Source of the DNA: Acidisoma cellulosilyticum
Lineage (GTDB): Bacteria > Pseudomonadota > Alphaproteobacteria > Acetobacterales > Acetobacteraceae
DNA: 64,000 nt
Assembly: GCF_020621385.1 (NCBI RefSeq)
Contig: NZ_JAESVA010000007.1
Coordinates: forward strand, 62,001 to 126,000
Reading direction: 5' to 3'
The notes beneath the pieces are model-generated. The model had not been told where the DNA came from. It was given only the letters and a program-made list of their open reading frames with translations, and did no database searches. This document shows, in pieces, positions 1 to 64,000 of the stretch; the stretch's first letter is position 1, and every line of letters starts with the position of its first letter. Made by a program: the position numbers and the translations under genes.

Positions 1-62
1 GTTGTCGGTAAATTTTCATGATAAACCGGCCGCAGGATCGGCTTTGGAGACGTTTGGCTGTT

Positions 63-1475
63 TTACGCTGCGGGTGCCGTCTCCGTCGCGATGATGCGGC
101 CGAGGCGGCGGACGGCTTCCCCGATCCAATCCGGCTTCGCGCCGGCGAAGCTCAGCCGCAGATAAGGGCCGGTCGCTTCCGCCGGAAACCAGAAACGGCC
201 GCTGCCCACCAGCACATCCTCGGCCGCTGCGCGGCGTGCGATATCGGTGTCCGATCGGCCGGGTGGCAGGGCGACCCAAAGATGCAGCCCGCCGGCCGGC
301 ACATGGGCCAGCGCGGCGTCGCCGAGTTCCGTGTGTACGGCAGCGACAAGCAGATCGCGGCGGCGTTTCAGCTCCGCCCGCAGCGCCTTCAGGTGCTTGG
401 GCCAGCTTGGCGCCGTGACCAGTTGCAGGGCGGTTTCCTGCATCAGGCCGGGGACCGAGAAATCATCCGTCAGCCGCGCCATGCGCAGCCGTTCCAGGGC
501 AGCCCCTCGGGCGCAGATGGCGCCGATGCGCAGACCCGGTGCGGCGCATTTCGTCAGCGACCGGATATAGACGACATGGCCGTCGCGATCGGCGCTGGCG
601 AGGGGCGGCGGCGGCTCCCCCTCCAGGCTGAAATCCCGCGCCCAGTCATCCTCGATCAGGAAGGCGCCGGCACGGGTGACGATATCCAGCACTGCCTGCC
701 GCCGCGCGGTGGAAAGCACAGCGCCGGTCGGGTTGGAGAAGGTCGGCTGGCAGTAGAACAGCCGCGCGCCGGTACGGGCGAAAGCCTGTTCCAGCAGATC
801 GGGCCTGACGCCGTCCTCGTCCATCGGCACCGGGACAAGCCGCAGGCCGGCGCTGGTCGCGGCTGCGATGGCGCCGGTATAGGTCGGGCTTTCGACGATC
901 ACCGGATCGCCCGGCTGCGCGAGGGCACGAAAGGCCGCCGCATTGGCGGCCTGGGTGCCAGGGCAGATGGTCACTTCCGACGCCGCATAGGCATCCCCGG
1001 TTTCCGTCGCGAACCAGGCGCGCAGCGCTTCCAGGCCTTCGATGGGTACGCGCGCCCAGACGCCGGGGCGGCGCAACGCCCGCCCGCCGGCGGCCGAGAG
1101 CAGGGCCTGGGGCAGGCTCTCCTCCGGCAGATAGCCGAGATTGAGCGCCATCACGTCAGGCTTGGGCATCCGCAGCAGCGCGTTCAGCCCATCCGATCGG
1201 GTGCGAGGGGAGCCGAGGGCGAGGCTTTGCCAGCCGAAATCCGGCGTCGCAGCGCTCTCCGTCTCACGCCGACGCTCACGCACGAAGGTGCCTTGTCCGG
1301 GCAGTGCCTCGATCAGCCCGGCCTGCACCAGCGTATCGATAGCCCGCTGCACGGTGACGGGGCTGACGCCGAGATCGCGCATCAGCGCGCGCACCGAGGG
1401 CAGCCGCGTTCCGGGCATGGCAGCCAGCGCCATGTCCCGCAGATATTGAGTAACGCGATGGCTGCTGTTATTCAT
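63..1475 (-). CDS. MocR/PdxR-type transcriptional regulator (GntR HTH + aminotransferase-like domain)
   Basis: Fusion of an N-terminal GntR winged helix (about residues 5-70; VRALMRDLGVSPVTVQRAID recognition region) to a fold-type I aminotransferase domain filling the rest of about 470 residues. The PLP lysine is visible in the SLTKCAAPGLRIG motif. Such proteins act as PLP-sensing regulators rather than working transaminases. The start at 1475 fits the family N-terminus; an ATG at 1490 is also in frame, and neither has a clear Shine-Dalgarno. The gene is transcribed away from a DUF1127 gene whose start lies a few bases away, the same arrangement as yjiR/yjiS of E. coli. Target genes are unknown; autoregulation through the dyad at 1477-1493 is inferred. 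Confidence 0.9.
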   Translation of the reverse strand: MNNSSHRVTQYLRDMALAAMPGTRLPSVRALMRDLGVSPVTVQRAIDTLVQAGLIEALPGQGTFVRERRRETESAATPDFGWQSLALGSPRTRSDGLNALLRMPKPDVMALNLGYLPEESLPQALLSAAGGRALRRPGVWARVPIEGLEALRAWFATETGDAYAASEVTICPGTQAANAAAFRALAQPGDPVIVESPTYTGAIAAATSAGLRLVPVPMDEDGVRPDLLEQAFARTGARLFYCQPTFSNPTGAVLSTARRQAVLDIVTRAGAFLIEDDWARDFSLEGEPPPPLASADRDGHVVYIRSLTKCAAPGLRIGAICARGAALERLRMARLTDDFSVPGLMQETALQLVTAPSWPKHLKALRAELKRRRDLLVAAVHTELGDAALAHVPAGGLHLWVALPPGRSDTDIARRAAAEDVLVGSGRFWFPAEATGPYLRLSFAGAKPDWIGEAVRRLGRIIATETAPAA

Positions 1476-1476
1476 T

Positions 1477-1493
1477 TCTATGGAAAACATAGA
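1477..1493. promoter_or_regulatory. Dyad between MocR and DUF1127 starts, candidate MocR operator
   Basis: Perfect inverted repeat TCTATG-GAAAA-CATAGA lying exactly where the two divergent genes begin. It covers the DUF1127 ATG (1480) and the upstream alternative MocR ATG (1490). GntR-type regulators bind short dyads of this kind, so self-control of the divergent pair is a fair inference. Confidence 0.45.
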
Positions 1494-1737
1494 TAACGCT
1501 ACTGTCTTTTCCCCGATAACGCAACCGCGCCGGCGTATCCGCTCCATCCGGGTCGTCTGGTCGGTCATGCGATCGGTCTGGAAAACGATGCGCAGCCGGC
1601 GGGAGCTTGCGCAGATGGATGCGCGGCTTTGGGCCGATATCGGTATTTCCAGGGGCGAGGCGCTGATGGAAACAGAGCGCCGGCTGTGGGATCGGCATCG
1701 GACCATCGACCCGAGCCGCCGGTCGCGCGGCGATTAG
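1480..1737 (+). CDS. DUF1127 domain small protein (YjiS-like)
   Basis: An 85-residue basic protein with the DUF1127 signature in its second half (RRELAQMDARLWADIGISR). DUF1127 proteins are short, arginine-rich and often stress- or phosphate-responsive or RNA-associated in alphaproteobacteria; the role here is not known. The start at 1480 gives a lead-in similar in length to YjiS. The next in-frame ATG (1567) would leave a 56-residue protein with the domain intact. Neither start has a ribosome site, so a leaderless transcript is possible. It is divergent from the MocR gene and followed by a hairpin at 1759-1785. Confidence 0.78.
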   Translation: MENIDNATVFSPITQPRRRIRSIRVVWSVMRSVWKTMRSRRELAQMDARLWADIGISRGEALMETERRLWDRHRTIDPSRRSRGD

Positions 1738-1758
1738 GCCGAAGCCTTCATCCCCTTC

Positions 1759-1785
1759 GACAGCCCGGGATGGAACCGGGCTGTC
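1759..1785 (+). terminator. Hairpin after DUF1127 gene, possible terminator
   Basis: A perfect 10-bp stem (GACAGCCCGG / CCGGGCTGTC) with a 7-nt loop sits 21 bases after the DUF1127 stop codon. No strong U-tract follows, so termination may be weak or the hairpin may only stabilise the 3' end. Confidence 0.4.
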
Positions 1786-1924
1786 CCCATTCCCAGCTTT
1801 CCCAGTGAAACGCTTTTATAGCTCGTCCCAGCGCATAGCTTGTCTGCGGTCCCGCTAGAGGCGAAAGTTGCGCGCAAGTGACATCCTGCGACGCTACGAT
1901 GATGGATTTGATGGAAGCGACGCA

Positions 1925-3019
1925 ATGAGCGGCAATAGCGTGCAATTTGACTATCGTCCGAACAGCACGCCCGTGCCGGTGGCGGAGCGTGAGGCTCTTT
2001 TGGCCAGCCCCGGCTTCGGTCGCGTCTTCACCGACCATATGGCGGTCATCAATTATACCGAGGGCCAGGGCTGGCATGATGCGCGGATCGAGGCGCGCGC
2101 CCCGATCCAGGTCGATCCGGCCAGCGCCGTCCTGCATTACGCCCAGGAAGTCTTCGAGGGCATGAAAGCCTATCAGTCCGGTAACGGTGCCGTGCTCTTC
2201 CGGCCGGACGCCAATGCCCGCCGCTTCAACGGCTCGGCGAGCCGCCTGTCGATGCCCGACCTGCCCGAGGCGCTGTTTCTGGAATCGGTGCGGCGCCTGG
2301 TCGATGTCGACCGCGCCTGGGTGCCGAGCCAGCCCGGCGGCAGCCTTTATCTGCGTCCGTTCATGTTCGCGAACGAGGTCTTCCTCGGCGTCAAACCGTC
2401 AGCGGAATACCTTTATATGGTGATCGCCTCCCCGGTCGGGTCCTATTTCAAGGGCGCGGGCGGGCCGGTCTCCGTGTGGATCTCCCAAAACGACACGCGG
2501 GCGGCCATGGGCGGCACGGGTGCGGCCAAATGCGGCGGAAACTATGCCGCCAGCCTGCGCGCCCAGGCCGAAGCCATCCGCAACGGCTGCGATCAGACCT
2601 TGTTCCTGGATGCCACCGAGCGGCGCTGGGTCGAGGAGCTGGGCGGCATGAACATCTTCTTCGTCTTCGAGGACGGGTCGCTGTCGACGCCGCCGCTGGA
2701 CGGCACCATCCTGCCCGGTATCACGCGTGACAGCCTCATCACCATCGCGCGGGCGCAGGGCATGACGGTGCGCGAGGAGGCCTATTCCATCGACCAGTGG
2801 AAAAGCGACGCGGCCAGCGGCCGTCTGCGTGAGACCTTCGCTTGCGGCACGGCGGCGGTCGTCGCCCCCATCGGCCGGGTGGCAAGCCCGGAGGGCAGTT
2901 TCACCATCGGCAATCCCGAGGTCGGCGGCGAGGTGACGATGCGGCTGCGCGCAGCGCTGGTCGATATCCAGCTGGGCAATGCCCCCGACCCGTACGGATG
3001 GGTGCAAAGGGTCTTCTGA
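1925..3019 (+). CDS. ilvE: Branched-chain amino acid aminotransferase
   Basis: A 364-residue fold-type IV PLP aminotransferase of the longer BCAT group (bacterial ilvE/eukaryotic BCAT-like). It reversibly transfers the amino group between glutamate and the 2-oxo acids of leucine, isoleucine and valine in the cytosol. The PLP lysine lies in the GTGAAKCGGNYAASL block near residue 200, and the family motifs AQEVFEGMKAY and EELGGMNIFFV are present. The start at 1925 (MSGNSVQFDY) matches the family; an upstream in-frame start at 1868 looks like non-coding extension. It stands alone, with 152 bases before the next gene. Confidence 0.93.
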   Translation: MSGNSVQFDYRPNSTPVPVAEREALLASPGFGRVFTDHMAVINYTEGQGWHDARIEARAPIQVDPASAVLHYAQEVFEGMKAYQSGNGAVLFRPDANARRFNGSASRLSMPDLPEALFLESVRRLVDVDRAWVPSQPGGSLYLRPFMFANEVFLGVKPSAEYLYMVIASPVGSYFKGAGGPVSVWISQNDTRAAMGGTGAAKCGGNYAASLRAQAEAIRNGCDQTLFLDATERRWVEELGGMNIFFVFEDGSLSTPPLDGTILPGITRDSLITIARAQGMTVREEAYSIDQWKSDAASGRLRETFACGTAAVVAPIGRVASPEGSFTIGNPEVGGEVTMRLRAALVDIQLGNAPDPYGWVQRVF

Positions 3020-3171
3020 CACCCGCCATCAGGGTCCGGTTGCGCATGGTTTCTGACCGGCGCAATCGTGACCGCAGCCTCCCTTCTGCCTGAACGAGCG
3101 GCCCCCATATCGGACTCTGAGCTACACCTGCCGGAATGATCGGCGGGGCCGCTTCTCCGGGGAGGTTTCGC

Positions 3172-5100
3172 ATGGCGGACGTGGATGAGGCGTCGACGCT
3201 GCCCGGTGCAGGTGTACCGGCATCAGAGACGCCACGTCCGCAGGGGCTGCTGATATTGCTTGTGTCTGTCGTGGTCGTGACGGCGCTCTATTTCGCCAAG
3301 ACCGTTCTGATTCCGATTACATTGGCGGTCATGCTCAGCTTCGTGCTGGGACCGGTGGTCGGCCTGCTGCGACGCTGGCATCTGCCGAAGGTGGTGGCGG
3401 TCCTGCTGGCCGTGCTGCTGGCGCTGCTGGTCATTCTGCTGCTCGGCGGCATTATCGGCATGCAGATTGCCGATCTGGCCGGCAGCCTGCCGCATTACCA
3501 AGCCACCATCATGCAGAAATTCCAGGCGGTGCAGGGCTATTTCGCCCAGCATCTGCAGGCGTTGATGAGCCATTTCGGTAAGGCCGCGGATATGCCCGGC
3601 CATCGCGCCCAGGGTCCTGCGGCGCCGCAAATCGCCACCGGCAATCCGTCCGGCCAGATGGTTGAGGTGGCACCCGATACCGGCGCGCCTTCGACCTTCT
3701 CCCTGCTCAAGACCGTTCTGGCGCCGGTCGTGGGCCCCATCGAGACGGTCGGCATCGTCATCGTCTTCGCGATCTTCTTTCTGTTGCAGAAGGAAGATCT
3801 GCGGGATCGGCTGATCCGTCTGTTCGGGTCCAGCGACCTGCACCGCACGACGCTTGCGATCGACGATGCCGGCAACCGGCTGTCACGCTATTTCCTGGCG
3901 CAGACCTGCATCAATGCCGGTTTCGGCGTCGTCATCTGCATCGGCCTCACCTTCCTTGGCCTGCCCAACCCCATCCTGTGGGGTGTGCTGGCAATGCTGA
4001 TGCGCTTCGTGCCTTATATCGGCTCGCTGATTTCGGCCCTGCTGCCGATCGCGCTCGCCGCCGCCGTCGATCCGCATTGGGGTCTGGCCTTGGCCACGCT
4101 GATCCTGTTCCTGGTCTGCGAGGGGATTACCGGCCAGGTCATCGAACCCATGACCTATGGCAGCACGACGGGCCTTTCGCCCGTCGCGGTGCTGGTCGTC
4201 GCCGTCTTCTGGGGTTGGATCTGGGGACCGATCGGCCTGATCCTGTCGACGCCGATGACGCTTTGCCTTGTCGTCGTCGGTCGGCATGTGAAGTGGCTGG
4301 AATTCTTCGACGTGCTGCTGGGCGACAGGCCGGCGCTGACGCCGGTCGAGACCTTCTATCAGCGCATTCTGGCCCATGATCCGGACGAGGTGCAGGAACA
4401 GGCCGAACAATTGCTGCAGACCCGGTCGCTGAGCGCCTATTACGACGGCGTCGCGCGGCGCGGCCTGGAACTGGCGGCCGGGGACATCCTGCGCGGCGCG
4501 ATGAAGCCGGTTCAGGTGGCCCGGCTGCGCGCCGATGTCGAGACGCTGATCGCGGAGTTGGACGATTACGACGATGTCGATCCGCCGCATCGGCTGCTGA
4601 TGCAGGAGGAGACGGTGGCGGGCGTGGAGCGGCCGAACCGCGTCATCGTCAAGCAGGCGGCGCCGGGTGTGGAGATCCAGGCGGAGGACGGGGCGGTGGC
4701 CGTGGCGCCGCTGGCGCTTTGCGTCGGCGGGCGCGGGCCGCTGGACGATATCCCGAGCGCCATGCTGGCCCAATTGCTGGGCAAGCATGGGTTCGAGACG
4801 CGGATTGCGACGCATGACGCGGTTTCCCGCGCGCAGATCGCGACGCTGGACAAGGCGGGCGTCTCCCTCATCTGCGTGACCTGCCTGGAGCTGGTCGGCC
4901 AGCCACCGCATCTGCGCTATCTGCTGCGCCGGTTGCGGCAGCGCATGCCGGACGTGCCGATGGTCGTGGGCCTGTGGACGCCCGAGGCCGAGATCCTGGC
5001 GCGTCAGGATCTGGCCCAGACGCTGGGGGCGGACGCCTATGTCACCTCGCTGCGCGATATGGTGATCGAAGCCGTGGCGCTGGTATCCGTCACGGCTTGA
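3172..5100 (+). CDS. AI-2E family (PerM/YdiK-like) membrane protein with long C-terminal cytosolic domain
   Basis: Residues 25-380 form the AI-2E transporter fold: an N-terminal pair of membrane helices, a soluble segment (about 100-180) and a C-terminal helix cluster with the PYIGSLISALLPI motif. Family members are usually 350-400 residues; this one has about 642. The last 130 residues (from about LALCVGGRGPLDDIPSAML) look like a Rossmann/B12-binding-type fold, and a helical linker joins the two parts. The start at 3172 has GGGGAGG ahead of it. Substrate unknown: the AI-2 label is historical, and some members are sodium/proton or indole-type exporters. Its end overlaps the convergent DUF423 gene by 11 bases. 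Confidence 0.85.
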   Translation: MADVDEASTLPGAGVPASETPRPQGLLILLVSVVVVTALYFAKTVLIPITLAVMLSFVLGPVVGLLRRWHLPKVVAVLLAVLLALLVILLLGGIIGMQIADLAGSLPHYQATIMQKFQAVQGYFAQHLQALMSHFGKAADMPGHRAQGPAAPQIATGNPSGQMVEVAPDTGAPSTFSLLKTVLAPVVGPIETVGIVIVFAIFFLLQKEDLRDRLIRLFGSSDLHRTTLAIDDAGNRLSRYFLAQTCINAGFGVVICIGLTFLGLPNPILWGVLAMLMRFVPYIGSLISALLPIALAAAVDPHWGLALATLILFLVCEGITGQVIEPMTYGSTTGLSPVAVLVVAVFWGWIWGPIGLILSTPMTLCLVVVGRHVKWLEFFDVLLGDRPALTPVETFYQRILAHDPDEVQEQAEQLLQTRSLSAYYDGVARRGLELAAGDILRGAMKPVQVARLRADVETLIAELDDYDDVDPPHRLLMQEETVAGVERPNRVIVKQAAPGVEIQAEDGAVAVAPLALCVGGRGPLDDIPSAMLAQLLGKHGFETRIATHDAVSRAQIATLDKAGVSLICVTCLELVGQPPHLRYLLRRLRQRMPDVPMVVGLWTPEAEILARQDLAQTLGADAYVTSLRDMVIEAVALVSVTA

Positions 5101-5470
5101 CCGATCGGCGGAAGGCGAGCGACGCAAGGCTGATCCAGCCGAGCATGGTCAGGAAGCCGCCCGTCGGCGCCATGGCCGGCAGTTCGGTGCCCGCCAGCGC
5201 CAGCACATAGACCGCCCCGCAGAACAGCAGCGTGCCGAGCAGAAACCCCCAGCCGGCGACCAGAATGCGGCGGCTGCGTGGGGTTTGGCGGGCCAGGATG
5301 CCGCAGCCGACCAAAGCCAAAGCATGCCACATCTGCATCTCGATCGCGGTATGGACGAAGGCGAGATCGGGGGCGGTTATGCGGCCCGGCAGGGCATGGG
5401 CCGCGAGGGCCGCCATCATCACGCCAGTCAGGCCCAATAACCCGCCGGCGCCGAGCCATACTCTATCCAT
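5090..5470 (-). CDS. DUF423 family membrane protein (YgdD-like)
   Basis: A 126-residue integral membrane protein with about four hydrophobic segments and the DUF423 features AALAAHAL near residue 22 and FVHTAIEMQMWHALAL near 40. The function of the family is not settled. The start at 5470 (MDRVWLGAGG) fits the family N-terminus. It is convergent with the AI-2E-type gene, their 3' ends overlapping by 11 bases, and its promoter side faces tRNA-Pro. Confidence 0.88.
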   Translation of the reverse strand: MDRVWLGAGGLLGLTGVMMAALAAHALPGRITAPDLAFVHTAIEMQMWHALALVGCGILARQTPRSRRILVAGWGFLLGTLLFCGAVYVLALAGTELPAMAPTGGFLTMLGWISLASLAFRRSVKP

Positions 5471-5577
5471 GCACCTTACCCCTCGTTCCTGCATCGCATT
5501 TCCGCGCCGGGTGGCTTGCCCCACCCGGCAGAGCCCGCTATATGCCGGCCCTCGGTCGGAAGCGACCGATCCAGGTA

Positions 5578-5654
5578 CGGGACGTAGCACAGCCTGGTAG
5601 TGCGCCTGCTTCGGGAGCAGGAGGCCGGAGGTTCGAATCCTCTCGTCCCGACCA
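5578..5654 (+). tRNA. tRNA-Pro (anticodon CGG)
   Basis: Folds as a full cloverleaf: acceptor CGGGACG/CGTCCCG, D arm GCAC...GTGC, anticodon stem CCTGC/GCAGG with loop TTCGGGA giving anticodon CGG, and T arm GGAGG-TTCGAAT-CCTCT. The 3' ACCA is encoded. It lies between DUF423 and edd, and a run of six T follows at 5680-5685. Confidence 0.97.
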
Positions 5655-5756
5655 ATGTCCTCAGACTGAGCGCTTGCACTTTTTTCGCGTAACGTGACAG
5701 ATGACGTTGCGTCCAGGAAATGGTATAGCAGACCCTCTTTGAACGAGGAGGGTTCG

Positions 5757-7577
5757 ATGGTTGCTATCCATGCCCGTATCGCTGCCGTGACGGAGCGCGT
5801 GCGCGATCGCAGTGCTGCCAGCCGCGCGGGCTATCTGGACCGAACCATGAAGGCCGCCGCCGCCTATCCGGCGCGGTCCGGCCTGTCCTGCGCCAATCTG
5901 GCCCACGCCTATGCCCCGATGTCCGCCGGCGACAAGCACCGGTTGGCGAGCGGGGCCACGCCCAATATCGGCATCATCACCTCCTATAACGACATGCTCT
6001 CGGCCCATCAGCCCTATGAGCAATTCCCCGAGATCATCCGCCGTGCCGCGCGTCTGGCGGGCGGCTTGGCGCAGGTTGCGGGCGGCGTGCCCGCCATGTG
6101 CGACGGCGTGACCCAGGGCAATCCGGGCATGGAGATGTCGCTGTTTTCCCGCGACGTCATCGCCATGGCGACCGCGATCGGCCTGTCGCACAATGTCTAT
6201 GACGCGGCGCTGATGCTGGGCGTTTGCGACAAGATCGTGCCGGGTCTGGTCATTGGCGCGCTGCAATACGGCCATCTGCCCACGATCTTCGTGCCCGCCG
6301 GGCCGATGACCTCAGGCATTTCGAATGCCGAGAAGGCCAAGGTGCGCCAGCAATTCGCGCTGGGTGAGGTGGGGCGGGACGCGCTGCTCGATTCCGAGAT
6401 GCGCGCCTATCACGGGCCTGGTACCTGCACCTTCTACGGCACGGCGAATTCCAACCAGATGCTGATGGAGGTGATGGGCCTGCATCTGCCGGGGGCGGCC
6501 TTCGTGCATCCGGGCACGCCGCTGCGCGATGCGCTGACGGCCGCCGCCGCCCGCCGCGTGCTGGAAATTACGGCGCGGGGCAATGCTTTCATCCCCCTGG
6601 CCGAGGTGGTGGACGAGAAGGCGGTCATCAACGGCATCGTGGCGCTGATGGCGACCGGTGGATCGACCAACCACACCATGCATATCGTCGCCATGGCGCG
6701 GGCGGCCGGCATTATCATCACCTGGGATGATTTCGACGATATCTCGGCCGTCACACCGCTGCTGGCGCGCGTCTATCCGAATGGCAAGGCGGACGTGAAC
6801 CACTTCCATGCGGCGGGCGGCATGTCGCTGCTGATCCGCGAGCTGCTGGCGGCCGGATTGCTGCATGATGATGTGACAACCGTGATGGGACGCGGCCTGT
6901 CCGCCTATACGCAGGAACCAACGCTGGTCGATGGGCATCTGGTCTGGCAGGACGGCCCCGCCGTCAGCGGCGACCTTGCCGTGCTGGCGACGGTCGACAG
7001 GCCGTTTTCACCCGATGGCGGGCTGCGGCTGATGCGCGGCAATCTGGGGCGTGGCGTCATCAAGATTTCGGCTGTCGCGCACGAGCATCGGCTTGTGCGG
7101 GCACCGGCGATCGTCTTCGAGTCTCAGGATGCTTTGGCGGCGGCCCATAAGCGCGGCGACTTGCAGCGTGATTTCGTGGCGGTGTTGCTGCATCAAGGAC
7201 CGCGCGCGAACGGCATGCCCGAACTGCATCAGCTGACGCCGGTCCTGGGCGCCTTGCAGGACCAGGGCTTTCATGTCGGGCTGGTGACGGACGGCCGCAT
7301 GTCCGGCGCATCCGGCAAGGTGCCGATGGTCATTCACCTGTCGCCGGAGGTCTGCATGGGCGGCCCGATCGGCAAGGTGCGCGACGGCGACATGATCACG
7401 CTGGACGCCGAGGCCGGAACGGTGGTGGCCGAAGTCCCGGACGCGGAATGGGCTGCCCGCGCGGTGATGATCGGTCCAGCGGACCCGCTGGCCGAGACGC
7501 TGGGCCGTGGCCTGTTCGACGGCATGCGCGCGCATTGCCTGACGGCCGAGGAAGGCGCTTGGGGGTTCGCGGCTTAG
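5757..7577 (+). CDS. edd: Phosphogluconate dehydratase (Entner-Doudoroff)
   Basis: A 606-residue IlvD/Edd-family dehydratase that converts 6-phosphogluconate to 2-keto-3-deoxy-6-phosphogluconate in the cytosol. Length matches E. coli Edd (603). The cysteines expected to hold the 4Fe-4S cluster are seen in [20 protein letters not shown] and [14 protein letters not shown]. The start at 5757 has GAGGAGGG just upstream; an upstream start at 5694 is less likely. The eda aldolase is not in the window. Together with pgi at 57 kb and no phosphofructokinase-1 in view, it suggests glucose is used by the Entner-Doudoroff route. Confidence 0.95.
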
Positions 7578-7620
7578 GCGCCCTTATCGGTCCTCGGGGG
7601 GCACCGGGTAGGTTGCCCTG

Positions 7621-9408
7621 TCAGGATTTTCGGACCGCCGCTGGCAAGAAACTACCGTCGTTGTCGCCGACCTCGCGCGCGATCAGCCGGTTCAAAAGTT
7701 CATTGTGGTACATGATGAGCTCGCGATTGGCATCGGCTTTGACAGCGAGATTGATCATCTCGTCCGGATCGCTTTCGAGATCGTATAGTTCGAGGTCATT
7801 GTTGCCGACCAGGTCCTCGAAGGTTGTGGGCGTGTTGAAATTGCCGGGCGCGTAGTAGCGGGCGAATTTGTAGCGCCCGTCAAAGCAGAAGCTGAGGAAC
7901 CCGCGTGGCGTCATCGCGGGCCGCAACGCGCCGAAGGGCGGCACGTATTGCGCCTTATTGAGTTCCCATGCGGTTTTCGTCATGTAGGTTGAATCGACAG
8001 TCCATAGACCGACATAATTGAACAAAGCGCCTTCGCGGATTGCGGTGAGGGACGCCTGCTCGGGCGCCTTCAGGACCGAACTGAAATCGCGGCCGGGCAA
8101 GCCTGCGAGCGCTGCGGCGCGCTGCGATGGCTCGGCATTGGTGAGGCCGGCGAGTGTCGTCAACAGGTCTATATGGCTTGTTATCGCCTTGCAGCTGCGG
8201 CCGCCGGCATATTCGGGATGGACGACGACCATCGGCACATGCGTTTCCTGCTCGTAGGGTAGCGGGCCCTTGCCGCGGAGCCCGCCGTGGGAGCCGCCGA
8301 GCTCGCCATGGTCAGCAGTGCGCACGACGGCGGTCGTGGACCACAGGTTCAGCTCCGAGATCGCATCAAGAACGATCTGCAAGGTGCAGTCATTGTCGCG
8401 GATAAGGTTGAGGTAGAAATTGTAATAGTCTTGCCACATTGCCGTGGCGTCCTGTGGAATCTCGCCCAGCCAAGCTGACCAGCCGGTATTATAGGCCAGC
8501 TGCGCGGGCGGCCGACCGGGTTTGTCCAGCGGCTCAAGCGCGCTGGGCGAGGGGGGGAATTTCCAGCGCGTGGTGAAGGCCGCGTTGCTGGGCGGTGGTG
8601 TTAGAACGGCACCGGTCTGGGATTTCTGCACGATCTGGCCGGGCTGGTTGACGTCCGCATACATGATGTCATGCGGCGAAATGAAGCTCACCACCAGCAA
8701 CCAGGGAATGCCGTTCTCGTTCAGCGTCTGGCCATGTGTGCGCATCCAGCGCACCGCTTCACTCGCCGTATAGATATCAGTTTCGTAACCCTGGTCAGGG
8801 GCGCCGACCTTGTCGCCGTCCGATGAGAAGGTCTGAAAGCCGTAGGCTGCAAGGGCCTCGCTATAGTTCACGGCGGGATTCGCCACGACGATGTCGCTCA
8901 GCAGTTCGAATTTGCCGAAATAGGCGGTGTGGTAGCCAAGCTGGCGGAAGACGGTGCCCATGCTCGGCCGGTCGGTTCTCAGGCTTGGCACATAGCCTGT
9001 CTCCATCTGGTCGAATACGCCGTTCACCTGCGGCGGCTGGCCGGAATATATAACGCCACGCGATGGCGTGCACATGGCTGAGCCAATGTAGTGATTAAGG
9101 AAGGTGGTGCCGCGTTGCTGCAACTCGGCGCGCGCCGGTGTCGTGAAGCCTTCGGCGGGGCGCAGATGAAACGCCTCTTCGTCGGTGGTGATGAGGATCA
9201 CGTTATACGGCCGGCCGAGCGGCGTATTGCGGCTTGCCGGAAATGGGTCCGCCGAGGCTGAGGTCGATGTGGCGGCAGGTGTCTGCGCCGCTGCGCTTCG
9301 TGGCAAGGCAGAAAGGCTTGCGGCACCTAAACCAGCGCCAAAGCCGCCCAGCACAGTTCGGCGGCCGACGCCTTTGGGTTGCTCAGGCTCGTCGTTTCGC
9401 TGGTCCAT
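7621..9408 (-). CDS. Tat-exported type I sulfatase
   Basis: A 595-residue arylsulfatase-superfamily protein. The N-terminus carries a twin-arginine signal (GRRTVLGGFGAGLG, residues 14-27) followed by an Ala-rich cleavage region. The formylglycine motif C-T-P-S-R lies near residue 111, and further family features follow (TADHGELGGSHG, and GKGPLPYEQETHVPMVV typical of the C-terminal part). It would hydrolyse sulfate esters in the periplasm after its cysteine is oxidised to formylglycine. No formylglycine-generating enzyme is in the window, so maturation must come from elsewhere. It lies downstream of a LuxR-type gene on the same strand, separated by the 26-bp tandem repeat. Confidence 0.88.
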   Translation of the reverse strand: MDQRNDEPEQPKGVGRRTVLGGFGAGLGAASLSALPRSAAAQTPAATSTSASADPFPASRNTPLGRPYNVILITTDEEAFHLRPAEGFTTPARAELQQRGTTFLNHYIGSAMCTPSRGVIYSGQPPQVNGVFDQMETGYVPSLRTDRPSMGTVFRQLGYHTAYFGKFELLSDIVVANPAVNYSEALAAYGFQTFSSDGDKVGAPDQGYETDIYTASEAVRWMRTHGQTLNENGIPWLLVVSFISPHDIMYADVNQPGQIVQKSQTGAVLTPPPSNAAFTTRWKFPPSPSALEPLDKPGRPPAQLAYNTGWSAWLGEIPQDATAMWQDYYNFYLNLIRDNDCTLQIVLDAISELNLWSTTAVVRTADHGELGGSHGGLRGKGPLPYEQETHVPMVVVHPEYAGGRSCKAITSHIDLLTTLAGLTNAEPSQRAAALAGLPGRDFSSVLKAPEQASLTAIREGALFNYVGLWTVDSTYMTKTAWELNKAQYVPPFGALRPAMTPRGFLSFCFDGRYKFARYYAPGNFNTPTTFEDLVGNNDLELYDLESDPDEMINLAVKADANRELIMYHNELLNRLIAREVGDNDGSFLPAAVRKS

Positions 9409-9557
9409 CGAACTACTCCGTTACGAGCAGAGATCAGTTTATGGCACTCCCCGTACCGCTGCAATAGCGCAACGGCGAGCATTGCACGGTCCTGCAAGGT
9501 GTGAAGCTTTGCCGCGCCTGTTCCACGCTCTTGTCGCGGCGACCTGTGCGTTATCCA

Positions 9558-9609
9558 CCTCCATTGAGCCATAGGCTCATCAACCTCCATTGAGCCATAG
9601 GCTCATCAA
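9558..9609. repeat. Tandem 26-bp repeat, two exact copies, each a hairpin
   Basis: Two identical copies (9558-9583 and 9584-9609). Each contains TGAGCC-ATA-GGCTCA, so two small hairpins stand in series at the 3' end of the LuxR-type gene and ahead of the sulfatase. The second copy supplies the LuxR stop codon; with one copy the protein would end a single residue later. Confidence 0.85.
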
Positions 9610-10356
9610 CCCGGCGCGGCTGCGTACGCCGAATTTGGAGAATAACGCCACCACATGCTGGTGAGTGGTGGATGTTGCCAAGCCCAGTTGGTGGGCGATT
9701 TGTGTTTCTGTTCCTTTCGTGAGCAATAGCGCCAGCACCCGGTGTTCCGTTGGCGTCAGTGGCGATGATGCAATGAGAAGCCCATGGCTCAACATCAACC
9801 GGCGGTGAAACCATTTGATGCCACGCAGTGCGTAGGACAGCAAAAGGATCTGCTTGTCAGTGAATTTCTCACGCGCATAAAAGCCAAAATGCGATTCAGC
9901 ATTCGCATTGAGCGGAAACCCGACATAGAGCGCATCGTAGATGCCGCGCGAGCCATAAAAATGCTCGTAGAACGGAGAATCAAACCAATCCGGTGGCAAC
10001 TGGCGACGAAACGAATAGGTGCGGAAACTGCCGACGCCGGGAATGGGCAGGAGGAACGAAGGATCCATTTTCCGTCGATCCCATAATTGCGCTATTTCCT
10101 TCAGTTTCGGCTCGATGGACAGAGGTGGCATCGGGTGCAGTATCTGCAGCACGGCCATGCGCCAGCCCTCCAACGGATCATCGCCGAACTGCTTGTTGAC
10201 ACGCACAGCGCCTGTCCAACGGACATTCCACGGACCTGCCAGCCGGCACAGCGCCTCCTGAAGATGACGCAGGGTCGCTTCCGTCTCGCGGGCGTCGAAG
10301 TCGGCCAGTTCATCCCACAATTGGTGAACGGCATCCTGCAAGTCAGGCTCGAGCAT
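9580..10356 (-). CDS. LuxR-family (helix-turn-helix) transcriptional regulator
   Basis: The C-terminal 60 residues form a LuxR-type HTH (LTPTEHRVLALLLTKGTETQIAHQLGLA..., then a TTHQHVVALFSKFGVRSR recognition segment). The roughly 190-residue N-terminal part resembles a GAF-like sensory domain, with no receiver phosphorylation motif and no clear autoinducer-binding signature. The start at 10356 is preferred because AAGGA lies 11 bases ahead; an in-frame ATG at 10431 adds 25 unpromising residues. The gene is less GC-rich than its surroundings, suggesting acquisition. The neighbouring sulfatase (same strand, 171-bp gap) is the obvious candidate target, by inference only. Confidence 0.82.
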   Translation of the reverse strand: MLEPDLQDAVHQLWDELADFDARETEATLRHLQEALCRLAGPWNVRWTGAVRVNKQFGDDPLEGWRMAVLQILHPMPPLSIEPKLKEIAQLWDRRKMDPSFLLPIPGVGSFRTYSFRRQLPPDWFDSPFYEHFYGSRGIYDALYVGFPLNANAESHFGFYAREKFTDKQILLLSYALRGIKWFHRRLMLSHGLLIASSPLTPTEHRVLALLLTKGTETQIAHQLGLATSTTHQHVVALFSKFGVRSRAGLMSLWLNGG

Positions 10357-10575
10357 AGGCGTTGTTGTCCTTTCTCCCGGCGTGAATGACGGCTGGTCAG
10401 ATATTCCATCGGGAACCAGCGCAGACTTCATGCACCCGACTATAATCGAACTCGATCATTTGTCAGGAATCGGGGATCGGCACAGGCCGGCGCCCAATCT
10501 CCGCTGCTGGGATCGGTTTTCGAGCCGGGCTATGCCTGGGTTGGGCCGATAGCCGCCCATTCCGACGCGCCCTGG

Positions 10576-11379
10576 CTAAACCCCGAAATCGGCGATCAAC
10601 GGGTTGACCTGCCGGAAGGCTTCCATATGCGGCACATGGCCGTAACCCGCCATGCGGTGCAGACCCGCCAGCGCGACGGCAGGCGGCGGCGGCGGCGGCA
10701 GGACGCGATCTTGCCCGCCCCAGATGATTTGCGTGGGCATCGAAAGGGCCGAGAGCGCGGCATGAAGGTCCGCCGAGCGCGCCCAGATCTCCGCGCCGAC
10801 CTGCGCCATCGCCTGCCAGGCAGCATAGGTATGGGGACGATTGCGGGCCGCCAGAATGCCGGTGACGATCTGCGGGCTGAGGATGGCCGGGTTCGCCACC
10901 AGATCCTGCAACACGGCCCGCGCGCTCGCCTGATCCGTCATCGCCAGCAGACCTTCGATGAAGGCGAGATTGGGCGGCCCGCCGAGACCCGCCGGGGCGA
11001 TCAGGCTGAGCGCCCGGACAAGATCAGGCCGCAGGCTGGCCGCGCGCAGCGCGATGGCGCCGCCCATGGAATGGCCGACGATATGCACGGGTGCCTTGGG
11101 TGACAGAGCAAGGATGGCAGCGATCACAACCGCCGCCTGCCGGTCCAGCCCGCCGAAATCCTGTGCCGGGCTCAGCCCATGGCCAGGCAGATCGATCGCA
11201 TAGACGGTGGCATTGGCTGCCAGCGCGGGCTGGTTCAGCCCCCAGGACCGCGCGTCCGAGGCAAAGCCATGGATGAGCAGCATGACCTGCTCATCCACGC
11301 CGGGCTCACCCAGGCCGGCCGCGCCGCCGCCGGCCTTGAGATAGGAGAGGGTTTCCCCCGCTGCCTCAATCCGTGGCAT
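10576..11379 (-). CDS. Alpha/beta hydrolase, AcoC catalytic-domain-like
   Basis: A 267-residue alpha/beta-hydrolase with oxyanion region LLIHGFASDARSW, nucleophile elbow GHSMGG near residue 100, and C-terminal Asp/His region (IIWGGQDRVLPP, GYGHVPHMEA). This matches the domain that follows the lipoyl domain in AcoC, the E2 of acetoin dehydrogenase. Here it is a separate gene whose start (11379) overlaps the end of the lipoyl gene by 14 bases, in a different frame. It probably acts as the acyl-handling partner of the free lipoyl protein. The acetoin assignment is inferred from AcoC resemblance. Confidence 0.85.
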   Translation of the reverse strand: MPRIEAAGETLSYLKAGGGAAGLGEPGVDEQVMLLIHGFASDARSWGLNQPALAANATVYAIDLPGHGLSPAQDFGGLDRQAAVVIAAILALSPKAPVHIVGHSMGGAIALRAASLRPDLVRALSLIAPAGLGGPPNLAFIEGLLAMTDQASARAVLQDLVANPAILSPQIVTGILAARNRPHTYAAWQAMAQVGAEIWARSADLHAALSALSMPTQIIWGGQDRVLPPPPPPAVALAGLHRMAGYGHVPHMEAFRQVNPLIADFGV

Positions 11380-11623
11380 CGTCTTCGTCAGCCTCGATAA
11401 TGGCGAGCACGGCACCGACCGCCGCGATCTCATCCTCATCCACGATGATGGTCTTCAGGACGCCGGTGGCCGGGCTTTCCAGATCCATATCGAGCTTCGG
11501 CGTGCTGATGACGGCGATGACCTCACCCTGGATCACCGAATCGCCCTCCGACTTCTGCCAGGCGCGCATCTGGCCTTCCTCGATTTCGACGCCCAGCACC
11601 GGCATGACCAGTTCGATATCCAT
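11366..11623 (-). CDS. Free-standing lipoyl (biotinyl/lipoyl) domain protein
   Basis: An 85-residue protein that is almost only a lipoyl domain: MPVLGVEIEEGQ near the start, and the lipoylation turn STPKLDMDLESPATG around residues 40-54. The usual Asp-Lys pair is Pro-Lys here, with the lysine kept. It would carry acyl groups from the fused E1 encoded just upstream. The start at 11623 has GAAGGGAAG upstream; a GTG at 11650 overlapping the E1 stop (GTGA) is the alternative. It is translationally linked to the alpha/beta hydrolase downstream. Confidence 0.87.
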   Translation of the reverse strand: MDIELVMPVLGVEIEEGQMRAWQKSEGDSVIQGEVIAVISTPKLDMDLESPATGVLKTIIVDEDEIAAVGAVLAIIEADEDDATD

Positions 11624-11646
11624 GACCCGCTTCCCTTCGATTGATG

Positions 11647-14106
<2,460 letters not shown>

Positions 14107-14201
14107 AGAGCGTTTCCTCCCTTGGAAACGGCGGAGCGGCTTCCTGTCCGCTTTGCCAATCCGCCTCGCCTTATCTGCGCGCCCCGCAATAAGGTCAATC
14201 A

Positions 14202-14214
14202 GAAAGTTTCTTTC
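14202..14214. promoter_or_regulatory. Dyad in AT-rich promoter region of the E1 operon
   Basis: GAAAG-TTT-CTTTC inverted repeat about 95 bases upstream of the E1 start, in an AT-rich stretch (14196-14265) that stands out from the GC-rich surroundings and probably holds the operon promoter. The binding protein is unknown. Confidence 0.35.
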
Positions 14215-14280
14215 ATATTTTTCTTATAGTGTGAAAATTGCTTTCTTATTTAAAGATGCTCGCCTCGTTACTTGGTATTA

Positions 14281-14871
14281 TCAATAGGGCGGCGCTTTGC
14301 GGGCCTTCTGTGCTTTGGCGGCTTCCGTCCACCAGGCCAGATCATCGGCAAAACGGGGAAAGGCTTTCGCGAGGGAGTCGCCGGCGGTGCCGGTCGGCTT
14401 GCCCTCGGCATCCAGCGTGGCCGAGATCGGCCCGACCGTGAGTGTCGAGGAAATCACCACCATGCCCATTTCGGAGAGCGTGCAATGCCAGGCGGAATTG
14501 GCGCGTGCACCGGACAGCCGCCCGGCCGAATAGCTGGCGATCGCTGCCGGGCGCCAGAACCATTCTTCCAGGAAATGATCGGTGAGGTTCTTCAGCCCCG
14601 GCTGCAGACCCCAGTTATATTCGCCGGTCACGAACAGAAAGGCGTCCGCCTTGCGGATTTTGTCGGCCAGACGCTCCATCGCGGGCGGCGCCTCGCCCTG
14701 CGGATATTCCTTATACATCCGGTCCAGCATCGGCAGGTCGATCGCTTTGGCGTCGATCAGCTCGGCGTCATCGCCGCGGGCGATCAGCCCCTGCACCAGA
14801 AAATCCGCGAGGCGGATGCCCATCCGGTCGGCGCGGTATGAGCCGTAGAGGACAAGAATGCGGTCGCCCAT
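14281..14871 (-). CDS. NADPH-dependent FMN reductase family protein
   Basis: A 196-residue flavodoxin-like oxidoreductase. The FMN phosphate loop is seen at the N-terminus (LYGSYRADRMG) and the flavin-contact segment at FVTGEYNWGLQPGLKN near residue 80, typical of NADPH:FMN reductases and quinone reductases. It is cytosolic, with unknown electron acceptor. It stands 174 bases upstream of the E1 gene on the same strand, with an AT-rich promoter-like stretch between, so it is probably a separate unit. Confidence 0.85.
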   Translation of the reverse strand: MGDRILVLYGSYRADRMGIRLADFLVQGLIARGDDAELIDAKAIDLPMLDRMYKEYPQGEAPPAMERLADKIRKADAFLFVTGEYNWGLQPGLKNLTDHFLEEWFWRPAAIASYSAGRLSGARANSAWHCTLSEMGMVVISSTLTVGPISATLDAEGKPTGTAGDSLAKAFPRFADDLAWWTEAAKAQKARKAPPY

Positions 14872-14903
14872 GATGCGTTCCTTTGCCGAACCCGCAGGCG
14901 CCG

Positions 14904-15467
14904 TCAGCGCTTGCGGCAGAAGCAGCCTTTAGCATGATCATCGACCAGCCCGACGGCCTGCATCCAGGCATAGACGATGACAGGACCGACAAATTTGAAG
15001 CCGCGCTTCTTCAGCGCTTTGGATATTTCCTGCGACAACGGCGTTTCTGCCGGCAGTGCCACGCCGTCGCCCCGGATGGGTTTGCCGCCGGTAAAGCCCC
15101 AGGCGAAATCCGAAAAACTCAACCCCTCATCCTGCATCGCGAGATAGGCGCGGGCGCCGCCGATGGTCGCTTCGATCTTGGCGCGGGCGCGGATGATGCC
15201 GGCGTCACCCATCAGCCGCTCGACATCGTCGGGGCCGAATTTTGCCACCACGGCCGGGTCGAAATTCTGGAAGGCCGCGCGGAAACCCTCCCGCCGCGTC
15301 AGGATGGTCCGCCAGGAGAGACCGGCCTGGAACCCTTCCAGCATCAGGGTCTCCCATAGCAGACGGCTGTCGCGAATGGGCTTGCCCCATTCCGTGTCAT
15401 GATACTGGGTCATCAGCGGGTCGCTATTCGCCCAGGAACAGCGCAGCACGGCGGCGGATGCGGTCAT
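14904..15467 (-). CDS. tag: DNA-3-methyladenine glycosylase I
   Basis: A 187-residue Tag-family base excision repair enzyme that removes 3-methyladenine from alkylated DNA. Visible family features: RCSWANSDPLMTQYHDTEWG at the start with the zinc Cys, the core ETLMLEGFQAGLSW, and a C-terminal zinc-binding end with HAKGCFCR. Length is that of E. coli Tag. It lies 32 bases upstream of the FMN reductase on the same strand, so co-transcription is possible. Confidence 0.94.
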   Translation of the reverse strand: MTASAAVLRCSWANSDPLMTQYHDTEWGKPIRDSRLLWETLMLEGFQAGLSWRTILTRREGFRAAFQNFDPAVVAKFGPDDVERLMGDAGIIRARAKIEATIGGARAYLAMQDEGLSFSDFAWGFTGGKPIRGDGVALPAETPLSQEISKALKKRGFKFVGPVIVYAWMQAVGLVDDHAKGCFCRKR

Positions 15468-15513
15468 AACGACAGGCTAGCGCTGTTCCGAAACGGCGTC
15501 ACGCCTTCTGGCC

Positions 15514-16128
15514 TCAGGATGCGACGACGCCGATCTCCTCGCCCTCTTCGAATTCGAAGACGTTCAGCTCGACCAGACCGAAGCAGAGCAGCCAAAGGCA
15601 GGCGTCCAGACAATCCAACCATTCCTGCGCCGCGCCCCAGGTCGCGGCGCAGGCGACGAGACCCACATAGAGCACGATTTTCACGCAATTGCGGATCCGC
15701 CATTCCAGCCCGTCGAAGTCACCCGGCACGTAGATGTCATAGGCGAGCGAGGCGCAGACGAGCAGCCAAAGCGTGGCATTGGCGAGATCGAGCCATTCGT
15801 GATCCATCCCGTAGGTGACCGTCGATTGGATGGCGATGCCATAGCCGATGGTCTGGACGGCGATGAGCAGCCACTTCTCCCATGCGCCCACGTAATTCTG
15901 GCGGAGCGTCGAGGACTCATATTGGAAGACGCCGAGCAGCAGCAGCCAGCCGAAGGAATCCATGGCTTCGTTCAGCGTTTCCGCGAAGAAATAAACCAGC
16001 AGATCGACAATCAGGGCCGCGAAGATCGTGTATTTGGTCCATTTGAAAATCCGGGGCCAAACCCGGCCAGGAATGGCGATCTTCTTGGGGGCCTGCGGCT
16101 GGGCAGGCGCAGGGCGGCTGAGGTCCAA
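15514..16128 (-). CDS. Hypothetical multi-pass membrane protein built from internal repeats
   Basis: 204 residues with about six hydrophobic helices after a Pro-rich, basic N-terminus. Two segments are clear internal repeats: EWLDLANATLWLLVCASLAYDIY and EWLDCLDACLWLLCFGLVELNVF, with a weaker third version around EAMDSFGWLLLLGVF. The acidic C-terminus is FEFEEGEEIG. No known family is recognised; a channel-like or sensor fold made of two-helix units is possible. The start is TTG at 16128 with AAGGA 8 bases ahead. It is divergent from the RpiR regulator with an 84-bp gap. Confidence 0.72.
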   Translation of the reverse strand: MDLSRPAPAQPQAPKKIAIPGRVWPRIFKWTKYTIFAALIVDLLVYFFAETLNEAMDSFGWLLLLGVFQYESSTLRQNYVGAWEKWLLIAVQTIGYGIAIQSTVTYGMDHEWLDLANATLWLLVCASLAYDIYVPGDFDGLEWRIRNCVKIVLYVGLVACAATWGAAQEWLDCLDACLWLLCFGLVELNVFEFEEGEEIGVVAS

Positions 16129-16212
16129 GGCAATTATCCTTCGGCGAGGAACAGGGTTCCTTCAGCCGTAACAGCCGCGCGCCGGCCGTTATGCGAAATT
16201 TGGTTGACACTG

Positions 16213-17130
16213 ATGGCCCGGCTTCCCGAATGCCTGAGGACGGAGACAGAGGTGCGGCGCTTGAAACAGGTCAGGGATTTGAGCGCGAGCGGCACCGGCC
16301 GCATCCGCCTGTTGCGCGCGGACCTTTCTCCGGCCGAGCAGCTTGCCTGCGATGAGGTTTTGGCCCTTGCCGGTGACCCGATGTCCCTGGCGATAGCGGT
16401 GATCGCCCGGGCCGCCAATGTCAGCGAGGCAACCGTCACGCGGATGTGCCGGCATCTGGGATTCCCAAGTTTTTCGGCCTTGCGCATGGCGCTGGTGGCC
16501 GAGGCCGCGCGCAATGCGACTCAGATGCTGCCAGGCGGCAGCGCGGGGGAAAGCGTGCCGGCGCGCGCCCTGCGCCACACGGCCGCCGCTTACGCGGCGG
16601 CGATCCACGAGACGGCGGCCACGGTGCCGGCGGAGACGATCGCCGAGATAGGCCGGCTATTGCGGGCCGCCAGCCGGATCAGCGTGCTGGGCATCGGCGG
16701 CAGTGCGGCGGTGGCGGCCGACCTCTGCCACAAGCTCGGCAAGCTGGGGCTCGCTGCCTCCGCGCAGGGGGACGGGGATATGATGACCATCGCGGCCTCC
16801 GCCGCTCGGCCCGGCCATGTGCTGATCGGCATCAGCCATACCGGGCGGACCGAATCCGTGGTCGCGGCCCTGGCCCTTGGCCGTAGCCGTGGCGCCAGCG
16901 TGATCGCGGTGACGCATGATCCAAACGCGCCCATCGCGCGCGTCGCCGATCTGCTGGTCAGGACCGCCAGCCGCGCGACCGATCTGCCGACCGATGAGCT
17001 ATCGGGCCGGATGGCCCAGCTGCTGATCTTCGACGCGGTCTATACGGTGCTGGCGCTGGATGACCTGGGCGAGGGCCGGTCGCGGCTGACGGATGTGACC
17101 GAGGCTTTCGATCGGCAGCGGTTGCGGTGA
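16213..17130 (+). CDS. MurR/RpiR-family transcriptional regulator
   Basis: 305 residues: an N-terminal RpiR-type HTH (about 55-95; AANVSEATVTRMCRHLGFPSF) and a SIS sugar-phosphate-binding domain (about 150-280; ISVLGIGGSAAVAADL and IGISHTGRTESVVAA). These regulators respond to phosphosugars and control sugar or amino-sugar catabolism. The ATG at 16213 starts the family-like part; the open frame upstream is antisense to the membrane protein gene. Its divergent neighbour is the repeat-built membrane protein. The palindromic repeats follow its end. Confidence 0.9.
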   Translation: MARLPECLRTETEVRRLKQVRDLSASGTGRIRLLRADLSPAEQLACDEVLALAGDPMSLAIAVIARAANVSEATVTRMCRHLGFPSFSALRMALVAEAARNATQMLPGGSAGESVPARALRHTAAAYAAAIHETAATVPAETIAEIGRLLRAASRISVLGIGGSAAVAADLCHKLGKLGLAASAQGDGDMMTIAASAARPGHVLIGISHTGRTESVVAALALGRSRGASVIAVTHDPNAPIARVADLLVRTASRATDLPTDELSGRMAQLLIFDAVYTVLALDDLGEGRSRLTDVTEAFDRQRLR

Positions 17131-17151
17131 CGGGCAGGCAGCCTGCGCGGT

Positions 17152-17274
17152 TTTCTCGTATCGTTCTTTTGTCATCCGTTTATATCGTCGCCCGCGCACG
17201 TGTTGCGCGGGTCTATCCGATGCGGCGCTGAAACGCCGTCCGGGCGTCGCGAGTCTTTCTCGTATCGTTCTTTT
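17152..17274. repeat. Palindromic element A with flanking 19-bp direct repeats
   Basis: A 19-bp direct repeat (TTTCTCGTATCGTTCTTTT) occurs at 17152-17170 and 17256-17274, 104 bases apart. Between them is a left hairpin CCCGCGC-ACGTGTT-GCGCGGG (17191-17211) and a central GC-rich hairpin around 17222-17250. This unit lacks the right-hand hairpin found in element B, and looks like a partial copy joined in tandem. Confidence 0.75.
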
Positions 17275-17379
17275 ATCGTCGCCCGCGGCTTCATGCCGCG
17301 GGTCTACCCATTATGGCGCCCAAACGCCGTCCGGGCGCCATAACGGGTGGGTCCGCGCAACAAGTGCGCGGATGACGAA
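17275..17379. repeat. Palindromic element B, about 105 bp, three hairpins
   Basis: The fullest copy of the family. Left hairpin with arms CCCGCGGC/GCCGCGGG, a central stem ATGGCGCCC/GGGCGCCAT, and a right hairpin CCGCGCAACAAGTGCGCGG bounded by GGGT-GGGTC and GATGACGA. The outer ends (ATCGTC...GACGAA) are complementary, so the whole could fold as a cruciform. It fills the 323-bp space between the RpiR gene and the ABC ATPase gene; no gene is seen there. Confidence 0.8.
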
Positions 17380-17453
17380 TGAAAAACGAGGGCGCGGATA
17401 ACGATAAGGGGCGGATGACGGCTATTGAAATCGGCGCCGCGATCATCGCGTCT

Positions 17454-18266
17454 TCAGTTGTGAATCCGCGATAGGAACTGCCGGCAGCGATCGGATTTCG
17501 GGTTGAGGAAGACCTCGTCCGGCGTGCCTTCCTCCTCGATCTTGCCTTGGTGCAGGAAGACGACGCGATTGGCGACCTGCCGCGCGAAACCCATTTCATG
17601 GGTGACGACCAGCATGGTGCGACCTTCCTCGGCCAGTTTGCGCATTACGGCCAGCACTTCGCCCACCAGTTCGGGGTCCAGTGCCGAGGTCGGCTCATCG
17701 AACAGCAAAACGGCCGGTTCCATGCACAAGGCGCGGGCAATGCCGACGCGCTGCTGCTGGCCGCCGGACAATTGAATGGGATAAGCGTCGCGCTTGGCGG
17801 TCAGGCCGACTTTCTCCAGCATGGCCTCGGCCCGTTCGATCGCTTCGCGCTTGCCCAGACCCAGCACATGCATCGGCGCTTCGATCAAATTCTGGATGAC
17901 CGTCATATGGCTCCACAGATTGAACTGCTGGAAGACCATGCCGAGTTCGCGGCGGATACGCTCCACCTGTCGCGCGTCCGCAGGCTCCTGCGTGCCGTCG
18001 CGGTGGCGGCGCATTTTGATGAGCTCGCCCTTGATGCGGACTTCGCCGGAATTCGGCATCTCAAGCAAATTGATGCAGCGCAGAAAGGTGCTTTTGCCGG
18101 AGCCGCTGCTGCCCAGGATGGCGATGACGTCATGCTCATGCGCGGTCATGGAGATGCCCTTCAGCACCTCATGCGGACCGAAGCTTTTATGCATGCCGTC
18201 AACACGGAGCGCTTCCACCCCGGTCTTGAGGACGGTGGTTGCGTGGTCTGCCTGCACCAGAGCCAT
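17454..18266 (-). CDS. Polar amino acid ABC transporter, ATP-binding protein (HisP/GlnQ type)
   Basis: A 270-residue ABC ATPase: Walker [10 protein letters not shown] near residue 45, signature [15 protein letters not shown] near 155, Walker [15 protein letters not shown], and H-loop VVTHEMGFA. The [15 protein letters not shown] ending is typical of the histidine/arginine/glutamine uptake class. It powers uptake from the cytosolic face. Start at 18266; an upstream in-frame start at 18326 is unlikely. Unlike most such systems it is divergent from the binding protein and permeases, which lie 290 bases away on the other strand. Confidence 0.92.
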
Positions 18267-18556
18267 TGTGCGCTTATGTCTTTCGCGAAAAGCTGATTGA
18301 TCCCTGCAACAGGCGGCGCCTGTCAAGCAATTGACTCATTTTGTGGAAAAAGACGTTTCGAGTGGGTAGGGAGGAACCGAGCGGCTTGCTGTCGCGCGGA
18401 TTTAGTAGCAGAGGGGCGGCGGCGACGGCATCGGTCCCGTCGTCTCGTGACGCGCATGGCCTGTCGCTTGCATGTTACCGACCATATCGCCTTTCAACGG
18501 TATCAAGCTGACCGGGCGCGCTGCCCGGGTCCGCAAGACCAAAGGGAGACTACCTG

Positions 18557-19360
18557 ATGAAGAAGCTTCTGGCTGCCGGCGCGCTGGCGGTGATGATGCT
18601 CGGTCTGACCGGCACGGGTCCGGCCCATGCCAAGGCCTTTACCGAGCTGAAGTTCGGCGTCGACGCGACCTATCCGCCCTTCGAGAGCCTGTCGCCCTCC
18701 GGCGAGTTCGTCGGCTTCGACATGGATATGGGCCGCGCCATCTGCGCCTATCTGAAGGTCAAGTGCGTGTTCGTGTCCCAGACCTTCAGCGGCATCATTC
18801 CCGCGCTGCAGGCCCGCAAGTTCGACGCCATCCTGTCCTCGATGTCCAAGACGCCGGAGCGCGAGAAGGCCATTTCCTTCTCCACCCAGATGTATGACGA
18901 GCCGACCAGCCTGATCGCCAAGAAGGGTTCGGGCATCGCGGCGACGGTCGACAGCCTGAAGGGCAAGACGGTCGGCGTCGAAGCCGGCACCATTCAGGAA
19001 TCCTACGCCAATGCCTATTGGAAGCCGGCCGGCGTTAAGGTCGTCTCCTATCCCGGTCAGGATCAGGTCTATGCCGATCTTCTCACCGGCCGTCTGGATG
19101 CGTCGCTGCAGGATTCCGTCGAAGCCGATTACGGCTTCCTGAAGACCCCGAAGGGCGCCGATTACGCGCTCGTCGCCAATATCACTGACGATCCGAAGGA
19201 CGTCCTTGGGTCCTACGTCGCCATCGGCGTGCGCAAGAACGAGACGGCGCTGCTCGCCAAGATCGACGAGGCGATCGCGGCGCTGCACAAGGACGGCACC
19301 TACGACAAGCTGCAGTCCAAGTATTTCAACTTCAACATCTACCAGACCAGCGCGAACTAA
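18557..19360 (+). CDS. Periplasmic amino acid-binding protein (HisJ/ArgT type)
   Basis: A 267-residue type II solute-binding protein with a Sec signal peptide (MKKLLAAGALAVMMLGLTG, cut after AHA near 25). The SBP_bac_3 hallmarks FGVDATYPPFESLSPSGEFVG and GFDMDMGRAIC follow, with the SMSKTPEREKAISFS ligand block and the VGVEAGTIQESYA hinge. The pattern is that of lysine/arginine/ornithine/histidine binders; the exact ligand is inference. GGGAGA precedes the ATG. A hairpin terminator follows directly, which would set expression of this protein above that of the permeases. Confidence 0.92.
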   Translation: MKKLLAAGALAVMMLGLTGTGPAHAKAFTELKFGVDATYPPFESLSPSGEFVGFDMDMGRAICAYLKVKCVFVSQTFSGIIPALQARKFDAILSSMSKTPEREKAISFSTQMYDEPTSLIAKKGSGIAATVDSLKGKTVGVEAGTIQESYANAYWKPAGVKVVSYPGQDQVYADLLTGRLDASLQDSVEADYGFLKTPKGADYALVANITDDPKDVLGSYVAIGVRKNETALLAKIDEAIAALHKDGTYDKLQSKYFNFNIYQTSAN

Positions 19361-19373
19361 GACTGTTCCGAGA

Positions 19374-19407
19374 GGGCCGCAGACGCATCAGTCTGCGGCC
19401 CTTTTTC
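19374..19407 (+). terminator. Intra-operon terminator/attenuator between binding protein and permeases
   Basis: A perfect 11-bp stem (GGGCCGCAGAC / GTCTGCGGCCC), 6-nt loop, then TTTTTC. It is a textbook rho-independent terminator placed 13 bases after the binding-protein stop and 28 bases before the first permease. Partial read-through would explain a high ratio of binding protein to membrane components. Confidence 0.85.
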
Positions 19408-19434
19408 TATCGTCGCTGCCGGAAGGGGAGTTGA

Positions 19435-20127
19435 ATGTTCAATCTCGGGGGCTACGGCCCGATCATTCTGTCCGGCACGCTGACGACGATCGAGCTGTCG
19501 ATCCTCAGCCTGATCGTCTCCTTCCTGATCGGTCTTCTCGGCGCCTCGGCCAAACTGTCCCGCAGCCGCATCGCGGTGGGTATCGCGACCGTCTATACCA
19601 CGATCATCCGCGCCGTGCCGGACCTCGTTCTCATGCTGCTATTGTTCTATAGCCTGCAGATCTGGCTGAACGATCTGACGGATGCGCTGGGCCTGGACCA
19701 GTTCAACCTCGACCCCTTCACCAGTGGCGTCATCACCCTCGGCTTCATCTATGGCGCCTATTTCACCGAGACCTTTCGGGGCGCCTTCATGTCCGTGCCG
19801 CGCGGGCAGATGGAGGCCGCCCGGTCCTTCGGCATGCGCCGCTTCTATGCCTTCCGCCGCATCCTGTTCCCGCAGATGATGCGCTATGCGCTGCCGGGCC
19901 TGGCCAATAACTGGCAGGTCATCCTGAAGGCGACGGCGCTGGTGTCCATCATCGGCCTGTCCGATATCATCAAGGCGACGCAGGACGCGGGCAAGGCGAC
20001 CTTCAATACCTTCTTCTTCTCGGTGCTGGCCGCCGTCGTCTATCTTGTCCTGACAACGGCCTCCAACGGCGTGCTGATGCTGCTGCAGAAACGCTATTCC
20101 GTCGGCGTGCGGAGGGCCGCGTCATGA
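19435..20127 (+). CDS. Amino acid ABC transporter permease (HisQ type)
   Basis: A 230-residue inner-membrane permease with about five helices and the EAA loop (EAARSFGMRRFYAFRRILFPQ) that docks on the ATPase. The N-terminus LSGTLTTIELSILSLIVSF is typical of the HisQ/ArtQ group. GGAAGGGGAG precedes the ATG. It overlaps the second permease by four bases (ATGA), which indicates translational coupling and a heterodimeric channel. Confidence 0.92.
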   Translation: MFNLGGYGPIILSGTLTTIELSILSLIVSFLIGLLGASAKLSRSRIAVGIATVYTTIIRAVPDLVLMLLLFYSLQIWLNDLTDALGLDQFNLDPFTSGVITLGFIYGAYFTETFRGAFMSVPRGQMEAARSFGMRRFYAFRRILFPQMMRYALPGLANNWQVILKATALVSIIGLSDIIKATQDAGKATFNTFFFSVLAAVVYLVLTTASNGVLMLLQKRYSVGVRRAAS

Positions 20128-20828
20128 TCGACATCATCCAGCAATACTGGCGCCCGCTGCTTTATACCGACGGCTATACCATGACCGGCGTCGCCATGAC
20201 GCTTTGGCTATTGGTGATTTCCTGCCTGATCGGCTTCTGCCTGGCGGTGCCGCTGGCGGTTGCGCGGAATGCGCGCAACCCCTTCATCCGCCTGCCGGTC
20301 TGGACCTATGTCTTCGTCTTCACCGGCACGCCGCTTTATGTGCAGCTGCTGATCATCTATACTGGCATCTACAGCCTGAGCATCGTCCAGCATACGAGCT
20401 TCCTGAACGCCTTCTTCCGCCAGGGCATTGACTGCACATTGCTCGCCTTCGCGCTGAATACCGGCGCCTATACGACGCAGATTTTCGCGGGCGCGATGCG
20501 CGACATGGCCTTCGGCGAGATCGAGGCGGCGCGGGCCATCGGCATGTCGGGCTTCACGCTGTATCGCCGCATCATCATCCCAAGCTCACTGCGGCGGGCT
20601 TTGCCGCTGTACAGCAACGAGGTCATCCTCATGCTGCATTCGACGACGCTGGCCTTCACGGCGACGGTGCCCGATATCCTGAAGGTCGCGAATGACGCGA
20701 ATTCCGCGACCTATGAACCCTTCTGGTCCTTCGGCATCGCCGGCGTGCTGTATGCCTGCATCTCCTTCACCCTGATCTTCACCTTCCGACGCGCGGAGCA
20801 TCGGTTCCTGGCCTTCCTGCGCCGCTAG
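20124..20828 (+). CDS. Amino acid ABC transporter permease (HisM type)
   Basis: A 234-residue partner permease. The EAA loop is EIEAARAIGMSGFTLYRRIIIP, and the periplasmic/transmembrane pattern FTGTPLYVQLLIIYTGIYSL is that of HisM/ArtM. It forms the pore with the preceding gene product and is powered by the divergent ATPase. The start overlaps the previous stop. The next gene (panE-like) starts 34 bases on and may be in the same transcript. Confidence 0.92.
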   Translation: MIDIIQQYWRPLLYTDGYTMTGVAMTLWLLVISCLIGFCLAVPLAVARNARNPFIRLPVWTYVFVFTGTPLYVQLLIIYTGIYSLSIVQHTSFLNAFFRQGIDCTLLAFALNTGAYTTQIFAGAMRDMAFGEIEAARAIGMSGFTLYRRIIIPSSLRRALPLYSNEVILMLHSTTLAFTATVPDILKVANDANSATYEPFWSFGIAGVLYACISFTLIFTFRRAEHRFLAFLRR

Positions 20829-20862
20829 CGTTACAGCAGACCAGAGATCGGGGAGTGCCGGT

Positions 20863-21837
20863 ATGAAGGTCTGTGTCTATGGCGCGGGCGCCATCGGGTG
20901 CCATGTCGCGGCGCGCCTGGTTTCGGGTGGCGCCGATGTTTCCGTGGTCGCACGCGGGTCGCAGCTTGCGGCCATCCGAGAGCAGGGATTGCGGGTCGAA
21001 ACACCGGACGGCACGCTGACAGCGCATCCGCGCGCCAGCGATGATCCCGCCGATCTGGGTCCACAGGACGCCGTGCTGGTGACGGTCAAAGCACCGGCGC
21101 TGACCGCTGTCGCCGCGGCCATCGCACCGTTGCTGAGGCCGGATACGCCCGTCGTCTTCGTCATGAACGGCATACCCTGGTGGTATTGCCATGGTCTTAA
21201 AGGCGATCTGGCAGGCAGGCAGTTTGCGGAGATCGATCCGGACGGCATCGTCTGGCGCCATATCGGCCCCGAGCGCGCCGTGGGCGGCGTCGTCTACTCA
21301 TCCTGCACCGTTACGGCGCCCGGCACCGTTCGCGTGCTCAGCGCCAAAAGTCGCATCATCCTGGGCGAACCGACAGGCGAGGGATCGTCAAGGGCAGCGG
21401 CCTTGGCCGCTATCCTGCGTGCAGGCGGCTTTGTGTGTGAGGTCACGGACCAGATCCGGGACGCGATCTGGACGAAGCTCGCCTGGAATATCGCGACGGG
21501 ACCGATTTGCGCCTTGGCTCGCGCGCCCATGAATGTCGCCTTGGCTGATCCGACGGTCGAGGCGGCGGTGCGGGCGCTGCTCGCTGAGGGGATCGCGATT
21601 GCGCGCGGGCTTGGCTGCATGATCGCGCCGGATATCGACGCGATCGTGAAGGCGGTGCGCTCCAGCCCGCATAAGCCGAGCATTTTGCAGGACCTGGAGC
21701 TTGGCCGGCCGATGGAAATCGACGCGCTATATACGATCCCGCTCGCCCTGGCGGAAATGGCATCGGTGCCCGCGCCGACACTCGGATTGCTGACGGCTCT
21801 GCTGCGTCTGCAAGCGCAACAGGGCCGCCAGCAATAG
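20863..21837 (+). CDS. panE: 2-dehydropantoate 2-reductase (ketopantoate reductase) family
   Basis: A 324-residue NADPH-dependent reductase. The N-terminal dinucleotide motif is VYGAGAIGCHVAARL, the mid-region has VMNGIPWWYCHG, and the C-terminal helical domain carries TKLAWNIATGPICAL and KPSILQDLELGRPMEIDAL with the expected catalytic lysine and substrate residues. It makes D-pantoate for coenzyme A. Panel members of this family also act on other 2-oxo acids, so the pantothenate role is likely rather than certain. GGGGAG precedes the ATG. Confidence 0.85.
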   Translation: MKVCVYGAGAIGCHVAARLVSGGADVSVVARGSQLAAIREQGLRVETPDGTLTAHPRASDDPADLGPQDAVLVTVKAPALTAVAAAIAPLLRPDTPVVFVMNGIPWWYCHGLKGDLAGRQFAEIDPDGIVWRHIGPERAVGGVVYSSCTVTAPGTVRVLSAKSRIILGEPTGEGSSRAAALAAILRAGGFVCEVTDQIRDAIWTKLAWNIATGPICALARAPMNVALADPTVEAAVRALLAEGIAIARGLGCMIAPDIDAIVKAVRSSPHKPSILQDLELGRPMEIDALYTIPLALAEMASVPAPTLGLLTALLRLQAQQGRQQ

Positions 21838-21852
21838 CGAGGCCGCGCCCAT

Positions 21853-23148
21853 CTATTGACTGATCGCCTCCAACTCCTGGTTCGGCTTGATGTGACGCAG
21901 GAAGATCACGGCGCACATGCCGATCGAGACGCCGACGGCGAGCACAAGCCAGGTGCCGGTCGGCGTGGTCGTGTCGCTCAGCAAGGTCCAGAGCAGCGTG
22001 CCGATGACGAAGCCCAGCACCTGCATGGCACTCAGGAAACCGACCGCCGTGCCCCGCATGCGCGTCGGGAAGCTTTCCGCCTGATAGGCATAGCCGGCCG
22101 AGGCCCAGGTGCCGTTGGTGACCTGATAGAGCAGGAAATAGACGGTGACCACCAGCCAGGTCTGTTGGGCGTAGAGGAAGATCAGGCTGAGCGGGGCGAC
22201 CAGGATCGCCGTCACGATGATGACCTCGCGCCGGCCGAAACGCTCGCCCAGCCATCCGCCCAGGATATAGAAGAAGAAGCCGATACCGCCCGTCACCAGC
22301 AGCAGGGTGCTGGCCTCTGACGAGGAGAAGCCTTTGAACTTGGTCAGCCAATAGGTGATGTAGAAATTGCTCGCGACATAGCTGGCGCCGTAGCAGATCC
22401 AGGCGACGGTCAGCCAGATGAGCTGTCGCCTGATCGCGGGTGACGCCGCAAACAGCTGACCGAGCGTGACGCGCTCGATCTCCTCCACCGCGACTGCGCG
22501 CTGGGCGAGCAGCGCCTGCAGCTTTGTGTCATCGCCCTTGGCCTGCGCCTCGCGAACCTGTTGCACATGCTCATAGCGATCGGATTCGCGGACGAACAGG
22601 CGCCCGACGATCACGCCGATGATGGGAATGACGCCGAGCAGGAAGACGAAACGCCAGCCGAATTGCCCGAAAGCGAGATAGACGGCGGAGGCGAAGAACA
22701 GGCCGAGGGGCCAGCCGCCCTGGACGATGGAATAAAGCAGTCCGCGACCCTTGGCCGGCACCTGCTCGTTGACGATGGTGATGGAGACCGCGAGTTCCGA
22801 ATAGGCGAGGCCGGAGGCCAGGGCCCGTACCGCCACCAACTCCCAGAAACCCTGCACGAAATAGGTGAGGCCGGTGAAAATGGCGGTGCCGGCGAGGCAG
22901 ATCATCCAGACACGCCTGCGTCCAAAACGATCCATGCCGTAGCCCGCAAAGATCGTGATGCAGAATTGGGCGCCGTAGACGAAGAAGCCGAGGATACCGA
23001 TGCCGGTTTCCGAGATATGCAGCGACTTCGCGATATCGGGCAGTGCCAGGACGAGAAGATTGACGTCGTAGGACGCGAGCGCCCAGCCCGCCAGAGCGAC
23101 AAGCACGAGATAGAAAATATAGCGCTTGTCCTGCGCTGCTTCTGCCAT
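21853..23148 (-). CDS. MFS transporter (sugar/aromatic-acid carrier type)
   Basis: A 431-residue, 12-helix major facilitator. The loop 2-3 signature is GYGMDRFGRRRVWM and its counterpart in the second half is GGWLGERFGRREVIIV. The central cytosolic loop (about 200-245) is long and charged. Substrate is not clear; sugars, aromatic acids and other organic acids are all used by close relatives. The ATG at 23148 has GGGAGGAG 8 bases upstream. It converges on the panE-like gene with a 15-bp gap. Its promoter region holds ACCAG/CTGGT repeats. Confidence 0.85.
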   Translation of the reverse strand: MAEAAQDKRYIFYLVLVALAGWALASYDVNLLVLALPDIAKSLHISETGIGILGFFVYGAQFCITIFAGYGMDRFGRRRVWMICLAGTAIFTGLTYFVQGFWELVAVRALASGLAYSELAVSITIVNEQVPAKGRGLLYSIVQGGWPLGLFFASAVYLAFGQFGWRFVFLLGVIPIIGVIVGRLFVRESDRYEHVQQVREAQAKGDDTKLQALLAQRAVAVEEIERVTLGQLFAASPAIRRQLIWLTVAWICYGASYVASNFYITYWLTKFKGFSSSEASTLLLVTGGIGFFFYILGGWLGERFGRREVIIVTAILVAPLSLIFLYAQQTWLVVTVYFLLYQVTNGTWASAGYAYQAESFPTRMRGTAVGFLSAMQVLGFVIGTLLWTLLSDTTTPTGTWLVLAVGVSIGMCAVIFLRHIKPNQELEAISQ

Positions 23149-23573
23149 GGGACAATCTCCTCCCGTCCGATCTTCAGACACAGCCACTCACGGGCTGTTG
23201 ATTGGGCGGAGAGGCATAGGCCACCGCCCGAACGGGAGATGGCGCCGGGACGAAGGCTGTCAACCAGACTGGTATTATGACATCACCAGATGCAACTCAG
23301 ATGCGCCAGGACGCGAGAGAAAACATTAACTTCAATTTATTTTCGACATCCCGGGAATAAACCCTGCCTGGCCGGTGTCTGCGCCTGAGAACGGCAAGCG
23401 TGGCGCGATGGCAATCCGCGTAACCTGGGCGGGGTGACGGACGTATAGCGTTGGTGTGCATCCAACGATCACCAAGCTTGGAATGAGATGTGACGGAACT
23501 TTGCCTTGCATCCCGCAAGGATGAAGCTGCGAACTGCCGTCCATTACCGGCTTTCAGTCAGACAGGACAAATC
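23149..23573. other. 425-bp intergenic region with promoters for two divergent genes
   Basis: No convincing gene. The left part holds the ribosome site and probable operators of the MFS gene. An AT-rich patch (about 23320-23348) and small inverted repeats such as CGTTGG...CCAACG near 23450-23468 and CCTTGC-ATCCC-GCAAGG near 23511-23527 lie ahead of the secreted protein gene. Confidence 0.5.
23263..23290. promoter_or_regulatory. ACCAG/CTGGT repeat cluster, candidate GntR/FadR-like operator
   Basis: ACCAG-A-CTGGT (23263-23273) is a perfect dyad, and the CTGGT half pairs again with an ACCAG 11 bases further (to about 23289). TGGT...ACCA dyads are the type bound by FadR-subfamily GntR regulators. 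It lies about 115 bases upstream of the MFS gene; the regulator is not known. Confidence 0.35.
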
Positions 23574-24179
23574 ATGCGACAGACATTCATCGCGACGGCG
23601 GCCATGGGCCTGGCACTTTTGGGCGGTATCGCCCTTGCCCAGGCGGCCGCACCCAAGCGCGTCCGCGGGACGGTGACAGCCATCACAGCGACTGAGATCA
23701 GCATCACGACGCGCAGTGGCGCTGCCGAGACCTTCGCCCTGACCGCCGATACGCATTATCTGGGCGAGACCACGGGCGCCATGACGGATATCAAATCCGG
23801 CAGCTATATCGGCAGCGCGGCCGTGCCCGTGGCGGGCGGCGGCGGCAAGCTGCGCGCCGTCGAAGTGACGGTCTTCCCGCCCAGCATGGTCGGCGTCGGC
23901 GAAGGCCATTACGACTGGGATCTGGGCAAGAACAGCTCCATGACCAACGGCACGGTCGGCGATCTGGTGACCTCCAACGGCAATACGATGATGGTCAAAT
24001 ACAAGGGCGGCGAGAAGGCGATCGTCGTGCCGGCCGATGTGCCGATCGTGACGATTGCCCCTGGTGCGATGACCGAAGTCACCAGCGGCGTGAAGGTTAT
24101 CGTCGTTCCTGCCAAGGGCGACGCCAAGACGGCGGCCGCCGTGCTGTTCGGCCGCAACGGCATCACGCCGCCGCAATAA
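23574..24179 (+). CDS. Secreted hypothetical protein, DUF5666-like beta-rich
   Basis: A 201-residue protein with a clear Sec signal (MRQTFIATAAMGLALLGG, cleavage near AQA). The mature part begins KRVRGTVTAITATEISITT, the OB-like pattern of DUF5666-type proteins, repeated later as GTVGDLVTSNGNTMMVKYKGG. The function is unknown, perhaps periplasmic binding. AGGA precedes the ATG. A 28-bp palindrome lies after the stop, followed by the cytochrome b/molybdoenzyme pair, so it may be part of that redox unit. Confidence 0.7.
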   Translation: MRQTFIATAAMGLALLGGIALAQAAAPKRVRGTVTAITATEISITTRSGAAETFALTADTHYLGETTGAMTDIKSGSYIGSAAVPVAGGGGKLRAVEVTVFPPSMVGVGEGHYDWDLGKNSSMTNGTVGDLVTSNGNTMMVKYKGGEKAIVVPADVPIVTIAPGAMTEVTSGVKVIVVPAKGDAKTAAAVLFGRNGITPPQ

Positions 24180-24198
24180 CATCGTCATCGGGCCTAAA

Positions 24199-24226
24199 GG
24201 ACAGGGGCCGATATCGGCCCTTGTCC
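24199..24226. promoter_or_regulatory. 28-bp near-perfect palindrome ahead of the cytochrome b gene
   Basis: Arms GGACAGGGGCCGAT / ATCGGCCCTTGTCC meet at GATATC with a single G-T pair. No T-run follows, so it is not a clear terminator. It may be a protein-binding site or a weak 3' hairpin, placed 20 bases after one stop and 13 before the next start. Confidence 0.45.
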
Positions 24227-24239
24227 GCGGAGACCGCCA

Positions 24240-24896
24240 ATGTCTAACGCAGCTTCCCGACCGGCCAGGGGTCGATCGGTCCTGGTTCACCCGCTTATCG
24301 TGCGGATAACGCATTGGGTGAACGCCTTTGCGATCGTCTGCATGGTGATGAGCGGCTGGCAGATCTATGATGCCTCACCGCTGCTGCCTTTCGCCTTCCC
24401 GCCGTTCATGACGCTGGGCGGCTGGCTGGGCGGGGCCATTGCCTGGCATCTGGCCATGATGTGGCTGCTGATCGCCAATGGCATTCTGTACCTGGGCTAC
24501 GGGCTCGCCTCGCGGCATTTCAAGCGGAGCTTTTTTCCGCTTAGTGCGCGTGGCGTGCTGTCGGATTTCCGCTCCGCGCTGCATTTCAATCTGTCGCATA
24601 CGCCGGGCGTCTATAACGCCGTGCAGAAGCTGCTGTATCTGGCCGTTCTGCTTCTGGGCATTCTGGCTTTCCTCTCGGGTCTCGCGATGTGGAAGCCGGT
24701 GCAATTCGAATGGCTTGCGGCCGCTTTGGGCAGCTATCCCTCGCTCCGCTGGCTGCATTTCATCGCCATGACGGGCATCGTCGGTTTCGTCATCATCCAT
24801 CTGGCGCTTGTCATCATCGTGCCGCGCACCCTGCCGAGCATGATCACCGGTCGCGTGCGGATGGATGATAAGGCAGGAATGCGCCATGAAGCGTGA
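24240..24896 (+). CDS. Cytochrome b/b6-type membrane subunit
   Basis: 218 residues with four main helices and histidines positioned for haem b (RITHWVNAFAIV near 22, WHLAMMW near 66, WLHFIAMTGIVGFVIIHLAL near 170-190). This is the di-haem cytochrome b561/NiFe-hydrogenase-b-like group that anchors and connects periplasmic Mo enzymes to quinones. It overlaps the next gene by 11 bases, so the two subunits are made together. GGAGA precedes the ATG. Confidence 0.85.
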   Translation: MSNAASRPARGRSVLVHPLIVRITHWVNAFAIVCMVMSGWQIYDASPLLPFAFPPFMTLGGWLGGAIAWHLAMMWLLIANGILYLGYGLASRHFKRSFFPLSARGVLSDFRSALHFNLSHTPGVYNAVQKLLYLAVLLLGILAFLSGLAMWKPVQFEWLAAALGSYPSLRWLHFIAMTGIVGFVIIHLALVIIVPRTLPSMITGRVRMDDKAGMRHEA

Positions 24897-25641
24897 CACC
24901 GGATTGATCCGTCCCCGCGATGCCGCGCCCGAACTCAAGCGGGTCGAGCGCCGCCTGCTCCTGAAAACAGGCCTGTCCCTCGGGGCGCTGACCATGCTGA
25001 CGGGCTGCAACCTGTCGGACGGCGATGAGGTCGACCGCGCCTTGTTCGCCATGTCCCGCTTCAACGATCGCGTGCAGGCCTTGCTGTTCAGCAAGACAAG
25101 GCTGGCCGCCACCTTCCCCGCCAGCCGCATCACCAATCCGTTCCGCTTCAACGCCTTCTATGACGAGGATGACGCGCCGGAGATCGATGCGTCGGATTGG
25201 AAGCTTGAAGTCTCCGGCCTCGTCGATGACAAGACGCCCTGGACCTTGGCCCGGCTGCGGACCATGCCACAGGAAAACCAAATCACCCGGCATATCTGCG
25301 TCGAGGGGTGGAGCCAGATCGGCGAATGGAGCGGCGTGCCGCTGCATCTGTTCCTGAAAAAGATCGGTGCCGATACGCGGGCCAAATATGTCGGCTTCAA
25401 ATGCGCCGACCGCTATTATTCAAGCATCGACATGCCGAGCGCGCTGCATCCTCAGACCATTCTGGCGCTCGACTTCATCGGCAAGCCGCTGCCGACGGAA
25501 TTCGGCTTCCCCATGCGGCTGCGCATTCCGACCAAGCTCGGCTTCAAGAACCCGAAATATGTCGTGTCCCTGTTTGTCACCAATGACAATCCGGGCGGCT
25601 ATTGGGAAGACCAGGGCTATAACTGGTTCAGCGGTAGCTGA
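24886..25641 (+). CDS. Molybdopterin-dependent oxidoreductase, sulfite oxidase/MsrP-like
   Basis: A 251-residue protein with a twin-arginine-like leader (VERRLLLKTGLSLGALTMLTG; a lipobox-like LTGC follows). The Moco domain has RHICVEGWSQIGEWSGVPL, where the cysteine should bind molybdenum, and VGFKCADRYYSSIDM. It probably works in the periplasm with the cytochrome b encoded just upstream. The reaction could be sulfite oxidation or reduction of oxidised methionine. The membrane partner is not of the MsrQ type, so a distinct substrate is likely. Close homology to SoxC is not evident. Confidence 0.85.
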   Translation: MKRDTGLIRPRDAAPELKRVERRLLLKTGLSLGALTMLTGCNLSDGDEVDRALFAMSRFNDRVQALLFSKTRLAATFPASRITNPFRFNAFYDEDDAPEIDASDWKLEVSGLVDDKTPWTLARLRTMPQENQITRHICVEGWSQIGEWSGVPLHLFLKKIGADTRAKYVGFKCADRYYSSIDMPSALHPQTILALDFIGKPLPTEFGFPMRLRIPTKLGFKNPKYVVSLFVTNDNPGGYWEDQGYNWFSGS

Positions 25642-25743
25642 GACGATCGACGCCTTCTACTTTGCTTGTAGAATATACCCGACAAGGACAAATTTGACAC
25701 TGGGCTAGAGTCCGTCAGGCTTAGTCGGAAACGCCCCCAAATC

Positions 25744-25847
25744 TATCGCCCGCGGACTTGTTCCGCGGGTGTACCCTTGCGCGCAGGCAAGCGGCTGTCT
25801 GGGCGCCGCGGCGGGTAGGTCCGCGCAACGAGTGCGCGGATGACGAA
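25744..25847. repeat. Palindromic element C, about 104 bp
   Basis: Same family as element B. Left hairpin CCCGCGG-ACTTGTT-CCGCGGG, a GC-rich centre with GGGCGCC, and right half GGGTAGGT-CCGCGCAACGAGTGCGCGG-ATGACGA. It lies in the gap after the molybdoenzyme gene. Confidence 0.8.
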
Positions 25848-25871
25848 TTATCTATTAAAATCCGACAGACT

Positions 25872-26123
25872 CTAATCAAGAGCCAATGGATGAAGACTTC
25901 TGCTGTGTCCGTCCCAGATGCTGCTCAAGCTGCATCCGCTGTGTCCCTGCAGATGCTCAAAGTGCTCAGCTTGTCCTGTAGTGCCAGTTTTGTGAGCCCG
26001 CACTGGGCCGTGGCATTCAGGGCAGCGCTTCACCAGCTTTCCCTGTTGCAGGAGCGCCTCATCTATACTCATTCGCTCCCAACGGGTGCCGATGCGAACC
26101 TGACAATCAATGCTTTTCGGCAT
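25872..26123 (-). CDS. Small zinc-motif protein, function unknown
   Basis: 83 residues with a compact Cys/His pattern: RCPECHGPVRAH near 33-44, then HFEHLQGHSGCSL near 53-65. The residues C-P-E-C-H ... H-x-x-H ... H-x-G-C suggest a zinc-ribbon or treble-clef fold. I recall similar short, unnamed proteins in alphaproteobacteria beginning MPK/MPT with an RIGTRWERMSIDEAL-like lead; this recollection is not checked. It sits between palindromic element C and a RIME-like repeat, with less GC than neighbours, which hints at an accessory or mobile context. Confidence 0.6.
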   Translation of the reverse strand: MPKSIDCQVRIGTRWERMSIDEALLQQGKLVKRCPECHGPVRAHKTGTTGQAEHFEHLQGHSGCSLSSIWDGHSRSLHPLALD

Positions 26124-26134
26124 CTAGAGCAGAT

Positions 26135-26162
26135 CACAGTCAGATGGAATCATCTGACTGTG
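26135..26162. repeat. 12-bp perfect hairpin of a RIME-like intergenic element
   Basis: CACAGTCAGATG-GAAT-CATCTGACTGTG, 12 bases upstream of the small zinc-motif gene. It is preceded by CTAGAGC. This pattern (CTAGAGC, large hairpin, AACAATAATCTAGAGC) recalls the intergenic mosaic elements of rhizobia. Confidence 0.65.
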
Positions 26163-26187
26163 TGAAGATGCTCGCAAAAACAATAAT

Positions 26188-26231
26188 CTAGAGCGGTATC
26201 TGCGAGCGTAAGCGAGCAGGAAACGCTCTAG
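26188..26231. repeat. Second palindrome of the RIME-like element
   Basis: CTAGAGCG (26188-26195) and CGCTCTAG (26224-26231) form outer arms, with a smaller imperfect hairpin CTGCGAGC-GTAA-GCGAGCAG between. It sits at the 3' end of the amidohydrolase gene. Confidence 0.6.
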
Positions 26232-26255
26232 TCTGCTCCGAAATCTTGGCTAGTC

Positions 26256-27431
26256 CTATGCCCGCAGCAACTGCTCCGTCAGCGTCGCCCAATAGGACGC
26301 GCCGACGGGCAGAACCTCGTCATTGAAATCGAATAGCGGGTGGTGCAGCCCAGGGTCGTTCGCGCCACGCGCCGTGCCCAGCATGATATAGCTGCCGGGC
26401 TTCTCGTTCAGCATATAGGAGAAGTCTTCCGCGCCCATGGTCGGGCGTTCCATCTCAGACACGCGGGCCGAACCCGCCACCGTTTCCGCCGCATACGTGG
26501 CGAGCTTCGTTGCCTCCACATCATTCACGGTCGCCGGATAGTTGCGCTTGAATTCGACCACGGCGGTGGCACCGAAGGCCGCGGCCACGCCGGTCGCGAT
26601 CTGCTTCACGCCCGCTTCGATCACGTCGCCGACCGAGGGGGAAAACCAGCGCGAGGTGCCGGTCATCACCGCGCGTTCGGGGATGACGTTGGAAGCGACA
26701 CCCGAGACGATGCTGCCGATGGTGACGACGCCGGCCTCGGTCGGCTCCATCCGGCGGGCGACGATCGATTGCAGCCCGGTCAAGATATGGGCGGCGACGA
26801 GGATAGGATCGACGCCTTCATTCGGCTTGGCGCCATGGGCGCCACGGCCCGTGACGGTAATGGTGATCTCACCGGTCGCGGCCATCACCGCACCATTGCC
26901 CCAGACGAAGGTGCCGGCGGGCTGGGTCGGCCAATTATGCATGCCGAAGACCTGCTGCATGGGGAAGCGCTGGAACAGACCCTCATCCACCATCACCTTG
27001 GCACCACCTTCACCCTCCTCGGCGGGCTGGAAGATGACATAGACGGTGCCATCGAAATTCCGCGTCTCCGCCAGGTAGCGGGCGGCGCCGAGCAGCATGG
27101 TGGTATGGCCGTCGTGGCCGCAGGCATGCATGACGCCGGGATTGAGCGAGGCATAGGGGACGCCGGTTTCTTCCGGGATCGGCAGCGCGTCCATATCGGC
27201 GCGCAGGCCGATGGCGCGGCCGTTCCCGGCATTGCGACCGCGAATGACGCCGACCACGCCGGTCTGGGCGATACCGGTGACGACTTCATCCACCCCGAAT
27301 TCACGCAGGCGCTCGGCCACCACCGCGCTGGTGCGCGGCAAATCGAAGCCGAGTTCCGGATGGGCATGCAGATCCCGCCGCCAAGCGGTCATATCTTCAT
27401 GGAAATCGGCAATCCGATTGATGATCGGCAT
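26256..27431 (-). CDS. M20 family amidohydrolase (hippurate hydrolase/N-acyl-amino acid deacylase type)
   Basis: A 391-residue metallo-amidohydrolase. It shows the M20D motifs RRDLHAHPELGFD, GLRADMDALPI, MHACGHDGHTTMLLG (metal ligands Cys/His) and FQPAEEGEGGAKVMVDEG (catalytic Glu), with a dimerisation domain at about 190-300 and AEDFSYML near the end (final metal ligand Glu). It cleaves N-acyl amino acids or similar amides; the natural substrate is unknown. The start at 27431 is chosen over an upstream one at 27488 because the family begins right before INRIADFHEDMTAWRRDLH. Confidence 0.92.
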   Translation of the reverse strand: MPIINRIADFHEDMTAWRRDLHAHPELGFDLPRTSAVVAERLREFGVDEVVTGIAQTGVVGVIRGRNAGNGRAIGLRADMDALPIPEETGVPYASLNPGVMHACGHDGHTTMLLGAARYLAETRNFDGTVYVIFQPAEEGEGGAKVMVDEGLFQRFPMQQVFGMHNWPTQPAGTFVWGNGAVMAATGEITITVTGRGAHGAKPNEGVDPILVAAHILTGLQSIVARRMEPTEAGVVTIGSIVSGVASNVIPERAVMTGTSRWFSPSVGDVIEAGVKQIATGVAAAFGATAVVEFKRNYPATVNDVEATKLATYAAETVAGSARVSEMERPTMGAEDFSYMLNEKPGSYIMLGTARGANDPGLHHPLFDFNDEVLPVGASYWATLTEQLLRA

Positions 27432-27514
27432 GGGGGCGCTCCGCTCTCGCAAGGCCGCATGGTGCAGCGCAGTGGGGCCAGAGGACAACCCCCTAAAGCG
27501 GATAGGACAAGGCC

Positions 27515-28471
27515 CTAACCGTCAACCGGCTCCGTCAATTCCGGTAACCAGGGCATATCCGCGCCCAGCCTGCCGCAAGTGACCGCCGCGACCTGGACCG
27601 CTGCCGCCAGCGCGGCCTCAAGCGCCGTCAGCGGCAGGGTGCCGAGCCTGTCGCGCGTGAGGAAGCCCGCCTTGTGCAACTGCCAGAACAGGCCGGCGGT
27701 CAGACTGTCCCCGGCGCCGACGGTATCGATCACCGCGACACGGCGGGCCGGGCAATGCACCTTGCCCTGAGCCGTGAAGCCGGTGACGCCCTCGGCCCCC
27801 TGGGTCAAGACCACCAGGGTCGCGCCGTCTTCCTCGATCCAGCGGCGGGCGGCGGCTTCGGGTGGCACGCCGGGCAGGAGATAGGCCAGGTCGGCGAGCG
27901 ACAGCTTGATGATATCGGCGAGGCTCAGCAGCCGCTGCATGCGCGCATGATAGCGGGTCGGGTCCTCCACCAGGCTCGGCCGGCAATTGGGGTCGATCGA
28001 GAGCAGCCGCTGCCCCTGCTGCTCCCGGAACAGCGCTTCCGCCTCATCCGCGACAGGGTCCGCGATGAGCGGGACGGAGCCGATATGGAGAAGGTCGATA
28101 TCCGGGGTGAGCATCGGCGCCTCTGCCCGGCGCCAGCGACGCATGGCGGTCTCCCGGTCGAAGAAGGCGTATTGCGGCTCCTGGCCTGACAATTCGACGA
28201 AGGCGAGGGTGCTGCCTTCCGGCAGGCGGCTGGCGTAATTCAGCGACACGCCGGCCTCGGTCAGGCGCTGGGCCAGAAACTGGCCGAAGAAATCGGTCGA
28301 AAGCCCGCCCATGAAGCCGGTCGGCACGCCCAGCCGGCCGAGCCCGAGGGCGACATTGAAGCAGGAACCGCCGGCCACCGGCAGATAAGGCGACAGGCCG
28401 CTGGCCTGCCCGGGCACCGGCATCGCCGTTGGCAAAAAATCAATGATGGCATCGCCATAGATAAGGAGCAT
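27515..28471 (-). CDS. PfkB-family carbohydrate kinase (fructokinase-like)
   Basis: 318 residues of the ribokinase fold. The N-terminal signature is GGSCFNVALGLGRLG near 35, and the C-terminal catalytic motif DTVGAGDSLTAGL near 255 holds the base Asp and anion hole. It phosphorylates a sugar, most likely fructose given its closeness to fructokinases in this family. The start at 28471 gives the family N-terminus MLLIYGDAIIDFLP. It is divergent from the GlgE operon (201-bp gap), so a shared promoter region may tie sugar entry to glycogen formation. Confidence 0.88.
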   Translation of the reverse strand: MLLIYGDAIIDFLPTAMPVPGQASGLSPYLPVAGGSCFNVALGLGRLGVPTGFMGGLSTDFFGQFLAQRLTEAGVSLNYASRLPEGSTLAFVELSGQEPQYAFFDRETAMRRWRRAEAPMLTPDIDLLHIGSVPLIADPVADEAEALFREQQGQRLLSIDPNCRPSLVEDPTRYHARMQRLLSLADIIKLSLADLAYLLPGVPPEAAARRWIEEDGATLVVLTQGAEGVTGFTAQGKVHCPARRVAVIDTVGAGDSLTAGLFWQLHKAGFLTRDRLGTLPLTALEAALAAAVQVAAVTCGRLGADMPWLPELTEPVDG

Positions 28472-28672
28472 GGACGTCTCTTGTTTATTTTGGCGAAAGT
28501 CTAGAGCGCCGATCCTGGCGGCGGAAGACGTCTGGCACCCAGGCCTCGCTAAAGCCGTTGTGATGAAGGCCGGACTGACACTGGCGGGATCAGCCCCATA
28601 TCCGTTCGTGGGGGGCGCTTCGACATCCGCCTCCGCCCTCGTGCCGGTATGACGAGACGGAGAGAGAAGCCG

Positions 28673-31600
28673 ATGACATTTCAGAACAAGATCAATGCGC
28701 CCAGTGCCGAGAGGCTGGCTTCCGCGCCGGCATCCGCGCGGGAAACGCCGCGCATCTATCTGTTTCACCCTCTTTTGGCCGGGCCGATCGGCGATTGGGG
28801 GAAATGGTTCGACCATGCGGCGGGTCTGGGCTTTACCCATGTTCTGAGCGCGCCATTCTTCGCCGGCCCCAGCCTGCAATTGCCGAGCGATTTCTCTCGT
28901 GTTTTCGACGGGTTAGGCTGGGACGGTACGGCGGATGAGGCTCTGGCGGCCTATGCCAAGGCGGCCAGAAGCGCAGGGCTGCGGCCGCTGCTGGATATCT
29001 ATCCTGGCTTTGTCGCGGAGAATGCGGGCGCAGGGCTGTTCACGGTGCCGGCTGCCGATCACGCGCGCGACCCGCGGCATTATGCGGGATTTGCCGGCGC
29101 GGCTTCGGCCGATTGGACAAATGCGGCGGCCGAACTGGGTGATTTCTGGGCGTCCCACCTGGCCCAATGGCAGCAAGCCGGGATCGCCGGCTTTCGGGTC
29201 GACCTCAAGCAGATTGCGCCTGCCGAACGATTGGCGTTTCTCCGGTCGATCGGCGGCGCTGACACCGGCGAGTTGTTCGGCTGGACGCCGGGACTGCCTT
29301 GGGCCGAGGTCAAGGCTCTATCGGGCAGCGGCCTCGATTTCGTTTTCTCGTCATTGCCCTGGTGGGATTTCCGCAGCGATTGGTTCTGGGAGGAGGCGGC
29401 GATGCTGGACGGCATCGCGCCGACCATTGCGCCGCTGGAAGATCCCTTCGGCAAGCCCTTGGCCGCGTCCATCGGCGATATCGGTCTGCTCGGCAACGCG
29501 CAAAAACGGCTGGTGAACTTCGCCGCCGCTACCGGCCAGGGGCTGATGATGCCGATGGGGTTCGAATCCGGCGCGACCAGGCCCTGGGATGCGCGGCGCG
29601 GGCATGATTTGCCGCGCGAAACCTTGCCCGATCTGGCGGCGGCTTTGCGGCAGGTCACGGCCATTCCCGGCAATGGCACGACGCTGCGCATCGGCAGCCC
29701 GACCGGCGATGTCTTCTCGTTCGTTCGCAGCGAAGCCGATCTGCGCTTCGCAGAAGAGGCGGAGTTGATGCTGTTCAACCCGTCCTTGCGGCGGCGTGTG
29801 ACGGCACCGATCGAAAACGCCATGACGGCGCTGAGCGGTCGCTTTCTGCCCGGCACGGCGATGGCGCAGTCGCTGTCGCTGGAACCGGGTGCGTTGAAGA
29901 CCCTGCTGCTCCGCCGCCACAAGACGGAAGCCAAGCCTGCGCCGGCCTTGACCGAGACGGTGAAAAAGGCGGCCGACCTGTCCCAGCGGGTCGCGATCGA
30001 AGCGGTCGCCCCGTCCGTGGATGACGGGCGGTTTCCCGTGAAACGTCTGGCCGGTGAAATCGTCACCGTCACCGCCGATATCCTGTGTGACGGGCATGAC
30101 CAGCTTTCGGCCGCTTTGCATTGGCGCAAGACAGGGGACGCGTCCTGGCAGCAGGCGCGGTTGAACCTGATCAATAACGACCGTTGGCAGGCGCCCTTCT
30201 TCCTCGCTGAAATCGGCGTCTATGAATTCTTCGTCGAAGCCTGGCGCGATCAATTCGCGAGCTACCGCGATGAGCTGGGCAAGAAGCATCGCGCCGGTGT
30301 TGATGTGACGGTGGAGTTGATGGAGGGCCGGCATCTGCTGGCCGCCGCCGGTGCGCCGCTGGGCCAGGCGCTCGCGCGCTTTGATCTGGCATCGCAGGAA
30401 GACAGGATCGCGTTGCTGCTCTCGGCCGAGATTGCGCAGCAGATGATGGATATCGATCCGCGTCCCTTCGCGACGCGGTCCGGCATTCACAGCATCGATG
30501 CCGATCGGCTGGAAAGCCGTTTTGCCAGTTGGTATGAAATCTTCCCCCGCTCGATGAGCGACGATCCCGCGCGGCACGGCACGTTCCGCGATGTGGAAAA
30601 GCACCTGCCGCGCATTCGCGATATGGGATTCAACGTTCTTTATTTTCCGCCGATCCATCCCATCGGCCATAGCAATCGCAAGGGCCCCAATAATACTCTG
30701 ACGCCGGGGCCGCATGATCCCGGCAGCCCTTATGCCGTCGGCAATGAGACGGGCGGGCATGATGCCATTCACGCTGAACTCGGCACGCTGGAGGATTTCC
30801 TGCATATGCGGGAAGCGGCGGCGGCGCATGGGCTGGAAATCGCGCTGGATTTCGCCATTCAATGCGCGCCCGATCATCCCTGGCTGAAGCAGCATCCCGG
30901 CTGGTTCGACTGGCGGCCGGATGGGTCGATCAAATATGCCGAGAATCCGCCTAAGAAATACCAGGACATCGTCAACGTCGATTTCTATGCGCGTGACGCC
31001 ATCCCGGGTCTTTGGGTCGCACTCGCCGAGGTCGTGCTGTTCTGGTGTGAGCAGGGCGTGCGCATCTTCCGCGTCGACAACCCGCATACCAAACCCTTTC
31101 CCTTCTGGGAATGGATGATTGCGCAAGTAAAGGCACGCTTTCCGGATACGCTGTTCCTGGCGGAAGCTTTCACGCGGCCGAAGATCATGAACCGGCTCGG
31201 CAAGATCGGCTTCAGCCAGTCCTATACCTATTTCACCTGGCGCAATACGCGCGCCGAACTGGAAGATTATCTGACGACGCTGACGACCGGTCCGGAAGCG
31301 GATTTCTTCCGCCCGAATTTCTTCGTCAATACGCCCGACATCAATCCGGTCTTTTTGCAGACGTCCGGCCGGCCGGGTCATTTGATCCGTGCGGCATTGG
31401 CCGCGACCTTGGCCGGTTTGTGGGGTGTCTATTCCGGTTTCGAACTCTGCGAAGCGACGCCGCTACCCGGCCGGGAAGAATATCTCGATTCCGAGAAATA
31501 CCAGATCCGCGCCTGGGATTGGCAGCGGACCGGCAATATTGTGGCTGAGATCACGCTGCTCAACCGGTTGCGGCAGCAGAACCCGGCGCTGCAATCCCAT

Positions 31601-31891
31601 CTCGGCCTGCGCTTTCTGCCATCCGACAACGACCAGGTCATGATCTACGAAAAATCGAATGCGGATCGCAGCAACGTCGTTATCGTCGCCGTCAGCCTCG
31701 ATCCGGCCAAGCCGCAGAGCGCCAATACCATCATTCCCTTCTATGCCTGGCGTGTGCCCGACAATGGCGCGTTGACCGTGACGGACCTTGTGCCGGGTCG
31801 CCGCCGGACCTGGCAAGGAAAATGGCAAAGCGTTTCGCTTGACCCGAGCTTCCCCTTTGCCCTGTGGCGCGTTGAGCCGGAGATTACCTGA
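28673..31891 (+). CDS. glgE: Alpha-1,4-glucan:maltose-1-phosphate maltosyltransferase GlgE with extra N-terminal amylase-like domain
   Basis: About 1072 residues. The C-terminal 610 are canonical GlgE: a DUF3416 domain (about 455-550), then a GH13 barrel beginning ASWYEIFPRSMSDD, with PPIHPIGHSNRKGPNN, nucleophile Asp in IFRVDNPHTKPFPFWEW (about 800) and acid Glu in FLAEAFTRPK (about 830). It adds maltosyl units from maltose 1-phosphate to alpha-glucan. The first 430 residues are a second, diverged GH13-like domain in which only GFRVD is recognisable; actinobacterial GlgE (about 660-700) lacks this. The start at 28673 has GGAGAGAGA ahead. First gene of a tight operon. Confidence 0.95.
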   Translation: MTFQNKINAPSAERLASAPASARETPRIYLFHPLLAGPIGDWGKWFDHAAGLGFTHVLSAPFFAGPSLQLPSDFSRVFDGLGWDGTADEALAAYAKAARSAGLRPLLDIYPGFVAENAGAGLFTVPAADHARDPRHYAGFAGAASADWTNAAAELGDFWASHLAQWQQAGIAGFRVDLKQIAPAERLAFLRSIGGADTGELFGWTPGLPWAEVKALSGSGLDFVFSSLPWWDFRSDWFWEEAAMLDGIAPTIAPLEDPFGKPLAASIGDIGLLGNAQKRLVNFAAATGQGLMMPMGFESGATRPWDARRGHDLPRETLPDLAAALRQVTAIPGNGTTLRIGSPTGDVFSFVRSEADLRFAEEAELMLFNPSLRRRVTAPIENAMTALSGRFLPGTAMAQSLSLEPGALKTLLLRRHKTEAKPAPALTETVKKAADLSQRVAIEAVAPSVDDGRFPVKRLAGEIVTVTADILCDGHDQLSAALHWRKTGDASWQQARLNLINNDRWQAPFFLAEIGVYEFFVEAWRDQFASYRDELGKKHRAGVDVTVELMEGRHLLAAAGAPLGQALARFDLASQEDRIALLLSAEIAQQMMDIDPRPFATRSGIHSIDADRLESRFASWYEIFPRSMSDDPARHGTFRDVEKHLPRIRDMGFNVLYFPPIHPIGHSNRKGPNNTLTPGPHDPGSPYAVGNETGGHDAIHAELGTLEDFLHMREAAAAHGLEIALDFAIQCAPDHPWLKQHPGWFDWRPDGSIKYAENPPKKYQDIVNVDFYARDAIPGLWVALAEVVLFWCEQGVRIFRVDNPHTKPFPFWEWMIAQVKARFPDTLFLAEAFTRPKIMNRLGKIGFSQSYTYFTWRNTRAELEDYLTTLTTGPEADFFRPNFFVNTPDINPVFLQTSGRPGHLIRAALAATLAGLWGVYSGFELCEATPLPGREEYLDSEKYQIRAWDWQRTGNIVAEITLLNRLRQQNPALQSHLGLRFLPSDNDQVMIYEKSNADRSNVVIVAVSLDPAKPQSANTIIPFYAWRVPDNGALTVTDLVPGRRRTWQGKWQSVSLDPSFPFALWRVEPEIT

Positions 31892-31893
31892 CC

Positions 31894-34800
31894 ATGGACA
31901 GCATGACCCAGACCCAAACATCGACCCAGACACCGGCCCAAATCCAGACCGGGACCATTATGGACGATCCGCTATGGTATAAGGATGCGGTCATCTACCA
32001 ACTGCATCTGAAGTCTTTCTTCGATGCCGATAATGACGGCGTCGGCGATTTCAAAGGCTTGCTGCAGAAGCTGCATTACATCGCTGAGCTTGGCGTCACG
32101 GCTATCTGGATTTTGCCCTTCTATCCTTCGCCGCGCCGCGACGACGGCTATGATATCGCTGATTACCGCTCGGTCCATGAGGATTACGGCGATCTGGAGG
32201 ATGTTAAGCGGTTCGTCGATGCAGCCCATGCGCTGGGCTTGCGCGTGATCACCGAACTGGTGATCAACCATACCAGCGATCAGCATCCTTGGTTTCAGGC
32301 GGCAAGGCGCGCGCCGCCGGGCTCACCCGAGCGCGACTTTTATGTCTGGTCGGATACGGATACCAAATACGCCGGCACACGCATTATCTTCGTCGATACC
32401 GAAAAGAGCAATTGGACCTGGGATGACACGGCCCAGGCCTATTACTGGCACCGCTTCTATTCGCATCAACCGGACCTGAATTTCGACAATCCGGCGGTGA
32501 TGGACGAAGTGCTCAGCGTCATGCGCTTCTGGCTGGATATGGGCATCGATGGCTTGCGCCTTGACGCGGTGCCTTATCTGGTCGAGCGGGAAGGCACGAT
32601 CAACGAAAACCTGCCCGAAACCCATGTGCTTCTGAAGCGCATCCGGGCAGAGATGGATGCGCATTCGCCCGGCAAAATGCTGCTGGCGGAGGCCAATCAA
32701 TGGCCGGAAGATGCGCAGGTCTATTTCGGCGATGGCGACGAATGCCATATGTCCTTCCACTTCCCCTTGATGCCGCGCATGTATATGGCGATCGCCCGGG
32801 AAGATCGTTTTCCTGTCACCGATATCATGCGGCAGACCCCGGATATTCCGGACAATTGCCAATGGGCTATTTTCCTGCGCAACCATGACGAGCTGACGCT
32901 GGAAATGGTGACGGATAGCGAGCGCGATTACCTGTGGGAGACCTATGCCCATGATCGTCGCGCGCGTTTGAACCTTGGCATTCGCCGTCGCCTGGCCCCG
33001 CTGCTGGAACGCGACCGCCGCCGGATCGAGCTGATGAACACCCTGCTGCTGTCGATGCCCGGCACGCCCGTCATCTATTACGGCGACGAGATCGGCATGG
33101 GCGACAATATCCATCTCGGCGATCGTGACGGCGTGCGCACGCCCATGCAGTGGTCCTATGACCGCAACGGCGGCTTTTCCCGCGCCGATCCGGCGTCGCT
33201 GGTGCTGCCGGCCATCATGGACCCGCTCTACGGATTCCAGGCGCTGAACGTCGAAGCGCAGGAATCGGATCGTCATTCGCTGCTGCATTGGACAAGGCGG
33301 ATGCTGGCCGTGCGCAAAAGCCATCCGGCTTTCGGCCGGGGTACATTGCGTTTCCTTTATCCCGGCAATCGCAAGATCTTCGCCTATCTGCGCGAAATTC
33401 CGGGAGAGAACGGAGAGACGGTTCTGTGCGTCTGCAACCTGTCCCGCACAGCGCAGGCAGTGGAGCTTGACCTGTCGACCATGGCCGGGCGCGTGCCGGT
33501 TGATATCGTCGGCGGTTCGGTCTTTCCGCCGATCGGGCAATTGCCTTATCTGCTGACGCTGGTGCCTTACGGCAGTTTCTGGTTCCTGCTGGCGCAGCAG
33601 GCGGAATTGCCGACCTGGCATACCCCGGCGCCGGAACCGCTGCCGGAATTCGCGACTCTCGTGGTGCGCAATGGCGTGTCCGACATTGCCATACCGGCCT
33701 CGAAACGCGTGCTGGAAGGCGAATCCCTGCCGGCCTATGTCAGCAAGCGCCGCTGGTTCGGCGCCAAGGATAAGCGCGTCGATCGCCTGACCCTGGCCTA
33801 TACGGTGCCGCTGCCCGGTGCGGCGGATGTTCTGCTCGCGGAAATCGAATGCGAAAGCAACGGGCAGACCGAGCGTTACGTGCTGCCGCTCGGGATTTCC
33901 TGGGAGGGGGAGGCTGCCCCGGCCCTGGTGCAGCAGCTCGCTTTGGCGCGCGTGCGCCTGTTCCGCCGTGTCGGTCTGCTGACCGATGCCTTTGCCTTGG
34001 ACGCCTTTGCGACCGGCATCGTCTCGCATCTGATCGGGCAAAGCCGCCTGAGCATTCCGGGCGGCGAAATCCGCTTCGAGCCGAGTTCCATAGCCGGGAC
34101 CTTGGCTTTGGCCGAGACGCCCGAGATCCGCCGCTTGTCCGCCGAGCAGTCGAACAGTTCTCTCGTCGTGGGGGACGAGTTTGTCGTCAAACTCATCCGT
34201 CATGTCAGCCCCGGCATCAATCCGGAAGGCGAGATGACGCGCTACCTGACCGAGAAGGGGTTCACGAATACGGCGCCTTTGGTGGGTGAGGTCTTGCGCA
34301 TCGATGCCGACGGCACGCCGAATACTTTGATGATCGTGCAAAAATTTGTCCGCAACCAGGGTGACGGCTGGAGCTGGACACAGGATTACCTCACCCGTGC
34401 GGTGGCGGAAATCGCCCTTGTCGGTCCGCAGGACGGGGCGGAGCAAGACCTTTTCGGCCAGTATACGACCTTCGCCGAGGCGCTTGGCCGGCGCCTGGGT
34501 GAACTGCATGCCGTGCTCGCCGAACCGAGCAGCGATCCCGATTTCGCGCCCGAGGTGGTGGATGCGGCGATGGCTGAGGAATGGGCGCGTTCGGCGATCG
34601 AGCAGATCGATCTGGCCTTCGCGCTGCTGGATGAACGCGCCGATTGGCCGGACGCCGAGGCAGAGGGATTGGCCCGCGACGTGCTGGCCAGAAAGGACGC
34701 GTTGATCGGTCTGGTGCGTGAGCGCGCGAAGCGCGGCATCGGGTCGCTGCGCACGCGCATTCACGGCGATTTCCATCTCGGTCAGGTTCTGGTCGTGCAG

Positions 34801-35235
34801 AACGACGCCTATATCATCGATTTCGAGGGTGAGCCGGCAAGGCCGCTGCATCAGCGGCGGATGAAATCCTCTGGCCTGCGTGACCTGGCCGGCGTCCTGC
34901 GCAGCCTTGACTATGCCATGGCGACCGCGGCCGGTGCGCATTCCACCAATGCCTTGCCGCCGCAGGCGGCCGAGCGGCATGTCATTCTGCTGGAGCAGTT
35001 CCGTCTTTATGCGGAAGAAGCCTTGCTGGATGCCTATCGGGATGCCTTGCGTGCCGCCGACAACCCTTGGGTCAGACCGGAAGCCGAGGAGGCGCTGCTC
35101 GATCTTTTCCTGATCGAAAAGGCGGCCTATGAAATCCGCTACGAGATCACCAACCGGCCGAGCTGGCTCTCCATCCCGCTGCGGGGGCTGCATGATATCG
35201 CGGCCCGGCTGCTGATACCGGAGGGTGTGGCATGA
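31894..35235 (+). CDS. treS: Trehalose synthase - maltokinase fusion (TreS-Pep2)
   Basis: 1113 residues. TreS occupies about 25-590: GH13 regions [26 protein letters not shown] (nucleophile Asp near 219), [11 protein letters not shown] (acid Glu) and [12 protein letters not shown]. From about 615 the maltokinase begins ([12 protein letters not shown]), with the kinase loop [12 protein letters not shown] near 956 and IIDFEGEP near 975. It isomerises trehalose to maltose and phosphorylates the maltose with ATP, making the GlgE substrate. The start lies 2 bases after glgE; internal ATGs at 31903 and 31960 are possible starts. It overlaps glgB by four bases. Confidence 0.95.
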
Positions 35236-37430
35236 GCGCCATCCTGACCGATACGCACGCGCCCGATGGGGGCGCGGTGGAAGCGATTGTGCAAGCCCGG
35301 CATGGCGATCCCTTCGCTGTCATGGGCCCGCATGAGGCAGAGGGCGGTTGTGCGATCCGTTGCTTCCTGCCCGGTGCCATCAAGGTGGACGTCCTGTCGC
35401 GGGAAAGCGGGCAGAGACTGGGCGAGCTTTTTCTTCTTGATGCGGCGGGTTTTTGGAGCGGTTTTGTTCCCGCCCATGTTCCCTATCGCTTGCGTGTCAC
35501 CCGGCCCGACAGTCTTGTTGTCATCGACGACGCTTATGCGTTTGGGCCGTCGCTCGGTGATGTCGATATCTATCTTCTGGCGGAAGGCCGGCACCGGGAG
35601 ATTGGGCGGGTTCTGGGGGCCCATCTGGCCCGTCAGGACGGCGTCACCGGCACGCGGTTTGCCGTCTGGGCACCGAATGCGCGGCGCGTTTCCGTCGTCG
35701 GCAGCTTCAACGACTGGGACGGACGCCGGCATCCGATGCGCTATCATCCCGGCGGCGGGGTGTGGGAGATGTTCATCCCCGGCGTGACGGCGGGCGCTGC
35801 CTATAAATACGAAATCCTGGGGCCGCAGGGTTGGGTTCTGCCGCTGAAGGCTGACCCGGTGGCGAGTGCCGCGCAGGTGCCCCCGGCGACGGCGTCCCTT
35901 GTCACCGATGACCGTTTCGTCTGGACCGATCACGATTGGATGGAGACGCGGCAGGCCCGCGCCAATGCGCATGACGCGCCGATTTCCGTCTATGAGGTTC
36001 ATGCCGGGTCCTGGGCGCCTGCGGGCGGCGAGGGTCAGGACGTGTGGAGCGAGCTGGCGGAAAAGCTTGTCCCCTATGTCACCGCCATGGGCTTCACCCA
36101 TGTCGAATTCATGCCGGTGATGGAGCATCCCTTCGGCGGCAGCTGGGGCTATCAGCCTTTGGGGCAGTTCGCGCCTTCCGCGCGCTGGGGCAGCCCCGAA
36201 AACTTCGCGCGTCTGGTCGACCGCTGCCATCAAGCCGGGATCGGCGTCATTCTGGATTGGGTGCCGGCGCATTTTCCGGGCGACGCGCATGGCCTGGCGC
36301 AGTTCGACGGCACGCCGCTGTACGAACATGCCGATCCGAAGGAAGGCTTCCATCAGGACTGGAATACCTACATCTACAATCTGGGCCGTAACGAGGTGCG
36401 TGGATTCCTCATCGGCAGCGCGCTGCATTGGCTGGAGCATTATCATATCGATGCGCTGCGCGTGGATGCCGTCGCATCCATGCTGTATCGCGATTACAGC
36501 CGCAAACAGGGCGAATGGGTGCCGAACATATACGGCGGCCGCGAAAACCTGGAGTCCATTTCGTTCATTCGGGAACTCTCTGAAGTTGTCGTCGGCCGCT
36601 GCCCTGGCGCTTCCCTGATGGCCGAGGAAAGCACGGCTTTTCCTGGCGTCAGCCGCCCGGTGAGCGAAGGTGGGCTGGGCTTCGACTATAAGTGGAACAT
36701 GGGCTGGATGCATGACACGCTGCATTACATGCAGGAGGAAAGCATTCATCGCCGCTGGCATCACGATCAGATCGCCTTCGGCCTCGTCTATGCTTTTTCC
36801 GAGAATTTCATTCTGCCGCTGTCCCATGATGAGGTGGTCTACGGCAAAGGATCGCTCATCCAGAAGATGAGCGGCGACCACTGGCAGAAATTCGCCAATC
36901 TGCGCGCCTATTTCGGTTTCATGTGGACGCATCCCGGCAAGAAGCTGATCTTCATGGGCGGCGAATTCGCGCAGGAACGCGAATGGAACCACGACCTGCC
37001 GCTGGACTGGTTTCTGCTCGACAGGCCGGATCATGCCGGTGTGCAATTGCTGCTCAGCGACCTCAATGCCGTCTATCGCAGTCTGCCCGCGCTGCATCGG
37101 CGGGACAGCCGTGGCGACGGTTTTCAATGGGTTGTGCTGCATGACAGCGATCAGAGTGTTTTCGCGTATCTGCGCTACGGGGAAGAGGGCGACAAGCCCG
37201 TGCTTGTGGTTTGCAATATGACGCCTGTTCCACGGCAAGGATATCGTCTTGGTGTGCCGCGCGGCGGCGGTTGGCGAGAGGTGCTAAACACGGATGGAGA
37301 GCGTTACGGCGGTTCCAATCTCGGCAATGGGGGATGGGTAAATGCGGCCGAGGAAGGCTGGGGCGAGTTCCCGGCGAGCTTGACACTCACCTTGCCGCCG
37401 CTCAGCACCGTCATATTCGAATCGGCCTGA
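35232..37430 (+). CDS. glgB: 1,4-alpha-glucan branching enzyme
   Basis: A 732-residue GH13 branching enzyme with an N-terminal segment, a CBM48 domain (about 130-225, [20 protein letters not shown]) and a catalytic barrel. GH13 regions seen: [26 protein letters not shown] (nucleophile near 409), [12 protein letters not shown] (acid Glu) and [15 protein letters not shown]. It introduces alpha-1,6 branches into the GlgE product. It overlaps treS by ATGA and is followed by a VOC gene through a TGATG junction, all consistent with one mRNA. Confidence 0.96.
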
Positions 37431-37858
37431 TGCTCACACCCCGCGTCGGCCGCATTCTGGAGACGTCGCTTTACGTGGCGGATCTGGATCTGGCGCAGGG
37501 TTTCTATGAACTTGTCTTCGCCTTTCCCGTTCTGTTTCGGGACGCGCGCATGTGCGCGCTGGATGTGCCGGGCCGGCAGGCGCTGCTGCTGTTCAAGCAT
37601 GGCGCGACGATTGAGCCGAGCGAGACGCCTTTCGGCACGATCCCCGCCCATGGGTCCGAGGGTGTGCAGCATCTGTGCTTTTCCATCGCGCAGGAAGATA
37701 TCGCGCGCTGGCAGGTGCATCTGGACAGCCTCGGCATCGTCGTGGAAAGCCGTGTTGTCTGGCCCAGGGGCGGCACCAGCCTCTATTTTCGCGATCCGGA
37801 CGGCCATTCGTTGGAAGTGGGCACGCCCGGATTATGGGCCAATGATCCGATAGGGTGA
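37430..37858 (+). CDS. VOC (glyoxalase/bleomycin resistance) superfamily protein
   Basis: 142 residues with two beta-alpha-beta-beta-beta modules. The N-terminal half starts ILETSLYVADLDLAQGFYELVF and the C-terminal half ends YFRDPDGHSLEVGTPGLW, the usual VOC metal-site Glu being in LEVG. A His in GVQHLCFSI is another likely ligand. Its start shares one base with the glgB stop (TGATG). Role unknown; in a glycogen operon it could detoxify sugar-derived aldehydes such as methylglyoxal, or act as an unrelated dioxygenase or isomerase. Confidence 0.88.
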   Translation: MLTPRVGRILETSLYVADLDLAQGFYELVFAFPVLFRDARMCALDVPGRQALLLFKHGATIEPSETPFGTIPAHGSEGVQHLCFSIAQEDIARWQVHLDSLGIVVESRVVWPRGGTSLYFRDPDGHSLEVGTPGLWANDPIG

Positions 37859-37862
37859 GGTG

Positions 37863-39278
37863 TCACCCGACAACGGCAGCGCGGGCGCCTTTCTCCTGAA
37901 GCACCGTATAGGCCGCGACAACGGCATCCACGAAACGACTGTCCTGGGACAGATCCTGACCGAAAACCTCCGTCAGGCCGATTACGGCGCGCACGGCGGC
38001 AGCGGCGTCGGGCGCGGCGTCCTGCACGGTTTTCAACGTGTCGGCCAGCGGGTCGCGCACGTCGATTAGGCTGCCCTGCTCATCGATACCGCCGACATAG
38101 CGGATCCAGCCTGCGATCACGAGGGCGAGGCAAGGCAGCGGCAGGTCCTGCGCCAGTCTTTCGCGAATGGTGCCGAGCAGGCGCTGCGGCAGTTTCTGCG
38201 ATCCGTCCATGGCGATCTGCCAGGTGCGATGGCGGATCGCCGGATTGCTGAAACGCGCCTTCAGCGCCGCGACATAGGCGAGCAGGTCGGTATCGGGCGG
38301 CGCCGGCACCACGGGCACGATCTCCGTCTGCCACAGCCTTTCCACGAAAGCCGCATAGGCCTTGTCCTGCATGGTATCGGCAATCGTCTCATGCCCGCCG
38401 AGATAACCGAGATAGGCCAAGGCCGAATGCGCGCCGTTGAGCAGTCTCAGCTTCATATGTTCGAAGGGTTCGACATGCGCCACGAATTGTGCGCCACCGA
38501 TTTCCCAATGCGGACGCGCGTCCTCGACGAAACGATCCTCGATCACCCATTGGCGGAAGGGTTCATGCACGACAGGTGCGGCATCCGCGAACCCCGTCAG
38601 TTTTTCGACCTCCGCGATATCGGCCTCGGTTGTCGCGGGCACGATGCGATCGACCATCGCGCAAGGAAATTGCCCTTCCGCCGCGATCCAACTTGCCAGA
38701 TCGGGCGACATGCGTTCGGCGAATTCGCGCACAAGGCCAGCGACGACATGGCCGTTCGCCGGCAGGTTGTCACAGCATAGCACGGTGAAGGGCGGCAGAC
38801 CGGCGGCCTGGCGGCGACGCAGCGCTTCCACAATGAAACCGATCGCGCCTTTGGGCGCGGCAGGGTTGGCGAGATCATGCATAATCGTCGGATGCGACCA
38901 GTTCAGCTTGCCCGTCGCCGGATCATGGCAATAGCCCTTCTCCGTAATCGTCAGCGTCACGATGCGCGTCGCGGGCAAACTCATGACGGCCAGCACGGCG
39001 TCTGGGTCTTCCGGCGCGACCAGCACGCCCGTCAGGCAAGTGACGAGACGCGGGCGATTGCCCTCCGGCCGGCGCTCCAGCGCGGTGTAAAGACAATCCT
39101 GCGGGGCGAGATGGTCGCGCTGGTCCGGCCGTTGCAGGCTGACGCCGATGATGCCCCAGTCATGATCCTGCGCGTCCTCGGTATAAAGCGCCAGATGCGC
39201 GCGGGCGAAGGCGCCCAGGCCCAGATGGACGATGCCGGTTTCCCAGCCCTTCTGCTGTTCCGTTCTGTGCAGCCGCAT
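37863..39278 (-). CDS. Mannitol/fructuronate-type long-chain dehydrogenase
   Basis: A 471-residue polyol/aldonate dehydrogenase. It has an N-terminal NAD region (IVHLGLGAFARAHLALYTEDA), the central PFTVLCCDNLPANGHVV and CAMVDRIVPATTEADI typical of mannitol dehydrogenase/UxuB/UxaB relatives, and the catalytic lysine region MKLRLLNGAHSALAYLGYLGG. It would interconvert a ketose or keto-acid and a polyol; mannitol/fructose or fructuronate/mannonate are the candidates. It converges on the GlgE operon, four bases from the VOC stop. Confidence 0.9.
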   Translation of the reverse strand: MRLHRTEQQKGWETGIVHLGLGAFARAHLALYTEDAQDHDWGIIGVSLQRPDQRDHLAPQDCLYTALERRPEGNRPRLVTCLTGVLVAPEDPDAVLAVMSLPATRIVTLTITEKGYCHDPATGKLNWSHPTIMHDLANPAAPKGAIGFIVEALRRRQAAGLPPFTVLCCDNLPANGHVVAGLVREFAERMSPDLASWIAAEGQFPCAMVDRIVPATTEADIAEVEKLTGFADAAPVVHEPFRQWVIEDRFVEDARPHWEIGGAQFVAHVEPFEHMKLRLLNGAHSALAYLGYLGGHETIADTMQDKAYAAFVERLWQTEIVPVVPAPPDTDLLAYVAALKARFSNPAIRHRTWQIAMDGSQKLPQRLLGTIRERLAQDLPLPCLALVIAGWIRYVGGIDEQGSLIDVRDPLADTLKTVQDAAPDAAAAVRAVIGLTEVFGQDLSQDSRFVDAVVAAYTVLQEKGARAAVVG

Positions 39279-39389
39279 GGCGTTTCTCTCTCACCCAAGC
39301 TTCATCCAGGCGCGCTTTGAGCCCGTCCCGGCAATGCGCTAGCTTAACCCCCGCAGTCGTAATTTGGTATAACAGCAAGGAATAGAGCG

Positions 39390-39719
39390 ATGTTCGTGGC
39401 AATGAACCGCTTTCGCGTCATCAAGGATGAGGCTGGTGCCTTCGAGGACCGCTGGATCGGCCGCGACAGCCAGCTGCATACCGTGCCCGGCTTCGTCAGC
39501 TTCAATCTGCTGCGCGGGCCGGAGCGCGAGGATCACATCCTGTATGCCTCCCACACGATCTGGAAGGACCACGCGGATTTCGAGGCCTGGACGAAGTCGG
39601 AGGCCTTCCGCTTGGCCCATGCCGGGGCGGGCGGGGCGAAGCCGCTGACGCTCGGCCATCCCGAATTCGAAGGGTTTTCGTCGGTCGATGCGGCCGCGCG
39701 GGGTGAGCAGTCGGTTTAA
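39390..39719 (+). CDS. Antibiotic biosynthesis monooxygenase (ABM) domain protein, HmoA/IsdG-like
   Basis: A 109-residue ABM ferredoxin-like fold. The N-terminus has FVAMNRFRVI, with Asn near 6, then GFVSFNLLRG and the W...F..W....F...H pattern (TIWKDHADFEAWTKSEAFRLAH). Asn, Trp and His at such positions are the catalytic set of IsdG-type haem-degrading enzymes, so a haem-related or small-molecule monooxygenase role is likely. AAGGAA precedes the ATG. It is a single gene, divergent from the mannitol-type dehydrogenase. Confidence 0.82.
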   Translation: MFVAMNRFRVIKDEAGAFEDRWIGRDSQLHTVPGFVSFNLLRGPEREDHILYASHTIWKDHADFEAWTKSEAFRLAHAGAGGAKPLTLGHPEFEGFSSVDAAARGEQSV

Positions 39720-39740
39720 GGCGCGTTTCGCTCGCGCGGC

Positions 39741-39764
39741 CGGGTAGGTCCGCGGAAGACGATT
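39741..39764. repeat. Remnant of the palindromic element family
   Basis: CGGGTAGGTCCGCGG followed by AAGACGATT matches the right-hand edge of elements B, C and E, without its inner hairpin. It lies in the 63-bp gap between the ABM gene and the GNAT gene. Confidence 0.5.
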
Positions 39765-39782
39765 TTGGACGGCGGCCAAGCC

Positions 39783-40277
39783 CTATTTCGACAGCGTTTT
39801 CTGCATCAGCACGAGGTCGAGCCAGCGGCCGAATTTCTGGCCGACCTCGGGCATGCGGCCGGTGATCGTGAAGCCGAATTGCTCATGCAGTTTGATGGAG
39901 ACGGCATTGTCGGCGGAAATCGCGCCGACCATGACATGCATCCCGGCCGCCGTTGCGTGGTCGAGCAAGGCCGTGAGGAAAGCGCGGCCGAGGCCCTGAC
40001 CCTGAAAGCGCCCATCGACATAGATGGAGTGCTCAACCGTCAGGGCGTAGCCGCCATAGGCGCGAAAGCTGCCATAGGTCGCGAAGCCGGCGATATCCCC
40101 ATCAATCTCGGCCACCAGAACTGGCTGACCGGCGGCCTCGCGATCCCGCAGCCATTGCCGACGCTGCGCCAAATCTGTGGGCACCGTCTGCCAACTTGCC
40201 GTGGTCTGGGTGATGGCGTGGTTGGTGATGGCAAGGATGACAGGCAGGTCCTGCTCATTGGCCGCACGTATCAGCAA
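39783..40277 (-). CDS. GNAT acetyltransferase, phosphinothricin/methionine sulfoximine type
   Basis: A 164-residue GNAT enzyme. The acetyl-CoA loop is RFQGQGLGRAFL near 92, preceded by YGGYALTVEHSIYVD and followed by GAISADNAVSIKLHEQFGF. This is the Pat/Bar-like group that acetylates phosphinothricin, methionine sulfoximine or similar amino-acid analogues. The start is TTG at 40277 with GGAG 9 bases ahead. It follows the LysR gene by 18 bases on the same strand and may be co-transcribed. Confidence 0.87.
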   Translation of the reverse strand: MLIRAANEQDLPVILAITNHAITQTTASWQTVPTDLAQRRQWLRDREAAGQPVLVAEIDGDIAGFATYGSFRAYGGYALTVEHSIYVDGRFQGQGLGRAFLTALLDHATAAGMHVMVGAISADNAVSIKLHEQFGFTITGRMPEVGQKFGRWLDLVLMQKTLSK

Positions 40278-40295
40278 TCTTCCGGTCTCCAGGCT

Positions 40296-41255
40296 CTATT
40301 CCGCCGCATCGACCAGCGCGCGATATCCGCCCGCGTCGCCACGTTGTGGCCCTCGCTTGCCAGAGATCAACCAGTCCGACAACCAGCGCGCGGCCGGCCC
40401 CAGCGCGCGATCGGGTCGGTGGATCAGGCACATGGACAAAGCGGCATCGCCGCCCCGCGTACCCCATTCCTCCGGCCGGATGATCTGCAGCCGTCCAGCC
40501 GCGACATCCGCCTGGATCATATGCAGCGGCATGCCACCCCAGCCCAATCCGCCCAGCAGCATGGTGTGCTTGGCGCCCAGATCGCCGATGCGCCAGTTGC
40601 GGCGTGACAGGACGCCATGATCCCGCTTGTCCGTCCGTCCGGATGGGTCGGTCAGCACGAGCTGTACGTAATTCTGCAACTCATCGTTCGGGATCGGGCC
40701 TTCGATGGCCGCCAGCGGATGGCATTGGGACGCAACAGCCACCATACGCACGGTCTCGATTTCATGCTCTATCAGTTCGGCACCCTGGGACGTGAAGCTC
40801 AGCGCGATGCCGATCGCGCAGGTGCCGTCGATGACGAGATTGGCGGTGGCACCCATGGAGGCGACGAAGATGCGCGTCGGCACGGTCGGATAGCGGACGC
40901 CGAAGACGCGCAGCGCGTCGACGATCCGGTCCATAGGGAACATGGCATCGACGACGATGGCCAGTTCGGGCTCCAACCCTTCCGTGATGCCGCGCGCCTG
41001 ATCGGAAAAGGCGCCGACATCGCTGATGATGCGGGTCGCGCGCGGAAGCAGCGCGGCGCCGGCCTCGGTCAGGCTGGGCCGATAGGCCGAACGGTCGAAC
41101 AGCGAGACCCCGAGCTGATCTTCCAGCTTCTGAATGGCGTAGGTGACGGCGGATTGCGCACGGTTCAGCTGGCGGGCAGCCGCCGAAAAACTGCCGGTTT
41201 CAGCCACGGTCACGAAGACCAGAAATTGGTCGAGGGAGAGGCCGCTGAGGTTCAT
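40296..41255 (-). CDS. LysR-family transcriptional regulator
   Basis: 319 residues: an N-terminal winged HTH (LDQFLVFVTVAETGSFSAAARQL, then SAVTYAIQKLEDQLGVSLFDR) and a C-terminal type II binding-protein-like effector domain. It is divergent from the azoreductase, the classical LysR layout, with dyads in the 110-bp gap. It likely activates azoR in response to a quinone, azo or oxidative signal (inference). Confidence 0.93.
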   Translation of the reverse strand: MNLSGLSLDQFLVFVTVAETGSFSAAARQLNRAQSAVTYAIQKLEDQLGVSLFDRSAYRPSLTEAGAALLPRATRIISDVGAFSDQARGITEGLEPELAIVVDAMFPMDRIVDALRVFGVRYPTVPTRIFVASMGATANLVIDGTCAIGIALSFTSQGAELIEHEIETVRMVAVASQCHPLAAIEGPIPNDELQNYVQLVLTDPSGRTDKRDHGVLSRRNWRIGDLGAKHTMLLGGLGWGGMPLHMIQADVAAGRLQIIRPEEWGTRGGDAALSMCLIHRPDRALGPAARWLSDWLISGKRGPQRGDAGGYRALVDAAE

Positions 41256-41264
41256 GGCGACACT

Positions 41265-41279
41265 CTATCGAATTTATAG
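41265..41279. promoter_or_regulatory. LysR-type box (CTAT-N7-ATAG)
   Basis: CTAT-CGAATTT-ATAG contains a T-N11-A dyad, the consensus form for LysR-type regulators, 9 bases upstream of the LysR start codon and about 85 upstream of azoR. A site there would allow both autorepression and azoR activation. Confidence 0.45.
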
Positions 41280-41290
41280 ATGAACTTCAG

Positions 41291-41304
41291 CTGATTTTTA
41301 TCAG
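41291..41304. promoter_or_regulatory. Second dyad in the lysR-azoR intergenic region
   Basis: CTGAT-TTTT-ATCAG, an inverted repeat between the LysR-type box and azoR. It may be an activation half-site or part of the azoR promoter. Confidence 0.35.
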
Positions 41305-41365
41305 TTTCTTCTGCGGGCCGATTGCTTTTAAGTCCGCCCCCATCAACCTTCCCTCGGGGATTTCG

Positions 41366-41977
41366 ATGACCCAAGTCCTAGTGATCGAGAGCAGCGCAAA
41401 TCTTGCCAGCTCCGTCAGCCGCGATCTGACCAAAGCCTTTCTAGCCGGCTATACGGCCGCTCACGCGGACACGACCGTCGTGACGCATGACCTCGTCACC
41501 GATACGGTGCCGCATCTGGGCGTCGATCTGATCGGCGGCTTTTTCGGCAAGCCCGAAGCGCTGACCGAAGCCCAGGCGGCGGCGATTGCGCTGTCCGACA
41601 AGCTGATCGGCCAGGTGGAAGCCGCCGATGTGGTCGCTATCGGCGCTGCGATGTATAATTTCAGCATTCCGTCGACGCTGAAGGCCTGGATCGACCATAT
41701 CCTGCGCGCCGGCCGCACCTTCAAATATACCGAGAACGGCCCGCAGGGTCTGCTGACCGGCAAGAAGGTGTTCCTGTTCCTGGCCTCCGGCGGCATCTAT
41801 TCCGATGGCCCCTACAAGCCCTATGACTTCCAGGAGACCTATCTCCGCGCGGCGCTCGGCTTCATCGGCCTGACCGATGTCACCGTTGTGCGCGCCGAAG
41901 GTCTGGCGCTGGGCCCGGATGCGGCCGCGAAGGCCGTGGCCGATGCCAAAGCCGCTGTCGCCGCTCTCTCCCTCTGA
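41366..41977 (+). CDS. azoR: FMN-dependent NADH-azoreductase
   Basis: 203 residues of the AzoR flavodoxin-like family. N-terminal VLVIESSANLASSVSRDL binds the FMN phosphate, and the central GAAMYNFSIPSTLKAWIDHI and FLASGGIYSDGPYKPYDFQE contact flavin and substrate. It reduces azo dyes and quinones with NADH in the cytosol. Divergent LysR control is likely. The YceI gene begins 28 bases after its stop. Confidence 0.93.
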   Translation: MTQVLVIESSANLASSVSRDLTKAFLAGYTAAHADTTVVTHDLVTDTVPHLGVDLIGGFFGKPEALTEAQAAAIALSDKLIGQVEAADVVAIGAAMYNFSIPSTLKAWIDHILRAGRTFKYTENGPQGLLTGKKVFLFLASGGIYSDGPYKPYDFQETYLRAALGFIGLTDVTVVRAEGLALGPDAAAKAVADAKAAVAALSL

Positions 41978-42005
41978 TACTCGTCCCAGACCCAAGGAAT
42001 AGACC

Positions 42006-42626
42006 ATGATCCGCAAGATCCTGCTCGGCACCGCCATGGTTGCCGCCATCGCTGTCGCCGCACACGCGCCCGCTTCCGCCCAGGTTGCGACCACAACCGC
42101 GTCGAAGGCGACGGCCGGCACCTATAATGTCGAGCCCTACCACACCCGCATCGTCTTCTCGGTCTCGCATATGGGTTTCACCACCTGGTACGGCGATTTC
42201 ACGACGGCCAGCGGCACGCTGACCTTCGACCCCAAGAGCCCGTCCAAGAGCGCGCTTGACATCAGCTTCCCGACCGACAGCGTCTCGACCACCAATACCA
42301 AGCTGGACGGCGAGCTGAAGAGCCCGATGTGGTTCGATGCCACCAAGTACCCGACGATCACGTTCAAGTCGACCAAGATCACGGTGACGGGTCACGACAA
42401 GGGCGTGATCGTGGGTGACCTCACCTTCCATGGCGTCACGCATTCCGTGACGCTCGACGCGCATTTCAACGGTGCCGGCACCAACCCGCTCGACAAGAAA
42501 TACACCATCGGCTTCGATGCCACGGGCACGCTGTCCCGCGCCGATTTTGGCGTGAAGACCTACGAGCCGCTGATCGGCGACAAGGTGAAGCTGCAGCTCA
42601 GCGGCGCCTTCGAGCTGGCTAACTAA
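42006..42626 (+). CDS. YceI family periplasmic lipid-binding protein (first copy)
   Basis: 206 residues with a Sec signal (cleaved after ASA near residue 26) and the YceI lipocalin-like barrel: YNVEPYHTRIVFSVSHMGF, then SALDISFPTDSV and TLSRADFGVKTYEP. Family members bind isoprenoid quinone-like lipids and are often paired with cytochrome b561. Here it precedes a cytochrome b561 gene and a second YceI gene. Confidence 0.93.
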   Translation: MIRKILLGTAMVAAIAVAAHAPASAQVATTTASKATAGTYNVEPYHTRIVFSVSHMGFTTWYGDFTTASGTLTFDPKSPSKSALDISFPTDSVSTTNTKLDGELKSPMWFDATKYPTITFKSTKITVTGHDKGVIVGDLTFHGVTHSVTLDAHFNGAGTNPLDKKYTIGFDATGTLSRADFGVKTYEPLIGDKVKLQLSGAFELAN

Positions 42627-42653
42627 CTCTCGCCTGACCGGAGCGCGATCGCC

Positions 42654-43256
42654 ATGGCGTCCCTGAGAACACAATTTTCGGAACGCTATACGGCGGTCGC
42701 GATCCTGCTCCATTGGCTGATCGCATTGGGCATTCTGGCGCTGATCGTCATCGGTCTGCTGATGACGCAGTTCCAGAGCAGCATCGGGCCGATGGAAACT
42801 TTCTCGCTGTTCCAACTGCATAAGTCGATCGGCATCACCGTGCTGCTGCTGGCGGTGATCCGCATCCTGTGGCGCTTCACGCATAAGCCGCCGCCGCTCG
42901 CCGCCGATATGCCGGCGGTCGAGAAGGGCGCGGCGCATGGATTGCACTGGCTGCTCTATATCCTGATGCTGGGTCTGCCGCTGACCGGCTGGGCTGTCGT
43001 CTCCTCATCGCCGTTCAACCTGCCGACGGTGCTGTACCATCTGGTGCCTTGGCCCGATCTGCCGATCCTGCCGCATCTGGCGAATAAGGGCGCCGTCAGC
43101 CACGCGCTGGGCTGGGTGCATGCCTATGGCGCCTGGACGCTGATCGGCCTGCTGGTCGTTCACGTCGCCGCGGTCTTCCGCCACCAGTTCATCAAACGTG
43201 ATAATATCCTGGCGCGTATGGTTCCGGGCATGAAGTCCGCTGGCCGCCGCCAATAA
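42654..43256 (+). CDS. Cytochrome b561
   Basis: 200 residues, four membrane helices, with haem-binding histidines in AILLHWLIALGI (near 20), LFQLHKSIGI (near 56), HGLHWLLYILMLGLPLTGW (near 95) and LIGLLVVHVAAVFRHQF (near 165). It would shuttle electrons between quinol and a periplasmic acceptor. It lies between two YceI genes, a known association that suggests the barrels deliver or shelter a quinone. Confidence 0.92.
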   Translation: MASLRTQFSERYTAVAILLHWLIALGILALIVIGLLMTQFQSSIGPMETFSLFQLHKSIGITVLLLAVIRILWRFTHKPPPLAADMPAVEKGAAHGLHWLLYILMLGLPLTGWAVVSSSPFNLPTVLYHLVPWPDLPILPHLANKGAVSHALGWVHAYGAWTLIGLLVVHVAAVFRHQFIKRDNILARMVPGMKSAGRRQ

Positions 43257-43285
43257 CCATTCTTCCCCACCAACAGGGACGGATC

Positions 43286-43852
43286 ATGATGTTTCGCTCT
43301 ATAGGTTTCGCCGCTGCTCTTCTGGTCGGCGCCAGTGTCTCGGCCCATGCCGCCACCTGGACGATCGACACGGCCAAGAGCACGCTCGGCTTCACCGGCA
43401 GCCAAAGCGGTACGCCGTTCAACGGCAAATTCGGCAAATTCTCCGGCACCATCGTGTTTGACCCGGCCAATCCCGGTGCGGGTCACGCTGACGTGACCGT
43501 CGAGACAGCCAGCGCCGCGACCGGCGACCAGCAGAAGGACGGCGCCATGCCGGGTTCCGACTGGTTCGCGGCAGACAAATTCCCGACCGCCGCATTCAAG
43601 GCGACCAGCTTCAAATCGACCGGCACCGGCACCTATGAAGCGGATGGCACGCTGACCATCCGTGGCATGAGCAAGCCCATCGCGCTGCCCTTCACACTGG
43701 CGATTACCGGCGATACGGCCAAGGCGGACGGCAAGGTGCAGCTGATCCGCACCGATTACGGCGTCGGCCAGGGTGCCTGGGCTTCGGCGCAATATGTGGC
43801 GCTTGAGGTCGCGGTTACCGTCGCCATCGTCGCGACCAAGACCGCGCCATGA
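43286..43852 (+). CDS. YceI family periplasmic protein (second copy)
   Basis: 188 residues with a signal peptide (to about AHA, residue 21) and a second, divergent YceI barrel: WTIDTAKSTLGFTGSQSG, then WFAADKFPTAAFKATSF and VQLIRTDYGVGQGAW. It is paralogous to the first copy but clearly different in sequence, so the two may bind different ligands. It overlaps the downstream dioxygenase gene by four bases (ATGA). Confidence 0.93.
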   Translation: MMFRSIGFAAALLVGASVSAHAATWTIDTAKSTLGFTGSQSGTPFNGKFGKFSGTIVFDPANPGAGHADVTVETASAATGDQQKDGAMPGSDWFAADKFPTAAFKATSFKSTGTGTYEADGTLTIRGMSKPIALPFTLAITGDTAKADGKVQLIRTDYGVGQGAWASAQYVALEVAVTVAIVATKTAP

Positions 43853-44664
43853 GCAGCGCAGGACGGCTGCCGACTTATTTCATTCCGCATGGCGGCGGTC
43901 CCTGCTTCTTCATGGATCCGCCGATGGGCGGTCCCGGCACCTGGGACCGAATGGCGGATTTCCTGCGCAGCCTGCCCGGCGATGTGGGGGAAAAGCCGCG
44001 CGCCATCCTGATCATCACCGGGCATTGGGAAACAACGGGCCTGTCGGTCACCGCCGGCGCCCGTCCCGGCCTGATCTTCGATTATTACGGCTTCCCCGAA
44101 AACACCTATCACCTCACCTATCCGGCACCGGGCGATCCGGCGCTTGCGGGGCGGGTGGCGGATCTGCTGGAGGATGCCGGTTTTCCGACCGAGCTGGATG
44201 CCGAACGTGGCTTCGACCACGGCATGTTCATTCCGCTGAAGGTGGCGCTGCCGGACGCGTCGATCCCGGTCGTGGAACTTTCGGTACGCCGCGATCTGGA
44301 TGCGGCGGCGCATATCGCGATCGGTGCGGCTTTGGCACCGCTGCGGGACGAGGGCGTGCTGATCCTGGCCAGCGGCATGAGCTATCACAATCTGCGCGGT
44401 TTCTTCGCTAATGATACGCGGATCGAGATGATCTCCGAGACCTTCGACGCCTGGCTGGTGGATGCCGTCTGCCAGCCGAAAGCGTCGCGCGAGGCGGCGC
44501 TGATCGATTGGGAAACCGCACCCTCCGCCCGCATCTGCCATCCGCGCGAGGAACATCTGATTCCGCTGATGGTGGCGGCAGGCGCCGCCGGCAATGACGC
44601 GGCGGTCCATGCCTATTCGGATGTCGTGCTGGGCAAGAAGCTGTCCGGTTTCAGGTTCGGCTGA
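43849..44664 (+). CDS. DODA-type extradiol ring-cleavage dioxygenase (YgiD-like)
   Basis: A 271-residue class III extradiol dioxygenase with the metal ligands and motifs FIPHGGGPCFF, ITGHWE, RGFDHGMFIPLKV and ASGMSYHNLRGF. Homologues open catechol rings such as DOPA using a metal. The translational overlap with the second YceI gene links it to the redox operon, suggesting an aromatic or quinone-like substrate. Plant homologues make betalamic acid; the bacterial substrate is not known. Confidence 0.9.
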   Translation: MSSAGRLPTYFIPHGGGPCFFMDPPMGGPGTWDRMADFLRSLPGDVGEKPRAILIITGHWETTGLSVTAGARPGLIFDYYGFPENTYHLTYPAPGDPALAGRVADLLEDAGFPTELDAERGFDHGMFIPLKVALPDASIPVVELSVRRDLDAAAHIAIGAALAPLRDEGVLILASGMSYHNLRGFFANDTRIEMISETFDAWLVDAVCQPKASREAALIDWETAPSARICHPREEHLIPLMVAAGAAGNDAAVHAYSDVVLGKKLSGFRFG

Positions 44665-44672
44665 TTGTCTTG

Positions 44673-44703
44673 CGTCGCCCGCGCATGTGTTGCGCGGGCG
44701 ACG
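44673..44703. repeat. Palindromic element D (single hairpin)
   Basis: CGTCGCCCGCGC-ATGTGTT-GCGCGGGCGACG, a perfect 12-bp stem, 8 bases after the dioxygenase stop. It equals the left hairpin of elements A and B closed on itself, and could act as a bidirectional 3'-end structure between convergent genes. Confidence 0.75.
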
Positions 44704-44718
44704 TGAACGCCATCGAAT

Positions 44719-45294
44719 CTAAGATGTGAGACCCAGGTGCTTGGCGGCCTGGGCGACGCAGCGCTCGAAAACATCCAGCGCATCGAAAGGCCGGTCCTGC
44801 CCGTCCTCGGGCAGAACCATCGCGGGGCGGCCAGCGGCCTGGACCGCACCCGGGATCATCAGATTATCGGGCAGGCCGAACCCTTCCACCGTCACGTCAG
44901 GCAGCGGGTCCGGCATCTGACGGAGGTAGTCCACCGAGCGCTGCTGAAAGAGCGTGGCGGTATTGGAATAGCCGAAGATCGGGCGCCCGCGCCCCAGGAA
45001 CCAGCCGATCTCGACCAGCGTGCCGGAATCGGCGGAGGTGCCGCGAAACGGCGTCAGATTGGCGATGATGATATCGGCGGCCTCCATCATCTCCAGATCT
45101 TTCGCGAAGATGGCGATACCGGCTTCGGCGCTTGTCATGCTGGCGAGGCTCGCAAGGTCCTCGTTCAGCGGTGGCTGACCGCGAATGCCATACGCCGCGC
45201 AGATGGCGACCTTCCGCGCCGCATGCGCGACGGCATTGGGCAGGAAGACGTCAGGACCGGCGAGATAGGCTGTGATCATCGGGGGATGATGCAT
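44719..45294 (-). CDS. Nucleoside 2-deoxyribosyltransferase
   Basis: 191 residues. N-terminal AYLAGPDVFLPNA, the central IIIANLTPFRGTSADSGTLVEIGWF containing the nucleophilic Glu, and GYSN form the NDT fold, which exchanges bases between deoxynucleosides or hydrolyses modified nucleotides. The start could be 45294 or an ATG at 45279 (MITAYLAGPD); no strong ribosome site supports either. Convergent with the dioxygenase; palindromic element E lies upstream. Confidence 0.9.
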   Translation of the reverse strand: MHHPPMITAYLAGPDVFLPNAVAHAARKVAICAAYGIRGQPPLNEDLASLASMTSAEAGIAIFAKDLEMMEAADIIIANLTPFRGTSADSGTLVEIGWFLGRGRPIFGYSNTATLFQQRSVDYLRQMPDPLPDVTVEGFGLPDNLMIPGAVQAAGRPAMVLPEDGQDRPFDALDVFERCVAQAAKHLGLTS

Positions 45295-45313
45295 GGGCTG
45301 TCGGTTGCCTGCA

Positions 45314-45418
45314 ATCGTCGTCCGCGCACGTGTCGCGCGGATCTACCCGCTCGGGCGCGCTGACGCCGGTGTGGCGCCACGGCGGGTAGGTCCCCGGGAC
45401 AAGCCCGGGGATGACGAT
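45314..45418. repeat. Palindromic element E, about 105 bp
   Basis: Left hairpin CCGCGC-ACGTGTC-GCGCGG, a GGCGCGCTGACGCC-type centre, and a right hairpin CCCCGGG-ACAA-GCCCGGGG bounded by GGGTAGGT and ATGACGATT. The right-hand stem differs in bases from element B but keeps its pairing, which is compensatory change. It occupies the 189-bp gap between acs and the deoxyribosyltransferase gene. Confidence 0.8.
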
Positions 45419-45483
45419 TGGGTAGGGGGGATGACGATTAGGTAGGGGCGGCGACAATGCGAGATAGGGCGGGCGAGGGGGAG

Positions 45484-47418
45484 TCACTTCTTCCGGTTGC
45501 TGACCAGATCATCGACCACCGCCGGGTCGGCGAGGGTTGACGTGTCACCCAGGCTGTCGACCTCGTTCGCGGCGATCTTGCGCAGGATGCGGCGCATGAT
45601 CTTGCCGCTGCGGGTCTTGGGCAGGCCGGGCGCCCATTGAATGACATCGGGCACCGCGATCGGGCCGATCTCCTTGCGCACCCAACCGGCGAGTTCCTTC
45701 AGCAGCGCCTCGGTCGCCTCGACCCCGTGCTTGAGCGTGACATAGGCATAGATGCCCTGTCCCTTCACGTCATGCGGATAGCCGACGACCGCGGATTCCG
45801 CGACATGATGATGCGAGCCGAGAGCGCTTTCCACTTCCGCCGTGCCCATGCGATGGCCGGAGACGTTGATGACGTCATCGACACGGCCGGTGATCCAGTA
45901 ATAGCCGTCGGCGTCGCGGCGGGCGCCGTCACCGGTGAAATACAGACCCTTATAGGTGCTGAAATAGGTTTTGATGAAACGGTCATGATCGCCGAAGACC
46001 GTGCGCATCTGTCCCGGCCAGCTGTCGGCGATGCAAAGATGCCCGTCCGCCTCGCCTTCCAATGGGGTGCCGTTGCTGTCCACGATCAGCGGCTTGACGC
46101 CCGGCAGCGGCAGGGTGGCGGAGCCCGGTTTGAGCGGGTTCATGCCGGGCACGGGCGAGATCAGATGGCCGCCGGTTTCCGTCTGCCACCAGGTATCGAC
46201 GATCGGGCAACGGCTGTCCCCGACGACGGAATAGTACCATTCCCAGGCTTCCGGGTTGATCGGCTCGCCCACCGTGCCGAGTACGCGCAGGCTGGTCCGG
46301 CTGCTGCGCTTCACCGGCTCATCGCCGTCGCGCATCAGGGCGCGGATGGCGGTGGGCGCGGTATAGAAGATTTCGACCTTGTGCTTATCGACCACTTCCC
46401 AAAGACGGCCGCTATCCGGATAGGTCGGCACGCCCTCGAACATCAGCGTCGTCGCGCCATTCGCGAGCGGACCATAGACGATATAGGTGTGACCGGTCAC
46501 CCAGCCGACATCGGCGGTGCACCAGAAGATTTCACCGGGACGGTAATCGAAGACGAGCTCATGCGTGAAACTCGCCCAGACCATATAGCCGCCGGTTGTG
46601 TGCTGCACGCCCTTCGGCGTGCCGGTGCTGCCGGAGGTATAAAGGATGAATAGCGGATCCTCGGCGCCCATCTCCTCCGGCGGGCAATCGGCCGAGGCAT
46701 CGGCCACCAGCGTCGCGTAATCATGGTCGCGGCCTGCGACCATGGGGACGGTGGCACCCGTGACAGCGACCACGACGACCGCCGTGACATCCGGGCAAGT
46801 CTTCAGCGCCTCATCGGTATTGGCTTTCAGCGGCACGCGCTTGCCGCCGCGCCGGGCTTCATCCGACGTGATGACAACGGAGGATTTGCAATCCTGAATA
46901 CGGCCGGCGAGACTGTGCGGGGAGAAGCCGCCGAAGACCACGGAATGGATGGCGCCGATGCGTGCCGAGGCCAGCATGGCGACGGCGGCCTCGATCACCA
47001 TCGGCATATAGATGGTGACGCGGTCGCCCTTGCGGACGCCAAGCCCCTTCAGCGCATTCGCGAACTTGCAGACGCGGGTGTGCAGGTCCCGGTAGGTGAC
47101 GGAATCCTGGCTGCCCGGCTCATCGCCTTCCCAGATGATGGCGGTCTGATCGCCGCGCGTCTCCAGATGCCGGTCGAGGCAAGAGACGGAGGCATTCAGC
47201 GTCCCATCCTCGAACCATTTGATCGAGACATCGCCCTCGAAACTTGTGTTCTTGATCCTGGTCGGCGGCTTGACCCAGGCGATGCGCGACATCGCTTCGC
47301 GCTTCCAGAAGCCTTCGATGTCGGCGGCCGCCTCGGCGCGCAGCGTCGCCACGCGCGCGGCACTCTCCGTCAGCCGGGGCGAGGTCGGCTGGCTGGCATA
47401 GTCGACATGATCAGGCAT
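45484..47418 (-). CDS. acs: Acetyl-CoA synthetase
   Basis: 644 residues of the AMP-forming family, converting acetate, ATP and CoA to acetyl-CoA. It shows [15 protein letters not shown], the P-loop-like [53 protein letters not shown], and the [11 protein letters not shown] motif whose lysine is acetylated for control. The start at 47418 has GGAGGA upstream. It is the last gene of a long minus-strand run; an esterase gene lies 127 bp upstream. Confidence 0.97.
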
Positions 47419-47545
47419 AGGGCGTCCTCCGTCATTCATGGCGCCTTTGCGGCGTCCATCGCATCCGGCTTCGTCGTCCGGTTCAGGTCAAAATCCGAGC
47501 CTTGATGCCGGAAGTCAAACGCTTTTCCGGCGGCTTTTCAGGCGG

Positions 47546-48487
47546 TCAGGGTTGCCCGCCGTGGGTGAAATCCCGCAGGGACGAGACGATGGCCGAGAAG
47601 GCCTCCGCGATCGTGTCGCTCATCGCCCGGCCGCGCAGATAGCCATGCACAAGGCCATGGCCGGGGTGGAACAGCACGGGCACGCCGCTGTCCCGCAGGG
47701 CCGCGCAATAGTCATGCGCGTCTTCGGCCAGGGGGTCGATATCGGCCGCGAAAATGGCGGTCGGCGGCATGCCGGTGAAGTCGCGCGTGGCGAGCGGAGC
47801 GATTTCCGGATCTGTGGTCACCGCGGGTTTGCCGCCCTGATAGGCCCCGACATAGAGACTGAGGCTTGATGCCGGCAGCAGCGGCGCATCCGCCTTCGGG
47901 CCGCCAAGGCTGCGACGAAAATCAGGATGCAGCATCGGATACATCAGCACCTGCGCCCAGGGCATGGGCTTTTCCTTGCGGCGCAACCGCAGACTGAGCG
48001 CTGCGGCCAGGGTCGCGCCGGCGCTGTCGCCGACCAGAATGACATGCTGATGGCTGTCGAGCAGATCGTCATAGGCGGCTTCCGCGTCATCCAAAGCTGC
48101 CGGATAGGCGTGTTCGGGCGACAGCCGATAGTCGAGGGCGACGATCGCGACCTCGGCCCCCGCGGCCAGATCGGCGCAGATGCTGTCATGACTGTCCAAG
48201 CCGCCGACCACGAAGCCGCCGCCGTGCAGAAACAGCACGGCGCGGCCGGGAATGGCGTCGGGTGTCGCGAAGCTGCGGACGCGCAATTCCCGCGTCGGGT
48301 TCTGCGCGTGCAGAATGCCGTCCCGCGCGCGCAGCCCTTTCGGATGCGGCAGGGAAAAGGCAGCGCACATCCGCATATAGGCCTCGCGGACCTCCGCCGT
48401 GGTCGCGTCCGGACCCAATCCTTTGCTGAAGCTGTCGGTTCGCTTGATGAAGGCGCGAACCCCTGCGTCCAGATCGAACTGGGTCAT
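47546..48487 (-). CDS. Alpha/beta hydrolase, HSL-type esterase
   Basis: A 313-residue hormone-sensitive-lipase-like esterase: oxyanion motif LFLHGGGFVVGG near 80, GDSAGATLAAAL nucleophile near 155, Asp in FAADIDPLAED, and His in HGLVHGYL. It cleaves short acyl esters in the cytosol; the physiological substrate is unknown. It lies 10 bases after the small lipoprotein-like gene and may be co-transcribed with the two small genes upstream. Confidence 0.9.
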   Translation of the reverse strand: MTQFDLDAGVRAFIKRTDSFSKGLGPDATTAEVREAYMRMCAAFSLPHPKGLRARDGILHAQNPTRELRVRSFATPDAIPGRAVLFLHGGGFVVGGLDSHDSICADLAAGAEVAIVALDYRLSPEHAYPAALDDAEAAYDDLLDSHQHVILVGDSAGATLAAALSLRLRRKEKPMPWAQVLMYPMLHPDFRRSLGGPKADAPLLPASSLSLYVGAYQGGKPAVTTDPEIAPLATRDFTGMPPTAIFAADIDPLAEDAHDYCAALRDSGVPVLFHPGHGLVHGYLRGRAMSDTIAEAFSAIVSSLRDFTHGGQP

Positions 48488-48497
48488 GGCCGTGTTC

Positions 48498-48779
48498 CTA
48501 ATCGGCTGTGGCTGTTGAGCCTGTTTGAATTTTATAGGCCATGCCGATTTCGACCTCGTCGATGGCCTGGCGGGTAAAGGTCAGCGCGGCCTGGACATGG
48601 CCGGCCTTATCCGGCGGCGCCTGGGTCAGTGCGGCGGCGGCCGTGTTGAGCGCGTCGAGCGCGGTATTCATATGGCCCTGATGATGCAGCGCGCAGCCGG
48701 CGATAAGGCTGCCGCCGGCAAAGGCGCCGGCCAAAAGGACAGATCGTCCTGCGGTGCGTGAGATGAAGGAGACTGTCAT
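48498..48779 (-). CDS. Small exported helical protein, lipoprotein-like (paralogue 1)
   Basis: 93 residues: a hydrophobic leader (RSVLLAGAFAGGSLIAGC, Cys near 29 as a possible lipidation site), then a helical His/Ala-rich domain (ALDALNTAAAALTQAPPDKAGHVQAALTFTRQAIDEV). Its pattern H-x-x-x-A-L-x-x-L and D-K-x-G-H resembles the next gene upstream, suggesting duplication. Function unknown. It overlaps its paralogue by four bases (ATGA). Confidence 0.7.
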   Translation of the reverse strand: MTVSFISRTAGRSVLLAGAFAGGSLIAGCALHHQGHMNTALDALNTAAAALTQAPPDKAGHVQAALTFTRQAIDEVEIGMAYKIQTGSTATAD

Positions 48780-49000
48780 GGGGCCACCGCCTGGATTTCA
48801 GCCTGGGCTTTGGCGATCAGCGCCTGGGCCGCTGCCGGATGGCCGCCCTTATTGTCGTGGGTGAGGGCCAGGGCGTCATGCGCGCGCTGCAATGCGCTCA
48901 TGGCGGTCGCCAGATGCGGCTCCTCGGCAATTGCCGTTGCGGTCAGCGCCCCGGTCGCGAAAGCAACCAAGACCCAAAGTCCAAAACGTCCGCCTGTCAT
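48776..49000 (-). CDS. Small exported helical protein (paralogue 2)
   Basis: 74 residues with a Sec-like leader (FGLWVLVAFATGALTATAIA) and a short helical domain: HLATAMSALQRAHDALALTHDNKGGHPAAAQALIAKAQAEI. The shared pattern (AL..A..AL, then a D-K-G-G-H / D-K-A-G-H motif and a second helix) marks it as a relative of the downstream product. It lies 71 bases after sufE on the same strand. Function unknown; a periplasmic helical hairpin pair is plausible. Confidence 0.7.
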   Translation of the reverse strand: MTGGRFGLWVLVAFATGALTATAIAEEPHLATAMSALQRAHDALALTHDNKGGHPAAAQALIAKAQAEIQAVAP

Positions 49001-49071
49001 CCCGACCCCCCGTTACAATCCATGCAGGATAGCCGGAACGGTGTCAGGCGCCAGAGCCTAAGATCAAAGGC

Positions 49072-49527
49072 TTAGCCGACGGGCTGTTCGGCTGCGGCCC
49101 TTTCGCGGATCGCCCGCGCCATGGCGGCGATCCCGTTACCCCGGTTGGTCGACAACGCTTCCAGCAAACCCAGTTCTTTCAGGAAGATAGGGTCGGTCGC
49201 GAGGATTTCACCAGGGGTACGGCCGGAATAGACACGCAGCAGCAGGGCGACGAGGCCGGAGACGATGGCGGCGTCCGACGCGCCGGCGAAGAACAGCTTT
49301 CCGTCGCGCGCTTCGGCTTCCATCCAGACCCGGCTCTGGCAGCCGGGCACGCGATGGGCGTCATTCGCCCAATCATCCGGGAAGGGCGGCAGCTTGCGGC
49401 CGAGCTCGATAATATAGCCGTAGCGCTCCATCCAATCGTCGAAAACGCCAAGCTCATCATCGATGGCGGAGACGGCCGCGACGGCCGTCTCCTCCTCGGG
49501 CGTCACGAAGGGGTCAGCCTTGGTCAC
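49072..49527 (-). CDS. sufE: SufE-family sulfur acceptor protein
   Basis: 151 residues. The family core [18 protein letters not shown], then [14 protein letters not shown] with the sulfur-accepting Cys near 63, and [19 protein letters not shown]. It takes persulfide sulfur from the SufS desulfurase for Fe-S cluster assembly. It starts with GTG at 49527 and overlaps the hslU stop by four bases (GTGA), so it is translated with the protease genes. The rest of the suf genes are outside the window. Confidence 0.93.
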
Positions 49528-50831
49528 AGGATGAACCGGCTGAGATCACCCTTGGCGGCCAGCGGGGCGACGCGGTCCCGCACGGCGGCGGCGTCCACCG
49601 TCACCGTCTCGCCCGGCCGGTCGGAGGCCGTGAAGCTGATCTCCTCGAACAGCTTCTCCAACACCGTCGACAGGCGGCGGGCACCGATATTCTCGACCCG
49701 ATCGTTGATATCGGCGGCGAGTTCGGCGACCGCGTCGATCGCGTCCTCGGTAATGTCGAGCGAGACCTTTTCCGTGCCCATCAGCGCCACATACTGTTTC
49801 AGCATGCTGTGCTCGGGTTCGGTCAGGATACGGCGCATGTCTTCGCGGGAAAGCGGCGACAGTTCGACGCGGATCGGCAGACGGCCCTGCAATTCGGGCA
49901 GCAGATCCGAAGGCTTGGCGATATGGAAGGCGCCGGAGGCGATGAACAGGATATGGTCCGTCTTCACGGCGCCATGCTTGGTGTTCACCACGGTGCCTTC
50001 GATCAGCGGCAGAAGGTCACGCTGCACGCCTTCGCGGCTGACATCGCCGCCACGGAAACCGCCATCCGAGCGGGCGCAGATCTTGTCGATCTCGTCCAGG
50101 AAGACGATGCCGTTATTCTCGGCGTGCGCGACCGCGTCCTTGATCAGCTGCTCATTGTCGAGAAGCTTGTCGGCCTCCTCGCGTTCCAGCGCCTTGCGGG
50201 CATTGGCGACGGACATCTTCTTGGCCTGCGGCTGGCGGCCGAACATGCCCTTCATCATATCGCCAAGATTGATCGCCTGACCGGGCTGCACGTCCATCTG
50301 GCCAAGGGCGTTGGGCGGGGCTTCGGCGACCGAGACCTCGATCTCCTTCTCCTCGAACTCGCCATTGCGCAGCATGCGGCGGAACTTGTTGCGCGTATCG
50401 GCGGCGGCACCCTCACCGACCAGGGCGGTGACGATACGCTCCTCGGCGTTCAGTTCGGCCTTGGCCTGCACGTCCTTGCGGCTGGCTTCGCGCATCATAT
50501 TGATGCTGGCCTCGACCAGGTCACGGACGATGCTTTCCACGTCACGGCCGACATAGCCGACTTCGGTGAATTTGGTCGCCTCGACCTTGAGGAAAGGCGC
50601 CTGGGCGAGCTTGGCGAGGCGGCGGGCGATTTCCGTTTTGCCGACGCCGGTCGGCCCGATCATCAGGATATTGCGGGGCACGATCTCTTCACGCAGGCCG
50701 GTCGGCACCTGCTGGCGGCGCCAGCGATTGCGCAGCGCGATGGCGACGGCGCGTTTCGCGTCATTCTGGCCGACGATGAAGCGGTCGAGTTCGGAGACGA
50801 TCTCCCGGGGGGAGTAGGTGGGAACTTCCAT
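49524..50831 (-). CDS. hslU: HslU, ATPase subunit of the HslUV protease
   Basis: 435 residues. An AAA+ Clp/Hsp100 ATPase with Walker [19 protein letters not shown] near 60, an inserted I-domain (about 110-220), Walker [11 protein letters not shown], and the C-terminal end GDLSRFIL that inserts into HslV. The pore motif GYVGRD is present. It unfolds substrates and feeds them to HslV. It lies 98 bases downstream of hslV on the same strand. Confidence 0.97.
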
Positions 50832-50929
50832 GGTCTTTTATTCCTAGCACCACGGCCCGGCCCCGCCAGGCGGCAACCGGTCGTAGCCTGATACAGTCAT
50901 TATCCGTCCGAAGACGGCAGAGCATGCGG

Positions 50930-51493
50930 TCAGATGGTCTCAATCACAAGGCTGTGGTTGGTATAGACGCAGATATCGCCGGCGATCTTCATGGAGCGGC
51001 GGACGATCTCCTCGGCCGAGAGATCCGGCATCTCGATGAGGGCGCGGGCGGCCGAGAGGGCGTAATTGCCGCCCGAGCCGATGCCGATGATGCCGTCCTC
51101 GGGCTCCAGCACGTCGCCATTGCCGGTCAGCGTATAGGAATGGTCGCGGTCCGCGACGATCATCATGGCTTCCAGACGGCGCAGGTAGCGGTCCGTCCGC
51201 CAATCCTTGGCGAGTTCGACGCAGGCGCGTTCCAGCTGGTTAGGGAAACGCTCCAGCTTGGCTTCCAGGCGTTCCAGCAGGGTGAAGGCATCCGCCGTGG
51301 CGCCGGCGAAGCCCGCGATGACCTGGCCATTGCCGATGCGGCGGACCTTGCGCGCATTGCCTTTGATGACGGTCTGTCCGAGCGTCACCTGGCCGTCGCC
51401 GCCGACAGCGACCTGGTCGCCGCGACGGACGGAGAGAATGGTTGTGCCGTGCCAACCGATAGGATCGTGCGGCGAGGGGGATGTGTTGAACAT
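50930..51493 (-). CDS. hslV: HslV, peptidase subunit of the HslUV protease
   Basis: 187 residues, of which about ten at the N-terminus form a propeptide. Catalytic Thr follows the Gly in [14 protein letters not shown]; the site is exposed by self-cleavage, as in other alphaproteobacterial HslV. The [27 protein letters not shown] and [12 protein letters not shown] segments are canonical. The ATG at 51493 is preferred; a start at 51514 is possible. It precedes hslU. Confidence 0.96.
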
Positions 51494-51575
51494 GGCTCCG
51501 ACATGGTTCTGCACACGATTTCGTGCAAGCGGTCGATCTCGTCCCGGTCATGCCGTTGACGCATGAGAGATGAGG

Positions 51576-53459
51576 TTAAATGCCGCGCCGGCCGAACATG
51601 GTCTCGATCTCGGCGCGGGAGAGTTTGAGGAAGGTGGGGCGGCCGTGGCTGCAGGTGGCGGCGCGGGGCACTTGTTCCATCTGCCGCAGCATGGCGTTCA
51701 TCTCAGCCGCGTTCATGCGCCGCCCGGCGCGGATGCTGCCGTGGCAGGCCATGCGGGCGATGACGGCGTCGAGCTTCTGGGACAAGGCCGTGCTCTCCTC
51801 CGTCTCGGCCAATTCCTCGGCGATGTCGCGCAGCAGGGGGGCGGGGTCGGAGGTGCCGAGCACGGCCGGCATGGCGCGGACCATGATGGCGCCGGGGCCG
51901 AAGGCTTCGACCTCCAGCCCCAATTGCAGCAGGTCTGGCGCGGCCTCGGCCAGCCGGGCAGCGTCGCTGACCGGCAGATCGACGACGACCGATAGCAGCA
52001 GCGGTTGCGGGCGCGGGCCGTTGGCCCCGATCACCTGCTCGCGCAGCGCCTCATGCGTCAGCCGTTCATGGGCGGCGTGCTGGTCGACCAGGATCAGCGT
52101 CCCGTCATCGGCGACGGCGATGATATAGGTGTCGAGCACCTGGGCGACGGCGGCACCCAGCGGATGGCCCGTTTCGGCCTGGGCCTGGGCCTGGGCGGGG
52201 GCGGGCATGGACCGCGCGAAGGGCGCGGCGGCCAGCGGCAGTTGCGTCTCGGCGAAGTGGTTCGGCAGCGGGCGCGGGATCGGCTCGCGCTCTGTCAGAG
52301 TCTGCGTGTCGGATTCTGCGTAAGACGGGTCATTGTAAGCGGGCCCATCGTAAGCAGGTCCATTATAAGCCGGCCCAGCATAAGCGGGTGCGGGGATCGC
52401 GTCGGGCCGCGCATAGGCATTGACGGCGCGGCCAAACCCCCGGATCGTGGCGCGCGGCTGGTATTGCAAATTGGCCGGACGCGAGAGGGCAGAGCGCAAG
52501 GAGCTGATCAGCAATCCGCGGATGCGCTCGCCGTCGCGGAAGCGCAGTTCCGTCTTGGCGGGATGAACGTTCACATCGACCGCGCGATGCGGCAGGTCGA
52601 GCCAAAGCCCGGCGACGGGAAAGCGCCCGCGCGGCATGACCTCCTGATAGGCGACCCGCAGTGCGGTCTTCAGCAGCGGGTCCATCACCGGGCGGCCGTT
52701 GACGACGAGATATTGCGCCGCGCCGGTGGCGCGATGCGTGGCGGCGGCGCCCGCGAAGCCGGAGAGCGAAACCTCCTCGCGCTCGGCTTCGACCACCAGC
52801 AGCGTCTCGGCCTCATCCTTGCTCAACAGGGCGGCCAGGCGCGCGCGGCGATCGGCGGTCGGCAGGTCAAGGATCAGCTTGCCATCATGTTCCAGCCGGA
52901 AGGCGGTCTCGGGCGCGGCCAATGCCAAGCGGCGGATGACGGCCTCGGCATGGTCCGCCTCCACCCGCGGGCTGCGCAGAAAGGCGCGGCGGGCCGGGGT
53001 CGCGAAAAACAGGTCGGAAACAATGATACGTGTGCCCACCTGCCCGGCGGCGGGCTCGACCTCGCTGACCAGCCCGCCTTCGACGCGGATGGTATGCGCG
53101 CTGTCGGCACCGTTCGGGCGGCTGGTGATGGCAAGCCGCGCGGCGGCGCCGATGGAGGGCAAAGCCTCGCCGCGAAAGCCGAGCGTGGTGATATGGACGA
53201 GGTCGGCGGCCTCATCCAGCTTGCTGGTCGCATGGCGCTGGATGGCGAGCGGCAGTTCGGCTGCCGTCATGCCGCAACCGTCGTCTGAGACGTCTATGCG
53301 GCGAATGCCGCCGTCCTGCAGGGAGACGCGGATATGCCGGGCGCCGGCATCGAGCGCATTCTCGACCAATTCCTTGATCGCGGCAGCCGGCCGCTCGACC
53401 ACCTCGCCCGCGGCGATGCGGTCCACGACATGGCTGGGAAGAAGACGAATCGTCGGCAT
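51576..53459 (-). CDS. mutL: DNA mismatch repair protein MutL (endonuclease type)
   Basis: 627 residues. The GHKL ATPase N-terminus has VENALDAGA, DVSDDGCGM and TLGFRGEALPSI; the transducer part follows (about 215-330). A long linker (about 335-440) holds the 15-bp tandem repeats. The C-terminal domain contains LVDQHAAHERLTHE, which fits the MutL endonuclease motif DQHA(X)2E(X)4E, and it ends with CSHGRPTFLKLS. It nicks the new strand in MutH-free mismatch repair. A partial duplicate of its 5' end lies at 54.3 kb. Confidence 0.97.
   Translation of the reverse strand: MPTIRLLPSHVVDRIAAGEVVERPAAAIKELVENALDAGARHIRVSLQDGGIRRIDVSDDGCGMTAAELPLAIQRHATSKLDEAADLVHITTLGFRGEALPSIGAAARLAITSRPNGADSAHTIRVEGGLVSEVEPAAGQVGTRIIVSDLFFATPARRAFLRSPRVEADHAEAVIRRLALAAPETAFRLEHDGKLILDLPTADRRARLAALLSKDEAETLLVVEAEREEVSLSGFAGAAATHRATGAAQYLVVNGRPVMDPLLKTALRVAYQEVMPRGRFPVAGLWLDLPHRAVDVNVHPAKTELRFRDGERIRGLLISSLRSALSRPANLQYQPRATIRGFGRAVNAYARPDAIPAPAYAGPAYNGPAYDGPAYNDPSYAESDTQTLTEREPIPRPLPNHFAETQLPLAAAPFARSMPAPAQAQAQAETGHPLGAAVAQVLDTYIIAVADDGTLILVDQHAAHERLTHEALREQVIGANGPRPQPLLLSVVVDLPVSDAARLAEAAPDLLQLGLEVEAFGPGAIMVRAMPAVLGTSDPAPLLRDIAEELAETEESTALSQKLDAVIARMACHGSIRAGRRMNAAEMNAMLRQMEQVPRAATCSHGRPTFLKLSRAEIETMFGRRGI
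52321..52395. repeat. Five 15-bp tandem units in the mutL linker
   Basis: Units beginning TAAGC/TAAGA at 52321, 52336, 52351, 52366 and 52381, about 70-85% alike. They encode the protein repeat A-Y-x-G-P (PAYAGPAYNGPAYDGP) within the flexible linker. In-frame length variation between strains is expected. Confidence 0.85.
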
Positions 53460-53515
53460 GGGGCGATCCTGCCACAGAAGCCGGGGCGGCTCCATCGGAT
53501 CATGGCTGGGGAAAG

Positions 53516-54192
53516 CTAGCCCGGGCAGGCTGTTCGCACGGCGGCTAGGATTTCATCATACAAGGGTGCGGCATCGCCTTGGCGCAGCATATGACCACCG
53601 CGCGTGACCGGTGGGGCGAACAAATGCCCATTGTAGCGCCGGCCTCTTTCGAGGCCCCAGAATTGTGCCGATCTGAGACAGATGACGACGCGCTCGCTGG
53701 CTTCAGCCTGAGGGAAAAGCACGGTCTGCGCCCAATCCACTGCTGTGCGACAAGACGGTAGCGCCGAGAGCAGAGGGTAATCCTGGAAATCTTTTGAGTG
53801 ATAGGCACCGATATTCAGAAAGGCGATCTGGTCACGCAGTGCGTTCAGGTTTCCGAAAGGTTTGGTTCGGGACGCCCACCATGCCCATGCACTCGGATAT
53901 CGTCTTCGCTGGGCAGCGGAGAATCACCACGCCGTTGCCTCGTCTGGCGTGCTTGCGCCTCGTGGCTCTCGGCTTCGTTCAAGTCTTGGTCTGCCAAGCC
54001 GGCTGACAGATAGAGCAGGACGATCGGTGCCGTGCGGAGAGGTCCCGCAAATGGGACCGGGAGGCATTTGAGATTGAATCCATGTCCGGTATCGGTCCCA
54101 TCTCCGAGACGCTTGAAAATGGGCAGATCTGCCGGATGCACTTTCGTGTCGGCGGGCAAATCGGCCCAAAAATCGAAAATATTGGCGCTCAC
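53516..54192 (-). pseudogene. Frameshifted gene, about 225-residue conserved protein of unknown name
   Basis: Two frames join into one protein. From a GTG at 54192: MSANIFDFWADLPADTKVHP..., through FNLKCLPVPFAGPLRTAPIVLLYLS, to about 53885. Then, one base out of frame, WWASRTKPFGNLNALRDQIA, FLNIGAYHSKDF, LLSALPSCRTAVDWAQTVLF, ending TRGGHMLRQGD...AVRTACPG at 53516. The total of 677 bases is one short of a whole number of codons. The join is continuous with no missing segment, so a single-base deletion or a read error explains it. I recall similar intact proteins in alphaproteobacteria but cannot name the family. It lies next to the mutL duplication. Confidence 0.75.
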
Positions 54193-54233
54193 AGATGCAT
54201 ATTCCGCATTCTATGCGATCCTTCAGAGCCCGC

Positions 54234-54260
54234 CATAGGCGCGAGCGTCTTCCGCCCCGG
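54234..54260. repeat. 27-bp direct repeat, copy 1 (accessory region)
   Basis: CATAGGCGCGAGCGTCTTC... matches 55169-55195 at 25 of 27 positions. Here it abuts the degenerate mutL fragment; the other copy is inside the AbrB-like fragment. It marks a recombination junction. Confidence 0.7.
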
Positions 54261-54395
54261 CGTCGAGCGCACTCTCGACCAATTCCTTGATGGCGGCGAT
54301 GCGGTCCACGACATGGCTGGGAAGAAGACGAATCGTCAGCATGGGGCGATCCTGCCACAGAAGCGGGAGCGGCTCCATCGGATCCTCGGCTAGCC
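54255..54395 (-). pseudogene. Degenerate duplicate of the mutL 5' end
   Basis: Nearly identical to 53345-53521, covering the mutL upstream region and about 30 codons. The translation runs MLTIRLLPSHVVDRIAAIKELVESALDAGAED: ten residues of the GEVVERP block are deleted in frame (30 bp), and homology stops after DAGA. It ends with the same GCTAGCC seen at the start of the real upstream segment. It cannot encode a working ATPase. Confidence 0.88.
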
Positions 54396-54683
54396 GATAT
54401 TCTGGAGCCGGTGGCTCCCATTCGCCCAAGGGCCATCATAGATATGAGTAAATTATACTCATAAAATATTTGTATTTTCCATCATTATTGTATACCCCAG
54501 GAGTACGCAGCGCGCTGGCCTTCCGCTCAAACGCTTTATTGAGACATTCCGATCGAACCTCAGAAGGGCTCCCTCATGAATTAAAAATGTTGCACATTAG
54601 AAATTAATGAAAGAACCCTTCGAGATAAAAAGCCGTTCCAGCCGGCATTTGGAAAAGATGACTTCGAGGTCTCCGAGCCTCAG
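54396..54683. other. AT-rich intergenic stretch, likely promoter region
   Basis: After the mutL remnant the base composition drops sharply (about 54435-54500). An operator-like dyad is at 54443-54463. The reading frame of the small membrane protein is open back to 54585 without an ATG, so a nonstandard earlier start is possible. No other gene is seen. Confidence 0.5.
54443..54463. promoter_or_regulatory. Operator-like dyad in AT-rich region
   Basis: TATGAGTA-AATTA-TACTCATA, perfect 8-bp arms. Upstream of the small membrane protein/RHH-like operon; autoregulation by the RHH-like product is a natural guess, since such proteins bind short dyads near their own promoters. Confidence 0.5.
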
Positions 54684-54881
54684 GTGGTCGAGGCCAAAAC
54701 CCGAGGGTTCTTGGCCAGATTGGTCGCTGTCATGATCGCGGCGGCAGTGGGCGCTACAGGATTGCATGGTCTTCTGACAGGAGACTATCACGCACTCACG
54801 GCAGTTTGGACGGTCGCCGGACCTATCATGGGCGCGATGGTCGCTTACTTCTTTGGTGTGCACAGCAAGGATTCAGGATGA
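54684..54881 (+). CDS. Small membrane protein of unknown function
   Basis: 65 residues from a GTG start: a short basic start (AKTRGFLARL), one or two hydrophobic helices (LVAVMIAAAVGATGLHGLL and TVAGPIMGAMVAYFFGVH), ending KDSG. The frame stays open upstream to 54585, with charged residues (GKDDFEVSEPQ) that would add a cytosolic tail if translation began earlier. Its last four bases overlap the start of the RHH-like gene (ATGA), so the two are translated together. No family recognised. Confidence 0.6.
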   Translation: MVEAKTRGFLARLVAVMIAAAVGATGLHGLLTGDYHALTAVWTVAGPIMGAMVAYFFGVHSKDSG

Positions 54882-55162
54882 TGGCTACTCTGACCTATGA
54901 GGCGGAGGCGCGTCATGAGGCAAAGGACGAGGCCAAGAAGGTCGATAAGGTCACGAAAAACCGTGTGCAGCTCGACTTCGCGCCGCGTTCGATGGAGCGC
55001 CTCAACTCGCTGAAAGCAAAGACGGAAGCAACTTCCTATGCAGAAGTCGTCAAGAACGCCTTGCGTCTGTACGAGGGGCTGATCGAAGAGGTCGAAAGCG
55101 GCAAGACCTTCCTGATCCGCGACGAGAACGGCGCGATCTCGCCGTTCAAGATGTTCCTATAA
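54878..55162 (+). CDS. Ribbon-helix-helix (CopG/Arc-like) protein
   Basis: 94 residues. A charged N-terminal tail is followed by a likely RHH core: NRVQLDFAPRSMERLNSLKAKT (beta strand and helix) then SYAEVVKNALRLYEGLI (second helix). The C-terminal GKTFLIRDENGAISPFKMFL is beta-rich. It could be a small DNA-binding repressor or antitoxin-like protein. It is coupled to the small membrane protein by ATGA. The 3' end overlaps the opposite AbrB-like fragment by six bases. The start at 54878 follows a GGATG context. Confidence 0.68.
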   Translation: MMATLTYEAEARHEAKDEAKKVDKVTKNRVQLDFAPRSMERLNSLKAKTEATSYAEVVKNALRLYEGLIEEVESGKTFLIRDENGAISPFKMFL

Positions 55163-55297
55163 GGTGCGCATAGGCGCGAGCGTCTTCTGCGCCGGCCCGC
55201 CATAGACGAACCGATCCCCGTCCCTTAGCCGGAGCGCATGGCGCACGGCTTGGGGAATCGTGGTTCTGAACCTGGATGTCAGGCGGCTGGTGATCAT
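55157..55297 (-). pseudogene. Truncated AbrB/MazE-type (SpoVT-AbrB) antitoxin
   Basis: A 46-codon frame begins MITSRLTSRFRTTIPQAVRHALRLRDGDRFVY, the hallmark of swapped-hairpin AbrB antitoxin domains (usual form TSRFQTTIPQAVRRALGLKEGD). After about residue 33 similarity breaks off and the sequence runs into the 27-bp repeat (PAQKTLAPM). It is too short for a complete dimer plus toxin-binding tail, and no toxin follows. It looks like a remnant cut by recombination at the repeat. Confidence 0.65.
55169..55195. repeat. 27-bp direct repeat, copy 2 (accessory region)
   Basis: Counterpart of 54234-54260, with two mismatches. Located inside the AbrB-like fragment, 935 bases from copy 1, so the two copies bracket the small operon. 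Confidence 0.7.
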
Positions 55298-55325
55298 CGT
55301 CAAACCCTAGGGATTTTGTCGGTCT

Positions 55326-55362
55326 GGCGCCAAGAAAAAGCGCCCTCGCCTTGCGACGCGAG
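55326..55362 (+). promoter_or_regulatory. Two short hairpins upstream of queE
   Basis: GGCGC-CAAGAAAAA-GCGCC followed directly by CTCGC-CTTGCGAC-GCGAG, about 105 bases ahead of queE. The region 55298-55466 holds no gene. I see no convincing preQ1 riboswitch consensus; these may be leader or 3'-end structures. Confidence 0.3.
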
Positions 55363-55466
55363 GCAGTGTCCCATTGCGGCCGTCGCCAAATGCCGCGCGA
55401 CGCGCTAGTGGCAGCGCCCGAATGGCTCGGACGACATCATCGGACGATAGAGTGGCAGCTTAAACG

Positions 55467-56102
55467 ATGGCTTACGCGGTCAAGGAAATTTTCTACACCC
55501 TGCAGGGTGAGGGGCGGAATGCCGGTCGGGCCGCAGTCTTCTGCCGTTTTGCCGGCTGCAACCTGTGGTCCGGCCGCGAGCAGGATCGCGCGACCGCTGC
55601 CTGCCGCTTCTGCGATACCGATTTCGTGGGAATGGACGGGCCGGGCGGCGGGCGTTTCGCCGGCGCCGAAGCGCTGGCCGAGGCCATTGCCGCCACCTGG
55701 CCGCGCGGTGCCGGCGGCAAGCCGCTGGTGGTGCTGACGGGTGGCGAGCCGCTGCTGCAGGTCGATGCCGATCTGACCGCCGCTCTGCATGACCTGGGGT
55801 TTGAGATCGCGATCGAGACCAATGGCACCTTGCCCGTGCCGGCGGGGATCGACTGGGTCTGCGTCAGCCCCAAAGCCGGCAACGCGGTCGTGGTGACGCA
55901 GGGCGACGAGTTGAAGCTCGTCTATCCGCAGCCAGGCGCCGAGCCCGTTTTGTTCGAGGGGCTTGCCTTCGACCATTTCCTGCTCTCGCCCATGGACGGC
56001 GCGGAGACCGCCGCCAATACTCAAGCAGCCGTCGCCTATTGCCTGCAGCACCCGCGCTGGAAGCTGAACCTTCAGACGCATAAGTTTCTTGGAATCGCGT
56101 GA
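55467..56102 (+). CDS. queE: 7-carboxy-7-deazaguanine synthase QueE
   Basis: A 211-residue radical SAM enzyme of queuosine synthesis that turns 6-carboxytetrahydropterin into 7-carboxy-7-deazaguanine. The start MAYAVKEIFYTLQGEG is typical. The cluster cysteines are spaced CX14CX2C (in FAGCNLWSGREQDRATAACRFCDTDF) rather than CX3CX2C, a known QueE subtype. VLTGGEPLLQ and ETNGT binding segments follow. It overlaps queD by one base (TGATG), so the two successive pathway enzymes are co-translated. Confidence 0.95.
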   Translation: MAYAVKEIFYTLQGEGRNAGRAAVFCRFAGCNLWSGREQDRATAACRFCDTDFVGMDGPGGGRFAGAEALAEAIAATWPRGAGGKPLVVLTGGEPLLQVDADLTAALHDLGFEIAIETNGTLPVPAGIDWVCVSPKAGNAVVVTQGDELKLVYPQPGAEPVLFEGLAFDHFLLSPMDGAETAANTQAAVAYCLQHPRWKLNLQTHKFLGIA

Positions 56103-56470
56103 TGTTTGAATTGACGAAACAATTTCGCTTCGACGCCGCCCATACGCTGAACCGGTATATCGATGTCGAGCCGAGCCGGCGCATCCATGGCCATTCCTAT
56201 CGCGCGGCGGTCACCGTGCGCGGCAAGCCTGACCCGGAAAGCGGTATGGTGATCGACCTCGGTCTGTTCGAGCGGATTCTGGCCGAGGCGCGGGACGGGC
56301 TGGATCACCGTTTTCTGGACGAGGTCGCTGACCTCGGCCCCGCGACGCTCGAAAACCTCTCCGTCTGGATCTGGAAGACGCTCGCCGATCGCTGCCCGGG
56401 GCTCGCTCAGGTCGGCGTCTATCGCGACAGCGAAGGCGATGGCTGCGTCTATTACGGCCCGGATGCCTGA
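56102..56470 (+). CDS. queD: 6-carboxytetrahydropterin synthase-like QueD
   Basis: 122 residues of the PTPS fold. Zinc histidines are seen in FDAAHTL and RRIHGHSY; the catalytic helix holds LDHRFLDEV and the end has PTPS-like ATLENLSVWIWKTL and VYRDSEGDGC. In E. coli QueD a catalytic Cys lies a few residues before HGH (CGRLHGH); here that position is Ser (PSRRIHGH). It should supply the QueE substrate from dihydroneopterin triphosphate, but the missing Cys leaves the exact chemistry open. An alternative GTG start at 56099 is possible. Confidence 0.9.
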   Translation: MFELTKQFRFDAAHTLNRYIDVEPSRRIHGHSYRAAVTVRGKPDPESGMVIDLGLFERILAEARDGLDHRFLDEVADLGPATLENLSVWIWKTLADRCPGLAQVGVYRDSEGDGCVYYGPDA

Positions 56471-56479
56471 TCGCGGCCG

Positions 56480-56773
56480 CTACAGATAAACGGTCTCATA
56501 ATCCTGGCCGCCGTAATGGATGCCCTCGATCAGTACCGCCGTTGGCATGACGATGAAGGCTATCGTGATGCTTCGCTCAAACCCGATGGTTCGTAATCCG
56601 GGGAGGAGATCATCGCGGCGCGCGCCACGTTCGGGGAAGGTCGCAAAACCTCCGCAATAGGCGATGATACGCCGAACAAACGCACCGGCACGGTCTTCGT
56701 TGGAATGCAAAGCGACGTAGTCGTAAATCTTACTGAGATGGGTCTCAGCGCGCGGGGTGAAGAGAACCCGCAT
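56480..56773 (-). CDS. parE: ParE/RelE-family toxin
   Basis: 97 residues of the ParE/RelE fold (VLFTPRAETHLSKIYDYVA, then FVRRIIAYCGGFATFPERGARRDDL and IAFIVMPTAVLIEGIHYGGQDYETVYL). ParE toxins poison DNA gyrase. It lies 6 bases downstream of a ParD-like gene on the same strand, the classical antitoxin-first order. It converges on queD. Confidence 0.9.
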   Translation of the reverse strand: MRVLFTPRAETHLSKIYDYVALHSNEDRAGAFVRRIIAYCGGFATFPERGARRDDLLPGLRTIGFERSITIAFIVMPTAVLIEGIHYGGQDYETVYL

Positions 56774-56779
56774 TTCACG

Positions 56780-57055
56780 TCACTGATCCCGAGCCGAGGC
56801 AAGTCGACGTTTGATACGGTCAAGAATGTCAGAAGCCGGAACCGCTTTTGAGGGGTCGGCCATATATTCGGCATGCCCGGCAACGACTTCGTCGCGCAGC
56901 CATCGCTCCACGGCGGCATCGCGCTCCATCAAAGCGCGCATACCGTCACGGACGACTTCGCTGACGCTTGCATAATCGCCAGAGCGGACCTTCTGCTCGA
57001 CGATTTCGGCCAATTCAGTGGGTAGGGTGATGCTGAACTGCTGTGTGCTGCGCAT
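56780..57055 (-). CDS. parD: ParD-family antitoxin
   Basis: 91 residues: an N-terminal RHH domain (QQFSITLPTELAEIVEQKVRSGDYASVSEVVRDGMRAL) and an acidic C-terminal tail that binds the toxin (EYMADPSKAVPASDILDRIKRRL). It represses its own promoter in the family and neutralises the adjacent ParE. GGAG precedes the ATG at 57055. It starts about 110 bases from the pgi stop. Confidence 0.92.
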   Translation of the reverse strand: MRSTQQFSITLPTELAEIVEQKVRSGDYASVSEVVRDGMRALMERDAAVERWLRDEVVAGHAEYMADPSKAVPASDILDRIKRRLASARDQ

Positions 57056-57166
57056 GTCATGCTCCTCCCCTTCATCATAGCATCAATAGGATTGAATCCT
57101 ATTGAGATCGACAAGACCGGAGCCCCGACCGGCTGCCCCCCCAGGGCCAGCCGGTTGGAACGACAA

Positions 57167-58846
57167 TCAGCCTTCGCCGCGCAGCGACAGGAAGGTCTTC
57201 ATCAGGCCGGTGGTGGAACCGTCGTGATGGCCGAGATCGGCATGGGGTTCCAGCGAGGGGATAATGGCCTGGGCGAGCTTCTTGCCCAGTTCCACGCCCC
57301 ACTGGTCGTAGCTGTTGATGCCCCAGATGGCGCCCTGCACCGCGACCTTATGCTCATACAGAACGATCAGGCGACCGAGGCTATAGGCGTCGAGCTTCTT
57401 GTACAGGATCGTGGTCGACGGACGCTGGCCGGTGAAGACGCGATGCGGCCCGACGCGTGCGATGGTCTCCTCGTCCGCGCCAGCCTTCTTCATCTCCTCC
57501 GTCACCTCTTCCAGCGACTTGCCGGCGAGCAGCGCTTCGGCCTGGGCGAAGACATTCGCCGCCAGGATGCGATGCGCTTCCGGGCGGTCATGATCGGCTT
57601 CGGCCGCCAGGATGAAGTCGACCGGCACCAGCGCCGGACCCTGATGGACCAGCTGCATGAAGCTGTGCTGCGCGTCCGTGCCCGGCTCGCCGAAGACGAC
57701 AGGGCAGGTCTGATGGGTCACCTGGTCACCCGCGAGGCGGGTGGACTTGCCGTTGCTCTCCATCTCCAGCTGCTGAAGATAGGCCGGGAAACGGGCGAGG
57801 CGCGCATCATAGGCGAGGATGCAGAGCGTCGCGGCATGCAGCACGTCGAGATTCCAGATCCCCGACAGCGCCAGCAGTACCGGCAGGTTCTGCTCAAGCG
57901 GCGTCGAGCGGAAATGCCCGTCCATGGCACGACCGCCGGCGAGGAAATCCTCGAACGCGTCCCAGCCGGCGGCGAGTGCGACCGACAGGCCGATCGCCGA
58001 CCAGACCGAATAGCGGCCGCCGACCCAGTCGCGGAAGCCGAAGACGCGGTCTTCGGGAATGCCGAATTTGCCGGTCTCTTTCAGGTTGGTGGAGAGGGCC
58101 GCGAAGTGATGGCTGACCGCATCCTCACCCAAGGCGCCAGCCAGCCAGTCGCGCGCGGCATGGCCGTTGGTCATGGTCTCCAGCGTCGTGAAGGTCTTGC
58201 TGGCAACAAGCACCAGCGTGCGCGCGGGGTCGAGTTCGCGGGAAAGCTGGGCGAAGGCATGGCCGTCGACATTGGACAGGAAATGCGCATTGACCTTGGC
58301 GCCATGGACGAAGGTGAGTGCCAGGGAGACCATGCGCGGCCCGAGATCGGACCCGCCGATGCCGATGTTCAGCACGTCGGTGAAGGGCTTGCCGTCAGCC
58401 GCGACGATGGAACCGTCATGCACGCCGCGGACGAACTTCTCCATATGCGCGCGCTCATGCGCGGCGACGGCGGAGGCGTCCTCGAAGCCGCCTTCGGGCA
58501 GCACGGCGCGGAAGCCGGCATCGGGCAGGCTGCGCAGCGCCATATGCATCGCCGACCGATGCTCGGTCATGTTCACCGGCTCACCCGCGAACAGGCGCGC
58601 GATGAAATCCTCGACCTTCGCCGCGCGGGCGAGTTCGAACAGACCGGTCATCGCCGCAGGGCTGATGGAGGTCTTGGAGAAGTCGAGGAACATATCCTCG
58701 AAGCTGGCCGAGAATTTCTTGGCGCGGTCGGGGTCGGCCGCGAAAAGCGGCGTGATCAGCCGGCCGCCGGGGGCAGCCGCCAGCGCGTCGAGCTTATCCC
58801 AGGCGGCTTTCGTCGCGGAGGCAGGCAAGGGGGTAGGTTCGGACAT
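57167..58846 (-). CDS. pgi: Glucose-6-phosphate isomerase
   Basis: 559 residues of the PGI family, interconverting glucose 6-phosphate and fructose 6-phosphate. The two SIS folds show GIGGSDLGPRM and VASKTFTTLETM, and the C-terminal QRPSTTILYKKLDAYSLGRLIVLYEHK, with GAIWGINSYDQWGVELGKKLA carrying the PGI signature. AAGGAGAAT precedes the ATG at 58846. An upstream in-frame ATG would add an unlikely leader. With edd it links fructose entry to the Entner-Doudoroff route. Confidence 0.96.
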   Translation of the reverse strand: MSEPTPLPASATKAAWDKLDALAAAPGGRLITPLFAADPDRAKKFSASFEDMFLDFSKTSISPAAMTGLFELARAAKVEDFIARLFAGEPVNMTEHRSAMHMALRSLPDAGFRAVLPEGGFEDASAVAAHERAHMEKFVRGVHDGSIVAADGKPFTDVLNIGIGGSDLGPRMVSLALTFVHGAKVNAHFLSNVDGHAFAQLSRELDPARTLVLVASKTFTTLETMTNGHAARDWLAGALGEDAVSHHFAALSTNLKETGKFGIPEDRVFGFRDWVGGRYSVWSAIGLSVALAAGWDAFEDFLAGGRAMDGHFRSTPLEQNLPVLLALSGIWNLDVLHAATLCILAYDARLARFPAYLQQLEMESNGKSTRLAGDQVTHQTCPVVFGEPGTDAQHSFMQLVHQGPALVPVDFILAAEADHDRPEAHRILAANVFAQAEALLAGKSLEEVTEEMKKAGADEETIARVGPHRVFTGQRPSTTILYKKLDAYSLGRLIVLYEHKVAVQGAIWGINSYDQWGVELGKKLAQAIIPSLEPHADLGHHDGSTTGLMKTFLSLRGEG

Positions 58847-58874
58847 TGAGGATTCTCCTTCGAAGAAGCGCGGT

Positions 58875-59810
58875 TCAGCCGGCAAGAAGCAGCCGTCGGA
58901 CATGGGCGGCGGTCGAGGCAGCCAAGGCATCGAGATCATAACCGCCTTCGAGCAGGGACACGACCCGCCCGCCGGTATGGCGCCGGGCCAAGGCTAGAAT
59001 GGCATCGGTGACCCAGGCGAAATCCTCGGTATCCAGCATCAGTCCGGCCAGCGGATCGTCACGATGGGCGTCAAACCCGGCGGAGATGATCAGGCAGTCA
59101 GGCGCGAAATCATCCAAAGCCGGCAGAATGCGATCTGTCCAGGCCGTTTCGAAACCCGCGCGGCCTGTCCCGGCGGAGAGTGGCGCATTGACGATCTGCC
59201 CGGCAATCCCCCGCTCATCCAAGCCACCCGTCCCCGGATAAAAAGGATATTGGTGGCTGGAGCCGAAGAAGAAATCGGGGTCGTTCCAGGCGGCCGCCTG
59301 GGTGCCGTTGCCGTGATGGACGTCGAAATCCACCACCGCGACGCGCTGCTTGCCCCAGGCCGCGCGGGCATGCAGGGCCGCGATCGCAGCATTCGAGAAA
59401 AAACAGAAACCCATCGGGCGTGCGGGTTCGGCGTGATGGCCCGGCGGGCGGGTCGCCACAAAGGCGCGGGTGACGCGCCCGCTTTCCACCGCATCGACCG
59501 CTGCGATCGCGCCACCGGCGCCATGCAAAGCGGCCTCGGCCGAGCCCGCGCTCATCACCGTATCCGGGTCGAGACGGACCATCTCCCCCTCATCGGGCTC
59601 GGTGCTGAGGATGAGATCGATATGGGATTGCGGGTGAACGAGGCGCAATTGCGCCTCGGTCGCTGGCGGCGCTTCCTCGCGGATAAGGGCCGAAAAATCC
59701 GGATGGGCAAGGGCTGCCCCCACGGCCTTCAGCCGCGCGATCCGTTCCGGGTGTCCGGGTCCCGTGTCATGCGCGAGGCTGGAGGGATGGGTGAGGAGCA
59801 GCAGGCTCAT
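58875..59810 (-). CDS. Histone deacetylase-family zinc amidohydrolase
   Basis: A 311-residue HDAC/acetylpolyamine amidohydrolase-like enzyme. It shows RPPGHHAEP (catalytic His pair), VDFDVHHGNGT (zinc Asp and His) and SAGFDAHRDDPLAGL (zinc Asp). Bacterial members deacetylate polyamines or small acetyl-lysine compounds; the substrate here is unknown. The start at 59810 (MSLLLLTHPSS) is preferred. It ends 28 bases ahead of the pgi start on the same strand, so co-transcription is likely. Confidence 0.92.
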   Translation of the reverse strand: MSLLLLTHPSSLAHDTGPGHPERIARLKAVGAALAHPDFSALIREEAPPATEAQLRLVHPQSHIDLILSTEPDEGEMVRLDPDTVMSAGSAEAALHGAGGAIAAVDAVESGRVTRAFVATRPPGHHAEPARPMGFCFFSNAAIAALHARAAWGKQRVAVVDFDVHHGNGTQAAAWNDPDFFFGSSHQYPFYPGTGGLDERGIAGQIVNAPLSAGTGRAGFETAWTDRILPALDDFAPDCLIISAGFDAHRDDPLAGLMLDTEDFAWVTDAILALARRHTGGRVVSLLEGGYDLDALAASTAAHVRRLLLAG

Positions 59811-59812
59811 GC

Positions 59813-60604
59813 TCAGACCGTCCGCAGCATGCCGCCATCGGCATAGAAGGTGGAGCCGACGCAATAGCTCGATCTGTCCGAACACAGGAAGACGAACAGA
59901 TTGGCGATCTCCGCCGGCGAGGCGAAGCGCTTGATGGGCGCGAGTTCATCGGCGACCGACTGCAAATGCCCCTCCCAATCGCCGCCCGTTTCCGCCGTCA
60001 GCTGCTTGGCGGTCTTGACCCAGTCCGGCGTCAGCACAAGGCCCGGATTGACGGTATTGACCCGGATATTGTCACCCACGACCTCATTGGCGAGGTTCTT
60101 GGAGAACATGACCAGGGCCGCTTTCGTGACATTATAGATCGGCTCATAGCCCAGCGGCTGGGTCGCGCAGATCGAGGCATTGTGCAGGATGACCCCGCCG
60201 CCGCGCTGACGCATGCCTGGCACCAGACCGCGGGCGAGGCGAATGGCGGCCATGACATGCAGGTTCCAGTAGAAGTCCCATTTGTCGTCGGGCGCTTCCA
60301 TGATCGTCTCATTGCTGCCGGTGCCGGCATTGTTGATCAGGATATCGACGCCGCCAAAGGCGCTTTCGGCGCGGGCGACGATGGCATCGACCGCGTCAGG
60401 CGCCGACACGTCGCCTGCCGAGATTTCGACCGTCACGCCGAATGCGGCCGCGATGCGCGCGGCTTCGCGCACCAGCCGCGCTTCGTCCCGCGCGGAGAGC
60501 AGAAGATTGACGCCCTCGGCCGCCAGACCCTCGGCGATCGCCAATCCTATCCCGACACTGCCGCCCGTGATCACGGCAGCCTTGCCCTTCAATCCCAGAT
60601 CCAT
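59813..60604 (-). CDS. Short-chain dehydrogenase/reductase
   Basis: 263 residues. Classical SDR: cofactor motif TGGSVGIGLAIA, NNAG near 90, catalytic Ser in HNASICATQP and YxxxK in YNVTK, and the terminal GSTFYADGGMLRTV. NAD(P) oxidoreductase of unknown substrate. The start at 60604 fits the family; upstream frame is leader. It is followed 2 bases later by the HDAC-like gene, so they share an mRNA. Confidence 0.92.
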   Translation of the reverse strand: MDLGLKGKAAVITGGSVGIGLAIAEGLAAEGVNLLLSARDEARLVREAARIAAAFGVTVEISAGDVSAPDAVDAIVARAESAFGGVDILINNAGTGSNETIMEAPDDKWDFYWNLHVMAAIRLARGLVPGMRQRGGGVILHNASICATQPLGYEPIYNVTKAALVMFSKNLANEVVGDNIRVNTVNPGLVLTPDWVKTAKQLTAETGGDWEGHLQSVADELAPIKRFASPAEIANLFVFLCSDRSSYCVGSTFYADGGMLRTV

Positions 60605-60675
60605 TTTTTCGTCCCTTGGTGTCGTTCGCCGACCTTCTTGGCGTGAGGTCTTGAACAGTGATGGCGGTGCGGAGG

Positions 60676-60909
60676 CTAATCCCCCGCGCGCCGCTTGATC
60701 GAAAAGCTGTAGACGCCGGCTTCCTCGCTCCAGGAGACGAGGACATGGCCGGTCTCCCGGCAATAGCTTTGAAAATCGGCGACCGAGGCGGCGTCGGTCG
60801 CGAGCACGCGCAGCCGCTCCCCCGCCGGCATCGAACGCAGCGCGCGGTTGGCGCGGAGCACGGGCAGGGGGCAGACCAGATCTTTGAGATCGAGCACGGT
60901 TTCGCTCAT
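60676..60909 (-). CDS. TusA-family sulfurtransferase
   Basis: A 77-residue TusA-like protein with the hallmark CPLP (Cys 13) in DLVCPLPVLRANRALRSM and the remaining family fold. TusA relays persulfide sulfur for tRNA thiolation, Moco or other uses. It lies upstream of the SDR gene on the same strand (71-bp gap). The start at 60909 is the ATG directly before SETVLDLKDLVCPLP. Confidence 0.9.
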   Translation of the reverse strand: MSETVLDLKDLVCPLPVLRANRALRSMPAGERLRVLATDAASVADFQSYCRETGHVLVSWSEEAGVYSFSIKRRAGD

Positions 60910-61072
60910 GCCGCCTATCCTGGCCCCAGGCGGTAGCGCGATCAAGAGAGCGGCGGCCGGGTTCGCGACCCGCCTGGGACAGTGCCGTTGTGCGCTGACG
61001 GCGTGGCGCTCGCTGTCATGATCCTTTATCTGGCGCCCTTAAGACGATGTCATTGCAGAAAGGACCGGAACC

Positions 61073-61336
61073 ATGACCGGAGCCGAAATCGAGCGCGTAC
61101 AGACTTACCTGCGCCGCCTTCTGGGCAGCGACAAGCTTACGATCGTGCCGCCCATGAAGCCCGGCTTCCCGATTGAGGTCGCGGTCGAGGGTGAGACGAT
61201 CGGCACGGTCGACAAGGACACGGATGAGGGCGAGATCTCCTATGCCGTCACGCTGACGATCCTGGACGAGGACCTGCCGCCGCTGCCGAAGGCAGCCGCC
61301 AAGCCCGCCGGCAAGGCGCCGACCCGCCGTAGCTGA
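61073..61336 (+). CDS. DUF3126 family protein
   Basis: An 87-residue small protein matching the alphaproteobacterial DUF3126 pattern (IERVQTYLRRLLGSDKLTIVPP..., GTVDKDTDEGEISYAVTLTILDEDL), with a Lys/Ala/Pro tail. Its function is unknown. It is divergent from the TusA gene. Confidence 0.88.
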   Translation: MTGAEIERVQTYLRRLLGSDKLTIVPPMKPGFPIEVAVEGETIGTVDKDTDEGEISYAVTLTILDEDLPPLPKAAAKPAGKAPTRRS

Positions 61337-61457
61337 GACGCGATTGCGCTACACGGCCAGTTGAACAGGCAGGGGTGTAATCGGGCGAGCGGGCTTCCAA
61401 ACTGTGGGTTACCGGCGGCCAATACAGGGCGTCGGTTGCTAAGCAGGAGGGTCCCAC

Positions 61458-61694
61458 ATGGCTCAGAACCACACTGGAAATCCTGGCAATTTCGCTGAGA
61501 ACCGCACACGCGCTGCAGACGCTGGCCAAAAGGGGGGCCAGCAATCGGGCGCCCCGCGGTCAGGCGGCAACTTCGCCAATGACCGCGAGCGAGCGGCCAT
61601 GGCCGGACAAAAGGGCGGCCAAAACAGCGGGGGCAATTTCGCGCATGATCGCGAGAGAGCGGCCGAGGCCGGCCGAAAAGGCGGCCAGCATTAG
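61458..61694 (+). CDS. KGG-repeat stress protein
   Basis: 78 residues, intrinsically disordered and rich in Gly, Gln and Ala, made of three units: GNFAENRTRAADAGQKGGQQ, GGNFANDRERAAMAGQKGGQN and GGNFAHDRERAAEAGRKGGQH. This is the KGG/Con-10-like family induced by stress or stationary phase. GCAGGAGGGTCC precedes the ATG. A strong rho-independent terminator follows 47 bases after its stop codon, so it is probably monocistronic and abundant. Confidence 0.93.
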   Translation: MAQNHTGNPGNFAENRTRAADAGQKGGQQSGAPRSGGNFANDRERAAMAGQKGGQNSGGNFAHDRERAAEAGRKGGQH

Positions 61695-61741
61695 GCCCGC
61701 CACGGAGGCCGATGCCGCTTAGCGGCATGACGAGATAAGGG

Positions 61742-61777
61742 AAAGGGGTGTCGCGCAAGCGGCGCCCCTTTTCTTTG
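61742..61777 (+). terminator. Strong rho-independent terminator after KGG gene
   Basis: A 13-bp stem (AAAGGGGTGTCGC / GCGGCGCCCCTTT, two G-U pairs) closed by a GCAA tetraloop and followed by TCTTTG. It ends the KGG stress gene and separates it from the secreted protein gene. Confidence 0.92.
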
Positions 61778-61888
61778 TCCGCTGTTCCGCGGCGCCGGAT
61801 GCCTCCCCGGCTTGCAGGGCATGCAAACGCCATTGGCAAGATCAACGATAGAGCGTTAATTATTCGTTGTTGCGTATTGGAGACGGTG

Positions 61889-62323
61889 ATGCGGATCCCG
61901 CTGGCTGTGGCTGCGCTTTGTCTGCTTGGTGTCGAGACCCTGCCGGCCATGGCCGGGGAGACCAGCGCGGGCGCCACCTTGCTCTCCTGCGCCGTTTTGG
62001 CCGGCCAGACGGCGCTGCCGACCGATCTCTGCCGGCACTTGGAGACGGCCTTTCTTGGGGCCACCGACCGGATCGATTTTTCCGGTCTTCTGGCGTCCAA
62101 TCCCGCTATGCCGCTGTTGGAGCGGCGTCCGGCGGCAGCGACCTCCCCCATGGCGCCTGGAACCGCGCTGAAAACCAGCGCCGGCTGGCAGGCTCACTTG
62201 GACAGAGGGGTCGCGAGCTATCGTCAAATCTTCAATGGCCAGGGACTTGCCTATGCGCTACCGGCTGCGCCGAGCGTGCTCTGGCCCGGCGGCAATCCCT
62301 TTCTGCCGAACAGGACGGAGTGA
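61889..62323 (+). CDS. Secreted hypothetical protein
   Basis: 144 residues with a Sec signal (MRIPLAVAALCLLGVETL, cleavage near AMA). The mature part has Cys at LLSCAVL and DLCRHLE (possible disulfide), then RRPAAATSP and a C-terminal Pro/Gly-rich WPGGNPFLP. No family recognised. ATG at 61889 chosen because the signal peptide begins there; the frame upstream overlaps the terminator. Confidence 0.6.
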   Translation: MRIPLAVAALCLLGVETLPAMAGETSAGATLLSCAVLAGQTALPTDLCRHLETAFLGATDRIDFSGLLASNPAMPLLERRPAAATSPMAPGTALKTSAGWQAHLDRGVASYRQIFNGQGLAYALPAAPSVLWPGGNPFLPNRTE

Positions 62324-62350
62324 CGCGCGCAGAGCGGAGAGGCGAGCGGC

Positions 62351-63016
62351 ATGGTCCTGATCAATCAGGGTGAGTATCAGGATCCCTGGCGTGGCGACGG
62401 CGAAATGGGCGAGGCGCCCTGGCTGCATGAGAGCGCGCTGATCCGCAATACCGAGATCGGTACCTGGACCTCCATCGGTCCGCGCTGCGAGATTTTCGAC
62501 AGCACCATCGGCGACTGGACCTATCTCGTGAAGGACGATCAGGTCTTCAATGCCGAGATCGGCAAGTTCGGCAATATCGCGTCCAATGTCCGCATCAACC
62601 CGACCAATCACCCCTTCTGGCGGGCGACGCTGCATCATTTCACCTATCGCAGCCGCGTACACGACTTGGCGGAGGAGGATGACATCGAGATCTTCAACTG
62701 GCGCATGCAGAACCGTGTCACCATCGGTCATGATGTCTGGATCGGGCATAATGCGACGCTGCTGCCCGGTGTTTCGGTGGGCGATGGTGCGGCGATCGGT
62801 GCCGGCGCCATCGTGACCAAGGATGTGCCCGCCTTCACTATCGTTGCCGGCAATCCCGCGCGGGTCATCCGGCGTCGGGTGAGCGAGGAGGTGGAGGCCG
62901 CTTTGCGCCTGACTGGCTGGTGGCATTGGACCCACGCGCAGCTGAAAGCGGCTCTGCCCGATTTCCGCGCGCTGGATGCCGCCGACTTCGCGGCGAAATA
63001 CGCGCCGGAGCCGTGA
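62351..63016 (+). CDS. Hexapeptide (LbH) acetyltransferase, XAT/antibiotic O-acetyltransferase-like
   Basis: 221 residues. Left-handed beta-helix repeats run from about 30 to 170 ([74 protein letters not shown]). The His near HPFWRAT region and the [14 protein letters not shown] tail are typical of xenobiotic/serine acetyltransferase relatives. It transfers an acyl group from acyl-CoA; the acceptor is not known. It starts 27 bases after the secreted protein gene. Confidence 0.88.
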
Positions 63017-63084
63017 CCGCGCCGTGACGGCGAGCGGTCCCCGCTCTATCCTGCTGGTTTACAGGTAGAGAAATGAGGACCGCC

Positions 63085-64000
63085 ATGACGTCGGATTACA
63101 CGAAGTTCTATATCGACGGTGCCTTCGTCGATCCGATCGAGGCGCGGCCGCTCGGCGTCGTCAATCCGGCGACGGAGCAGGTTTTCGCGACGATCTCCCT
63201 CGGCAGCAGCCAGGACGTCGATCGCGCCGTCGCTGCCGCGCGCGCGGCGTTTGAGACGTTTTCGCTGACGACCCGTGACGAGCGCCTGGCGATGCTGGAG
63301 CGCATGCTGGAGATCTATAAAAGCCGTTACGAGGATATGGCCCAGGCGATCAGCGCGGAAATGGGCTCCCCCATTGCGCGGGCCCGCGACAGCCAGGCAT
63401 TCGCCGGCCAGGGCCATCTGGAAGCGCTGATCGAATCCTTCAAGAGCTTCGAATATGACGAGACGCGGGGCACGACCGTCGTGACGCATGAGCCGGTCGG
63501 CGTCGTGGCGCTGATCACGCCGTGGAACTGGCCGATGAACCAGATCATGTGCAAGGTCGCGCCGGCGCTGGCCGCCGGCTGCACGATGGTGCTGAAACCC
63601 TCCGAAATCGCGCCGATCTCCGGCATGGTCTTCGCCGAGATCATGCATGAGGCCGGTATCCCGAAGGGCGTGTTCAACCTGGTGAACGGCACCGGGCCTG
63701 AGGTGGGTGCCGCGATGTCCGCCCATCCCGGCATCGACATGGTGTCCTTCACCGGGTCGACCCGCGCCGGCACGGATGTCGCCCGCAATGCGGCCGCGAC
63801 CGTGAAGCGCGTGGCGCAGGAACTTGGCGGCAAATCCGCCAATATCATTCTGCCCGATGCCGATCTGGAGCAGGCGGTGAGCCAGGGCGTGCTGGGTTGT
63901 TTCGGCAATACCGGACAGTCCTGCGACGCGCCGACGCGCATGCTGGTGCCGGCGCATCTGCACGATGCGGCGCTGGAGATTGCCCGCAACACCGCGCTTG
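63085..64000 (+). CDS. Aldehyde dehydrogenase family protein (partial, runs off window)
   Basis: The first 305 residues of an NAD(P)-dependent aldehyde dehydrogenase. Seen: GVVALITPWNWPMNQIM (cofactor region), LKPSEIAPIS, FTGSTRAG, the catalytic Glu in QELGGKSANII and catalytic Cys in NTGQSCDAPTRML (about residue 280). The C-terminal part lies beyond the window edge. An ATG at 63073 in the same frame is an alternative start. The aldehyde substrate is not determined. Confidence 0.93.
   Translation, partial: MTSDYTKFYIDGAFVDPIEARPLGVVNPATEQVFATISLGSSQDVDRAVAAARAAFETFSLTTRDERLAMLERMLEIYKSRYEDMAQAISAEMGSPIARARDSQAFAGQGHLEALIESFKSFEYDETRGTTVVTHEPVGVVALITPWNWPMNQIMCKVAPALAAGCTMVLKPSEIAPISGMVFAEIMHEAGIPKGVFNLVNGTGPEVGAAMSAHPGIDMVSFTGSTRAGTDVARNAAATVKRVAQELGGKSANIILPDADLEQAVSQGVLGCFGNTGQSCDAPTRMLVPAHLHDAALEIARNTAL

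Follow-up and report, generated by a model that had tools for sequence, protein, structure and literature searches.

CGTC REP hairpin pairs at gene 3' ends in Acidisoma cellulosilyticum may have spread in part as cargo of an IS630-like MITE

REP hairpin copies in the 64-kb window

The window, i.e., the whole 64-kb stretch of DNA analyzed here, contains several copies of a REP hairpin element (Table 1). The complete pair at 17.3 kb is flanked by two convergent genes, which end at 17130 and 17454, and the first of these (15799-17130) encodes an RpiR-type regulator with a SIS domain. In the congener G004, the RpiR gene and the 17.2-kb REP site belong to a segment that is missing, and the matches on its two sides are separated by only 92 bp. 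No Rfam family was found at the site.

Table 1. REP-related features of the window and their positions.
Feature	Position	Strand	Description
19-bp direct repeat TTTCTCGTATCGTTCTTTT, first copy	17152..17170	.	second copy 17256-17274; exact, 104 bases between starts
Truncated REP pair	17185..17246	.	left REP unit 17187-17219 plus spacer, right unit missing; adjoins tandem repeat
Complete unframed CGTC REP pair (HH)	17276..17379	.	units 17278-17309(-) and 17344-17376(+); unit model and covariance model (117 bits)
Composite MITE, type A	25706..25874	+	terminal inverted repeats (TAGAGTCYGTCAGGTTT) 25706-25722 and 25858-25874 around REP pair
REP pair inside MITE	25743..25846	+	units 25746-25776(-) and 25812-25844(+); unit model and covariance model
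Possible REP remnant (GGGTAGGTCCGCGGAAGACGAT)	39742..39763	+	unproven; missed by HMM and covariance model
Single perfect hairpin CGTCGCCCGCGCA-TGTGT-TGCGCGGGCGACG	44673..44703	.	form CGTC...GACG; unit model
Complete unframed REP pair	45314..45418	+	ortholog in congener G004 (L313) with same stems
Degenerate half-REP tail, GGGGATGACGATT-GGGTAGG repeated	45419..45480	+	not present in G004 ortholog

The original prediction described elements with a left and a right hairpin at 17.2, 25.7 and 45.3 kb, and a complete pair was recovered at each of these places. It also described two units in tandem at 17.2 kb, where a truncated pair indeed precedes the complete one and the exact 19-bp repeat recurs at the predicted distance. 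This arrangement is consistent with a tandem duplication in which the first pair was left without its right unit. Likewise, the copy at 44.7 kb is a lone hairpin, as proposed. Since the orthologous gap in G004 carries a longer, pair-like REP sequence where the host genome has one hairpin, the 44.7-kb copy is probably a collapsed pair. Behind the 45.3-kb pair, half-REPs follow in tandem, each made of GTAG and a 3' half-stem, and similar half-REPs are found in the flanks of locus L010.

Other proposed similarities between the copies were found only in part. Outer ends of the form ATCGTC...GACGAT are present in full in the 45.3-kb copy only, as the 17.2-kb copy ends in GACGAA and the 25.7-kb copy reads ATCGCC...GACGAA, and the further motif described as common to all three reads GGGTGGGT at 17.2 kb instead. 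The remnant suggested at 39.7 kb was recovered by neither the HMM nor the covariance model.

A dispersed hairpin family at gene 3' ends

The host genome is a draft of 59 contigs (98.5% complete, 6.0 Mb), of which 28% (1.66 Mb) was read directly. In this part the unit model identified 118 hairpin units at E<=0.01 and 0 in a reversed decoy, which extrapolates to about 430 units genome-wide. The 17.3-kb pair alone, used as a BLAST query, matched 56 places in the 6.0-Mb genome with both strands counted. The units occur mostly as inverted pairs of about 101 bp, and the start-to-start distance between units is 65-68 bp in 33 of 39 pairs. These 39 head-to-head (HH) pairs were detected among 84 elements, a number that is an undercount as diverged partners are missed. 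The places found by the unit model were also recovered by a covariance model trained on 27 copies. By the criterion set in the original prediction, the idea of a family would fall if a genome-wide search gave only these few copies, with size and structure not conserved. The search instead gave hundreds of copies with conserved size and structure. One intergenic region (G000 C2:98260-98943; L066:18260-18943) contains four complete REP pairs, of which three recur every 172 bp, and G004 (L296) has one pair at this place.

The covariance model contains five helices, and compensatory change is seen only in the two side hairpins, where 8 base pairs gave 34 cells with changes on both sides; shuffles gave 6.7 and slid controls 1-6. 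The middle stem and the CTACCC/GGGTAG helix either vary little or are broken, and show no covariation among the 27 copies. The proposal that the arms change in a compensatory way because pairing is selected thus holds for the two side hairpins and not for the middle stem. The predicted three-hairpin structure is retained to the same extent, and its third stem may simply result from the inverted motifs.

Read in one direction, a unit consists of GGGTAG-R, an 8-9-bp stem with a 5-nt loop, and then Y-GAC(G/A). In a pair, CGTC lies outside and GTAG inside, with a spacer of about 34 bp that is able to fold as the third stem. GACG is found in 64 units and GACA in 33 (97/118 together; CGTC/TGTC on the other strand). 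GTAG is present in 90 of the 118 units, and 98 have GTAG or GTGG 0-2 nt from the hairpin, which is the rule described for GTAG REPs (PMC6006769). G.T (33) and A.C (29) account for the first stem pair in 62 of the 73 complete units of the host genome, where G-C is never found at this position, while the second pair is T-A in 49 and C-G in 23. Additionally, pairs in this genome tend to combine one G.T and one A.C unit (23 mixed vs 4 same, p=1.6e-4) and are thus strand-polar. As this polarity has no relation to gene direction or GC/replication skew, and is not seen in the congeners G003 and G004, a function for it was dropped; it looks like the signature of a founder copy.

The family shares several features with the CGTC REP superfamily (PMC3733652), including the CGTC/TGTC tag, GC stems of 8-9 bp, the 5-nt loop, compensatory changes, HH pairs, location at gene 3' ends, occurrence mostly in alphaproteobacteria and no flanking transposase. 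However, the tail here is CTACCC (GTAG on the other strand) where CCA is usual, G.T or A.C takes the place of the superfamily's A-T at the first stem position, and part of the family forms the core of an element with terminal inverted repeats (TIRs). Complementary A-T at stem positions 1 and 2 is near-universal in CGTC REPs and the CCA tail is found in the majority, even though neither is a strict criterion (PMC3733652). Because the A-T first pair and CCA tail of typical CGTC REPs are not found here, the family is, judged by sequence, a variant of the superfamily and not a typical member. The GTAG REPs and REPINs that occur with RAYTs (PMC3116915, PMC2817692, PMC6006769) also have GTAG/GTGG by a short hairpin and use inverted pairs as the unit, but in our family GTAG lies inside the pair and not at its outer ends, and the genome is without RAYT.

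The elements are found near-exclusively at gene 3' ends. By our own simple gene calls, 47 of the 84 elements lie in convergent and 36 in codirectional intergenic regions, one is inside a gene, and none is in a divergent region. A null based on intergenic length gives 12% convergent, 57% codirectional and 31% divergent, and the probability of zero divergent elements is about 1e-13. In codirectional regions, the stop codon of the upstream gene is for most elements no more than about 100 bp away.

Framed copies and their target sites

Alignment of the flanks of many copies revealed a larger conserved unit, YTAGAGTCYGTCAGGTTTAGTTGGAAACGCC...REP pair...ATTATCTATTAAAACCTGACAGACTCTAR. Models of the two arms gave 55 left-arm and 44 right-arm matches compared to 0 in the decoy, and the 1.66 Mb contain at least 37 distinct full framed copies of 160-227 bp with two types of REP pair. 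Type A (25 copies) carries a GGGTAG-type pair and includes the 25.7-kb copy of the window, around which the TIR element had been overlooked in the original prediction. Type B (12 copies, 160-161 bp) carries another CGTC pair, CGTCATGGCCGGGCTTGACCCGGTCATCCA...TGGATGCCCGGC...GCCGGGCATGACG. The type B copies are 98% identical to each other while their flanks are 36% identical. Since whole type B elements are this similar in unrelated flanks, they have recently moved as a unit.

The framed copies have the properties of MITEs, i.e., terminal inverted repeats, short length, no coding sequence, high identity between copies, and a target duplication, the latter being read from TA at both ends and not from an empty site. 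The earlier description of the family as REP/MITE-like therefore applies in two ways, as the dispersed family in general is REP-like, while MITE is an exact term for its framed copies, the 25.7-kb one among them. At the G004 loci, no framed copy yielded a clean empty orthologous site, and the search for empty sites gave no match to the family in plasmids and phages. Rhizobium plasmids that occur in many close strains (e.g., NZ_CP013606.1:84105) gave weaker matches to the type B pair and carry CGTC REPs resembling it.

Y precedes the left TA in 31/32 framed copies, and R follows the right TA in 32/32. In several copies, the immediate outer neighbors of the two TAs are not the same (TAG on the left and TAA on the right in the window copy), which argues against a 4-bp duplication and makes a YTAR target with TA duplicated the most likely one. 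Exactly on the stop codon of a called gene lie 18/32 framed copies, compared to 260/2081 non-genic YTAR sites (p=4e-9; the null uses called genes only). As TA forms codon positions 1-2 and R comes next, the codon before insertion was itself a stop, and the genes are not truncated. Moreover, the repeats begin with GAG after TA, so TAG is rebuilt for a gene on either side and overlapping convergent genes both stay intact. In four of the 18 copies, both genes of a convergent pair take their stop from the element. Examples are LysR and CobS, a methyltransferase and NAD-dependent DNA ligase, and an alpha/beta hydrolase and MFS transporter, and the flanking Pfam proteins are full-length. At G000 C3:506770-506939 (L107:6770-6939), a MITE is found at the overlapping stops of ligA and a methyltransferase gene, both of which are intact. 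The right end of the 25.7-kb MITE in the window provides the TAG stop of an 83-aa ORF (25872-26123(-)) that has weak Pfam matches only, below cut-off, and this copy is excluded from the 18.

REP pairs framed by longer conserved palindromes have been described in Halothiobacillus neapolitanus and Anabaena variabilis, where the palindromes were read as targets (PMC3733652). The frame here differs from these in having a YTAR target, a TA duplication and mobility as a unit. The presence of two different REP types in one frame would be expected if the frame were a palindromic target site hit repeatedly by REP pairs, as Di Nocera described in H. neapolitanus. Nevertheless, this is very unlikely to be the explanation here, as the ~98% identity of whole type B elements in unrelated flanks and the YTAR/TA at the frame ends indicate that the frame moves with its core, and only one clearly REP-less frame was seen among about 55 arms. 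This frame (G000 C2:303882-303950; L077) reads AAATCT/GACGAATT, while the others read AAATCT/GTCG..REP..GGAT/GACGAATT. Two origins fit its junction: a site next to CGTC that is still without its REP insertion, or a palindrome deletion with TG repeats as end points.

Mobilization and retention of the REP pairs

IS630 elements prefer CTAG and duplicate TA. The IS630-type genes of the host genome (PF13358) lie near ends reading YTAGAGCG..., with the same tip as the MITE. In the part of the genome that was read, the tip TAGAG and the TA target are what MITE and host IS630 ends have in common, and nothing more. The framed element thus resembles IS630-type MITEs in its TA duplication, YTAR target and a GAG tip as in the IS630-type elements of its own genome, but differs in its REP-pair cargo, its insertion at stop codons, and in that no parental IS with the same repeats was found. 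The MITE's own repeats (GAGTCYGTCAGGTTT) were absent from the PF01609 and PF13358 loci in the 1.66 Mb read, which gave no autonomous parent, and both types of loci were rejected as the parental IS. One frame pattern searched in other GTDB genomes gave no match. From the shared tip and target we infer that an IS630-type transposase may act in trans on the MITE ends.

CGTC REPs have been reported without a dedicated transposase (Di Nocera et al., 2013; PMC3733652). The original prediction suggested looking for a REP-associated tyrosine transposase, but Y1_Tnp (PF01797) is absent from the host genome as well as from G001-G003, G018, G019 and G032. Of these, G003 is as REP-rich as the host, yet without a Y1/RAYT transposase. 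G004 has a single Y1_Tnp, whose ~3.3-kb locus is free of REP units. RAYT/Y1 was dropped as the mobilizer on these grounds. The same distribution makes it unlikely that the REP pairs are self-mobile through an HUH (RAYT/IS200-like) enzyme, by now lost or too divergent to be detected, that would place them 3' of CGTC with no duplication of the target, in which case the MITE frame was just one landing site. Such mobility could explain why GTAG, the motif read by RAYTs, is so frequent in the units, why two unrelated REP types are found within the same frame, and why G003 and G004 have REP pairs without the frame. The C2:303882 frame junction also looks as if CGTC on the other strand were the target, but this empty-looking frame is a single decayed copy, and the deletion between TG...TG would also explain it.

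A search of 40 related genomes with the unit model gave many matches only in two of the four congeners, G003 and G004, while G001 had 2 and G002 none. Outside the congeners, 19 matches were found in G032, which belongs to another family, and 8, 3 and 2 in three other genomes, and the remaining genomes had none. Among 200 genomes of the order, only three were weak hosts besides the host genome itself. In G003 and G004 it is essentially the REP core alone that matches, with many REP pairs present and the frame absent. Since the frame is missing there, the MITE cannot explain the spread of REP pairs in these two congeners. REP units are present in both species at 9/11 distinct placeable intergenic sites, with roughly 75-90% identity, where the G003/G004 loci were picked for holding REPs so that the fraction measures site retention and not general turnover. 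The stems differ by compensatory changes at several shared sites, and the 45.3-kb pair keeps its stem types in G004. Because most testable sites are common to the congeners, the unframed pairs look old. Half-REPs in both orientations are enriched around unframed elements (22/52 vs 128/2000 random places). A reading of these as "nested shells" left as insertion footprints was rejected, and they are read instead as decayed REPs, i.e., remnants of hairpin deletion.

The site retention, the compensatory stem drift and the lack of elements in divergent intergenic regions might all be explained if the family were no longer mobile and consisted of RNA structures at gene 3' ends, either terminators or stabilizers of mRNA, that are inherited vertically under host selection, with old pairs decaying slowly. 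As a full account this is rather doubtful, since type B elements have been copied recently, G002 has no elements and G001 only two, and pair polarity is unrelated to gene direction. Additionally, no U-tract follows the hairpins in the window, and these copies are therefore not canonical intrinsic terminators.

We consider it probable, at about 70%, that the family consists of CGTC REP pairs at gene 3' ends, a subset of which has spread as cargo of an IS630-like MITE, and that the hairpins are retained as mRNA 3'-end structures. In a subset, head-to-head CGTC REP pairs form the fixed core of TIR elements, and an IS630-type DDE transposase would recognize the frame ends in trans and spread the REP pairs as cargo. 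The framed elements sit at YTAR, often in a stop codon, where TAG is rebuilt and the genes are left unharmed, while the older unframed pairs would have lost the frame or never had one. Once in place, the hairpins would serve as bidirectional mRNA 3'-end structures, either protecting from decay or helping termination. Such a role at mRNA 3' ends would account for both the site retention in congeners and the compensatory drift of the stems.

What is new here is the larger TIR element around a REP-pair core, which suggests that CGTC REPs spread partly as IS630-like MITE cargo. In the open-access literature searched, we found nothing closer on transposons in stop codons or on carriers of CGTC REPs. 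More tentatively, and with slightly less than even odds, CGTC REPs in general might be passengers of TIR elements moved by IS630-type enzymes, and the palindromes described elsewhere might be the ends of such elements. The carrier would then be tuned to be harmless through its TAG-rebuilding ends, able to lodge where two convergent genes overlap, with even ligA as a neighbor, and would leave hairpin 3' ends behind.

The multiplication of CGTC REPs in the absence of their own transposase has been a question since 2013 (PMC3733652), and a carrier with a REP core makes it testable. Stop-codon targeting also illustrates how a transposon can persist by simple means where genes are densely packed, as the YTAR motif coincides with stops and the first base of the element rebuilds the stop.
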